From positions 11,408,001 through 11,472,000 of the forward strand of contig NC_003284.9 in assembly GCF_000002985.6 (NCBI RefSeq): a DNA stretch of 64,000 nucleotides. Direction: 5' to 3'. Numbering within the stretch: the stretch's first letter is position 1; the number at the start of each line of letters is the position of its first letter. Below the pieces are notes generated by a model that was not told the DNA's origin, made no database searches, and worked only from the letters and a program-made list of their open reading frames with translations. Positions 1 through 64,000 of this stretch are shown piece by piece. Position numbers and translations under genes: made by a program. This DNA is from Caenorhabditis elegans (lineage: Eukaryota > Nematoda > Chromadorea > Rhabditida > Rhabditidae).

Positions 1-2574
1 CAATGTTCCTCTTCTTCCCGATCATTCATTTTATACGTTTAAAAAAGGCGGGACTTGATCACAAGAGGAAGAGGTAAGAGAGTAGAGAGAAAAATGCGAG
101 AAATGTTTTGATGGCTCGCATTTCGCGAAGAGCAAACGAAAAATTGTTTGTGAAGTAAACGAGCCGATGAAACTGATAGCATATGTGGAAATTGAGAAAG
201 TGAGATAGATAAAGAGAGAACATACATTTTTATCAATAAAAAGTTCGAGGAAAGGAAGTAGAAAAAGCGAAGATTAGGGGTTCGTTGGACTCAAAGACTA
301 CAGAGCATGGCAGTTTTAAAAAGTTGGTGAAAAAAAAAACCAAAAACGTATGTGACAGGTGAAGAAAAACTAGGTTATGACAAAAAAGGTCCTTGACAGA
401 AGATTTGGTACTGTCGTAAATAACAATCTTCAAATCTGATAAGAACAGAAGATGGGAGTTAACACATTTGCAAGTTGATTCGCTTATGCGATGCTCCTAT
501 TATTTTGCGAAATAAATTAATTTATACTTCCATATTCTCAAAAAAAATTATTTTAGTAGTTCTACAATTGAGATTTAAAAAATGGTGATGCCGGTTGCCA
601 TTTTAAATATGTTTAAACCAATTAAAATTGATCTCTTCGTGTGTCTTAATAAAGTGAATAATTGAAAATAGTTACTTTGTACTCCCGAAATGATTAATGT
701 TGAAAGTTTTTTTTCAAGCTGCATACCAAAGTCTTAGCTATAAAGGAGAAAAAAAAGAGAAAAAACAAATTTTATAATAGTTTTTTATCTGTCCACTCCA
801 TTTTTCAAAAGTAATTGTGAAGTATCTTGCCCAATGCTTACAAGTTTTCTACGAAATAAAGTTTCCGACTTACAGAATTAAATTGATATTGCTACAAAAT
901 GACTCTGATGGACTCTATAAGTAAATCTAACATTTTGATGTTTTTATATTTTTTACCGTATTTTTGTATTATTTTCTCTCTATTATTATAATTATGCTAA
1001 ACTTCAAAAAATAAAAAGGAGATCATTATAAATTCAAAAATCAAGGGGAATAAAACCAATTGTAGATGGAAAAACACATTTAAAAGTGTTGCGAACATTT
1101 TGATTAAAAATTTAGTAAAGGTAAAATGAAATACACGTTTTTGCTAGAAACCTTTCCTCATCTGATATTGGTAAAAAAATCAAGTTTTTCCTCAAAAATC
1201 ACTCCTTCTCGAACTTTACCCCAAACATCTTGTTTTTACTATCTAAAAAGACCAATGACCACGAGTTGCACAGTTTGTTGACTTTTCACACTGTTTTAAT
1301 TTTTTGCAAATTTAAATCTCAAACATCTAATTTTCCTCAAAATCCAATAACCAGACTCGGCTCATTGGTCTCCCGCCATGATATCATGTTCCGGTCCATC
1401 ACTGTTCTCAAATTCCACATCATTGAATAAACATCAATACTACTGTGTGTTTGAATAAACAATTATCTGGATTCATCGAACACTTTATTCATGATTTTTA
1501 CTCTTCAGAGATTTACACAAATCCAGAAGATCATGGACATCAAACCAATTGATCGTAATTAATGTCTTGGCATAAAAAGTGTAAAACAGTTGGTCAGCTT
1601 CAACAAACACTTTAGATCACGCGGCTGAAAATGAGTCACAATCAGTAAGAAAAGATAAGAGAACCCCACAAAAAACCATCGAAAGATCGAGAAGTGTCAC
1701 TTCTTAGTGATCGCGGAATGATCCTGTTCGCGCATGAATCATGTTTACTCAACTGTGATTCATGCTTTTACTGATATAAGGAAAACTAAAATAGTGTACT
1801 CAACTGCCTAAATGTATAATTTATTTTTTGATGAAAAGTGGGGTAAAATTGGAAACACTTTTGAAAATGAAGAATCGAATTGCAAAGAACACACAAATAT
1901 GTAAGAAAAATAAGACTAGTGACCAGAGAATACAATACTCTAATTGGTTCAAAAGTATTTGCGGTAAGCCGCAATTCTTAGTCCACTACCCCCTAAAGAC
2001 GTAATTATTGTGTGTAACTGCGCTCTAGTGTACAAAAGCAAAATGAAAATGCCTAATTTATTTTGTTTGTAAAACTCGTATTCCTGATATTCAAAATCTT
2101 ATGAAAGGAAATGGATCCGCATAGAATAGGAATTATTCAAAAATAAGGCTGATTTTTCAATTTGAGGTGTTGGACTAAAAGCGAAGTTGAAATATGTTTA
2201 TCCAAATTAATCACAAATCAAATTTAAAACCCGATTGGGGAAAGAAACATTAGCAGATAGTTGCTAAACAATAACCGAATTATTTGATATGACTCGAAAG
2301 TCAAATGAGCTTAGAAAAACTATACAAGGCTTAAAAAAGAAAAAAACCAAACATTGAAACCTAGAAAAGCTACAAAAAAAACAAATTGAATATTATGAGA
2401 AACTACAAAAATGTCATGTTTCAAATATGAGATGAATATACAATTACAATTACCAGCTGTGTTACAGTGGGGAAAATTGAAAATGGAATGATAAAGAGAA
2501 GGAGATTTACTTAAATGTTGAAACTGATGAAATAATTAATTCAAGTCTTTTGGTATTTACAGAAAATTGAGAAG
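1..2574. other. Intergenic region downstream of pek-1
   Basis: AT-rich sequence beyond the 3' end of pek-1. I found no exon series on either strand: the open stretches are short, low in coding character and lack paired splice sites. The only structured element I see is a short hairpin near 1732-1765, listed separately. The 3' UTR of pek-1 must lie just below 2575, but no canonical AATAAA is evident on the minus strand close to the stop. Confidence 0.6.
1732..1765. repeat. Perfect 10-bp inverted repeat (hairpin)
   Basis: GCATGAATCA at 1732-1741 and its exact reverse complement TGATTCATGC at 1756-1765 flank a 14-base loop. A second near-palindrome, GAAGTGTCACTTC, lies at 1691-1703. It could be a protein-binding site or a transcribed hairpin; nothing identifies it. 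Confidence 0.5.
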
Positions 2575-5500
2575 TTATTGGAGAAATTTATGAGTAGCTA
2601 CTTCATGGGCAGTAGGACGTTCTGATGGTTCCAAGCTGGTCAGTTGGAGAAGGAAATCCCGCTGAAATTTTATTTTAAAACGAAAAGTTAATTTATTATT
2701 TTAGTTCATTACAAATAAACATTTCGATAGTAACTCACCGACTCTGGCACATTGTCCAAAATGGCTGGAATATCTCCTTTCTGGAAATCAGCAAATGTGT
2801 GAATTCTCTCGCTAGCAGTAGAAAATGAAATGATGAGCTCTGTTGCGACTAGTCCCAGTGCGAAAATATCCACTTTCTCCGTGTATTGTTGATGTTTCAA
2901 TTGCTCTGGAGACATGTAGGATCGAGTGCCGACGTTTTTCGTATGCTTTGCACTGCTGTCTGAATCCTGGCGAACTGTTATTTTGGGAGCTCCATCAGTT
3001 TTAGTTGCCAATCCAAGATCTCCAATTTTGAGGATTTGATGACCATGTGTTGAGTCGAGAGAGAAAAATACATTTCCTGGTTTCAAATCTCTGTGGATGA
3101 ATCCTTTGTTGTGAAGGTATTCAAGACCGCTCGCCAATTGTTTAATCCAATTTTTCATCGTGAATAGCGGACGACTTTCCATGGTTTTGCTGCGGCGGAT
3201 CCAATCTTCAAGGGTCTTCTCGGCACATAATTGCATTACAATATACAAATAGGCACAGTCACCAGTATCATTTCTTTCTCGAACCTCCAGTTCTTGATTT
3301 TCCGTCTCAACGATCATCGCCTGAATATGTATCGTTTTGTTCAACAACAATGTTTAAGTAAAGTTCAATAAAGTACAGATAAAGTTACAAAATGTCTCAC
3401 TCTGTTATGGATTGAGAGTTCTTCAATCACAGCAATCTCCTTCTTTGTTTCTTTCACAGCTTCATTATCAACATCATCTGAGCCATCGACAAACTCAATT
3501 CCTCCTGATGAAGAGTTATACTTCTTGGGCTCATCATCAATAGAAGAGCCGGAAGATGAGGAAGGTGATTCATCACTAGAGCTACTATCCTCTGTAGTGT
3601 CCGATTCTTCATCACTTTCTGAGAAGGCAACGCTCTCTTCTTTCAGCTCGGCAGTAGTTCTGTCAGATCCTCCATCTAAAATATTGATTTGTGCTTAGTT
3701 TAAATCAAAATTGGTTTTACTTACGCAATCCAAGCTTGCTTTCGGAAGTTGTGCGTTTTGCTCCGACTTCTTGTGGCTTTGCAGACGTACTCCAACTATT
3801 CTCAGCATCAGTTGTATTTCCAACAACGGGAGGCATTGCAAATGACTCCGCAAAAGATGCAGTGTCTGCTGATCTGACACGTTTCCCTTCACTTGTGTGC
3901 TTCTTTGCTTTTTTGATTTCATGAAGTTTTGCCAGTTTTTCAGCTTTTATTTTCCCAAGAAGATTCTCATCTTCTTTTTCCTGAAATCCCTTCGGCGGCC
4001 TTTCCTCCCAAGCATAGAAGTACCGAATAATTCCAGGATGATCAAACATCGCAAGAGCTCTTGCTTCTCGGAGCACACGATTTCTCGCTTTGTCACTGAA
4101 AAACAAAACTAATGAGAAACACCAAGATAATTGGAATTCACTTACTTATCAGCAACCGCAATTCTCTTGACAGCGTACTCGTTCATGTCTGTAATACTTT
4201 GAGCACGGAACACAACACCAAAACCACCATGCCCGATGACCTTCTTGACCTCAAATTCGTTGGCAAATCTACTTGTGAATCCTTCGAGACTTGAGCGTGA
4301 AATCGTCCGATTTCTCAAAAGTCGCTTTTTCTCATCATTTGAAAATGAATCCTCGTCGGTGTCAATGTCAGTTTTTACCAGTCGTTGAACGGGCTTTATT
4401 TGAGGTTGAGTATGAGTCTCAATGTTTGACTTTTCAATGGGCTGAAATTTGAGTATTTCATTATTTTTTTTAAAAGAATAAGCTTGTTACAACAAAAATA
4501 AGATGCATACATTTGTTGAATTTTAGTTGTTAATAATTAGCGAAAACAGTCTATTCAAAAATGCAAACGCGTTGAAAGGAAGGGGAAATCGTTTTTGGGT
4601 TTTTTGAACGTATAGATCCGAAATGTGCTTAAATAAAAATATTTCAAAATGGAAATTCTTAAAATTGCTTGGAAATTGTTTTCTTGGCTGAAAAAAAAGA
4701 TCGAAAAACCCAATTTTCAGTCGTTTCGGTAATTTTTCCGTGTTAATTGTGAAAAGAACTTACCATTAGCGGTTTCCTATGTATTGCTCCAATTGGTGTG
4801 GTACTCAAATCTGATCCTTCTTCAACAAATCGTTCAATTTCATCATCTGTCGGTGCAAACGACGTCTGTAATACAAATAAGGCATTTTTTTAAATGTTAA
4901 ATTGTGTGACTTACAGTTCGAGTTCTGTGGGATGCACTTTCAGTTTCTGCACTTTCGGTGCTTGATAGGTGTTCAATCATTCGAGGAGAACTTTTTGCGA
5001 TTTTATTGTATACCACCGCTACAGTAACACCAATTAGTCCAGCAAGAAAACTGACAACAGCGGTCGGGTTGAAAATATAACTGAAGATCGTTTGCATAAG
5101 GGTGATTGGAGAATTAACTTTGAATTTGACTCTTTGTGGTTCGGATTCCAAAACAAGATAACCGTAATCACCTGTAAACAAAAATCTTCCAAAAAGTTTT
5201 TAAAAATCTGATAATTGTTACCTGATTTTGACACCGAAGTAGATCTCAAGTTTTCAGTTCCAATCCGCTGTGCTGATACTTCAGTATCCGAAGCAATGAT
5301 TTGTAACTTCCGTCTAGCAGAAGAGCCACTTAATGACTTGTCTTCAATGGCTTTGCTTTGGGAATGACGAAACGCATTATGAAGCACCAATCCTGAAATT
5401 ATTTGTTGAATGATTTAGTATTCTTTTTTGCTAACTTACGCAAGGTTTCATCCTTCACATTGTATGCAAGACTTCTGGTTTCTTCATTAGCAGTGCAGAA

Positions 5501-6811
5501 TCGAGGATTCGTGAGCTCTGTCATTGTTGAAAGCTCTGGCAATGCGTTCATTCTCTGCTTCAAGTTATTCTTAGCTTTGGGACTTTGAATGATGAATGGA
5601 AATCCATTTGATGTACCCATGTAAAGGAGAGATGACTGAGTTTGCAAGTTGTGTTGTTCACGCTGCATCACTTCATATTGAGTGGTGAAAATATTACTTG
5701 GGTCGAAGATGGATATCTGGAATCATGTAAAAATTTTAAATGTTTTACGAAAACAGTAATTTTACCTCTCCGATTTGATTTCCATAAACTTGCCAAACAC
5801 TAACAATGTGCCCATCTACGTTCGTTTTCCATTCCTCGCGGTTGTACTTGTCAACAGCAACAATCACTCCGTCTGGGGGTTGGAGCAATATTTTGACGTC
5901 AGAAACTAATGTTGGACTAGTTATTCCGCCAGCCAAAGTGACACCAATCTCAGCTGTAGATAAGTTCCATCTTTCAATTCCACGAAGAGTGTCCATTGCA
6001 CGAATCGAGTTCGTAGTCCGCCTTATTAAAATTATTGGATTTTTTGGAGTTTCCGTATCTCCGGGTCCACAAGACTCCATTGAACACTCATATTTTTGCT
6101 CTCCTGTGAATAAGTCAAAACCTTTGGTAGTAACACTTTTTCCACCAGCTACGGCGTCCTGTCCAAGGCGGATAGTAGATTCCAGAAGAGAATCAGTAGT
6201 GATTGGGAGTGGTTCAATGAGATTTGTGTTATGTGTGTACGAAAACAATCTTCCATCTAATGTTGGCATAAGTTGTAAACTGGTTCCTCCAATGTCAATC
6301 GGCTAAAACAGACAATCATTACTTTCCGTATTGGAATAATTAACTAGGCGATTTTACAAAACTTCAAAAAACAAAATTTTGCTCCAAAGTTTAGAATATC
6401 AAATAAGCATCGCTGTTTTTTTTCTTTTTCAAATTTCATGTGCTTGAAAAGAAATCAACCATTGAAATTTCTTACGTCAGATGTGCTCAGCGTTCCTCTT
6501 AAAAGTGGTGCATCCTCGTATCTCCAAATCATTTCACCCGTTTCTCCATCCAGTGCAGTGACGACTCCATCCAGAGTAGCGGTGATAATAATGTTCACTT
6601 GACTATTCTGATCACAACCCGCATTTTGTACATAACCATTCTGTAAATTCAATTATATGTATATAAAGGTTCAAGCAAAAATATATGCAAAACTCACTTG
6701 ACAAGATGATACAACTTCTATGTCATCATCGATGTACTGTTGGCCAGCGTTGAATGGTACCAAGGCCATGAAGAGCAAGAACCCAGCTAAAACTATATAA
6801 TACACACTCAT
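2575..6811 (-). CDS. pek-1: PEK-1, PERK-type ER-stress eIF2-alpha kinase
   Basis: Twelve exons (minus strand): 6811-6698, 6640-6476, 6302-5766, 5716-5440, 5392-5222, 5171-4915, 4865-4764, 4441-4146, 4095-3725, 3675-3401, 3320-2739, 2661-2575. Phases agree throughout and give 3234 nt, 1077 residues. A signal peptide (MSVYYIVLAGFLLFM) is followed by a luminal beta-propeller-like stress sensor, about residues 25-440, with a repeat such as LDGETGEMIWRYED. One membrane helix lies near 451-475. The cytosolic kinase starts near residue 600: glycine loop GHGGFGVVF, AVKRI lysine, a long Ser/acidic insert, catalytic HRDLKPGN near 930, DLG in place of DFG, and an SPEQL motif. In this family, unfolded ER protein triggers dimerisation and the kinase phosphorylates eIF2-alpha to lower translation. 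Identity is very secure; exon edges are by consensus. Confidence 0.96.
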
Positions 6812-6827
6812 TCCGGGATTAATTGGA

Positions 6828-6839
6828 TTAGAATGGCAT
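6828..6839 (-). promoter_or_regulatory. Minimal uORF in the pek-1 leader
   Basis: An ATG at 6839 starts a three-codon frame (Met-Pro-Phe-stop) that ends 16 nt before the pek-1 start codon. An acceptor-like CTTCAG lies just upstream, so the mRNA would begin near 6846 if it is trans-spliced there and would carry this uORF. If transcription starts further up without trans-splicing, the same frame is open from about 7022 (64 codons). The sequence shows the frame; its use is inferred. Confidence 0.5.
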
Positions 6840-6846
6840 CTCCACC

Positions 6847-8660
6847 CTGAAGTTCACATTATTATTCAAAAATTCAAGACGAGTTTGGTGGTATTTATGA
6901 GAAAACGTGATAAAATGTGAATAGTCTAAAAAATCGACAGTGCTGCACGTGTTTTGGTAACACGTCTCCGTTGCCACCGTTGTCTCTATTGAAGACTGTT
7001 TGTTTCTCTCGCACTCTCTCACTCTTTACCGTTGGCCGTTTTCCCGAACATTCCCGTTCTTAGGCAACGTTTTCTAGCGCTCACGGATTTGGAGGATTGC
7101 ACTAACCGTTTATGTGTGCCTTTGTAATTTTTTTCTTAATAAATTTAGAATATTTCAACTTAAACGTGGAGATGCCATTCACAAAATATTAAAACCATGT
7201 CGAAATAACATGTGAGAACAAAAAACATGTGACTATACAAATTTCTTTTCAAACTTTCATAAGACACAAGAGAGCAAAACGCAAATAGAGTACGAGAGAT
7301 ACAAAAAGTGAAGAGCAGATAACAAGAGTGATTAGCGGATAGTAAAAAGAAACAGTTGGTGCAAAATGTACGCAATTGCATCATAATTGCCGCGCAAAGG
7401 TGTGGGAAAGGGGGGAGGGAGGTGTTGGTCACTTTCTCTCACTGTGGGAGGCCAAGTTACAATTGAGGATCAATATCGTGATGCAATTCGACAAAGGTCA
7501 AATAGTTTATTAAATAGAATCATCTACATGCTTTTAGATATTTCTTTATAGAGAAGTGAAGGGATTACTAAAACGCCAAGTGAGGGTGCACTTGTTTACG
7601 TGAAAAGAGTTGTCGATAAAATAACCAATTTTTCTTTGAGTTACAAAGAGCTTTAAGTCATGCGTGTTTATCCCATTTTAAATGAAACTTTATGATTTAC
7701 TTTTGATATAACCCTTTTGCACATTTGATTGATAAATTTCTTACGAGTTTCAGTAGCTGCCCTGCATATATTTTATCAAGAACACAATTCACTCTAGACA
7801 AATTCGTGTCGTAGGGTCAATTTTAATCACTTTATAATACTTTTCATCAAAAAATTGCGCAGAAAATGACATTTTTCCAAGGGACTTTTATATGATATCA
7901 TAAGCCAACGCTTTTTATTTATCTAAATTATAACAATTCTATTTTAACTTTTATTTTAACGAGATTTAAGATTTTTTATATACAAACTCTTTAAAGCATT
8001 TTGAGGATTTTTTCAGAAACATTATTAAGTATTCAGAAAAAGGAAGAAAGTTCAAGTTTGTAGTGATTGGAAATATTTTGGATGATCTGGCACTTCTAAA
8101 TGTAGTGACTAACTTATACTGATATAGAAACACTTGAAAAGGCACTGTGGGTGATATGACATGACATTTCAGAGTGTTTGTTTCAAAACAGTTATATTTG
8201 CACAGAAAAGACATGTATGTACATGTAACATTGTTTTTGCAAACATAATTTTGTAGAAATTATTTCAGTACTACGTAAAATAAACAAAAAATACACGTTA
8301 AAGGAAAGTCAAACTTTCACAAAAAACGGTATGTTTGTTTCAGTTACTCGATAATTGTTTAGAAAAATATTTTTAAGGCAACTAGTTTTCGTTATGTATA
8401 GAATAAAACTTAAAATACCTTTAGTTTTGAAAGTCACTTTCTAATGTTAAAATTTTAGAAAATTCAGATTTTCACGATTCAATTAACATGAAACGCCATA
8501 TGTTTATATTCTAATAGCCTATTTAAAAATTAAATCAAAATGCATTGTGAACTTTCTAAATTTAGATTAGCGTAAATCTTTCTAGATTCACCAAATTTGT
8601 CATTTGCCGTACATACGTTTTAGGTTTTAAGAAACGCATACACGCTTCGATTCTGTGGCA
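6847..8660. other. pek-1 upstream region and intergenic spacer
   Basis: This is the promoter side of pek-1 and the 3' side of the next gene. A CACGTG E-box lies at 6946-6951 in a GC-richer patch (about 6940-7090). A purine-rich GGGGGGAGGGAGG tract lies near 7409-7424. The rest (7450-8640) is AT-rich with no exon series that I could support. Confidence 0.55.
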
Positions 8661-8662
8661 CA

Positions 8663-8668
8663 TTTATT
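8663..8668 (-). terminator. AATAAA polyadenylation signal
   Basis: AATAAA on the minus strand, about 76 nt beyond the stop codon of the four-transmembrane orphan gene. Distance and strand suit its 3' end. Confidence 0.5.
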
Positions 8669-8743
8669 AAATCATCTTAGTTGTTTCATAGAATATGAAA
8701 TTGTTAAACAATTCAAAAAAAGAGTTCAGAAGGAAGTTATCAG

Positions 8744-10740
8744 CTATCTGGCTGCAATAGACGTCCCATCTCTTGTTCTTCTACACCGTCGGAAGAATTC
8801 GGCCATTCTGAAATTGGTGATTCAACGTTTTGTTTCTTTTAAGGAAACAACCTTGCAAATAACATCAGTCCAAATCCATTTGTTAAAACACAAACTAAAG
8901 CTGGATAAATGTTTAAATCATGCTCATGGGCATAAACAGCCAAAAGCATAGTGTACCAAAGAAGAATAAACTGCAATCCTTTCACAAAATATATCCTCAG
9001 ATCAAATTTGTTTAGCTCGCTTCAAAATAAAATGGTTTCATTAAAACCGCAGGACTCATTGAAGTTTAATTCTTACCAAAAATGTACATAAAGAGACGAA
9101 TAATCCAAATCCTTTGTTACTAGTCTCATTGAAAAGTTATTCTCACAACAACATAAAAAACCAACCATATAGACGTTGAAATAAAGTAGCATGCCAATGA
9201 GAAGACTAAAAATCATTGACTCAAACACATGCCTATTAAAAATTTGACTTTTACCTTGAAACCACTAGAATAATTGTCGGTAGAGTCATTGAAAGCGTCT
9301 CTTGTAAATCTGAGTAATTTGTGACTTGGGACCAAATATGCGAGGCAAATGTTGCCAGAGTCATGAATGAAAAAAACAATGTGTACCAAATTGGCATAGT
9401 GTATCTTGCAGCAGTTAGAGATCGAACTTTCAAATCTGAACAAAAAATCACTGGCTGTAGAGATGATTTCAGTCAAGTTTACCTGCACGATAATGGTTGT
9501 CAAAAGAAGCAGATGAGTAATGTTTCATTGTAAATATTTTAAGAAGCATTGGTTTCTCTTTTTGGAGATCTTGTTCACCTTCTTGTATTATGCGCATTGC
9601 TTCAACTACACGTGGCATAGGTACCTAAAACAAATATTTTAATTCATGCAGACGACTTACTTTTTTTTGTTCCACGATGTATGTCATGACTAGTTGCACT
9701 TTAACTATCAATTTTTCGAATTTTTTAAAAGATTATTTCACGTTTGTTACATTGGTTAACTTTTGTGCAACTGTGAAACTGAACTTTTTTCCCTCAATCA
9801 ATCAAAAAAGCAAAACTTTTTTTAAAATTTAAAGCAAAGTGTTAATATTCCATTGAAAATAACTTTCGGCCGCTATGAAGTAGTCCAAATTAAAGATTTC
9901 AAAATGAAAACTTGCATTAAAAAGGTATGTTTATGAATTTAGGTTTTTACGGTATGTTAAACTGGTTCTACTTATAATGCAATGTGTTTTACTTCAATTT
10001 ATAGAAACGAAATATGCTTGTATTTTAAACTTTTTTTTAGAAACCGCATTTAAAATCAAACCTGAACTCTTTCAGGACCAACATGTGTTGATATATTTAT
10101 AAAACATTCATCAGTAAGTACACCTTCTCGTATTAAATTTAACAAAGCACGTTTTTGATGTTTATCCATTCCGGTTACATAATCCAATATCACATCGCTA
10201 TCTACATGCTGCAAACAACTCATTTTTTGCTTGAACTAATAATGTTACACACATCACCATGATAGTCAAAAGTTGCATGCGGAGCATACCGCCTTTCTTC
10301 AAGGTCAACTTCACCGGGAGCTGAAAACCGACAACGGTTAGCCACATTATCAACTTTTCATATTGTGCGGCACGATAAATCAGTGCCGTGTGCACTGTGA
10401 TTACGAGCATTACAAGTGATGCTGAACTTTACCTGTATGAATCCATCTCATCCATTCTGGACTCAGCTCTTTAAGAAAATCAGCGATTGATATGGGGACC
10501 ACCACGTGGTCAACAGAAAAATTTCTGACAAACAATTCGTATGAAATAGATAAGAGTAAAATATACAACTCACTGTGTATTCATATGAAACATTGTGTTT
10601 TCAGTCAAAAGCCCATCTCTCACCGGCCTCAACAATTTTCGAACATCGGCTTTTGCCATATTATGAATATAGGTTAAAAGCATTTCCCTCGAGGTAACAT
10701 ATCCTCTTGAATTTGACGCAGATGGTATATGTATACTCAT
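8744..10740 (-). CDS. Orphan protein, soluble N-terminus plus about four TM helices
   Basis: Nine exons: 10740-10574, 10524-10433, 10320-10253, 10208-10062, 9624-9483, 9435-9255, 9205-9077, 9019-8852, 8807-8744. Phases are consistent and give 385 residues. The start ATG lies 20 nt after an acceptor TTTTGCAG with no upstream donor, typical of an SL1 site. Residues 1-205 are hydrophilic with no motif I recognise. Hydrophobic spans lie near 217-240 (WYTLFFSFMTLATFA), 253-285, 318-338 and 345-365, followed by a strongly basic tail (FFRRCRRTRDG). I recall the cosmid name F46C3.2 for a gene between pek-1 and hum-4, but I cannot name a function. One donor (GAT|gtgtgt at 10253) is weak and could be placed differently. 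It could be a nematode-specific channel- or receptor-like protein; nothing proves that. Confidence 0.75.
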
Positions 10741-10760
10741 TAAGAAATTATATAGGTATT

Positions 10761-11243
10761 CTGCAAAAGAACAAAAGTCAAAAACTGGCTACTTCTATAC
10801 AAAAAAGAAAACAGTAAACAACCCCATTGTTAAAATGAACGGCATGAGTTTGAAAGAGCACCAAATTTTTTTGGTGGGAAGAGATAACTCTATTATTAGT
10901 AATCGCATTAAGCAAAATGTTATGTGGCGATGACATGAAAAAATCGAAGTGAGAACGCTCTTATCAATTTTAATTTGTTCTGTGCAAAAACTCTGGCTCT
11001 GACACAGTTGCCTAACTTTTGTCGCTTTTATTCTGTGAAATAATACGAATCAGAAATGTTATAGGCTTCCGAATTTCCGATGTTGATGAAGTTTTTGATA
11101 AAAAAAATTCACAGGTACACATTTTTATTAGCTTTCGTTTTTGTTTCAAGACAGAAATTAAATGATTGATCAAATTAAAGCATGATTTAGACTCGAAAAA
11201 TGATAATTAAAGAAAAATGACTAAGTAGAGTAAATTGTCATTT
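10761..11243. other. Spacer between two minus-strand genes
   Basis: Holds the upstream side of the four-TM orphan gene and the 3' side of the small secreted-peptide candidate. No further coding signal was seen. Confidence 0.5.
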
Positions 11244-11948
11244 TCAAATTGGATTGTCGTGTTTTACTATCATATCTTCCCGGAAAAGCATTGCTCGTTT
11301 CTGCCGAATTACGTCATCAATAACCATCCTTCTTCGTCTGGAATTATTTTTCAATTTAGTTTTAAATATTCAATACCAAAGATCACACTTCATTGATTTT
11401 TTCTTTTGATAGGTTTGCAAAACAGCTAAGCCGATTTGGAAATAGTTTTCTCGCAGTGAGTGTACACCGATGCAGTTTGAAATTAAATTGAATTATTGAA
11501 CTGAATGGCAGCAATTTCCTATAGTTTTTAGACAAATTTACAAAACGTTGGTATCAAAATAAGGCGGGTTTATTTACGCATGGATATTGAAATTAATTTC
11601 AGAACAACGAAAAATTTATAACATGTGTATTATTTTCAATTAAACCTATTCATCTTATCTTAAAAATAATTATAACCTGAGAATATAGCTGTTCTATAAA
11701 ATTCGAATGTTTGGAGATAAGTCTTAGCCACTGGTTACCGTAATTTTCATGTTATCTTTATTAATAAGAAAATTGGCTCAATGAAAAATCGTTCAAATAT
11801 TGTTACTATGAAACTTGTAATGTAATGAAACTTAAACATATCTAAAATTTCTCACTTCAACATTTTTAGCAGAAAAAGTCACAAACCTGCAATCAACTCC
11901 CGCATTGAAAACAATAAAGACAATGAGAATAAAGAAAACCAAGTTCAT
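11244..11948 (-). CDS. Candidate 51-residue secreted peptide precursor
   Basis: Two exons: 11948-11887 and 11337-11244, joined across a 549-bp intron with a donor GCAG|gtttgt and a strong acceptor ATTCCAG. Exon 1 encodes almost nothing but a classic signal peptide (MNLVFFILIVFIVF, ending AGVDC). Exon 2 encodes about 30 charged residues with basic sites RRR and QKR that suit proprotein cleavage, leaving a possible C-terminal peptide that begins AMLFRED and ends in a stop. Only one cysteine is present, close to the signal cleavage site. No family is recognised. The splice phase is exact (62 nt, then 1 + 93 nt). The model rests on signal peptide plus splice signals only, so chance is possible. 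Confidence 0.5.
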
Positions 11949-12742
11949 AGTGGTGAATGAAAGTGAATCGACAAGAGTGTTGGTCAAGAAGTGTGTCGAG
12001 TGGTGTATCGCTGGCGATCTTAAAAGGCCGTTTTGTACTCGAAGTTTTTCGTCACAGATGTTATAAAAATTTGTACTCTCCACCCCATTTGTTGCCTATA
12101 AAAGGTCTTAAAATTGTGGGCGGTACAAGCCCAATCGAGATCTACATTCATCACACTTGACTGTGGGGAGAGTGCGAGAAGAAAAGAGAAAACAAGACGT
12201 GAGAGCGGCCCCATGTGCCCCCCGTGAATTCGGCGAACTTCGCTGTTAGCGACGGGGCGAACCAAAATGCGCGTGAAATAGGCATATATCGTTCGATTTT
12301 ATGATTTCAAAAGAGGTTTCCATCGCGTCTTTCAGATTGATCTCTATTCAAATTTCTTGAGGTGACATTCGCGGAACAGATTATTCACACCGACAGTCCC
12401 GCCTGATTTTCACTATTCAAATTTTGGGCAAGAATGGGAAATAGACCTGTGATATTCGCTGAACTTGTGTCTATTATCGGTTTATTCATTGAACTTTATT
12501 TGTATCAGAATATGGGAAGTGTCCATTATAAATCACGAGTGATTTGAAAATATGATTGATATTTGGGAATTCATAAACAAAATAATTGAGAGAATAGACG
12601 ATGTTAAAAAGAATGAAAGGGGTCGGGTTATCAGAATATTGAGATGAAGTTATGAATATAGTTAAAAGCTTCAACTTGCACATTGAAGATATCTGAATTA
12701 TTGAGAAACAATAATAATTCATTGATTAAATAATTAACGTAA
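11949..12742. other. Spacer between hum-4 and the small peptide gene
   Basis: Includes the candidate upstream region of the 51-residue peptide gene. A GC-rich island (about 12200-12260, with CCCCATGTGCCCCCC and a GACGGGGCGAAC run) stands out from the AT-rich surroundings. A TATAAAAGG box at about 12097-12105 reads on the plus strand, but no plus-strand gene is seen after it. The hum-4 3' UTR lies just below 12743. Confidence 0.45.
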
Positions 12743-15700
12743 TTAGAGCTCCGTTGAGCCTCGCTCCTCAGCTCCGCCAGTTACAAACATATATTGACCA
12801 ATTAAATGAGAAATCTCATCGGCCTGCAAGAAACAAAACACATTTTTTTCTTCTTATTTTTTAACTTTGCAACGCAAACGTTTGTTGGTCGATCATTCGT
12901 TTACGTCGGTCATTTCTTTAGGTTTACACTATGAACTTTCAATTTTGTCAATTAATTCTTCGAACAAAGACATCAATTCAACCCATTGGTCTAGATGTTT
13001 GCTCACAGTAATTCGAATTAAGACTATTGAAAATCCTAGCTAGAGTGTATTTGTAATTTGTAATGTAATATATTGTGATTTTTTGATCTCCTCTCCTTAC
13101 CTCATCTGTTTTGATGTCCAATGTTTCTTCACCCTGCATGGTGTTAATCACCAGCCGGACAATTTTGTACGCTGTTTTTCGAATACTCTCCACCGAAACA
13201 ATCTGAATGAAATATGTCGATATAAAAATGGTGTGATATTATCTTCAAAGTTCATTTGAAGTACGCCTTTACCTGGTCGTAATTTCTCTCTTTGAACACT
13301 TCTTTTGATTTTGGTTGTAATAACTGAATTCCCGACTTGTTAATTGTCAAAATAACTTCCGGAAGTTGATGCCCATTTTCAACAACTGACTTTAGTCGAT
13401 AGTGCAGAACACCGAACGTAGGCCATGTTGACAACAATTCTGAGAAGTATTAGTATGTTATTTGATCGATTCTACAGTTTGGGGAATACCTAAGAAATGA
13501 GACTTGGCCTCTGCCGGTCTCATTCGACCGCCGAACATTTTTAGTTGGCGACTTATTCTTGTCACCATCTCTTCCTGGTGACGATGCTTTGGTTCGATGA
13601 CGCTTTTAGGGACAATTTGTGGCAGTGTCTTTCTGAAAAAGGGTACGTTTCAGTGATCAAAGTATTTTATAGAACTGATTGCAAAAGAAGGTATCTTCGG
13701 TGTTTATTGTTGTAGCGGAAATAAAAACTGTAACTAATCATGCGGAAGCAATATTTTTTTGAAGCAAATATTGTTTGGTCACCACTATTCCATTTTCAAG
13801 TCCCTATTTCCTAACATGTGCCCAATAATCAATGAGTGGAAAATATTAAAGAACACTTTATCCTAAACAAAACTGCCAAATACTAATATTGCTATTTATA
13901 CCCAAAATGAACTTCTTGTGCTGTAATATCAAAACAAAATTTACAGCGAATTATAAAAAGTCGTTTGCAATATGCATTGATAAATTACATTCCATCTTAC
14001 TGTAGACCCGTGTTTTCCTTTATCTTTCCCATCCATAGTTTGAACTCACGCATTAAGTCCCTTTGGATTATCGGGGAGAAGAAGGAACAAGTAGGCGGCT
14101 AATTTGATAATCTCCTCTGTTGTGGCAGCTGTCAATTGGCCTAGCGAGTTGGTCGAAATGAGTGATCCGCGCAGATAATCGTCGATCACCTAAAAATGAC
14201 ACGTTCTTTCACAAGAAGTAAAATGATTTAGATCTGACTTGGTCAAACATCGAGTCAATGTACGCAGCGTTATCATATCGCAATGGGTGTACCCAAACAG
14301 TTCGCTTAAGATAGAATTGGAACGGAAGTTTTTTGTGTTCGCTTTCAGTTATGATGTCCATCAAGTAATTGTCGTTTTTGCAATAGTTGAGATGTTTATC
14401 TGGAATATATTATAATTGAAAGAAGCGTAGAATTGCAGAACACACCTTTTCCAACAGTGTAGCACAAAGAGAACTCTTGTTGCTCATGGAGAGATCTAAC
14501 ATTCAACAGATTGCAAAGTTCTTGAATCATCTCTTCAGCAACAGTTATTGGTCGAAGAGTTTGACTAACATTATGATCTTTCGAAATATAAAAAGCTTGA
14601 CGTCTCAGTTGACATCCATCCTGAAAACACAAACAATTCAATACTGCAATTGTTCATCAAACTGTTGATTCACAGAAATATAAAGTCACGAGACTCCCTA
14701 CCGTAATTTGTTGAACTTCTAGAGCATTCAGCAAGACCTTGCGACCTCCATACTTGAACGTTTGAATCATGTTTGTTTGGCAAATTCGTGCTGTGCCTAC
14801 AAAAATATTTACTTGTACAAATTAGTGCAGTGAATTTGAATAACTTATGATCTCAACTTACCATGGAACGGTCTCTGCCATTCGTCGGCGTTATCGCCCA
14901 AATATTGAAGAACATACGGTTTCAAGGTGAGGCTGGAGGGGAAGTAAGCAGTGATGATTGTGAGCAAGCGCCATGCTCTGAGAGCACTATTTGGTCTAAA
15001 TTTAATTCAAGTTGAACGAGAAATCAAGTAAAGAAAGAATTGAATAACTACATAACCATGCTCTAATCATTTTATATAGTTATTAAACAAAAATGTTTCA
15101 ATACCCAGACTTTAAATATCAACACCCCATTCATCAATAAAATGATTCTTACTTTTGAGAAATATTCGATGTTGTTTGCTTGATAAGCTGACAATACACT
15201 TCATCTCTCAATGTAGGCTGACGATGGCAAATAAGTAAAACCTTGAACACAACATCTGTCATTGATTCCGATTTTTTCAATGGCTCGTCGCCCATAAACT
15301 TCATGATTGCATGGAATGTTTCCACTGCATACTTGCTCTCTTCATTTCCCAAGTCAGCAAGAAGCGACTGAGAAATTGGTTTCTCACTGAATCTCACAAT
15401 TTGCGAAATATCTTCCCATGCCCATGTTTCTTCTGAAAATGGTTTAAATAATGTTTGTATCGTCGTTTTAAAATTATAACATACGCTTTTTCTTGTCTTT
15501 TGGCTTACGGAAGTATTTGGTTGCAAAATCAATCATAGTATAACGCTCGCTAGAGAATGGAACTTCATCGTCGAAGAATCGAACTCTTTCATCCTGAAAT
15601 TTCAAAAAATAATTGCAAGTTGAAACGATCAAAAGTATATTACTCTGTCTTCACTAGTTTCATGTCTTATCGGTGGAACATTATCTCCGTCGGTAGAGTC

Positions 15701-17278
15701 TACATATTGAGCAAGCAAAAATCCGAATCTATTCTCAATTTTTCCGTACAACCAATTACCAACTGGTGGAGTTTCTCCTTCCGGTTCTTGCAACTGAACA
15801 AATCACAATTATGGTTTGTAACTAACACTAATTCAATTTCATATACCAGTTCAATGACATCGCCCTGCTTGAAAGACAAGTGATTGACCTCGCTGGTCAC
15901 ATAGTCTTCAAGCGCACGGACGAATTTTCGCTTTGGAACTACTCCACCCGAAAGACATCTGTCCAACGTTTTCTTGATTTGAGGAGCCTGATTCGTTTTG
16001 ATTCGCACCGCCGAATACGCATTCTCCTCGTCCTCGTGACGTACGTGAACCGAGAGGATATCGTTTGCTTCGAGAGACACATCGGCAATTGTTTCGAATC
16101 TAAAATTAGTATGATTTGGAAACGGAACAAAAAGGTGAATAATTTGAACTGACGGGAAGAAATCTTGAATCTTCAGCGGATTTTCCAAGTCATGAGGTGT
16201 GTGAACGATGAGACGGATTCCGTGTTCAGAGATTGCGAAAATTGTGCTGACTGACTCATCAGGGCGTTTCTCGACAACCTAAAAACGTAACGTCTATTAC
16301 ACATATTATCTTGATAGTTGAAGGGAACACATATTATTTACTATAGCAACAAATGAAAACTTATGAAAAGCTGGTATGACAACAATGTGTATTGCATATT
16401 ATTTTTAAAAAATTATTAAAAAACGTTTAAGCATTGAGCAAGTGTTTACCTAATTTAGAGTCAAACTTAGATTTATCTTTTGTGGATTAACTACTGTATT
16501 TACTCATAAAAATACATTTGTTTGTTTTCTTTTGCAGAGAATAAAAGTTTCTTCATTGTTTCTTGTTAAAATTACTTTCTATAAACATTTACGACTGGTT
16601 TTCATATTTCAACACATAAAGCATCTACTGATTTTTATTTCTGTCATCTAATCCACAGAGTTATTAGAAAATGAATGCAAAACCACAAAGAAAATACGGA
16701 AATATATTCAGATTTCAGGATAAATCATTTTGCCTTGGGTTTCAAATGGTTTGTGAGCTCTCATAAAAATTTTATAAAACTATACATTCAATTTAAGAAG
16801 TTTAATGTTAATATCAAAATAGGTATAGTTTTATGAACAATTTTCAATAAAATGTAACTTTCAAATTTCATACAAACCTCATAGACTTGATTGAAATACA
16901 ATGGCCATAGTCTAGCGAGCTCGATTACAGCTACTTTCACGTCTGGGTGAATATTAGACTGATTGTTGAGATCTGACGGCGGGATTTCATATTGACCTGT
17001 TGGAAATTATTTATTTTGTCTGTTCTTCACTTCAAACTTACGAAGAACAGTTTCGACTTGCTTGCGGTCTTGTTCACGGATTCTGTACGGATACGATTTT
17101 TTGCAGTCTTCAACAATTTGTGCAAACACTTGGTCAATGATTTGAATATCATTGAGAACTTCTCCAGGATAAAACATTTCCTTGCGAATTGTCAGCTTCC
17201 ATGGAGCTTTAACAAATTTTACAGCCGGTTTTTCAGCCACCACTGGAGGTCTTGGAGGTTGTGGAACGAGTGGTTCTT
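12743..17278 (-). other. hum-4: hum-4 part 3: SH3, second MyTH4 and FERM exons
   Basis: Exons: 17278-17042, 16996-16878, 16278-16154, 16099-15847, 15793-15644, 15593-15485, 15432-15153, 14995-14862, 14796-14702, 14620-14446, 14399-14239, 14189-14050, 13632-13490, 13439-13273, 13202-13101, 12823-12743. SH3 shows ALEDY, LSFKQGDVIEL, and WLYGKIENRFGF. MyTH4 shows FHAIMKFMGD and LRDEVYCQLIKQTT. FERM shows the F1/F2 run ending in LPFQFYLKRTVWVHP and the F3 run STWPTFGVLHYRL. The protein ends GSTEL. Confidence 0.88.
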
Positions 17279-20200
17279 CTAAAAATACGAGCAATTTTTC
17301 ACAATTTCTGTTTTTAACAACGGTTACTTCTAAAAGATCCTCTTATGCGCCCTTGTGTCACCGGATCTCGCTCAACACTGTCTCGGATCACCCATTCTTC
17401 ACGGACTGGTGGTGGTGGTGGAGGTGGAGTTGGCTGTGGTACAGGGCTCTGAAAAATGCTTGTTAAATCCCATTTAAACATCTAGTTAGTTACTGGTGTG
17501 CGAACAACTACTGGTTCGGATGGAACAGGTGACTGTGTTATTGGAGGCTGTGCTGGTGTTATTGGCCGAATAAGTCTCACATTGTCTACTGGTGGTGGTA
17601 GTTTCTGTTAATAACCAAAACTAAACATAATGTGGAAAAAATAAATTAAGCGACATCAATATAAATTTAAAATTCACAAACCCTCAGTCGATCGCTCAGC
17701 ATGTTGATAGCATTTTTTGCAGTTTCTTTTTCGTGACGAATCACGGCCTTCTGCTCATCCAAATTGAATCTATGTGGGCTCAAATATTCCGAATTGTTTT
17801 TTGTATTTTTCACTGCTGGCTCAGTATAACTCTCTTGAGGCAAACGATTTAACCCCTGAACAAACTTGTTAAAATATTGAAACGGGATAGTATTTTAGTT
17901 TACCCTCCTGTCACCGGATGTTGGAGCTGGAGATGGAGCACGATAACTTGATGGTGGTGGTGGAACAACGTTTCCATTTTGATATGGATAAGCCCTTGGA
18001 ATCTGACGAGCTAACAATGGGTTTTCCATTCTGAAGGACAATACATTACATTTTTTATCAAGAAAAGTACTAGCTCAATATTGTATTGCAATAATTTGTT
18101 GCACCAAGAGAACTCACTAGAACTTTCAGTGCTTAGAATAAAAATGCAAATAGGGAAGTATAATCATTATTAGTTGCAATGATTTTTGCTAACAATGAAA
18201 AACATAATTCCCAAGTAAATACAAGAAAACCCTCACCTTTCACGTGCACGCGAGTCGCCTCTTGGCAGTGCTGAAAATTCCTCAAAACGGCTCGTTTGCC
18301 GACCAACCGGTGATTGCGCCTGAAACAAAAGATAATTATTACCACCAGGAGGCACCAAATGTCTCGGCGCCATCCATACGAAAGACTTTTTGGCCATTTG
18401 ATTGTATATGGCTGTTTAATTTTTTTTTTGATAAAAATACGTATGATGATGTGTATACGTAGTGCGTGTGTGAGAAAAATGATGGAAAAAGTTTTCACGC
18501 TCACACTGTCTTTTGTTCTTATCAACATTGTGAGAATAAGAACTAAGGTTAAAAATGCGGGGTTTTATCTTGCAGAAAAGGGCGTTAAACATTAAATACA
18601 CTGAAACACCACCAACTACTCAACGCTAAACGTTAACATCATTTCTACTCTGAAATGTTCAGATCATTATCAACTCAAAAAACAGAACCCATAAAACTTG
18701 GAATTTCATCACACACTTGGTCACGGATCACAATACCCCTTCTCTCCTGCGAAACTTAGATAGGCATTGATGCTCTTACATAAAAAGTAAACAGAGGTAT
18801 TTGAAATACAATACACAAAAGCGTGTAGTAAAAAGTGATACGCCACGAAAGAAATGGAAATGCTGCAGCGAATCGAATTCGAGCCAACATAAAAATTCGG
18901 CTGATAAAAAAAAACGTTATTTTATTTCTTGATTGCCATTGCAAGCAGGCACTTATGAAGTAAACAATGGGCTCACCAAATGAGGTCTGACGTATGTTTG
19001 TTCCACCATTGCATCGGGTGTTCTTCTGAAACAAATGTTCATAGTTTTTAGCTAATTAATCTGATTAAAAAAGTGAATAAAGAAATTATGATATACCTTG
19101 ACATAGGTGGCTTCAGAATATCAACGGATGGTGACCGTTTTGCCATATACCGTTCCACACCGCTGGGCACATGATGACGATGCGATCTATCATGAGTTCG
19201 ATGTCTGGATTGAGCTTTCTGAAAAATTTAATTTATTTAGAAATTAGAACGATAGACATAACAAAAAAATTCAGATCAGACCGTTATATCATTGTAATAA
19301 TAACTGCTAATTATATTTTTTTTCTAAAAACTTGAAAACTCGATTTTTCTATAATATTATCTTTGAAGGAAAAGAAAATGAGCTAATTTTAAGTACTTTA
19401 GTAGATTTCCTGCGCCCCAAAAAACTGCATGGTTGTTTTCATTTTAGGCAAAGAAACTGACATTACTAAACCGAAAACTACAACTAAAAAATGCTCACAT
19501 GCTCAGATGCCACTGGGGACAATAAAATCATTTCTCCATGCCCATTCATTTGTACTGGCATCATATATACGGGTTGTGATGGATCATAGTTGTACCCATT
19601 ATTTGAATGAAATCGAGGAAGTGAACGTTCCCGGCTCCTGGTTCGATAGTTCATTTGATCATCAGACGAAGTTGATTCATTGCTGTACGAATTCTAAAAT
19701 ATAATTTTTTAAATAATTATTTAGTATTTGGTATGTAATCACCCTTGAATGCGGGCGTCTGACAAAATGCTCGTGTCTTGGAGAAATGATACGTGGAAGA
19801 CTTTTAGCACGACTTCTCAAAGGAGAGTCGTCAACTCTGCGGAGAGTAGGGTAACGAGGTGGAACTGGAGAATAAGTTTGTACAGGCGGTTCATAATATC
19901 CTTCTGGTCTGAGTTTTCCTCCTTTTATTGTGTTTGCTAATTGGTTTGAGTTGAAATGGGCTGCTCTTTGTTCATCTTTTGAAAGGACTTGGTCAAAAAC
20001 GGCATCGAGAAATTGATCGACATCCTTTCCATGTTCAGGAACTGGCATGTTCCGGATGGTTGAATATTGGCTAGGTACTTCTCCACGTTTCATGATTCGA
20101 TAGTCACGAGATCTAGTGGATCCATGACCGTCATGCATAACAGGTGCCATCATTGGTGGGACTTCCGATCGAACACTTTGCGGAGAGAGAATTGGCTCAG

Positions 20201-23200
20201 GAGGGCAATATTGAGGAACTAAAAAGATACAAATGAGAAAATTGAAGCTAAGAACGGCACGTAATAAAACATTAAAATTATTTAAAGACCAATGTGAAGA
20301 ATGGCGGAAATTTTCCGCAACATCAAATCAAACTTAGAATCAATTAAAATCGCCGTCAATCAAAAACAATCTTGAAATTGTCAGTGAACAAACAACTTAC
20401 TTTGCGGATACTGAGGCACGTAAGAAAAATGTGGCTGCATCATCATTTGTTGTGGTACCATTGCAATTTGTTGCCCTGGCATCATTGATGGAGTCATCAT
20501 GGAAGGCGTCATCATAGATGAAGTCATCATTACAGGTACATACTGCATCATTGGCATTTGCTGCGGATATGTGAATGTTGGAGGCGGCGCAAAGTTCATT
20601 GGAGTGTATTCCTCGTGTTGTTCATTTCTAAAAAAATAACAAATTACCGCAAGAACACTATAGTGATAGCATAAAAAGGTTTAATAACATGAAAAACGGA
20701 TAGAAACAGTAAATGAATCTCTATGGGAACTACCCACCTTGAATAAGTTTTTCTTGGGAGAACTGGCGATTTTAAAATATGAGAATGATCTTGTATGGTC
20801 TCCATCATTTTCATGTTCTCTTCAGGTCGAACTGTCTCATATCCAACACGATTAGCGGCGTCCTCGTCATCTTCTTCGCTCTCTGACGTTTCTGCAAATA
20901 TGAGGGTTTTCTGAACGAAATGTAACAGCAGATTTCTACCGTTATCTTCAACAGCTTGCGGTGCAGGTTTATTTTTTCTTGGCAGCGTATACGCGTATCC
21001 AGCTTCTTCATTGTACTCTCTAACTAACGACTCATCAGATTCTTCATCTGGTTTCTGATGATCTCTAAAATATACAAAATTGTTTTGATAAATCATTCAA
21101 ATTCAGCCAACCTTGGTGTATTTCTGCTTTCTGTACGTTGTGGAGGCTGGTTGATCCATTCCTCAGGAGTTGGATAGGTTCTAGCAGCTTTGGGAATTGT
21201 TCCATTAGTATTTTGTGATACAATTTCTTGTTCTTGTACTACTTCCTTTGGCACAACTGGCGGCTTTTTCACGAGTTTCTCAGGTGGAAAGTTGAAAAAT
21301 ATATTTCTAAAATAAAAATTAGTTATATTCGTATTTCTAACCAACATGAAATTTACTCACTGTTGGTTTTCAGAATCCATATTAGCCCCTTCGATTTGCG
21401 AGAAAACATCATGAATAAAATGGTTTCCGGTTGGGGCAAACACTCGATTTGGTGTTTCTACTTCTACAGTCCAGCCAAGTGCAATGCCAACTCCTCTGTA
21501 ATAGAACAATATTATGAGATAGAGCTCAAACACTGAAACCTTTGCTTCAAAATCCGTTCAGCAATTTCGCTTGTGGTACTCCAGGGGCTCAAGTGAACAT
21601 CACAGCACAATCCATCATAGCAGTTGATTTCAGCGACAGTGTTTGGAATATTGGGAGTTGCGATCAGCTCAAGGTTTGATGGAGGTAGTTCTCTTGCAAT
21701 CTGAAATTGTTTTGTTTACTATTTTCTGTTATTGCATATGTACGTACAATTCAAAAAATATATTGTACTAAATGACTACTACATAAGATTATATGCAACT
21801 GAGCAATCTCAAATCAAACACATTATTGTAGGGTTGAGCATATGTAGATGCTCTGATAGGACAACTAAATTGTGCTCAAATTTTTAAACGTACCTCACTA
21901 TCGTAAATCTTTAGACGTCGTTGGAGAGTCGCGAACAATTGTTCCTTCATTGGTACAGACTCCTTATTAAAGAACCCTATCAGCATAGGAATGATGTTTT
22001 CCGTTGGAGGAAATACGGAAATCGCCATGTGAACAAGCTTCCATCCGTTGTCACTTGCAGTTTTGTCTTGGTTTTTGTTGATCTGATTTATTGTTTGAAC
22101 CAGAATCTCGTCACGTTGACAAGGGTTTGATATGCCCTAAAGAAACTAAACATTTTAGATGTTTATACTCTAGACATACCTGTTGTACAATGTATCGTCC
22201 AAGATCTTCTCTCTGCTTTTTGGTCAGTTTTATATCATTCATGTACTTCAGAATTAACTTGAATATTTCAACAGACAGTCGGAAATCATAATCGCTTTCC
22301 TTATGCAAGAAAGGTGTCATGATTGGTTCGCGGCGAGGTTCTAGAAGGTGCCCCTTGAAGTTTTCTTCGGCAAACTGTTCCAGGGTGATGCTATTCATGT
22401 TCGAGAGAAAGTTTTTCATTGGAACTGTTAAGTAATGAGTAAGAGTTTCAGTTGCATCAGAGTCTGATGTTGGTCTTTCCAAAAATTTTTTTGCATCTTC
22501 ATTAATATCAATGTATCCCACAAGAGTTTGTTGTAGCTGCCCAGAGTTTTCAGTTCCAAGTGCCTGATGATATGCATCCAGTCTCTTGTTTCTTTTCATA
22601 GTCCGCCCAATTGCTTTGAACATTTCTTCACGTTTTATGATGTAATCTCTTCTTGCCTTCCATCCTCTCAGTCCCGATTGCAATTTTATAATTGCTGCTC
22701 TCATGCGTTTGTACACTTTTTGAGCAACGAACGATTTCATATTTTTTTGAATAATAATAGCAGCATCTCCACATATTTTGTTCTGTAGCCCATCATATCG
22801 TTCGGCTAGACGTTCTCGCAAGAAAACGTATTCTGTTCCAATTTTGAAATCATCTTCATACTTAACTCCCTGGCCTTGAAGAATATCTTGAATAATTTCC
22901 TTCTCATTTTGGCATTGAGCAATATCACCAGGTAGAAGACAACGATACCTAAATGAAACGTTTGTACTGTCAAATTATTTATTGCGAATAGTATGAAAAT
23001 AGCTTACTGTCTTGCAAATGTTGTTTTCGATATCTTAACGGGATATCCTTTAACTCTGAAGCTGAGTAGTTCAGCAAGAAGAAGGTTTTTGATTTGTCGA
23101 TTCACTAATGGGATGTCAAATTTCGTTGATTGACGTTCATTATTGCTTTTGATGCAACGAACGAAATGAACATGTGAACTGAAATTAATTCCTGCATTTT

Positions 23201-25524
23201 GAGCACTTTTTTTAAGCAACACATAGCAATTAATATGTATAACTTACACATTAATTTTATCAGCGATATCTTGAGCACCACGCAAAACAAACTGAGCTTG
23301 GGAAACAATTATATCACTTGTATTGCCACCATAGCTTTCGAAAAGTAGTCCAATAATCTAAATTTGAAAAACTATGAATAATTTGAGCAAACTTTTTCTT
23401 ACTGGATTCTTGCTGTTGCGCATCAGCTGCACTGCAGACAATGAGATTATTCGCTTGTTTCTTGCAAAGAAATCGGTAACATTATACCAAGTGGTACCAA
23501 TACAATGTCGAACTCCAAATTCCAAACGTTCCTTATTTCTTGCCTAAAATTGAATTTTTGTTAAAGTTCTAACAAAAATAATTTGTATACTTTTCCATAT
23601 GCACTGCGATCTGTGTGATTGAGATTACAATGTTCCAGATAAGTCTCATGAGTCCCCTTTGGAAATTTGCATTCGTCAGTGAGCAATGAAAGAAGCCCAT
23701 ATGGTTTTTTGAAAAGCAATTCGACAGTTTTTCCGTTTTCAATACTATTGGGCACCTGAAACATGAATTAAAAAGAAGGAGAATCGACAAGTAGTGATAA
23801 CCTTGTAATCTACGCTGATTCCATCCTTTGCATAGTCGATTAGTTGATCGTGGAAGCAATGCTTGACAAAAAGATTTTCAATTCTTTCATTCACACTGTT
23901 GATCAAAAATTCTTCAACTCCATTGTTGTTGTACTTTTCAAACCCATAGTGGTCAAGAATAGAAATGACTCCAGTGTGCAATGAACATTTCAATTGGAGT
24001 CCAATACGATTTAGAACCCATTTGAATAATTCTTCATAGATCATCATCGCAAAAGAATCTCTGTTGTCAAGAGCAGCGTTCAATTCGATAGTGCTCCCAT
24101 CTTCAGATGTTGGAAGTAGAAACTTGACTAGTTGATCAAAGTCTACCTCTAATAGAAAAGCGATCCATTTCAATTCTGCCAAATTTCCAATTTCTACTAC
24201 ATCTTGTTCAACATTGGGATTGCGTTTGGTTCGGAAATATATATTTCCAATGTGCAAAATAGTAGAAATAATTTTGTAGATGCTCATGCAATGATCATCA
24301 GAAAATCCAAGAACATGCAAAGCAGACTCTAAATGTTTGAAGCGATTCACGTCGTGCTGAATGTTTTCCGATGAGTTTCCCTGATTTATGTAGAAGAATT
24401 TCTGAAGCCCTTTAATTCCGAACTTTGCTTTCATTTCATCACTCAATCCATGATACACCTCATAGAAAATGTTAAAGTTCCTTTCTCCTGGTTTTTGTGA
24501 GATGACACGAGGCACTTCTAATGGTACTGTGTATTTCAGATTTAGCCCCGTCAGTACGTTTCTGAAACAGTTGAATTTAAAAGATGTGACAAAGAATAAT
24601 TCCTACCTTTTGTATAAAAGATCAATCGAACATCCGAATCGTGTTGCTTCATCATTTTTCAAAGTTTTCGCACACCCGAAACTTTTGAAAACAAACTCAA
24701 TAGATGAGGAATGTTTAGTTGAAACCTTTGATTTTGGTTGTGATGTGAGATATTTGAATGCTTTGAAAACGTTGTATGATTTTCCAGATCCAGATTCTCC
24801 TCTAAAAAAGTATTTTTATTTCGGAAATGTGTGATCAAAATTACCCAAAAACTATAGATTCTGCATTAGAACTCATATTAAATATTTTGTTCAACGCATT
24901 TTTTGCAACTGCGTTGACACCACTTGTAGATGAAGTTTCCCATGATAACTGATCCTCGGAATCTTTATCATTGAAGTCGTTAACAAATACCAGTACATTG
25001 CTTGCTTTTGTCTGAAAGAATAGTCAAAATTTCTAAAACCGATAGTACTATGCTTTTGCCAATTTCACTCTATTAATGTACTAGCTGGGACTTAAAAAAT
25101 TAGCTTGACAGAATTTTTTTTCAGCTGCAACTGGAATATTTCTAGATATTTTCCCAATTTTTCCCGCAAAAAGTTTGCTAAAAAATTCCATTATTTTAAA
25201 AATAATTGTCAAAAAGTTGCAAGTTACAATTAAATTTAAACACTTCGCAAAAAAGTTTGGAAAGTTTTCCACGTTAGGGCTCAATGAGATAAAACACGGC
25301 GATGCTTTCTATTAAGCTATCAGAAATTTCCTAGTATATAGTTTTTAACAGCTCTTAGTTCAATATATTTCTTACATTAAAACTTACATAAGTTACTCCT
25401 TTCTTGAACCGTTCGTGAAGATTTTGAGCTATTCCAGCTTCGGATTGATCTCTGTAATCACAAAAATGTTTCACAAAAATGATCTTTTTTTATCGTCTTA
25501 CGGTAGCTCAATAAGGTTATCCAT
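12743..25524 (-). CDS. hum-4: HUM-4, unconventional MyTH4-FERM myosin
   Basis: Forty-two exons with consistent phase give 7734 nt, 2577 residues; exon lists are in the three sub-entries. Order: myosin motor (about 1-640), two IQ motifs (660-705), MyTH4 (about 775-935), partial FERM-like segment (937-1035), long low-complexity linker (1036-1755), conserved pre-SH3 region, SH3 (about 1970-2035), second MyTH4 (2085-2225), C-terminal FERM (2256-2577). This is the myosin XV / VII-like tail plan; C. elegans HUM-4 has been classed as myosin XII. Such motors bind actin and carry membrane or adhesion cargo through the FERM lobes. The start MDNLIELP matches the region before the ATP site in other myosins, but the usual N-terminal 50-60 residues are missing, so an additional upstream exon is possible. 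Several catalytic loops are altered (see findings). The gene name is from memory of the locus; the family is certain. Confidence 0.9.
17328..21700 (-). other. hum-4: hum-4 part 2: FERM-like segment and disordered linker exons
   Basis: Exons: 21700-21540, 21495-21361, 21306-21112, 21064-20940, 20891-20738, 20627-20401, 20218-19743, 19693-19499, 19218-19097, 19025-18977, 18319-18237, 18030-17904, 17855-17682, 17604-17494, 17448-17328. The first two encode a FERM F1-like piece. The rest is Pro-, Gln-, Met-, Ser- and acid-rich: an MMTPSMMTPSMMPGQQ run near 20500, an acidic TSESEEDDEDA patch, and polyproline near 17420. The intron 18976-18320 (657 bp) is the longest here and holds no exon that fits phase. 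Confidence 0.8.
21894..25524 (-). other. hum-4: hum-4 part 1: motor, IQ and first MyTH4 exons
   Basis: Exons: 25524-25502, 25451-25388, 25011-24845, 24801-24607, 24561-23802, 23755-23591, 23543-23403, 23357-23248, 23178-23008, 22948-22180, 22136-21894. The P-loop reads GGESGSGKS across the 24845/24801 junction. Switch I region reads KNDEATRFG, switch II LDHYGFE, and the actin-side HFVRCIKSN motif is intact. IQ-like helices AAIIIQKNMKSF and AAIIKLQSGLRGW are in the 769-nt exon, which continues into MyTH4 (FRLSVEIFKLILKYMND). Confidence 0.88.
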
Positions 25525-26738
25525 ATTCGGAAAACCTTGTCCGCTCAAAATTGTTTTTCAGATTGCTTTTGTTTCTTAACTATCTAAATCAACTACTTTT
25601 AAAACATGAGAATAATAGATAGAAAAAAGGAAAAGGGCGGTGGGTAAGAAAAAACAAGAATAAATCCGAAGAGACGACGTTCGATACAACTGATAAGAGA
25701 CAAAAAAAGTGTCCTGCAAATCACACAATGTGATTAACAGGCGCTTAACGTACATCTAAAAGATTTGATAAAAGAAACATTGCGAACAAGACGAGATCCG
25801 TTAGAAAGTAGTAGGATTTCTTAACAGAATATATATATATATATATATGTATATAAATCTTATCCAAATTCTAACTATTGTTAATTGACTGCTACTTTGA
25901 AGACATACAGTACCAACCAAATTTTTATCATCTCATTTAATTCGTAGGATTGCAACAATGAATATCCTTGAACTCCGAAAATTGTTAAAATCATGAAAAG
26001 TAGGTTGAACCGTTCAATCAAATAAGTTTGGAAGATGCTGACGACGGGGAAAACAACGATGAGGGTTTGCCGCCTAGTGTTGCTGCGGAACAACATTGCG
26101 ACCCGGGTGGCGGATGTAAAAAGCGCGCCACCCGTTCATGGTCACTCTCAGATCGAGTTATCTTATTATCATCCAAACAATTTCGGTAGTGGAATATATC
26201 TATCAATTGTATCTTTCTCTTCAAAATGAATACAATTAGACACAAATTCTCGGCGTTCTTGGTATGTGTTGCTTTCCCGATGTGGAAAGTGAAACGATTA
26301 TTTCTCTCAATGCGAATATGTCAATGCATTTGTAGTATTGAAGACTATGAAATTATCAAATAAAAAGGGTTACATAGTGAATAAAATTATAACATAATAC
26401 CGTGGTTTCCTGAGTTCGAAAATTTTCAAAATAAAATTCTACAAACTGAACTACTTTTTTAAAAAACAACTACGAAGTGTACATAAACTCATCAATAGTT
26501 TTGTAGGCTTTCAATTGTATTGAATTTATCAAAAAAATGTCCTATATTAGATCCACATTTTTAGTTAACGGTCAGATTTTATTTTTCTTCAGAGTTTGAT
26601 AAATGCATTTAACTTTACCAAGTATTATCAACAAGATAGATCCCGCACATCAACTTTTGATTTTTTGTTTCAAAAAATAAACCCATTAGGAATACCTAAT
26701 TGTGACATAATTTCATATTAACAGTATCAAAGTTTAGC
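25525..26738. other. hum-4 upstream region and intergenic spacer
   Basis: Promoter side of hum-4. It contains an AT dinucleotide run (about 25831-25855) and no exon series. No splice acceptor lies close before the hum-4 ATG, so the 5' end of that mRNA is not fixed by sequence. Confidence 0.45.
25831..25855. repeat. (AT)n microsatellite
   Basis: Simple AT alternation with one G interruption. Confidence 0.85.
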
Positions 26739-27899
26739 TCATATTTTCAAAAATTTGGCAAAACTGACTGGTTGTTTGAACGGTTTCAGAATTACAAGAC
26801 TAGCGAGCCAGGAGGGCTTGCTAGTCTTCTCCTTGTAGAAACCATGGATCGGCGTCGATGATTCCATTTCTTCGGATACGCCCCCGATCCGAGTACTATC
26901 AGATTGAAGCAGCTCAAATCTCTCCAAATCTAGCCATCGTCCATCACGGACCCAACGCAAGATGAACTGGTTCACGGTTTCGACTTCCCACCTGGTGTCC
27001 GACAACATGAGCCGAGTGAAATTTGAATCCATAACATATCCGAAGTTAACCCATCTAGCATCCATGATGCACATACGATTCAAAGATCTGCAAAAAATTT
27101 AGTTTTCTACTTTCTCAACTCTCAAGTTTTTTGGCGAAATTCAATGGTCAATTTTATGCATCCTTTTCAAAAAACCAGAAATTGTTCTTAAAACTTGATT
27201 TGATTTGACTAATTTGACTGATTGACTTGGTTTGAAAAACCAATAAGAGTTCAAACAAATTCAGATGAAAATTGAAAGCTCTTGTTACTAATATGTATGA
27301 TTATCTAAAAATAATTCTTAACCGTACTCGTTTTAGTGATTACAGCTAGAGAAAACCGACCATGCTTTTAAAAAGAGCACTTACATGAGTCAGATTGAAG
27401 AGAGGTATGGAGAACCGAAACTCAATGATGATTCCCTCTAAAATCAAATATTCCGGAAAATTGATGACTGCAGACTGACGTGTTTGTTCGGGTTTATATT
27501 TCCCGACACTATCGCCACTAGGTTATTGTTGAAAATTCGATGATGAGTGTGCTGTCTCATTCTCAAAGTACATTCATCCATATTGGCCACGGCGAGTCCA
27601 CCACGACAACTAAAAATTGTAGCAAAAAAATCGAGGCAGGGTTGTAAAAACTCTTCATAGATGTCCGTGGAGTAGTGGAATCTGGTTTTCTGGTCGTAAC
27701 TGGAATATTTTTAGACAATTGAGAGCTGAAAATGAATAATATCACTCACTTCATCGGCAATCTTAGATCTCCAGATTTCACAGTCCTATTGAAAACTGCG
27801 CAATGCCGTGGAAGGTAGCTTCAGAAATTGACTGTATGGTATCAATTCAGGAGGCGGTCGTCGATTCTTCGGTTTACAAAGTGAATAGATCAAACCCAT
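26739..27899 (-). pseudogene. F-box/FBA gene copy A, broken
   Basis: An ATG at 27899 opens a frame with an F-box start (FLKLPSTALRS) that hits a stop after FQ. Compared with copy B, the second half of the F-box and most of the next exon are missing; sequence resumes at GDLRLPMK. The FBA-type exon has two frame breaks: a 2-base insertion near 27605 and another shift near 27460. The last exon (up to 27083) carries a good F-box-associated type 2 segment (MDARWVNFG, WEVETVNQFILRWVRDG) but then departs from the family and ends at 26739. F-box proteins of this nematode family are thought to be SCF ubiquitin-ligase adaptors; this copy could not make one. Confidence 0.7.
26796..26828. repeat. 12-bp stem hairpin in copy A tail
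   Basis: AAGACTAGCGAG at 26796-26807 pairs with CTTGCTAGTCTT at 26817-26828 (one G-T pair) across a 9-base loop. It sits exactly where the F-box copy A protein stops resembling its family, so it may mark an inserted or rearranged segment. Confidence 0.5.
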
Positions 27900-28100
27900 T
27901 GCACAATCGAACGCGGTGAGTAAGAAGAAATGACAAATTTGATTGGAGGAGGATGTCGATTGGAGAGGGCATGGTCAATGTGGTCTCCTGGGAACCCAAG
28001 AGCGCGAGCGCGAACAGTTCTCATTTTGAGGAGGATTTTTTTTTGTCGGAAATTATCGATTTCAGACTTGCGAGGACTTTGGAAGTTTTCATTTGGAAAT
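27900..28100 (-). promoter_or_regulatory. Duplicated upstream region of F-box copy A
   Basis: About 190 bp upstream of copy A is strongly similar to the region upstream of copy B (29821-30015). It includes a GGAGAGGGC block, an alternating AGAGCGCGAGCGCGAACA tract, a TCTCATTTTGAGGAGGAT block, and GGAAATTATCGATT. The duplication therefore included the promoter region. Confidence 0.6.
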
Positions 28101-28123
28101 ATTTTAGAAATGAATATGATTTG

Positions 28124-29820
28124 CTAAGGGGCTACCGCATCACTACAAAAAGTATCTGAAAATTGAAGTTTTTGTAAAAAATCTGGTCTCACTATCAGTT
28201 TTTGATTGGAAAAAATTCTAGAAATTTTTGGAAGAAAAAGTATATTCAAATTTTGTTCAATATTGTTGTGATGAACCAAATGTTTCAAAGAAATATTATA
28301 TTTTTGAAAATAATTTAAATATTCATAAACGAAATAACTTAAAAAGAAATTATGAGCAATAGGATCAGATCTTGTACGATAGTTAAGCTCAATGGGAGGA
28401 TCGGGCCAGACAATAAACCGAAATGTATCAAGTCTATTTACAATCGTTGCAAGCGGTCCGCCAGGTTTAATCACATCAAGGTCTTTATGTGTGTTCAAGA
28501 CATAGGGATTTTGATGACAGTTCATTCTAAAATTATTAAAAATGAGTTTCGATGTGGCAAATATGGTAGACTTACATATAACATCTATTTCTGGGATTTT
28601 TATTCCATTTCTTCACATTTAATCCCGATCTCAGAACTTCTAAATCAAATCCTCTTCGACTAGTGTGGCGAATCTCAAATCTGTGCAATCGTAACCATTT
28701 TCCATTGAGCCAGAACTTGATGAACTCGTTCACGTCTCTTTCTGTTAGCTTGGAATCGTACAGCACGAGTCGAATAAATTTGAGCTACTTGAGATGGTTA
28801 AGAGTGACCCATTTTGCATCCATGATGCACACACACGATTTCGGGTGAAGATCTGCAAAAAAAAAGTTTTCTTGGAACATGTTTTTTTTTAAACTTCTCA
28901 GCAGTTTCAGACAGCAAAAACAACGTTTCCTAAACAGTTCCAATTTCATTTTCTATCCAAAATAAAATATCCCTTTCAATTCAGGTAGTTTCCACTGGAG
29001 TACGTTTCTGCCCAATTATAATCAGAATCACGCGGCAAAAAATACCTCACCTCGCTCGGATAAAATTCCTCTTCAAGGAAATGAATGTTAGCGACAATTC
29101 CCTCCAAAAGCACATAGTCTGGGAAAAACGATTGCAGATTTCCGTGGTTGCTCCCTAATCTTTGTACATCTTCACACAATTTCGTCACGAGGTTCTTGTT
29201 AAAAATTTGATGATCAGTGTGTTGTCTCATTTTCAAGGAACATTCGTTCAAATTGACCACTGCAATTTCACCACGGCAACTGAATCGTGGCGAAAACGTC
29301 GAGACAGGATTGTAAGCAGTCCTCATATTTGTCCGTGGAGCATGTGTAGCCGTTTCCGGGTCGTAGCTGGAAAATTTTGATTATTGAAAAATGAAAAAGT
29401 TATGTCCCACTTACTTTATCGGCAATCGTAGATCTCCAAATTTTACAGATATTTTGAAAATTGCAGGTTTTGAATTGAAGTTGAAATTGAGCGGTGGAAT
29501 CGTCTGCCAATTATTGTAACAAGCGATTGACTTATTCTTTCTTGAAATGTTGGCCTCAATGTGATCGAATGTGTGGTGATCAGGGTTGATCAATGCGATC
29601 ACTTCCGTCGACATTTGGGACAACTCGAATCTGAAAATTTGAATAGTTAAACTAACACGTCTGAAAAAAAACTTACATGTGAAGAGCGTCTAGTTGTTTG
29701 AAAACGATGCGTAATGCCTTTTGAGGTAGCTCCAAAAACCGAGGAAACCGTCTCAACAAGGCGTCCGACCAGGAGACGGGGATGTTCCTTTTGTTGACAA
29801 ATAGAACTGATAAATTTCAT
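28124..29820 (-). pseudogene. F-box/FBA gene copy B, probably broken
   Basis: Likely exons: 29820-29677 (F-box, FPRFLELPQKALRIVF), 29630-29415, 29366 to about 28990, 28852-28576, 28526-28124. The second to last exons carry the F-box-associated domain (NKSIACYNNW, DVNEFIKFWLNGKWLRL, then a C-terminal GGPLATIVNRLDTFRFIVW block). Two defects are visible: the ATG that matches the start in copy A (29820) is one base out of frame with the F-box, and an in-frame TAG lies at 28785-28787 inside the FBA domain. The C-terminal exon is open far past the usual end. A rescue by unusual splicing cannot be excluded, so it might be a decayed but transcribed gene. Confidence 0.65.
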
Positions 29821-30015
29821 TGCACAGTTGAACAGGGAGAGTACGAAGGAATGACAAATTCTATTGGAGGAAGAGGTTGAGTGGAGAGGGCCAATGTGTT
29901 ATCCTGGGAAGAGGAGAGAGCGCGCGCGCGAACAATTCTTCTCATTTTTGAGGAGGATGTTTTTGTTGGAAATTATCGATTCTATGTAGACCTACGGGGA
30001 CTTTGGAAGTTTTTG
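29821..30015 (-). promoter_or_regulatory. Duplicated upstream region of F-box copy B
   Basis: Counterpart of 27900-28100, with the same order of blocks. The alternating GC tract is longer and purer here (GAGCGCGCGCGCGAACAA). The similarity ends near 30015, which sets the right edge of the tandem duplication. Confidence 0.6.
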
Positions 30016-30447
30016 TTTTTTTTTTTCAAATAAATACATACAATTTCAGGAAAATCAGGAAATAGACTTTTCCCAACGGGAAGAGATGTATAACAAAATT
30101 TTTTGAAGACATTCTAAAAAATGGTAAAAGTTGTATACACAGAATATTTTGAATATCAAAAATAGTATCAAAATAATTCACAGCGTCATCAAACAATTGT
30201 TTTTTTTTTCAAAATACATAAAATGTCATTTTTTTCTATTTCTAGTGGCTTGCACAATTCAGAAAACTTCCTTCAGTTTCTGAAATAAGAAAGAAGGTTT
30301 CAAATCCCCAAACTGTATTACAACATTTTTTGTTAAGATTTCTGTTGATTTCCGATAGCTTTGGAAACATTCTGAAAACTCGTAGTTGCTAAGCCAATAT
30401 AGAAATTTCCAAATTCTCAAGCTATCACAACAGAAATTTTAAAAAAA

Positions 30448-31089
30448 CACGGGCTGTAAAAGGGTACCTGTGGTTAAGAATGACGAAATTTTAGAACCTG
30501 ATTAGCTACAGGAGTTTAAAATAAATTTTCTGAAAGTAAAATTAAAAAGGTTTTCGATATTTTTTCAACAAATTTTTTTTCTTTGAGATATAACATTTTT
30601 CATATTATAACTACTGTTTGAACTGAAAAATGCTTCAATTTTTGCAAATTCTCAGTCACAGTCATAGATTTTGAGTGGGTTTGATATGGGGAACATACCA
30701 ATTAACTGATTTCAAAAAGTTTCATCAAAACTCAAACTCAATTTTTCCAATTTTTTTTTTCGAAACTCTATTTGAGATGTTTGGCTAAAAATTGTTTTGT
30801 CCAACTTTGTTCAAATGTGTCGAATTAATTTAATTAACATAATTACTCACAGAGCCTGTGCTTTAAGCATTTTAAATTATTCGAAGAACTAAATAGAAAT
30901 CAATGAAATTCTGTACTAACTCAAAAAATCTTGGTAAAATGAAAAGTTTCAAAAAAAAACTATATCCAAAGATTTGTTTAATTGCATTAAACAATCTTTT
31001 TTACTGCTTTCTTTCAGAAAATTAACTAAAAATATACTTTACTGTGCTCGTTTTTGAGATTACGGCCAGGTACCCATTTACAGCCCGTG
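30448..31089. repeat. Inverted repeat pair (about 27 bp arms)
   Basis: CACGGGCTGTAAAAGGGTAC at 30448-30467 (similarity continues to about 30474) is inverted at 31067-31089, where GGTACCCATTTACAGCCCG reads on the plus strand. The sequence inside shows no further long pairing. It may be the ends of a small non-autonomous DNA element or two unrelated copies of a dispersed repeat. Confidence 0.45.
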
Positions 31090-31607
31090 CGGTCGTCTCC
31101 CCCCTTCTTCCCTTCTTCCCACAGGTCCACAACGCCTCCTGCTGGCAACCCTCTATAGGAGACGATCTGTAATGGTCTCCCTCCTGTCTGCGTCTCCGCC
31201 TCTATCACGCTCTCTCTTTCTTTGCTCAGGGGAAACGCCGGGTCTCCGTTCATCCAACCTCCCAATTGTTTTTCTGTCATTCACTCCTTTTTGCTTATAC
31301 CCCCTTCTTGTGAGTACATCCCACCCTGTAGATGTGCACCTTGCTTGATAAACCAGGTCCGCAGTCCGATTTAGGGGCTCGTGTTTTGGAACAGTTAAGG
31401 AAACCATGCTCTGTTGTATTTAGCTGGTTTCGCTACTAGCACTCCTTTTTTGTCCTGAGTTGATCGTGTTTGAAGCGGATTTCCGATCTAAATTTGTATA
31501 AATTAAAAAATCCTTTTTTCAACAAAAAAAAACAACAAAAAAATCCAAAGAAAAGAGTTGAAATTCTTCGACTCTTCTCGACTTTTACTCAATTTTCACC
31601 TCGACAG

Positions 31608-31625
31608 CTAGAATAATTATTCTAG
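31608..31625. repeat. Perfect 18-bp palindrome
   Basis: CTAGAATAATTATTCTAG is self-complementary across its full length. No gene start is nearby. Confidence 0.6.
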
Positions 31626-32687
31626 AAGAAGTACGCTTTCCAACTTTCCTTATCTTTTTTTCTCATCCCAATCCCTTCCCAAATCCCTACACCTGTTATG
31701 TTATGCATGCTCCCCTTCGTGTTTCAACATGGATCGACGGATCGAACGATGGATGGATTCTCTGGAACTGTTACTGGAACAGTCTCTCGTGCTTCGGACC
31801 ATCAATGGACACTGCTACATCCCTCTCTCTTTCCCCTTCCCCCTCTTTGTTGGAAAGTTAGTACGAATCATTTTCTCATTTAGTATCAAACTTCTAAAAA
31901 CAGAAGTTCAACTTCTACAAACAGAAGTTTAAATATAACACCGCTAAGACAACTGTCTGAAACGGGAGATCGGAATTGAGGCTTAAACACATCATACACC
32001 GTACTCAGAGGTAGCAAATAAAGGCTAATGACCAGCATCATGCTAGTACTTCTGTTCCTAACGAACAATGAGAACCGATGTTGGGCCCATACTGCGATAC
32101 GATCGGGCGGTTCTTGCTCTATGGAATACTTGGGTGATGATGTGCAGTTCTTACGGTGTAGAGCATCACATGAAGAAGCAACTCCTATTCAAAGCTATCG
32201 TCACCACCTGCATAATCACCAAGCAACAGCAAGGAGCAGCAAAAGGACGACCGTAAGACGTAAGATAAGAAGTTTATTTTTAACATTTTTGATTCAAAAA
32301 TTCGAAATTTAGTTCTCAAAAATCAAAGATTCCAAAAAATTGGAATCAATTTTGCCAAACCCGAATTTTTCTTTAAAAAAAAAATCCTGAATAAAAATTT
32401 CTGAAAATTTAGGATTTACAAAAAAAGCCAAGAGCTAAAGATTTCAGTGGATTCATTCGGTCGGGTATTCCGGAATGGCTCCGGCCACAAAACTGTGCCT
32501 TACAAAACTGTTTTCCGCAACCATCACACGGTTTGGAAATGGAAAACATTGTTTGGTAATTATAAAAGTGCTTTTTTACAGAACAGAAGAAGAAGGAACG
32601 AACGACGACGGAAAGAAGACATGGACAAAAGGTGGCGATAGTATGGAGTTGAATTGGAACGAGATCTCATTCAAAAGATCTCGAGCG

Positions 32688-32864
32688 ACGATGGATCGGG
32701 ATGGATCGGGATGGAACGATAGATTCAAATGCGACGATCGGGTTCGGCGGACGGGATGGATTCGGGATGGACTCGGGATGGATGAGGATGGATCGGGATG
32801 GATTGGGATGGATCGGGATGGATCGGGATGGATCGGGATGGATCGGGATGGATCGGGATGGATC
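32688..32864 (+). repeat. 10-bp minisatellite GGATCGGGAT
   Basis: Tandem units of 10 bp, cleanest at 32781-32862, with degenerate 10-11 bp units at 32688-32715 and 32752-32780. It is open in more than one frame (for instance a repeating MDRDGSGWIG peptide), as expected for a unit without stops; I do not regard it as coding. Confidence 0.85.
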
Positions 32865-32878
32865 ACTCTCTCACGACT

Positions 32879-32972
32879 GTTTTCCGCCGGTTCAATTTTT
32901 GCCGCAAGTAGAGTTATTTATTAAGCCGGTTCGATTTTTTCCGCAAGTAGAGTTTTTAAGCCGGTTCGAGTT
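32879..32972 (+). repeat. About 36-bp tandem repeat, three copies
   Basis: Units share GCCGGTTCGATTTTTTCCGC and AAGTAGAGTTTTTAA; lengths vary slightly. Immediately follows the 10-bp array. Confidence 0.7.
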
Positions 32973-32975
32973 TTA

Positions 32976-33052
32976 CACTATACGCTATACGCTATACGCT
33001 ACACGCTATACGCTATACGCTACACGCTATACGCTATACGCTATACGCTATA
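32976..33052 (+). repeat. 7-bp tandem repeat CTATACG
   Basis: Eleven units of CTATACG, with CTACACG variants at regular places. It runs directly into the 25-bp satellite through CTATACCGTAATGCC. Confidence 0.85.
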
Positions 33053-34780
33053 CCGTAATGCCTAACTTTAGAATCTGCCGTAATGCCAATTTATAGAATC
33101 TGCCGTAATGCCAATTTATAGAATCTGCCGTAATGCCAATTTAAAGAATCTACCGTAATACCAATTTATAAAATCTGCCGTAATGCCAATTTAAAGAATC
33201 TGCCGTAATGCCAATTTATAGAATCTGCCGTAATGCCAATTTATAGAATCTGCCGTAATGCCAATTTATAGAATCTGCCGTAATGCCAATTTATAGAATC
33301 TGCCGTAATGCCAATTTAAAGAATCTGCCGTAATGCCAATTTATAGAATCTGCCGTAATGCCAATTTAAAGAATGTACCGTAATACCAATTTATAGAATC
33401 TGCCGTAATGCCAATTTATAGAATCTGCCGTAATGCCAATTTATAGAATCTGCCGTAATGCCAATTTATAGAATCTGCCGTAATGCCAATTTATAGAATC
33501 TGCCGTAATGCCAATTCATAGAATCTGCCGTAATGCCAATTTATAGAATCTGCCGTAATGCCAATTTAAAGAATCTGCCGTAATGCCAATTTATAGAATC
33601 TACCGTAATACCAATTTAAAGAATCTGCCGTAATGCCAATTTATAGAATCTGCCGTAATGCCAATTTAAAGAATCTGCCGTAATGCCAATTTATAGAATC
33701 TACCGTAATACCAATTTAAAGAATCTGCCGTAATGCCAATTTATAGAATCTGCCGTAATGCCAATTTAAAGAATCTACCGTAATACCAATTTATAAAATC
33801 TGCCGTAATGCCAATTTAAAGAATCTGCCGTAATGCCAATTTATAGAATCTGCCGTAATGCCAATTTAAAGAATCTACCGTAATACCAATTTATAGAATC
33901 TGCCGTAATGCCAATTTAAAGAATCTGCCGTAATGCCAATTTATAGAATCTGCCGTAATGCCAATTTATAGAATCTGCCGTAATGCCAATTTATAGAATC
34001 TGCCGTAATGCCAATTTATAGAATCTGCCGTAATGCCAATTTATAGAATCTGCCGTAATGCCAATTTATAGAATCTGCCGTAATGCCAATTTATAGAATC
34101 TACCGTAATACCAATTTAAAGAATCTGCCGTAATGCCAATTTATAGAATCTGCCGTAATGCCAATTTATAGAATCTGCCGTAATGCCAATTTATAGAATC
34201 TGCCGTAATGCCAATTTATAGAATCTGCCGTAATGCCAATTTATAGAATCTGCCGTAATGCCAATTTATAGAATCTACCGTAATACCAATTTAAAGAATC
34301 TGCCGTAATGCCAATTTATAGAATCTGCCGTAATGCCAATTTATAGAATCTGCCGTAATGCCAATTTATAGAATCTGCCGTAATGCCAATTTATAGAATC
34401 TGCCGTAATGCCAATTTATAGAATCTACCGTAATACCAATTTATAGAATCTGCCGTAATGCCAATTTATAGAATCTGCCGTAATGCCAATTTATAGAATC
34501 TGCCGTAATGCCAATTTATAGAATCTGCCGTAATGCCAATTTATAGAATCTGCCGTAATGCCAATTTATAGAATCTGCCGTAATGCCAATTTATAGAATC
34601 TGCCGTAATGCCAATTTATAGAATCTGCCGTAATGCCAATTTATAGAATCTGCCGTAATGCCAATTTATAGAATCTGCCGTAATGCCAATTTAAAGAATC
34701 TGCCGTAATGCCAATTTATAGAATCTGCCGTAATGCCAATTCATAGAATCTGCCGTAATGCCAATTTATAGAATCTGCCG
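33053..34780 (+). repeat. 25-bp satellite, about 69 copies
   Basis: Exact 25-bp period with the core CCGTAATGCC and the tail ATAGAATCTG. Two main variable spots are seen: TTTATAGA versus TTTAAAGA, and TGCCGTAATGCC versus TACCGTAATACC. Units are otherwise nearly identical, which points to recent amplification or homogenisation. Confidence 0.95.
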
Positions 34781-34787
34781 GCGGATT
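34772..34787. repeat. Palindromic junction between the two satellites
   Basis: AATCTGCCGGCGGATT is a palindrome with one mismatched pair, centred between 34779 and 34780. It is the point where the 25-bp array stops and the 26-bp array starts in the opposite orientation. Confidence 0.8.
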
Positions 34788-35812
34788 TTAGAAAAATGAC
34801 ATTGCGGCGGATTTTTGAAAAATGGCATTGCGGCGGATTTTAGAAAAATGGCATTGCGGCGGATTTCAGAAAAATGGCACTGCGGCAGATTTCAGAAAAA
34901 TGGCATTGCGGCGGATTTCAGAAAAATGGCATTGCGGCGGATTTCAGAAAAATGGCATTGCGGCGGATTTTAGAAAAATGGCATTGCGGCGGATTTTAGA
35001 AAAATGACATTGCGGCGGATTTCAGAAAAATGGCATTGCGGCGGATTTTAGAAAAATGGCATTGCGGCGGATTTTAGAAAAATGGCATTGCGGCGGATTT
35101 CAGAAAAATGGCACTGCGGCGGATTTCAGAAAAATGGCATTGCGGCGGATTTCAGAAAAATGGCATTGCGGCGGATTTTAGAAAAATGGCATTGCGGCGG
35201 ATTTTAGAAAAATGACATTGCGGCGGATTTTAGAAAAATGACATTGCGGCGAATTTTAGAAAAATGGCATTGCGGCGGATTTTTGAAAAATGGCATTGCG
35301 GCGGATTTTTGAAAATGGCATTGCGGCGGATTTTAGAAAAATGGCATTGCGGCAGATTTCAGAAAAATGGCACTGCGGCGGATTTTAGAAAAATGGCATT
35401 GCGGCGGATTTCAGAAAAATGGCATTGCGGCGGATTTTAGAAAAATGGCATTGCGGCAGATTTCAGAAAAATGGCATTGCGGCGGATTTCAGAAAAATGG
35501 CACTGCGGCGGATTTCAGAAAAATGGCACTGCGGCGGATTTCAGAAAAATGGCATTGCGGCGGATTTCAGAAAAATGGCATTGCGGCGGATTTTTGCAAA
35601 ATGGCATTGCGGCGGATTTTAGAAAAATGGCATTGCGGCGGATTTCAGAAAAATGGCATTGCGGCGGATTTTAGAAAAATGGCATTGCGGCGGATTTTAG
35701 AAAAATGACATTGCGGCGGATTTTAGAAAAATGACATTGCGGCGGATTTTAGAAAAATGACATTGCGGCGAATTTTAGAAAAATGACATTGCGGCGGATT
35801 TTAGAAAAACGG
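34781..35812 (-). repeat. 26-bp satellite, about 40 copies, inverted relative to the 25-bp one
   Basis: Period 26 bp on the plus strand with the core GCGGCGGATTT and AAAAATGGCATT. Read on the minus strand, the unit becomes CCGC-AATGCC-A(T)n-CTA-AAATCCG, which aligns to the 25-bp unit CCGT-AATGCC-A...TA-GAATCTG with about one indel and six changes. All three plus-strand frames lack stops for long runs, giving 26-residue peptide repeats. Confidence 0.93.
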
Positions 35813-35950
35813 CAGCTCATGTAAAAGAGCGCTTCATGTGTTACCATACTTTTGGCCCACCCTGTATTGTCTTTATTTTCAAAAAGAAAAAACTACAGAC
35901 CCGTGCACATATAGGTTCAAAAAGTCTTTTTAAAAGCATTTTTTATAAAA

Positions 35951-36274
35951 ATTGCATACAGAGCATTTTTTTCCACTTCGACGGCTTTAGAGGGGGGGCG
36001 CATTTATGCGGAAGGGTCTTGCCGTGCATTTAGTCATCATTTTTAGCAGTTTATGTGTAAAATTCGCGTAGATCACATGTAGATCACAAAATATTTATCT
36101 CATATTTCGTATTTCTGTTGCTTTTTCACAAATTAATTGTGATCTACGTGTGATCTCCTCGAGTTTTGAAAAGACATTGTTAAAAATGATGACTGAATGC
36201 GCTGCAAGACCCTTCCGCATAAATGCGCCCCCTTTAAAGTCGTAGAAGTGGAAAAAAATGCACTGTATAAATCG
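35951..36274. mobile_element. Fold-back (palindromic) non-autonomous DNA element
   Basis: A left arm of about 95 bp (35951-36048) and a right arm (36181-36274) are inverted copies, roughly 85-90% alike. Shared blocks include CATTTTTTTCCACTTC, GCGCATTTATGCGGAAGGGT and AGTCATCATTTTTA. A second, inner inverted pair lies at 36068-36091 and 36133-36156 (GTAGATCACATGTAGATCAC and its counterpart). The whole 324 bp can fold into one long hairpin, as in palindromic MITEs. No transposase and no clear target-site duplication were seen. Confidence 0.75.
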
Positions 36275-36645
36275 TTTTCTGATAATTACTACCTTATTTT
36301 TTTAGAGCTAAACTTTGCATTTTTTTATTACTTAACTCGGGTTCAAGCAGAAATTAGTATTAAACGTTTTATTTATGTAAAATCAAAACACACATAAAAA
36401 CTGTATGTATAAAAATTCAGAAGGAAAGGGAGAACATTAAATAGGATAGCAATTATTATGAGTGAGGTTGAGATCAGAATAATTGAGGATGATGGGGGTC
36501 ATAGAAAGCTTATCGTCTTGTCATTGCATTGATTTGATTGAATAAATGACTGTTTGCTTGTTTTTGTTTTGTTTTGACACAACAATTGAAATGATTAAAC
36601 TATGATGAAAAGTTGGGAGAAAAAAATCTATTGGCAGTTTTCAAA
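36275..36645. other. Spacer after the fold-back element
   Basis: AT-rich, with no gene seen. It must contain the 3' UTR of the Ig-EGF gene on the minus strand. Confidence 0.4.
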
Positions 36646-38620
36646 TTAGACCATATTGGCTATTGTGTCACCGTTCCTCTGTCCAGGCGGATGCTGATGG
36701 ACTGGTGTATACTCTCCAGAGACCCTGAAATCAAATATTTCTTCCAGATTATTCATTTGAAATTCTAGTATATGTATAGAAATGTGTTTAAGGAGAAACT
36801 GCAAGATAGTATAGAAGAAAAACATACATTGGAGGTTTGCTGATGGTATTGTTGTTGTTAATAGTTGTCGTCGAGTACTTGGAGTAGTGGTGTGGATTAC
36901 GCACTTTGAACTTGTAGAGACAATATGCCAAAAGTACGATAATAACGATGAACACGAGAAGCGTCACCACTGGGGGCCCTGGAGAAGGAAAACAGTTGAT
37001 TTTCAAATTTGAAAAACTACAAAATAACATCAAACTGAAAAACACTCGGACTTCCCACTTCACAATTTCACAATTCGTTAGAATTTTGTTACTTTCACCG
37101 ATTTCCGAGAAACACTTTTTGAAAATAGTGAAGAAGACAGGACAAGCTTATAGAAGTCTCCTAAATCTTATTTTGTTAGAAAGTTAAGAAGACATACAGT
37201 AAGCGCAGACTGGTGGAGTAACAACAGAGTCAACTCTGACCGGTGGTTCGGATATCATATCGCAAGCAGCTCCAGTCCATCCAACTTCGCAGCTGAAATA
37301 GGATATTTATATGAATATTTCGAATACCGGAAGCGTGGAAACATTGTTATTAGATGTCACGCCTTCCGCAAATTATACGCTTCCAGAAGAAAAACAACAA
37401 ACTTACAGACAGCTGAAGTGTCCCGTTGAGGTCTCCACAAGGCATTGATCAGCATGTTTGCAGCTGGCCATTTCTTCTCCATAGCAATATCGGAATCCTT
37501 CTGGGAGAATGTGCTTCTTTTCGCCTTTCAATCTATACGATGCAGACATTCCGGGCTGAAAATTGATATGGGATGAAAAACTGAATAGGGAATTCAGAAT
37601 ATCAAAACAATGTGAAAGAGATGAAACACAATTTGGCAAATATATTATTGCTTTAAATATAGCATATTTTCAATATTTCATCATCAATTTGAAAAAATAT
37701 AGTCCACAACGTTTGCTTTTTTTAGTCTGTTGTTTTTATGTTCCCACTCAACATAACTTCAATTATAATAAATTTTCATATCTAGATGTCTTTAATGTAA
37801 CGTTCTAACTAAACTTGTGTTTCTCATATCAAACATTTTTGTCAGAAATCTTAATCCAATAAAAATTTTTTTGTTTGTGAAATACGTCATAAGGTACAGT
37901 ACATTACAAATAAAGCAGCGATTCTACTGACCAGGGAATTCCTATCCCGTTTAAAATGTTCAAAACTCAAGGTACAGTATTCCCGTCATACCTCCCACGT
38001 GCAATCTACTTCTACCAGTATCCAATCTCTTGAGACATCAGAAACCAAGTTTCCGAGTAACTTACCGCTGAGCACTCATACACTCCATTGTCTTTGTCAG
38101 GAAGATAGTTGGTGATCTCAACGAACGATGCATCTCTGAAAATTAAAAAGAAACCAGTTTGCATTGTGTTGCGAGGATGACATACTTTTTAGTTTTCACG
38201 TACTCGGATTTGATTGGAGATCCTCCACGCAGCCACCGTAATGATGCAACTTTTCCGTTCGGATGTTCACATCTAATTAGTACACTAGACCCTTGTTCAA
38301 CGCCGATGAGTGTGGTTCCCGTGTGTGTTCCTTCTTAAATTTATTATCATATATTGAAAACTTAGAGCAGTGACTTGTGGCTCATCAGCGTTTGTTTTTT
38401 TTAAGTCGTATTTATTGTGTTGCTAGAAAAAAATAAATTCCTGCTATGGAAAATATCTTAATTGTAACAATTGCAAGTCAAACACTAAAGAATAATAAAA
38501 GAAGATAAGTAACATACCTTGTAATCTTAAAATATGTTCTCCAGCATTTGTGACTTGTATTACTGCACAAAGGAATATAAAAATTTGAGCAATGCGATTA
38601 ATTATAGATTGTCCGGACAT
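36646..38620 (-). CDS. Ig-EGF-transmembrane protein
   Basis: Seven exons: 38620-38518, 38333-38186, 38135-38066, 37555-37407, 37292-37198, 36978-36828, 36724-36646; phases agree, 264 residues. Signal peptide (about 1-26, IFIFLCAVIQVTNA), one Ig-like domain (about 35-108: IRCEHP, WLRGG, DNGVYECSA), then an EGF-like domain with six cysteines (about 132-170, ending CEVGWTGAAC), a membrane helix (VVTLLVFIVIIVLLAYCLY, about 191-209) and a 55-residue cytosolic tail ending IANMV. The start lies 13 nt after a TTTTACAG acceptor with no donor, consistent with SL1 trans-splicing. The order Ig-EGF-TM is that of type I neuregulins and insect Vein, but whether it acts as an ErbB-type ligand is unknown. C. 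elegans has igeg-named genes of this design; I cannot tell which this is. Confidence 0.85.
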
Positions 38621-38633
38621 GTTCTGATATATT

Positions 38634-41600
38634 CTGTAAAAGATTAATGTCTACAATGAACAGGAATGAGGGAGTGTCAAGGAAAAATGAGATGAAGAGG
38701 ACATCAAGAAAATGAACGACTTCTTGTCAACTGGTTACATGGTATGGCAGACACACGACGTAATATTTGCTGCGAAAAACAACAAAAACTAGAAAAAAGG
38801 TGAAGAGACTGATAGACTTATGGTAATGTGGTCAACGCGTAGGCGCCATTTTGGTATGCCAATCGTGGAAATCAATTTCAAGCGAATTGTCATTCGCAGC
38901 GAGTTTCGAAATATTTCAACAAACAAAAACAAATGAACGCCGATGTTCTAAATTCTAGCTAGTTATTCGTAGAAAGTGGTTTCTTAAAAATAAAACCAAT
39001 ACATTAAAAAGTGATAAGCATCGTTGCCTTTTAATCGATGACTGGAATACCCCCTTCCTAAAATAGAAAGGAAAGCAATACTCTCGGCCTAGACAAACAA
39101 TGAATAATCAGAGGAAAGAGGAGCATATTTCAAATATTTTGACTGCCAGCAGTTAGCTCGCGGAGTCTCAAAGTATAGTACTGATGTGAAAAATCATTCA
39201 CATTTTATATAAAGGTTAACGGAAAAAAGACAAACACAAAAACTCCTACGTGGATAATCATGTTGTTTTCAGGGGGACCACTTGAAAATCGTGGAATGAC
39301 AGTATGATATCATGTGCAAATAAAAAAAGATTGTATTGAAGCACTGAACACGCTCGGATGCCTATCGGAGATTGAGAGTTTTGATCTTATAACAAGATCA
39401 AACTTGCAGTGTACCAAAATGCTGTGATATCATTGTTTGGAAATGGTTCTGATATCATTAATTGAAAAAGGCACTACTACGCAAATGATTTTAGAATTTC
39501 AACTATTCTTCAATTCGACAGAAATCTGATTTTCAAAATATTTATTTTTAATCAATAATATAGAAAGTGAAAGAAAAAGAACTGCAACATAGGAAACTGA
39601 ATAAAATTCTTTTTTTCGGCTCAAACAGTTTTTTTTCAAACCAACAGACATCAAACAGAACATCACCGTTTTATATATTTGAATCTTCACAGGTGACACA
39701 TAAAGCGTATTTATGTGAAGGAAGAAACTTAAATTGTTATCATAAAACCCAGCCTGAATGTGTTATAGTTAGAGTTATTGTCAGAAATGTCGTATCAACA
39801 AAATATCGAATTTCCCTTTTATCAGTTGCAAGAGGACTGAAAACGAAAAGGTTGATTGAACCTTGAGCGACCAACCTCACTGAAAATTTGGGAACAAGAT
39901 CAGTGCGAAGTGATATGATATCACTTGTAATGCATGGTCTTCGTGTGTGCTTTCACGAGGGCGGACACCGCCCTATTGTGCCTAGCATTAGAAAAAAAAG
40001 AAGAAAAATCGAGCAAACAGTTGCATCTACGTAGGTCGAGAGCTGTTGCGAAAGTTGACAGCTTTTCAAATTTGGAGTCTAGTGGCGAGAGAGGTGTGAA
40101 AACTCTCTCGAGGTACATTGGGTTTGCAGGATCACCCCACCCACGCGTTCGGTTTTTGTTTTCTGTTTGATTGCTTGTGTTTATTCTCATCAAACCATAG
40201 CAAAAGTAAACCAAGCAAATACTGAAAAAACATGGGTTTTTAGAAAAAAAATAACAATGAGGATATCACAACCAGAAGGCAAATTTTTACTAATCATCTT
40301 CTTTTCAAAAGTTTCTGCGCAAAAAGGATATAAATTAAACCCCCGGGGCAGCAATAGCAGCACTAATCAAACTAAGATTTATGTTCTCAACGGACAATCT
40401 GATCTGAGTTTGAGAAATCAAAAATATTTGACTCGTAAATGCAATCCACATTTTTCTTGTTATATGGTGACGTGGGACACGCTGTATTGACCAGGATTTA
40501 TGACAGGTCGGGGCGGGCGTAGGCAAAGATGACTCTGAATGACTCAGACGTTTTCCACGAACTTCAATTCAATTCTACGCAATTCTATGCAAATATTTCC
40601 CACTAAAATTTTATTCGCCTTTTTATTCAAAAAGTAAATCTTGAAAAGGTCATATTTCGCATCACAAAAAACTATGTGATATCTAGTCTTGGACTGTACA
40701 AAATTGACTATTTTTTATTCGTGTTTTTAATACTGCAATTAAAATCAACAAACATTTTAGAAAAGTATTTTGATTTACTATGGTTTTCCGTTATCAAAGA
40801 TAATAGCCAGAAGATATGAAGTAAAATTTAGAGCCATGTAGTAATCTTTAGAAAAATTTAAACAACTCACTTAAACCAACTGCAACCCAAAACCGGAACA
40901 TCTGTTGTAGCTGTACCACAACATGTTTATACAATTTCTTAAATGTAACACATAAATTTTTTTGTATTGCAAGCTTAAGAACAGACGTTTTTTTTTTTTT
41001 TTCTCAGCCTAGTAATGAAAATAGTACTAGAATGGTTATAACGTGTTGACCATTGTGCAATTTATTCCATTAAAACATTTTGAGGTACAGCTAATGCACA
41101 AGTACCCAAAAACCTACTGAGAATCAAGTCATTGAGTTTAAACGTTTAAATCTTTGGTTTTTTTTAAACATGAATTATTATGAAAAATATTCGAATATTC
41201 AAAAGTCAATTTTGCCAAAGTATGTAAAACTCCTGAATAGAAAATATTAGGTTCAATTTGCTTGCAGTCAAAGATTAACACTGTTCTGCATGAACAAACA
41301 AATCCTTGGGTCTGAATGGTTTGAAATGCAAAACCAGTAAGCATAAAAACACTGTGATTGGGTACGTAAGAATTTATTTTCAAATATGATTTTTGAGGGT
41401 TTTACCTAGTAACAGTACCCTAAAATTTTCATTGTATTTCAAATCTTGAAACGTAATTTTTATTTGTGCTACTTTGAAGCTTAAAATAAAAATTGGTGTT
41501 GAATATATTTTCACGTGTTGATTTAAAAGAAAAATTTGAAAAATAACCAAATAAACACATTTTAGGGTACAAATACTACACATGTATCAATTTTGGTTGC

Positions 41601-44037
41601 GAAAACAGTCAAACATTATTAGATGAATAGGTTTCCCCAAATTTCGCTTAACTCTTAATAATCTTTAAGTTTATCCATAGTTTTAAGTAGGTATTTTAAT
41701 ATCTATGAGCTATTAAAAAAAGTCCATAATCTCAAAATCATTTAGATACTACACCAATTCAATAATACATATAACAACCTCAGTGCAATATTTGTAAAAA
41801 TCAAGAATCGTAACAGTCTTTAAAAGACAAAGTCTTATTGATAAACGAGAGGTGTCATAAATCTCACGTGAAGGGTAAAGAAGGGAACTAGAAGGCGATA
41901 CTAAAACCCTAATGTGTGATGATCTTCACATCAAAAGCCATTGTTTCAAAATTCTTCGGCCAAACTGCGTCATTGTACGAAATTTATTGCAATTCTGTAT
42001 CTTTAATGACTTTATTCTAGTCCACTTCTTGGTCCGATGGCGATGCCAGAACATGCCCCTGTTCTGATATCATTTCGGCCTGCCCAATAAGATCAAATAT
42101 CTACACATCTGGACAAATAAGTTCCTGAAACTGGACAATGACGTTATTAATTGATAATAAGGGTTGAAAGATTAGTAGATAGATATCAGATTAGTACATG
42201 ACGTGATTTTTTGTAACCGCTGTTTTTTGTGAAGCGCGCGTGTGTGTTAGAAACTGTTACAATGAATAACGAGCAAAAGACAAGGTAAAGAGACATGGTG
42301 GCCTCTGCTTTGGAACTTTTGTTTCAGGTGTTTCGTTTCCTCGGCTTTGGTAGCGCATGCTGTTATATTGTCTGGCTTCTAGAGATACTTTTATACGATC
42401 TATGTTATCAATGATAACATAATACTGTTCAAAAGCAAGAAACCTAGAGCCTCATACTCACGTCAACTTGATATCAATCATTAATCACTCTTCTTAGTCC
42501 ATGACTCAAATATCATCATAATCATTTGTCAATGAAATCTCTGCTTTGACGGTAGTTGTCAGCGACAGTGTAAATGAAAATGAAGAACGGCCAAATAATG
42601 ATAATATTGCGAAATGTTTGTATTCAAAATATATTTTCAGGACTTTATATAGATTTCCGTGCTCCGTTTTCTGGATAACTGGAATAATGATGAAAAAACA
42701 GACTTCTTCAGGATAAAAACACTTGACATCAGCTGGTTCATTAAATATAAGATTTGATATCAAAATACTCACTAACAGGGAGCCAGGTCAACAGACCACT
42801 TGAAAACTGAGCCATTGGTGATGGGAAAATCATGTCCCCACTGTACTTGCTCCAGGAAAATGAAATAAATTGACAGGGTGGATTTCAGCATAAAATTGAA
42901 CGATTACGCTTTTCCTGAAAACTTAAAAGAAACCGAAATTTCTGACCACTTTTTAAGATCGATAATCTGTTATTAAGCGATATTTTCAAACTACCCGAAA
43001 GAATTTTACCAAAAATTGTGCAAGTTTGTGTATACCAAGAAATGATTTTTTGTGCAGGTGTGTGTTTTTTTTGTGACTTTTGTAAGCTACCAAAAGAACA
43101 TTTTGTGATCTAGAAGTTGCTAGAGTCGGTTAATATTTATAAGTTGAAAACCATGAACTGTGAAAACAAAAAAAAGTTTAATGCAAAAAATAATTAAGTT
43201 AAAATTGCTCGCGATATTGTGTTTTTAATGCAAAGTACACCAAATCACACCTTGTTCAAATTTCATCTTTCTCCGGATTTTTGCAAAAAACTTACTCAAA
43301 AAATTTTTAAAAGCTTAAAAAGAACAGTGTAATGCCAGATTCTCCAAGAGACTGTGCAATTTTAATAGTTCTGCCAAAATGTACAATAGGATTCAGGAAA
43401 ACCTGATATTAAAAGTACATTAATTTTTAAATTTAAACTATTTAATTTTCAAAAAAAAACGTTGAAAATCTTTATCACAGCTTCTTTTGTGAAGTTTCTA
43501 AATTTGATCTTCAATTTTTTTACCTGAAAAGTTGAATCTTTTGAAAATCTTACTGTTTTTGCTTTTTGTTAAATTTGAAGTTTTGCATATTCAAACTAAT
43601 TGATAGAAACAGTAATAATTCTTCTCCTGTTTTCTTTATTAAAACAAATGTGACCAAAGTTCATATAAAGACAAAAAACACGAAGTATGAAAATGTAACA
43701 GAGATCGGAAAAAAGTATTGTTTCATCTTACAATTTGCAGAAAATAGAGAAAATCAGTTTTGATTTTGTTTGGTTTAGGTTTTTTTGGCAATTGGAGGAT
43801 CTTTAAAATAACATAGTAGAAGAAATATAAATATCGATTTTTCATAATCTGATGAGGTTTTTTGAACTGTGCATTTTAGGTTTGCGTTGTTGAGAGTGAC
43901 GGATAAAAAAACGATAAAGATAGAAAGGAGCTTTTCCTTTGTGTCGTATGTACTAACTTCTACAAATATAATATTAAAGCAAGCATAAAGTTTGTCAACG
44001 GGCAGAGGATAATAAGAAGTAAATTTCAGATTATAGT
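38634..44037. other. 5.4-kb intergenic region
   Basis: Promoter side of the Ig-EGF gene, then AT-rich sequence without supported exons. A GC-richer part (39890-40530) contains an inverted repeat CGAGAGAG (40086-40093) / CTCTCTCG (40103-40110). A long T run lies at about 40989-41003. No RNA gene or element was recognised. Confidence 0.45.
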
Positions 44038-46126
44038 TTAACCTTGAGCAGGGTTAATTTCCGATGTACATCCATATTCGTAACTTAGACTTTTGATTCT
44101 CATTGTACAAACACATTCTCCGCTTCGAATCATTTGATCATGGTTTGGTGGTCCCCAAGAGAACACTTGATAAGCTGTAAACACAGAACTGAGATTATGG
44201 GAACGGAAGTGAAACGTTTATCATCAAGTGTCTAATTCGGGCATGACTTTCTTTTTTTTTTCTAATGTAACTTTCACCAAAAAAGTCGCTGATTTATCAC
44301 TTCTAGGAAAGCATTGATAAATCGTAGTGTATCATATTTGGCACTTTATCTTTCGTGTTTTCCCGTTTATTTCCACTTTTCCTCGTCTCCTCCTACCACT
44401 TAACAATTTTAAATGTTGCCATCAATAATCAACGTGTTGATTTGATCAGATTAAATAAAACACATGAATGTGGGGGAAAAGTGGTAGTATGTGAGGAAAA
44501 GAATGAACCAACCAAAAAGGCCTCAATTAGAATGGAGGTCTCTGTCTTTTAGAGGAAAAATGAATGGTGAGACAGGTTTTCTGAAACGCAACGACCATCG
44601 GAAGTTTACTTTCGCGTGCGCCCGAATTGCCTTTTATGAGATCAGCCAACGATGACAAACCACTTTTTCGCGTCTGTTTTGAAATGCGTGTCAGAAAGAA
44701 ATAAAACAATAAAGAAAAAGACCAAGTGAATCCCAAATTTTTTACATTTCGGTTAATTTGACTTTTTGAACACATATTGATCATTTTCTGTTCTATGTAA
44801 TGCTTCAAAAATGAATGTGAACTAGAAACGATGTTCGTAATATAAAAAAAATACTAGAAACATTTTAACATTATTCAAAGCTGTGTTTCCAATAAACAAA
44901 AAATATATATTTGCGAAAAATTGACTAATTATTTTTTGAGGTTGTACAAAAGGCATGAAAGGTTATTTTTTAATTTATGATTTCGGCTTTTTGAAACTAA
45001 AAAGTTTCTGAAAAATTTTCAAAACTTTGAGTTTGCCTTGATAATTAAAGAAAAGGTATTCCTTTTAAAAATTATTAATATAACAGTTGTTATAAAAATG
45101 TTGCTACTATGTTGTAGGTGTACAAATTCTGTTTTGGCTACTTGACATTTATAGAAAAAATAGCGGTTAAGTGAGCCAAACGTATTATTTTGTAAAAATG
45201 TAAATTTAATGAGAGTTGACTACTATGACTATGAATTTTTCAACTTGGTTTACTACTACTTCTTGATAAAATTACGCAAATATCGAGCAGGTCTAGATAG
45301 AAGTGACCCAACCATTTTTTAAATGTTAAGTTTTTAAATACGGCAATATTCCGCTAACTAACTTTTTAAATTGAGAATTTATGAATAATTTGACTCACCA
45401 GTGCAATATTGTCTGCATTCTTCTTCTGATCGTAATTCTACCCGATTCGTTTGGTCTCCAAGAATTTTGACGTTTTTCAAAGTGACTCCTTTTCCTGGCA
45501 GAAATCATATCATATTGTTTGATCATTATCACTTACCGTATCGTGAGTTTGGCTTCAATCCACTAGTCTTCGAAAAGTCTTCCGTCGAGAATCCAATGGC
45601 GTTTTTCAAGTAGCACCTGACAAATGAAAACCGCAACATTAGGTTTTTGAAAATCGAATCTCTAACCTTTTTTTAACCGTGTCATACGTGTACGCAATGC
45701 AGCAGCTGCTAGATGAGCATTGCACACAACATTGCGTAATATCATCCGTCTGAAATTCGTCTACCGTACCACCGTTCAGCATAACATTTGGCAGAAAGAG
45801 GCACGATTGAACTGAAGAAAAGTATTTGTGAACTATTTAAAGGACACTAGTGATTCGATAAATTTTGATCGTCGTTGAGCTCTTTAGTTCGCAAGATTTT
45901 TGCTCGATGTTGAGAGGATCATTTAAACGTTAAGCGCTTTTTGATAGCAATGGCAATAAAGTCTGTTGTAAAAGTTATGTTCGAAAGAAACATAAAATCG
46001 ACAAACAGATGCCTACCCGTCGGGTCTATGAAGAAAACACAGAAATTTGCACAAGAAACAGAAGCACTTACTAGATGCAGCTCCAACATGCATCATCATG
46101 AGTCCAAAAACAGTTGTGGCAATCAT
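44038..46126 (-). CDS. Small secreted cysteine-rich PAN/apple-like protein
   Basis: Five exons: 46126-46072, 45811-45667, 45616-45537, 45494-45399, 44174-44038 (a 1.2-kb last intron), 170 residues, phases consistent. A short signal peptide (MIATTVFGLMMMHVGAAS) is followed by two cysteine-rich modules. The first has CCVQC, CCIAYTYD and RCYLKN, as in PAN domains; the second has EECRQYC, then ECVCTM and a last cysteine in YGCTSE. PAN domains bind protein or carbohydrate and occur in nematode cuticle and dendrite-tip matrix proteins. No membrane segment is seen, so it is probably secreted. Upstream there is an acceptor (46194) and a small possible 5' UTR intron (46181-46130); an ATG in that leader is out of frame, so 46126 is chosen as start. 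Confidence 0.75.
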
Positions 46127-46194
46127 TTTCTAGAGTTGATGATTAGTGTGCCCAAATCCGCAATAGCGAAGTATTACTTACTCATACGGCAAGC

Positions 46195-48129
46195 TGGAAT
46201 AATGCGTTTGACAATGAAGATGATAAGAGGAAGTTTATAAATGGAAGGACCAAACGAAAGTTAGACTAGCTGAGTAACGATCTCAAATAGGATTCGAACA
46301 ACGACTAGGCGGCACGGCACACCGGAAACGAATCGCAGACTAGACTTCAGAAAACAAGAGGAGAGGGTTAATGGAGAAGAGATAGAGAGAATTTGTGTGG
46401 AAGACATTTGAGGGAGAAGGTGGTAGTTGGGAAAAAAGAAAAGAGAGGGAAGGAACTGTTTAATTAGAAAATTACGGTCATTTGGCGCACGGGGTACCTC
46501 ATTCATTTCTATGGGAAAATGACAAGAAGGTGAGGGTTATGGGGCACGCATTTTGCGTTTAGCGTCTTTGTCGTCCCCGTCGTCAATGGGGATCTACCCC
46601 CGACTTGAAGCAACGAAGACTGAGACTACTTTGTGAACAGAAATCAGACAGCAAAAGACTACGAGAGGCATTTACTTAGCATCTGTTCAGGTTTCGGTCG
46701 TAATCGGATACGAGTTTTCGGAAAACTGCTCTCCTTTCTTTTCATCTCTAACCGCCGCAACGAAACGTCGTTATCAGACGTTTTCAGTTATGATAATGGG
46801 CAAGAAGAGCAGAACTGTCCATTTTCTTAAGTTATGTAATCTGTTATTCAATGAAAGGAATTTATGATTTGAAAGCATAGATTAACATTTTTTCCATAAT
46901 ACAATCTTTCGAATTTCAAACAAAAATCAGGTAAGCTTTAAAAACTCACTAACATGCTTACTTTGTTTCGTTTTCATTGTTAATGATTTTAGTTTGACAA
47001 CGAAGGAGAAACTTTGATTTTTTTTTTCAATTTTTACTCATTATCTTCAAAAATTGTTTGGAAATGTAAACACCCTCAAAAAAAAACAGCAGTTTTTATA
47101 GTTTGATATTTACCAGTATGATTTTCCCTAACTTTAGCACAGAATTGTATTCTTGATTAAAAAACTGGCTAGATTTCGGAAATCTTTTGCTTAAGCCGCA
47201 ACCAAGTTGCATTTAGCTTTGCAAATATTTTCTTTTTTTTTGTGTCGTTTAGAACTTGCCCTAAACATTACCTTACCCTAGACTTCTAGACAAATCTGCT
47301 GCAACTACAGTTTGGCAATCCAAATGTTCAGTATTTCGGAAATTCAGCAATTGCCAAAAATGGCGGATTGGCAAAGATTTTCGATTGCCATAAAACGAGA
47401 TAATTATTCTTGTTAAAAAACTCACAATTTACCTTAATTGTCGCAAACATTTAGGCGACAAAATTATAATTCGAAATTTCGTTTTCCACAACGTTTCCGT
47501 TTGCCTGCTCTCACACTTCTTAAATCAATTTTGCAATTATCCGATGTCGCAACAAAAATATTTGTAAGAAATGCAGATCAAGATTTCAAATGGTGCGATT
47601 TAAGTTTTATCGGTTCAACTTTTATGGTGGTTCATTTGATGATTCAAACCAATTATTATGATTTAAATTTTGACATGCAGTCCTGTGGGTAAACTAATAT
47701 TATTCCTGTGTTCTTTAAAAAATTGACAAAAGAGGTTGGGCAAAAGTATTTCCTAATTTTAGTTTTGGACGTTATCCAACCTTTGAGAAATTTATTTGAC
47801 GTTAGCCGTGAGCCGATTTCGGCGGATGTTAGCCAAAATTACCGGACGGCAAGTTAGGGTGGTTTTTTACTAAGTACATATTGGCAAGAGTAACAAAAAA
47901 CTCATAATACCGAGATGACCAAATGAACAGAGAAAAACTGAATAAGATCAGTGTTTTTAACCATTTTTCCACTAGAGTTACTCCGCCTTTAATGAAGTTA
48001 TTTGTTGCACAGTGCATTGCATTTGCTTATCGTTAAAAAAAACAATTATTATTGATGAATTGTCTGAGAACAATACAGAGGGTTGAAAGTCTGAACTGGG
48101 AAACATAAAAAACTTTAAATATTGAAACT
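46195..48129. other. Spacer; promoter side of the PAN-like gene
   Basis: A purine-rich block (about 46340-46460, many GAGAGA and GGAAGG) on the plus strand is followed by AT-rich sequence. Several copies of TTGGCAA or ATTGCC lie between 47310 and 47400. No exon series is seen. Confidence 0.4.
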
Positions 48130-48592
48130 ATGTTGGAAGAGAAGAACGTAATCAAGTTTTCATCAAAAATGCACGTTTTTTGAATGACACGTTCTTGTGT
48201 TCGCAACATTTGTTTTTGAACAGTATAACGGAAATGTCATTTCCTTAGTTGAGAAGGTTCGGAAATGCGTAACAAAGCAGAGAGCAAGGAAACTTCAAAG
48301 ACCATCGTCATTCCAGAAGTGGGAGACTTCGAGATAAATGCTAACGTCATATTCCTTTTCCGCATCAAGCTCACAATCAAAATACTAGAACTTTTCATTT
48401 TGTCTAAGCATTTACCCAACGTCATTGAGAGTGAGGAAGAAGACGATTGAACAATATGTGAAAATAAGGATTGAAGTGGAGAAGAAGGCACTGCAGCACA
48501 GGAATGGCGCGATGACTTCGTCGCTTTTTATATTGGGAATACTTGTAGGATGTTTACTAAAACGGGGCAAAAACGGAGGAAGAGGAGGATGA
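48130..48592 (+). CDS. Candidate 98-residue single-pass membrane protein
   Basis: Three small exons fit in phase: 48130-48147 (MLEEKN), 48224-48318 after an acceptor TTTTTGAACAG, and 48409-48592 after TTTGTCTAAG, giving 98 residues. The product is strongly basic (KVRKCVTKQRARKLQR, RVRKKTIEQYVKIR), with one C-terminal hydrophobic helix (SLFILGILVGCLL) followed by KRGKNGGRGG and stop. AATAAA follows 9 nt after the stop codon. This would be a tail-anchored or type II protein. The third acceptor ends in AAG rather than CAG, and the first exon is tiny, so the model is tentative. No family is recognised. Confidence 0.35.
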
Positions 48593-48600
48593 GAATCGAA

Positions 48601-48606
48601 AATAAA
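48601..48606 (+). terminator. AATAAA polyadenylation signal
   Basis: Canonical signal 9 nt after the stop of the candidate 98-residue gene, on the same strand. Confidence 0.4.
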
Positions 48607-51600
48607 CGTAGTTTGATGAGAAAAGTTGCGAGTTGTCAGAACGATCTTGTCAACCTTTGAGTCAATTTTCGGGTTAAGCGTGGGCTCATTAGGAAGTTCA
48701 CTTGTCTAACAAGTCTAAACGTGAGCGACACATCAAAATGTATCGGAAACGAGGTAAAACATGACTTTTAGTTGTATTCAATCTGACAACTAGCAGGTAT
48801 TATAGAAAGAATGATGCGAGATCAAATCACTTCCGAACCCACATAAATATGCAGTGTTTTAGAAAATAGTGACGCGAGTCATTCTAGATTTGAGTTAGCA
48901 ACTTGCTTCAATTGCCAAACTTCAGAAACTTTACAAGAACAAAAAAAATTTAATTAGACAATATTTAATCAGACCACGTTTATTAAAGTGAGAAATACTT
49001 AGACCTTTCTCAGGAAGATCTTCAGTTCTTTTATTCTATATTCTTGTTGTTGAAAACTAATTAAAACGGCTTAAGACAAAACTGTCACAAATAACATGTA
49101 CTAAAATAATGACTTTTAACATGATCTAGAATATAATTAGTGGCATAATTAACGAAACATCAATAAAATACTATCAGTTGTTCAAATCTGCATTATTATA
49201 ATGTTGGACTAAAAATTGCCACTACGGTCTGCTAACAAAACCAAACATGTTCCTGACTTTTCACATTTTTAATTGAAAAATATTTCAACTGAAATACGTA
49301 CATGAAGAATTAAAAGATAATGCGAGTCACGGAATAAAGTTTACATATTTTTTAGCTGTTATAAACATTCATTCAAAAATTTATCAAGGTTATGACAGTA
49401 ATTGAACCTTTTTTTAGATCAATGTAGTCTGAAGGCAATATTTGTATAATGCTCTTGACTGCCAGGAAAGTTGGCGTTTATCGAGTCACCCAGACGGAAG
49501 CCGCCATAATTTTTGCATTTTCCGCTAGAAGGAACAATCATAATGTATTTAAGTGAAATGGAGAACACTGATCTCTTCAACCAAAGTACATTAAAGTCTT
49601 TTTAGACCGCACAGTGTGGAAAATGAATAAACACGAGAAGCAAAAAGAATTCAGAAATTTCGAAAGATACAAAGATACCGAAAGATACAAGATGAAAGAA
49701 AGATCCTAGTGTGTTGTTATGAAGAACTTTTGAGGAAGTTTAGTAATTTCTGAAAAAAATTCAGAGCTAAAAAAATCAGTAGGCTTAGTTTCAAATTTAG
49801 ATAACCTTAAGGAAACGCTGAAAAGTGTTGCTTCCTATTGGCAACTGATTTGAGCTTTGTTTGGATTTTGTTGCAAATCCCTTCGGGTGACATATCAATG
49901 TAATCCGTGTTAAAATTTTTGAACAAGTGTATTGATAACTTGGGTGAGTTATGTTGGTACTTGTGTATTATCGAAACACAGCTTGGAATTAGATTCAAGC
50001 TGCATTTATTCGTCTATTTTAATTAAATGTGGTATGAATTTGATCTTTTCAAGCTTCAGAATGATTATTTCCTAAAATTCGCAAATTTCCAATTTACAAT
50101 TTTTCAATTAAAAAAATCCAAGTATTTCATTATACATACATTTTTTCCAGTTTTTTCATTTTAAATCTATCCTATCAGAATCTTACACAAACGGAAATTG
50201 ACCAATTACCGTTGTTCAGTCTGAAATCTCAATGTCAATGAAATCTGTTTCAGATGAGATCTCTCCACTCTATATGCTACAAAACCGTTTTTTTAATGAT
50301 TTAACTTTGAATCTGTATTAAAAAAGTCTGAATATTAAAGTAAAACACTCCAAACTAATTCAACAAATTTAGTGAAACAAAATTTGTCGGAACAAAACAC
50401 ATTTTATGGTGAGCTTCTTAATTATGAGTGGCGAATAGCGAGAAATCACAAATTTGAAAAATTAAAACTTTTCCTAAGTTGTAAAATATTTTACTGTGAT
50501 ATTTAACATCATATAAATAATTTTTACCAACACTTCCGCTACCCCAACGTTCACTTAAACTCCCCTGGAGCTGGTGCCCCATAAAAGTTGCGCGCTTTTG
50601 TTTTCAATCTTGAACATTTTTTAGCGAGGTCCACAAGTTTAAATTTGGGGGCAACAATTTTGGAGTTAGTGAAATTACATAGAAACAACTTGAAAACTAA
50701 TAAAGATATTTGGAATGAGTTTTTATCTGTTAGTAACTTGTGAACCAGTAATCATGGAAAGATCAATCAAAAATACATTTTACTCTAAAACCAAAAAAGG
50801 AACAAGTAAAATTCAAACTGTTGAAAACAAGTGAGCTGAATATGAAGTTGACACTTAAAAGAAGAAAAACGTCATTAGTGTTTTCTATGACATCAAAAGT
50901 CATTAACATAATTAGATGGAAAGAAAACGCAACTTTTTTCCAGGAACTAAACAGTTAATTATTGAGCGTTTAGTTTGAACAAGTTTGGAAATATTAAATA
51001 AATGCACTAGCTTTATTCTTTTGCAATTTTTTCAGATATATTGAAAATTGTTGTATTGAAGTTTTTGAAGCTAGATTGAATCATTAAAAACAGATGCTAT
51101 GCGATTCTAAAAGTTTCTTGAAAACATAATGAAATAGGAAAACCACTCGTTAAATTTTGTATTTGAAATTTAGGAAAGCACCACTACGTTAAAATTAAAT
51201 CTTTACTACAACCAGAACCCCGTTAAAATCCACTTCTCATTCATTCTTGATAAATTACAAAAAATTATTTAAAATTCAAAATAGTAAAAAAAACATTTTT
51301 CGAATGAAACAGGTATACCAAATGCTGCAGAACAACATAAACAACAAATTTTTTGCATTGACCGCCTGGGTGAACCCAATTCTAATAGGCGTGTTTTGAC
51401 AGGGCCTGGTTATTGGGAACTGGTGTTCGCAAAGCTAACAATAATGTTGGGCAGTTTTGTTTGAAAACTCTATTAGGCTTGATTTTACAAATTTACAATT
51501 TTTACATACAATTTTTACAAGTTTTGCAAATTAGTTAAACATCTCTTTTTGTTATATTAATTTTTTAATTATTTGAATAATTATTTTTGAGTTTGCAAAA

Positions 51601-51776
51601 TCATTAGTAATCGGTGTGTCAAGCTTTAAATTTTGTAATATAATAACTTTGGCCAAGCTATGAATTTACGATATATTTCCGAGACTAGAAAAATATATTC
51701 TAGTTTTTCCATATAAAATCGAAAAAAGGGGAAACCCCATGACCATTTGCTACGTCCAAAGTTTCCGTTTTGCACA
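48607..51776. other. Intergenic AT-rich region
   Basis: No gene, RNA or element that I can support. Codon-like composition is absent and open frames are short. Confidence 0.45.
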
Positions 51777-52254
51777 TTAAAGGGGGAGTAGAGTTTGTGG
51801 GGAAATATATGTTTTACACGAATAAGTAATAGATTTATTGTCCACGGTTGCCTCCACCTTGTTTCCCGTCGAATTTGTGCTGAAAATGGAATTTTTCATG
51901 GAATTTTGTGTATTTCATCAATAGAAAGGCATAATTTAAGAGAAATAACAAAAATTTCAATATAAAACAGCAAAAAATAGAGAAAAATCGACGAAAATCG
52001 GTATAAAATCAAATAAAAATAGAAGGAAAATATTCATCTCGTAAACCCACACTTGCGGCACGGTTTCGTGGGCTCTGGCGGGAAAATTCAGCGTTTGAAA
52101 ACTCACATATAGGCATCCAATGAATTTTCGGATTTTAAAAATTAATATAAAATCAGGGAAATTTTTTTGAATTTTTTCACATCGATGTTCGGCATCAGGG
52201 GCAAAATTAGTGTCAGAAACATATATTTCCCCACAAACTCTACTACCCCTTTAA
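51777..52254. mobile_element. TTAA-flanked MITE (PALTTAA-like)
   Basis: The ends are inverted: AGGGGGAGTAGAGTTTGTGG from 51781 and, on the other side, its counterpart ending CTCTACTACCCCTTTAA at 52254. Similarity runs for about 38 bp into the element (through AAATATATGTTT). TTAA borders both ends (51777-51780 and 52251-52254), the target duplication expected of piggyBac-type transposition. There is no open frame of note inside, so it is non-autonomous. Confidence 0.8.
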
Positions 52255-55200
52255 GGGGTTTTTTTAAGATTTAGAACCGCATTTAAGACAAATAATATTA
52301 CTTCAAGCTCGCATTTTTTCTAAAAGCCGTTAAAAAATTTCTAAGCAGTTTTTGATCTGACTCATCATGAACTTCAAATTTTTGTAGTCATATTAAATAT
52401 AATGATCCAAATTTTGCTACTCCATTTTTCAATTCATTAATTATAATTTTTTGTAATGCAATTTGAATCTTCAACACATTTTGCGGTTTCTATTGTTTTT
52501 GTGGCTTCACGGAGGAATTGGAAATGTTCAGAAAAATTTAGAGAAAATTCAGTCGGACTTTTTCGGTACCGCACATTTATTGTTAAAATATTAATACTAT
52601 ACCATGGTTTTTTTCTCTTAACAAGAACTTCCAAAACTTTTAATTCAGATTTTAATACGCTCAGTTATTTCAGAACATTGATACTTCATAGTTTGACCTT
52701 CGTTTCATATCTGAGTACGTCACTTCTGTAAATCTTGTTTTTCCGATACACACAATTGTTTCCAGTTTTTGATGATCACTTGGATTTGAAGAAAAACGTC
52801 ATTTGTTTCTGAAACAAAACGGCACGTTGTTGGCTGAAAACGTGGTCACGTGCAATTGTAGACAGGGCGTTGGCCATTCTCAGGTTCTATGCAAACTGGA
52901 CACATTGTAAAAATTGATAATGCACAATTAATTTAAATATAATTACAAATTTATAGTACACCCGTCGAAAACAAATTATTTTGAAAATTCATAGAAATTT
53001 TTCAATGAATGAGTAACGGTTCAAAGGTAACTTGCTTCAAAAATTAAAAAAATTTCAAAAACCAAAATTCACAGTAAGGGGTTTTCTAGCATTTCCAAAA
53101 CTTTTGTGGCGGTTGAACATTCAAATGGATTAGTTTAGCTAAAAAAATTTAGTTTTGTAATTTTGTACATTCTTCGGCGGCAAGAATAAGTTATTTTAAC
53201 CTCTTATTTTTAGAAATATTCTGGTTGTTCACTACGGTTTTGGTGTAAACGAATGATTAGTTTCATTCGAGTTAGCCATTATTTCGTCAATTGTTTATTA
53301 TTTATTGACTGAAATGTGCCTAAATGCATTATGCTATTAAAATTATGTAAACTGATTTCTGGCAGTAACATGTAACATGTAAGTTTGCGAATTAAGCCAT
53401 TTGTGTTTCATCCGAAGTTTTGTTTAGAAAAGTGTCGTTATTGATAATTCGATTTTTTTGTGCAATAAAGCAAAGCAATTACTGATCCTTTTATATGTTT
53501 TTTTTTGAAATTCTTGAAAATTTAAATTCCAAATTTTTCTCCCTTTACTTACACTTAGGAACGCCAGTTTCGAAAAGAAACGTAAAATTTTTGCATGCAT
53601 TAAAAGTGCATTTTGATCACGTTTCCCTGTTTCACTTCTTTAGAGACTGATAAACGTTGTTTCAAGTGATCGCGCTTCTTTTAGTTTTCCTTTTCATTCG
53701 AAATATTGGCAAATCACAGGTGATATAGACATTCAAATGTTCACCTTTCACTTTTTGCGTGCGCTTGCCCCCCATGAGAGCGCGCAACGAGAACCAGATC
53801 CCGCTGAATGGATTGGGATGGGAATGGATTGAATAAATTACGGGGAAATATGAAGATGGGTGAAAGGAAGAGACTGGACGGCAGAACAAGCATTTCGCAA
53901 CGTAGACAGAAGCATCCTCTTGCGACAGATCAACTGGATCCTGGTATAACCCTGAACTTCTTGCAGTTCGAGAAAAAAAATTGCAGAAATTGAGGATTGA
54001 ACAAAAGTTCAGAGTTTCCACCTCCCTCTCTGATCCACTCCAGATTCGATTATCTGAAAGAGGCGGCAGGAAAAGTATTTTTGATGTCGTTGTTCGAAAT
54101 CACCAACGAATACCAGGGATCGTTTTTGAAGGACACACACAGGAACTCGCGAAAAAGGTTTTTCGGAAAAAAGAGACATAGAGACACTAGCAGTTTAATT
54201 GACAGAATGGTCGATGTGACAAACGTAATTCTTATGTGTGTTTGATTCAATTTGAACCACCTTGAGAACGTCTCTTCTCCACTTTTCAACCTTCTCACAC
54301 ATTGCAACAAAGGTCAATCATTAGTTCAAAAAAGAGATAGGAAGCAACTGAATGCTTGGTCCGATTGGCACTAACTGAGTAACACAACGTGACTGAAGCA
54401 TCTGCAATTGTTTATTACAGCTGCCAGAACTGAGAACATTAAATTGTTAAATATCAGAAGCAATGTACTATTTTCAAGGTCTACCTGCTGCTGAAAATAA
54501 TTATTTACTTGTTTAAAGGTGGAGTTTGGCGAATGGTGAAATAATTAACAACCCATATCATTATTCTAACATTGTAGCGGTTCGAACATGCGGCACTGCT
54601 TTAGATTTCTCGAAAGTCACTGGCTGGACTCCAACTGTAATCAGACTATAATTTTCAGATACGCATCGTTCAAAACTATCATTTCCCGACTTTGACAGGA
54701 TGCTTTATGATTTGTTTTTTCTTACTGAAATGATTATACTCTAATTTATCGTTCAAATGAGCAATGCCTGTCAAGAAGTATTTAAATGTATTTTACCAGG
54801 ATAATAAGCAAAAATAATACATTTGATGGAAACGTATGATTTGTATATTCATGTTAATCATACTAAACGCGTAAAAAATGATTTCATTCATTTAAACTGA
54901 TATTTAATAGATTTTTTTTGGAGAAAAAATGTTTCAGAATTCAGATGTTTCCCCAATATTTATTGTACATAAAGTGTACTAGTTTCAAATAAAACTATTT
55001 TTATGCAGGTGTGTGAATCTTCAAGCGTGCCAGACTATTTAGGCGTCATTTTTGTTCGAATTATTCAAATACACTTTTTCCATTCATCCCACTATTTGTG
55101 TTTGTTTATGTGTTTCTGTTTTATGGCGGCTCGGCTCTGCCCGTCCCTGCTTCCCGCCCCTCTTCCGCCGTCGCGTCTAAAGAAACGAATGAATGTTGGA

Positions 55201-57338
55201 GTTTTGAGTCATAAAATGATGGATGTTTGAAACGTACACATGGTGAGCCACCAATACTTCTTCCTTCTCCAGGGTCCAGCAATCCCCTGTGTGTCGTATT
55301 CGGCAATACATGCAGATTTGGTGAGAAGAAGGCGGCGGACGATGTCGAAAATATGAATGCGAATATGAATACCGTAAATGAAATGTTGCGAGGCAGATGT
55401 GGCTAGTTTTTCCGGTTTTGTAGAACGTTATGTATTTTAGTTCTTCTAATATTCTGAGCGGCGAAACAGCTTAGTTACAACTTTTCCACCATCTTGCCAT
55501 CTTGCAATACAAAAAACCACCCTTGCATTTTCATTCAAATTGAAGTCTTGATTTCAATATGCAATCAGCATTGAAACAGCTGACCGCGTTGGGCGCGTGA
55601 GGTTTTAAATGAGGAAAACAGACAGAAAAATGTACGTCAAAAAGTCGATTTTTGAGAGCACCCAATTGAACACAGACAGATATCGAAACATACCAAGAGT
55701 GTAATGAATTGGCAATGCAAAACGGATTACAAAGTGTTGCGACAGACGGTGATGGATACCGATTGCACAATTTCTATGGCGCGAGAAGGGGGGGGCTCAT
55801 GATGAACGGCTTGCGGGAGATGGACAACTGTTCTTTTTCCTTCATCTTCCAGAAAAAGTACATCTGTGTGGGTTTGTGAGAACATCTATCTCCTCATCAT
55901 TGAGCATTTGGAGCTTTCCATTCGGTGACTGGTCGTTCTTCTGCTGCCGTGTCTCTAACTTCTCGATTCGCAGCCACTTTTTCGTTTCGATTATTTATAT
56001 TTTTCCAATCTACAGCTTCATATTGTTTAACACATTCTCAAATCTTTCCCGCCTTATCAGGCCTCGTTGCGCTTTCGGTTCGTCGTCTCGTTCACGGACA
56101 ACCTATCATCACACAAGCCGTGCCCAGAGACGTAAAAAGATGAAGCGAGTTTCAATTAATATTATTATTTGCAATCATATTTTCTTTCCACCCTTTTCCG
56201 AATTTTGCCAGGTTCCAACGCAGTAGTGTACGCTAAAAAGTGCGTGAGAGAGAAATAGAATGAGAGTTGAGAAGACTGTTTAAAGCGAGAATTCTTATCA
56301 GTAGTTTTTGATTCAAATTTGGTGTGTTACATTTTCCCGCACCGATAAGTGCATTGTGCTTATGAATGCCGAAGGAATATTGAACTAAAGTGTGAAATGC
56401 GGAATCAAACGGCCTTTTTCGCATTTTTCTTATCGGCCCCTTATTGCGAGTCACTTCAAAATGTAGGAAATGAAGGAACTAGTGCAAATGTTCATCATCA
56501 CATGGTTGCACACACAAAAGAAAACGGGTGAGAGGCAGACAAAAATAAATGGTCCTGTTTCTTGTCGTCCCCATCTCCGTTTCTTTCTTCTCATCTCCAA
56601 ATGACTTCTCTAGACTTTCTAGGACTCCTCAGCCTCAGTGCACATGCACATTTTTATTTTCTTTTTTCCTGGACTTTTCTCCAACCCTCCTCATCATCAT
56701 CATTGTTTTCTATCTTTCTTCACACGTCCCGCTCCCACTGACAAATGTTCTTTGGAGAAGGATCTCTTCGAGAAAAGTGCGCCTAGAGAACAAATTCCAT
56801 GAAGGCAAATAAAACCGAATGTGTAATGAAGAATGTTTCAAAATAGGGAATTGCCTAGAGAAAAATGTGCGAATCTCAAATTCAACAATCGGAAGAGTGG
56901 AACTGCTAACCATTTGCCCTTGAGAACAGGGGAGTACGGTAGTTTGAACACAAGAAGATATTTCGGATATTAGAAGAATACTTGTGTTGACCATGGGTTT
57001 TGTTTCCTATAAAAAATGTTGTCCTAAAATCCTGAGCATCCCTGGAGACTCGGAGGACGGACCACTCGGAAAAAAGTGCTCAATTTTTTGTCTCTTTTTT
57101 GAATGTATTTTCATGTGTGTGTTTCTTTTTTTTTCTCAGTGACGAATGGGAAGAAATAACCGCCGAAACTCAACATCGTGCCGATTGAGGTTGATCGGGG
57201 CAGGCTGAGAAGAAGAAAAAGAATCGGAGAGGGGAGCGGCGGCAAAAGAAGCGACTGTCGTTTTTGTGTCTATCACCTCCTGATCTAGCATGATGTTTCA
57301 ACCATGCCCGCCGATCCGTTCTATATGTTCTTTCTTTT
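52255..57338. other. Large intergenic region
   Basis: AT-rich until about 53740, then mixed. More GC-rich, pyrimidine- or purine-rich blocks lie at 53760-53830, 55130-55180, 55800-56120 and 57160-57260, and may be regulatory for the flanking genes. An acceptor-like run of T with CTCAG at 57140 precedes an ATG (57146) with a 20-codon frame (MGRNNRRNSTSCRL...), which I could not connect to other exons. Confidence 0.4.
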
Positions 57339-58356
57339 TTATTCACAAGGAGGCGCAGGCATGGGTGGCGTAAAATAGTACTGGCAAACGGGGAGAGTCG
57401 GAGGAACCTCGTTGTATTTTCTCAAATTCTCCCCGAATTCAGCATAGGCTTCGGGCGCTGGGAGGTCTCTACGTCTCTTCAGTTCATTGTATGTTTGGCA
57501 AATAGCAATATATCTCTGCAGGGGAGTGCGTCTCGTCGTCAAGCGCCTCTCTCCGCTTCTATCGAAGTACCGCGTTCGTGCGCTTTCTGCAGTTAGTCGT
57601 CTATTCCACGCTGGTGTCCGCCGGGCATTCTTCCATTCCCAGATCTGACAAATCTGCAATTTTTTTGGTAAGTAATGTTTTCTCAAATTAAGCTAGATTT
57701 GATTACGGTATTATGCGTCTCTCAAAAGTAAAAAATCACTCGAACACCTAGGTTTAACTTGAAAAAACGTCTAGGTAACAAAAAACAACTGGAAAAACTT
57801 TAAATGTCAAATTTGAAGTGGTTTATAAAAATGTTCTTATCAATATAGTGATTCGGATAAAAACTGAAAAAATGGAATGAAAAAGGAAATCCGTGCTATA
57901 CGACGAACATGATCTAGTTTTTCTTTGCCCTTCTTTTCTCTCACTCACATGATTCTCAGTTGACACTAGCGAATTCGAATTCGAATATCGAATTCAAATT
58001 GTTTTTCCTCCGTCTGCCGATTTTGTTTTTCTCGTTCACTCGATGTGCACCCAATTACATTTCATCTTATTTTTTTTCTTTTCAAGCACATTCTTGTTGT
58101 ACAATTTGCCTAATAACTTTTCAGTCCCTAATTCTGAAGACAGAAAGTGATAAACTACTAATAAAGTTGGTGGGCAAAGCAAATAATAAGTTTGTAAAAT
58201 GTTGGCTATTGTCTGTCAAGAACATGCTTTTATCAGTATTTTTATACTGACCATTCTGTCCATCTCATAAGAGTTCAGTTCTAGTGCGCTCGCGGAAAAA
58301 TTATCATTCCCGTACCGATCGTTAACTGCCACCGAGTTTTGTCGTGCCATGCTCAT
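57339..58356 (-). CDS. Basic orphan protein, 139 residues
   Basis: Two exons: 58356-58252 and 57653-57339, joined in phase 0 across a 598-bp intron (donor AATG|gtcagt, acceptor AATTGCAG). The protein starts MSMARQNSVAVNDRYGND, has an Arg-rich middle (NARRTPAWNRRL, SGERRLTTRRTP, ELKRRRDLPAPE) and ends in a proline-rich stretch with two cysteines. There is no signal peptide or membrane span. The second exon is distinctly more GC-rich than its surroundings, typical of constrained coding sequence. The stop codon TAA lies inside an AATAAA hexamer, so the 3' UTR may be very short. I do not recognise the family; it may be nematode-specific. Confidence 0.72.
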
Positions 58357-60484
58357 CGTGTTACGTTTGCAATTATTTTTTGGCTTTGAAAAATATCCAT
58401 TTCTAAATTTTCATTCACAGCCAACCCATTTACGCACTTTCTTGACCTGATGTTTTTTTTTTCTCTGTCCAAAAAGTACAGTTTTCGAATTGAAAGTCTA
58501 TATTGGCGAGCTATGGTCATTTTAAGTTAGTTGTGTTCGTTCATCTCCGTCACCTACCACATTTTTTTCGTTGGTAGTTCTATTGACAAACTTCCCTAGC
58601 TAAACAAATAAGGTCCACAAAATCGTTCGGACAACTCGAGAACATAGGAAATGTTGCGATTGGTAAAAGAACAACGCGAGTTTCTTTTTTGTTGTATTTT
58701 CTAATCTTCGTCTCTCCGTCTAAATCTATTTATAGTTCCGCAGGATTTTTCTATACTTCCTGTAAAAGAAACACATTTTACTCATTTAAAGATATTTATT
58801 TGCTTTTAGTTCATCGTAGAGTTTCCAATTTGTCAATAGATGTTTCTTATTCAAAACAAAAACTTTTTTTTTTCCGAAAAATGTGATACAATAGTTTTTT
58901 AGGTATAAATTTTAGTATAACTTTTAGCTTTCAATCGAACAAATGTGACATTCTCAACCATACATATTAAATTTTTATCGTTTCGGCACAGCACTTTAGG
59001 TGTACTTACAATCAGGCGTCTTCATGACGATTAAATGTTCTAATGTTAATGACACATCACTCCGCTTCAAATTTTTTTGTTGAAGATTTTATCACTAATT
59101 CCTAAAAAAGTCAGTTGTGTCAATCCTTTTTGCGGACGAATAGCACCTGTCAACGCTGTTCTTTCCATTAGTTCACGAGGCCTTACTTACACGTTTCGTT
59201 TTAAATTCGATGTTGCTTCCCAAGCCATTTTCAAAACCTGGTCATGTTCAATGGCAGGTCTCTATGCCACCCATTTATTTAATGCATGCAAACTTGCATT
59301 CGCCCCGGCGCTGTTGGAATAGTACGAAAAGCAATGGCAGCGTACGACTGCCGCCCGGGGAAGCGCGTGAGCAAAAGAGCACACTTTTCTCAGTTCTCTC
59401 CCCGCTGCGCCCTTCTTGCTCCCACTCTCTATTTCTTGTTCTCCGTCTCACATGCTCTGTGTATATGTGTTGCATTTTTGCTTCTGCCACCCCACACGTT
59501 CTTCTCATTTCGAATGGTGCCGCAACAACAGAAGGAGGGCAAAAGCAGCGTTGCGCCATCATGGAATTTGTGGAAGTAGAGGGGGAGGCAAAGAAGAAGA
59601 TGAAAAAGAAAAAGAAAAAGGAAGAGGGAAACGATAGAGCAAAATAGTGTGCTTTGAGAAAAGGAGATGGTTCGTACTGCTAGTGGCACTCGGTTATTAG
59701 GTTGCGCAACAACTCTCTGGATGAAAGAAGAATAATATGGAAATTGGAGAGTAAACGTTTGAAAACATTCGGAAAATGGGGCGCGGAATGAGCCGGAAAA
59801 GGAAGCAATGTATATAGGTTTTTCCAAGCTTGACCCTTTGAACTTTTATGCAAATCATTTTTTCGACTTCAGATTTCCGGACACTTTATGAATTACAGTT
59901 GATAGAATCAAAACTTGTTATGAACAACAAACATCTATTTGTCAACTGTAATTCTTGAAGTAATGAGACATGACTGTGAGAACATTTTGTTGCAAGTTTT
60001 TCCGGAGAATTCCTTTGTTTTTGTACTGCACTGAAATTTTTTTTTATTGCTTCAAAAAGTTTGAACTCTAAAAACTATTTTTGAATCGCGAAAAGTAGTT
60101 AGTTAATTAAGATTAATTTGCAATCAATTCAGTTTTTTCTAGGAGTAATTTTTTTAAACGCTTTATAATTAAAGATATTTATTGACATTCAAACTCTGAG
60201 AAAAAAGTTTTCATTGAAAGCTAAATTATAGAGAAACAATCTTTTATTTTTTTTGGAAAAATTTTCAATACTCTAGAAACTCTTGAAAAACCTATTGATT
60301 CTTTCAAAAATAAGTTTTATGTCTATGTAATTTTTTTTAAATCGCTGCTTCCGAAAAAGCAAAAACCGAATAGTTTTTTCTGTGTTTTTGTTTTGCTTCA
60401 TAAAAAAGTAATGATAGGATAACTTGTAAATTCTAAATTATTGTAGACTTTTGTGTTTTTCACTTATTTAATTGTTCATTTGCA
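58357..60484. other. Region between divergent genes
   Basis: Shared upstream region for the minus-strand orphan (from 58356) and the plus-strand gene (from 60500). A GC-richer block at 59120-59640 holds several overlapping open frames on both strands and a polypurine run (about 59575-59635). None of the frames shows splice sites or domain character, so I treat it as possible regulatory DNA or leader sequence. Confidence 0.4.
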
Positions 60485-60486
60485 GA
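60484..60486 (+). promoter_or_regulatory. Likely SL1 trans-splice or leader acceptor
   Basis: TTCATTTGCAG ends at 60484, 15 nt before the ATG of the plus-strand gene, after a T-rich stretch; there is no obvious nearby donor. Confidence 0.5.
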
Positions 60487-60499
60487 ATACCGTTGAGTT

Positions 60500-61606
60500 A
60501 TGGGCAAAGGCCAACCAAAAGAGCCCAAAATTGAACAGTCTGTGGTCGATTTGTGTAAAAGGTATAATTTGACATTTTCTTTTTTCTTGCACTTCATTCA
60601 ACTGATATCTGGAATTTGAGTCTTTACAATTGTTGTGTGAATTGGGTAAAGAAACTATGAAGTTGTTTCAAAACATCAAAATTTCAGATGTCTATTTCTA
60701 TTAGATTCTTTTCACATTCTTATTGTAAGATGATCATTTTCTTTCTCATCACTTGATCAACAGTTTGTTGCGCATTCAGTTCCGTTACCTTTTGAATCAC
60801 ATATCTTGTGTCTTTCTAGAAAAAAAAGGTCCCTCAAACTTGGATAGGGAAAAGGAATGCAGTGTCCAGTTGTCCTATAGACGTTACGTTGCTAAACACT
60901 TCTCAGGAGCTTGCGCTTTTTTCCTTCTTTTGAATATTCACTCTCGTTTGTTTCTTATTCTGTGTTCGTTGTACACTTTGCCAATCGTAAAGGTCCGCTG
61001 CTCGCGGGCTGAACTAGTGGGCGTGACATATACACAAACATGGCAAAAAGAAACGAAGCAGCAATTCGTTGAGAATTGCTCTTGGAGCACGGGAGGAAAA
61101 AGGAGAACGAATCAAATAAATAGACATACACGCATACATATATACACTAAACCTTCATGATACATACCCGCGCAGAAGTCAGGAAAGCATTCGAACAACG
61201 TGGAGAGAATTTGACTATAGAAACTAAAGAACCGGTGTCTATGAATGTTTCAAAGCCTCGAGGTCTAGGTCTTCCAATATTTGTAGGCGCCCTGCGTGAA
61301 GGTGAAAGAATGTGAAGGCTGTAACTATGCATATGAACTGACTGAATGAATATAAAAAATTACTCTTCATTTTCTTCATCTTTTGACACAGTCTGCCCCT
61401 TGACGAACAATCAAATCTTGTGTCTTTTTTCAGTGTTTTCTCTCATTTCATCAAAAACGAAGTTTTATTTTCAGAACTGTGGCAATGAACTTGCTACAGT
61501 GCTACCCCACAACAACGGTAGACGAAATGAATTGCGAGGAATGGGGAAATGGAACGGAAAGTACGCAGTCAGTAGCTGCGTGCCAAGGATGTATTGAGCT
61601 CAGGAA
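60500..61606 (+). CDS. First two coding exons of a gene that leaves the window
   Basis: Exon 1 60500-60561 (donor AAAAG|gtataa) and exon 2 61475-61606 (acceptor TATTTTCAG, donor GGAA|gtgcgt). Phases match, giving about 64 residues: MGKGQPKEPKIEQSVVDLCK, then a cysteine-bearing segment with MNLLQCYPTTT, MNCEEWGNGT and ACQGCIELR. The ATG follows a TTTGCAG acceptor (60484) by 15 nt, so it is trans-spliced or has a 5' UTR intron. I found no continuation in phase before 64000 apart from a poor candidate at 63765, which reads only 8 codons to a stop. The rest of the gene probably lies beyond the window after a long intron. The family is not recognised. Confidence 0.6.
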
Positions 61607-61849
61607 GTGCGTTTTTTTTACTTTTTTATCTTTTCAGATTAATTTTATGAAAAAAAACTTATCATCAAATGTTGAACATTCGATAAAGATTGATGTTTAA
61701 CCCCTTAAACTGATAAACATGGTGAAACTCCGATTGAACAGAGAAAAAAGAACCAACTGTCTTGGCATTCTAAATGTTGTTTATGATGTTCTCGTGTTCT
61801 GTTATGTTGTGTCGTCTTTCCTGCTCTCACGTGCGGTCGATTCTTTCTA

Positions 61850-61887
<38 letters not shown>

Positions 61888-64000
61888 GTTTTTAAGTCTA
61901 TTCGTTTTATTCAGACGCCCCTTTTCAGGTCTTAAGATGCCCTGTCATATGGACTTGAAGGTCTGTTGGCGCTATCAAGTTGTAACTTGACCTACTACTT
62001 GCTACATATTTTGAATAAGAAACCAACATAGCATAACAAAAAAGCCAATTAAGCGTGGCCGTTGTGCCCGTATACTTTACATGATACATTTCTTCTCAGA
62101 TAGTGTAGCAAAAATAGTGCATCGTTTTTCGTGTTTATTTTTCCTTCGTTATAACAATTTTTTTTGTTTTCTATTAATATTAAGTTGTTTTCATACGCTC
62201 ACATAAAGTTTTATTTTTAACTTAGGTCAGCTCTATTATTGAACGTTCTACTTGTTTTTAATGTATTTTGAAAAACTTTAAAGACAATACGTTTCTGGTC
62301 TTTCATGAATTCATGAAAACAATCACAAATTTTGGTACGTTTATTTTCATGCAGTTGAAAAGTTCTATTAGTTTATTTATTTTTCGCGAAAATGAATAGT
62401 CGGACGCTTGAGGCATTCCAATGTTTTTCCGATCACGTGATCCTTGAAATTCGAAACATATGATATTGGTATTGACAGAAACCACTGTCAACATTTGAAT
62501 TATCCTCACATCCGCCCTTCAAGTACGGGCTCATCGCATTAGATCTTTTTGAATTTATATCCTGCTTCTTTTTCACTTTATGAATGAACTATGAGTACAA
62601 TTTCAGTGTCATTTTTTTTAAAAGAAATTTCAAAGAACGTCGAAAAAGTCACTTCGTTTAGAGTTCCTAACAAAATTGAAAAATCAAAAGACACATTCAA
62701 AAAGAGCCAGCGGAAACATGTTACTATGTGCATCCCTTTTCCGTTTTTGAAACTTTTTAAATAACTTGGAAACATTCCTCTTTTCTGAGCCTAGAATTTG
62801 TTATTTGTGCGTGCGCGGACCTTGCTTTTTTTTCCTATGTTTCTTCCCCTTTTTTCCTCCTTTTTCATCTTCATGACGGACACCAGTCTAAACCTGATTT
62901 GAAATTCAACACCACAATTTTGGCAACAGTAGTTATTTTCTTTTTTCTAGAAATAGCCGATTAAGTTCTCCTCGCAAGAACATAAAGGATTAACATATTA
63001 GATATCGGATTAAATAGCAAAGAAATGTAAATGAAAAGAAGAGATTAATTTATATTTTAATAATAATAGAGTACGTAACTCCATAGAAGTTCTTCTTATT
63101 TATGTAGTTCTGTTCCAAATTAGAAATTGCTGTAAACATCCCCTAAAAAGCAAAAAAAAAGAAGAAAAAAGACATCTAAGCACTATACAACTACTTAGCA
63201 TAGGGCATCCTTCTTTTCTACTTTTAGATGTTCTCCTCTTTTTTTTTACATCTTTTTGTCCTCATGCTCCCCATTTCCGGACAAAGTAGTATGCGTATGT
63301 GTAAGGCTTAGATTAGAAAAACTAATCTCATTTGCATCGTTCCTGAGCCCTTCTTTTTTTCATCTCTGAAAAGGTTAGCCGCTCTGTCGAAAACTTTTTC
63401 TCGTACTCTCCTCCTTATTTTTTTCCTGCTCCTCGTTCGTTTCTTGATATTATATTCTTGAAATGTTGATCTCTTCTTTTTTTTCTCGTGTTATCATTTT
63501 TCGGAACATGATCAACATTAGACGAATTCGACCTGATTCATATTGAAAAACTCTCAACACTAGGAGGTTTCTGTGTTATAGTAAAGTGTACCGTCACATG
63601 ACAAATTCACGTTTCTACAATCATCGTTTTCTTTTTTTTCAACCCACTCCGAAAATGTAAACAGTAAAAAAGTTCTCCGTTCGGCGATTTACTATTGCCA
63701 TTCTCTTTCTCTTTTTTTGCGATTTTTTGCAATCTCACTTTTTCTTTTTTTGTTTCAGTTCCTTTAATTGTTTACGATCATGACAAATTCATATATAATT
63801 TATTCGAACGCAAGTTTATTACAAATTATTATACATTTTTGGAATAGTAGGATAGGCGGGACAGCATTTTGGAAAAAAAACTCGTTTATTTCGTTGTTGC
63901 AAGTAGCAGCTATGAAAACGCACTATAGATCGCTTCAGAAGAACAACGTTGTTCTCTTTTTATGCTGTTGAAAGTTCCCAGTAAGTAGCCCCGACGTGAG
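61607..64000 (+). other. Probable long intron of the plus-strand gene
   Basis: Sequence after the second exon is T-rich on the plus strand, with many CTTTTT runs, as in long worm introns. No exon in phase 2 with a credible donor was found. A GT microsatellite lies inside. Confidence 0.4.
61851..61887 (+). repeat. (GT)n microsatellite
   Basis: About 18 uninterrupted GT units after an initial GC. Confidence 0.95.

What the first reader, a model, noticed from the sequence alone, without database searches (positions are those of the whole stretch)
33053..35812. Two related satellites arranged head to head, forming a 2.8-kb divergent palindrome
The 25-bp array (33053-34780) and the 26-bp array (34781-35812) look unrelated on the plus strand. 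The reverse complement of the 26-bp unit shares CCG-AATGCC-A-TTT-TA-AATC-G with the 25-bp unit, with one indel. The arrays meet at a palindromic joint (34772-34787). One ancestral monomer was probably inverted, then each arm was amplified and homogenised on its own. Such a structure could fold, stall replication or yield hairpin RNA.
Basis: seen in the sequence. Interest (0 to 1): 0.75.

Follow-up and report, generated by a model that had tools for sequence, protein, structure and literature searches.

The report
Head-to-head related satellite arrays in worm
Two short tandem-repeat arrays that seem to descend from one ancestral repeat lie back to back in opposite directions on a nematode X chromosome; the arrangement is real and could fold into a long hairpin, but both repeats also exist as separate families elsewhere in the genome, so it is more likely a local patchwork than a structure built by one inversion on the spot.

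Summary
A 25-bp array (33053-34780, 69 copies) abuts a 26-bp array (to 35812/14, 40 copies). The reverse-complemented 26-mer matches the 25-mer in 20 of 26 columns; 6 of 20,000 dinucleotide shuffles do as well. The joint is an imperfect palindrome (14 of 16 bases, perfect GCCGGC core). The best inverted match is about 2.06 kb at 73% identity, not 2.8 kb.

The proposed history is only partly supported. Searches of the whole genome (its sizes fit C. elegans N2) find the 25-mer at 3 other loci and the 26-mer at 8 others (lower bounds). Among these, both types meet only here and in one short tract on C1, in the SAME orientation. Local monomers of the two types are no nearer to each other than those elsewhere, and hardly more so at the joint.

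The left side is one truncated copy of a dispersed repeat carrying short arrays (10-mer, 37-39-mer, 7-mer). The right edge is a broken transposon end. Inverted 26-mer joints occur at three other loci. Best reading: a mosaic satellite cluster, probably made by template switching. No function was shown; hairpin RNA is possible, untested.

The parts
30101..32560 (+). One truncated copy of a dispersed long repeat; other copies continue past 30101
   Evidence: Longest matches about 89-94% identical to copies on C2 (two inverted arms), C3, C5 (two) and C6 (two); about 69-76% to C1 and to both arms on C4; truncation
32690..32864 (+). 10-bp tandem array (GATGGATCGG / CGGGATGGAT)
   Evidence: TRF; 10-mer arrays also follow the arm in most other copies fetched, not in the one at C6:0.317 Mb
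32886..32974 (+). Short 37-39-bp tandem tract (GCCGGTTCGATTTTTGCCGC...)
   Evidence: TRF; related 34-36-bp tracts beside the arm on C2, C3, C5 and C6, and 17-bp arrays on C1 and C4
32974..33053 (+). 7-bp tandem array (TACGCTA)
   Evidence: TRF; a 7-mer array lies within about 10 bp of the 25-mer array at 4 of 4 25-mer loci
33053..34780 (+). 25-bp satellite array, 69 copies
   Evidence: TRF; relatives 95-97% identical on C4, 94% on C1
34772..34787 (.). Imperfect palindromic joint, perfect core GCCGGC
   Evidence: sequence; unique in genome at up to 3 mismatches
34781..35812 (-). 26-bp satellite array, 40 copies; the homologous orientation reads on the minus strand
   Evidence: TRF; relatives at 84-98% identity at 8 other loci
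35814..35867 (-). 54-bp end of a high-copy DNA transposon (953 bp in the copy measured); the rest of it is absent from the window
   Evidence: 39 other places among the 40 scored of 94 candidates; terminal structure; only termini match in the window

Best explanation
This is a mosaic satellite cluster. A dispersed repeat that carries a recurring series of tandem arrays (10-mer, 34-39-mer, 7-mer, at two loci followed by the 25-mer) met, end to end and in opposite orientation, an array of the related 26-mer family. The fusion point is a palindromic hexamer at the same place in both monomers. The most likely route is template switching or end joining at that palindrome during replication or break repair, with growth of both arrays by duplication; another rearrangement cut off the right end inside a DNA transposon. 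Shown: the arrays, their homology, their separate existence elsewhere, the similar order of arrays on C4 and X, the unique joint and the broken flanks. Inferred: template switching, the way of growth, the order of events, and absence of a selected function. If the plus strand is transcribed it would form a long bulged hairpin.
For: Homology of monomers. A 48-bp tract inside C1:13359800-13359860 holds a complete 26-mer between 25-mer pieces, in the same orientation, with all 8 diagnostic words tested (4 per type); in the three 25-mer arrays checked the 26-type words occur 2 times in all, and the 25-type word TAGAATC occurs 0 times in the four 26-mer arrays checked. Separate loci: 25-mer at 4 places, 26-mer at 9, shared only here plus the hybrid. 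Identity to own consensus 0.94-1.00, to the other 0.72-0.77, with only a slight rise toward the joint. Similar order of arrays on C4 (10-mer, 163-mer, 17-mer, 7-mer, 25-mer) and on X. A 10-base trace of the 7-mer next to AATTCC-rich sequence also borders a 26-mer tract at C6:12.608 Mb, mirroring the 25-mer at C1:4.660 Mb. Inverted 26-mer joints at three other sites, C1:10953093, C4:12732684, C6:1644680, and 7-mer head-to-head joints at two spots on C2 (the pattern contains the palindrome GCGTATACGC by design). A control motif of another satellite (CAGAGAGTAAAA, from a table in PMC3634726) gives 0 inverted joints in either orientation. Weak: repeated blocks of 7 (25-mer) and 6 (26-mer) monomers.
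Against: No intermediate of the joint is seen. The three other 26-mer joints show no clear palindromic core by eye, so the palindrome may be chance. Birth of both families at this X locus with later spread is not excluded. The 7-mer lies the other way round relative to the 25-mer at both C4 loci, so the series is not strictly colinear. The hybrid lacks two bases of the 25-mer, and three of its four 25-type words also occur rarely in 26-mer arrays (1, 2 and 14 times). The block-duplication sign is weak: the 25-mer block is mostly the commonest monomer, and my split of the 26-mer array gave 44 pieces for 40 copies. Genome counts are lower bounds by the tool's own note. I hold no long reads, and published work finds long C. 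elegans satellites sized differently between assemblies (PMC6210790, first of three parts read).
Confidence: 0.6

Rival explanations
1. In-situ inversion: one monomer was inverted at this locus, each arm was amplified and diverged, and copies later seeded the other loci.
For: The joint lies at the homologous position of both monomers and at a palindrome; among the loci found only this one has long arrays of both types; a slight rise in cross-type likeness toward the joint.
Against: Same-orientation hybrid on C1; the local 25-mers are the least like the 26-mer of four loci; on C4 the 25-mer follows a similar array series without a 26-mer.
Confidence: 0.17
2. The locus is a decayed foldback transposon: long terminal inverted repeats carrying tandem arrays, whose right arm was lost.
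For: The arm is dispersed; on C4 two 2.9-kb arms at 96.8% identity enclose the 25-mer array, on C2 the outer parts of two arms are 98-99.7% identical.
Against: No right arm seen in the window (25 longest of 34 inverted pairs shown); no target-site duplication and differing outer ends on C4; on C2 the right arm ends inside a 196-codon open frame, as in a segmental duplication.
Confidence: 0.13
3. Functional hairpin source: the locus is transcribed on the plus strand and feeds small RNAs or editing.
For: 301 nt across the joint: plus strand -161.8 kcal/mol, z -16.6; minus strand -120.7, z -11.1; 25-mer array alone z +2.6. With G-U pairs 83% of columns pair on the plus strand against 76% on the minus.
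Against: No transcription or small-RNA data could be consulted. Folding follows from the inverted arrangement alone. Only three consensus differences are transitions; all three keep G-U pairs on the plus strand, which chance gives on one strand or the other in one case of four, and common 26-mer variants break further plus-strand pairs (inspection).
Confidence: 0.06
4. Assembly artefact: the joint or orientation of the 26-mer array is a mis-assembly.
For: Long satellites differ in length between assemblies (PMC6210790, first of three parts read).
Against: The same paper's abstract says satellites were in general found in equivalent regions in the long-read assemblies; both flanks are specific and the joint is a clean base-level fusion.
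Confidence: 0.04

Closest known systems
Dispersed satellites of Caenorhabditis elegans (Subirana and Messeguer; PMC3634726 first of four parts read; PMC4595182 passages and sections 11 and 22 read)
   Same: Short units (12-200 bp) repeated ten or more times, scattered over the chromosomes, thought to grow by duplication of 100-300-base blocks, some of them carried by transposons.
   Different: The text that I saw does not describe two related families joined head to head ('inverted', 'adjacent' and 'orientation' do not occur in the main text of PMC4595182). Supplementary family tables could not be opened, so I do not know whether these two units have family names there.
Tetris foldback element of Drosophila virilis (PMC4079207, abstract and outline read)
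   Same: Long inverted repeats with internal tandem repeats that seed longer satellite arrays; the C4 relative looks similar.
   Different: No target duplication or shared terminus found on C4; the window has only one arm.
Tm1 Mutator/foldback family of root-knot nematodes (PMC3169594, passages read)
   Same: Nematode element with inverted repeats made partly of short tandem units.
   Different: Tm1 has 9-bp target duplications and defined terminal motifs; neither was found at the C4 relative, the one element whose two ends were checked for them.

Membership tests
Dispersed C. elegans satellite | Unit of about 12-200 bp repeated at least ten times | tested here: met
   25 bp x 69 and 26 bp x 40; definition from PMC3634726
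Dispersed C. elegans satellite | Same unit at several scattered loci | tested here: met
   25-mer at 4 loci, 26-mer at 9, window included, lower bounds
Foldback transposon | Two long inverted terminal repeats with internal tandem repeats | tested here: not met
   Only one arm found in the window; relatives on C4 and C2 have two arms
Foldback transposon | Target-site duplication and conserved termini | tested here: not met
   C4 relative: shared words of at most 7 bases, not at the arm ends; outer ends differ. The window copy itself has no second end to test
Helitron-borne satellite | Array lies inside a Helitron with its own termini | not tested
   No Helitron reference sequence was on hand
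Hairpin RNA locus | Transcript folds into a long duplex | tested here: met
   Predicted only: z -16.6 plus, -11.1 minus strand
Hairpin RNA locus | Transcription, small RNAs or editing at the locus | not testable with these tools
   No expression data available

The most novel reading that the evidence does not exclude
The 25/26-mer family tends to turn round: 7 of the 12 loci found show either an inverted joint (X window, C4:12.73, C6:1.64, C1:10.95 Mb) or lie inside a palindrome or between opposed arrays (C4:11.61, C4:14.21, C6:12.608 Mb). Its arrays would act as seeds or landing sites for palindrome formation, so that satellites and palindromes make each other in this genome. There is no proper genome-wide null for this proportion yet.
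Probability: 0.17. Interest if true: 0.55.

Novelty: new member of a known kind. Interest (0 to 1): 0.3.

Why it matters
Head-to-head satellites are natural test sites for how arrays invert, how fast they become uniform, and whether hairpin transcripts bring silencing. The locus is in what appears to be the reference genome of a model animal, so the question of how satellites change orientation can be checked with long reads and wild isolates. The locus itself is most likely an ordinary by-product of repeat turnover.

Tried and rejected
Foldback transposon as the full explanation: rejected for the window because no right arm was found and the C4 relative has no target duplication or shared ends, though relatives on C4 and C2 are true long inverted repeats. 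Matching the left and right flanks of the locus as terminal repeats: none among the 25 longest of 34 inverted pairs shown, and one match only, itself, for the right-hand terminus. Reading the transposon end at 35814-35867 as the right terminus of an element that contains the arrays: its body and second end are not in the window. tRNA and Rfam scans of the window: 0 hits. Pfam scan of 8 of the 33 open frames listed: nothing that marks a transposase. Selection on G-U pairing: three transitions all keep plus-strand pairing, which is expected by chance in one case of four; not taken as evidence. The window as control for long inverted arms: one search printed nothing because of my filter; one search corrected it and its 26 printed rows (cut by my limit) show only the satellite palindrome and one 313-bp palindrome; a weak control. 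The control for inverted joints is one other satellite motif, with 2,304 occurrences by Table 2 of PMC3634726; number of arrays and unit differ, so it is suggestive only. Inverted joints within the 25-mer, and 7-mer joints of the tail-to-tail kind, were not searched. Paper searches; none of the listed titles or abstract beginnings names this locus.

Full report
WHERE IT IS. The window is C6:11408001-11472000 of a genome of 100,286,401 bases in 7 contigs. Contig lengths fit the C. elegans N2 reference, with C6 as X and C1-C5 as I-V; this naming is from recall, and the total agrees with the 100.29 Mb given in PMC6210790.

THE OBSERVATION. Tandem Repeats Finder reports a 25-bp array at 33053-34780 (69.1 copies) and a 26-bp array at 34779-35814 (39.9 copies), each 95% matched, directly abutting. 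On the same strand the units score 12, in opposite orientation 32, with 20 identical columns of 26. 0 of 5,000 mononucleotide shuffles and 6 of 20,000 dinucleotide shuffles reach 32. The joint has a perfect 6-base core and matches its reverse complement at 14 of 16 positions over 34772-34787 (counted on the sequence). The 29 bases across it occur once in the genome at up to 3 mismatches. The best-scoring inverted self-match is 2,058 columns at 73% identity; longer ones up to 2,332 columns at 70% were printed.

RELATIVES. The 25-mer array finds 9 matches at 4 loci: the window, C4:11.610-11.616 Mb (about 200 copies), C4:14.209 Mb (about 14 copies) and C1:4.660 Mb (about 2 copies). The 26-mer array finds 22 matches at 9 loci: the window, C1:4.54 (172 copies), C4:12.73 (85), C6:1.64, C6:12.608, C6:12.611, C1:10.95, C6:9.19 and C1:13.36 Mb. 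The tool calls such counts lower bounds. Monomers agree with their own consensus at 0.94-1.00 at the ten arrays tested, and with the other type's at 0.72-0.77. Within the local arrays the ten monomers at the joint are only slightly nearer to the other type than the ten far from it (0.762 vs 0.750 and 0.742 vs 0.735). The 25-mers on C4:11.6 are nearer to the 26-mer (0.774) than the local ones (0.749, the lowest of four).

THE HYBRID. Inside C1:13359800-13359860 the order is 25-mer end, one complete 26-mer, 25-mer start, all in one orientation; two bases of the 25-mer are missing. All 8 diagnostic words tested are present, 4 of each type. In the three 25-mer arrays examined the four 26-type words occur 2 times in all; in the four 26-mer arrays examined TAGAATC occurs 0 times, CCGTAATG 1, CAATTT 2 and ATCTGCCG 14 times. 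This supports common descent, and it shows that the two types have stood in the same orientation. The tract seems to be split from a second one by about 100 bp of another high-copy repeat.

THE SETTING. The left flank 30101-32560 belongs to a dispersed repeat with relatives on C1, C2, C3, C4, C5 and C6. Six stretches from other copies (two of them the two arms on C2) all continue alike beyond window 30101, so the window copy is truncated there. Most copies fetched carry a 10-mer array and a 34-36-mer or 17-mer tract beside the arm; a 7-mer array was seen in the fetched stretch of two of them, C6:0.317 and C4:11.6 Mb. On C4 the order toward the 25-mer is 10-mer, 163-mer, 17-mer, 7-mer, 25-mer, and on X it is 10-mer, 37-39-mer, 7-mer, 25-mer. 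The 7-mer points the other way relative to the 25-mer at both C4 loci, and the same way on X and at C1:4.660. A 7-mer array lies within about 10 bp of the 25-mer at 4 of 4 loci. A 26-mer tract at C6:12.608 is bordered by 10 bases of the same 7-mer repeat and then AATTCC-rich DNA, and C1:4.660 shows the same series with the 25-mer. On the right the 26-mer array stops at 35813, where a 54-bp transposon end begins; one copy with both ends measures 953 bp, and in the window only its termini match.

INVERTED JOINTS ELSEWHERE. A pattern for the 26-mer facing its own reverse complement within 30 bases gives three sites in the genome: C1:10953093, C4:12732684 and C6:1644680. The 7-mer has head-to-head joints at two spots on C2. 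One control motif from another satellite gives none in either orientation. On C4 the 25-mer array lies between 2.9-kb arms of 96.8% identity. At C4:14.209 it lies between oppositely oriented 14/7-mer arrays, and at C6:12.608 a 26-mer tract lies between inverted arms. In total 7 of the 12 loci found show an inverted joint or an enclosing palindrome. I have no proper genome-wide null for that proportion.

FOLDING. As RNA, 301 nt across the joint fold to -161.8 kcal/mol on the plus strand (z -16.6) and -120.7 on the minus strand (z -11.1), each against 100 shuffles. The 25-mer array alone folds less well than its shuffles (z +2.6). As DNA the plus strand gives z -11.1. This follows from the inverted arrangement and says nothing about expression.

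CONCLUSION. The arrays are homologous and inverted, as seen. The history is better described as the meeting of two already separate satellite families, in a mosaic of truncated repeats, perhaps by template switching at a palindrome (inferred), than as an inversion on the spot, which remains possible. Both arrays contain repeated multi-monomer blocks (weak), as the published growth model would have it (PMC4595182, section 22). No function is shown.

LITERATURE SEEN. PMC3634726: first of four parts. PMC4595182: 12 passages and sections 11 and 22. PMC6210790: first of three parts. PMC4079207: abstract and outline. PMC3169594: 12 passages. Others only in search listings.

The confidence of the best explanation went from 0.62 to 0.60 and that of in-situ inversion from 0.15 to 0.17 for the slight rise and the imperfect colinearity.

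Noticed in passing
G000 C4:11607669-11619211 (L078, L048, L044, L079): An 11.5-kb palindrome with 2.9-kb arms (96.8% identical) whose loop holds a 5-kb 25-mer array; no target duplication found.
   Followed up: partly
G000 C2:7435151-7455877 (L076, L077): Inverted duplication with 98-99.7% identical outer arm parts; the right arm ends inside an open frame that looks like a dienelactone hydrolase (name from recall, not tested). A 7-mer array that itself flips direction lies just left of it.
   Followed up: partly
G000 C1:13359800-13360000 (L028): Two short 26-mer-like tracts, one a 25/26 hybrid, about 100 bp apart, with part of a high-copy repeat between them.
   Followed up: partly
G000 C6:12606573-12609580 (L022, L025): Inverted arms partly made of a 31-bp tandem unit enclose a short 26-mer tract.
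   Followed up: no
window 35956-36268: A 313-bp imperfect palindrome (78%) just right of the arrays, perhaps a small inverted-repeat transposon.
   Followed up: no
window 26739-27098, minus strand: Open frame with a weak F-box-associated (FBA_2) match, E 7e-4, just under the curated cut-off.
   Followed up: no
window 27800-30100: This stretch also has relatives on C5, C3, C6 and C2 at about 73-93% identity, so the truncated repeat adjoins another duplicated segment.
   Followed up: no
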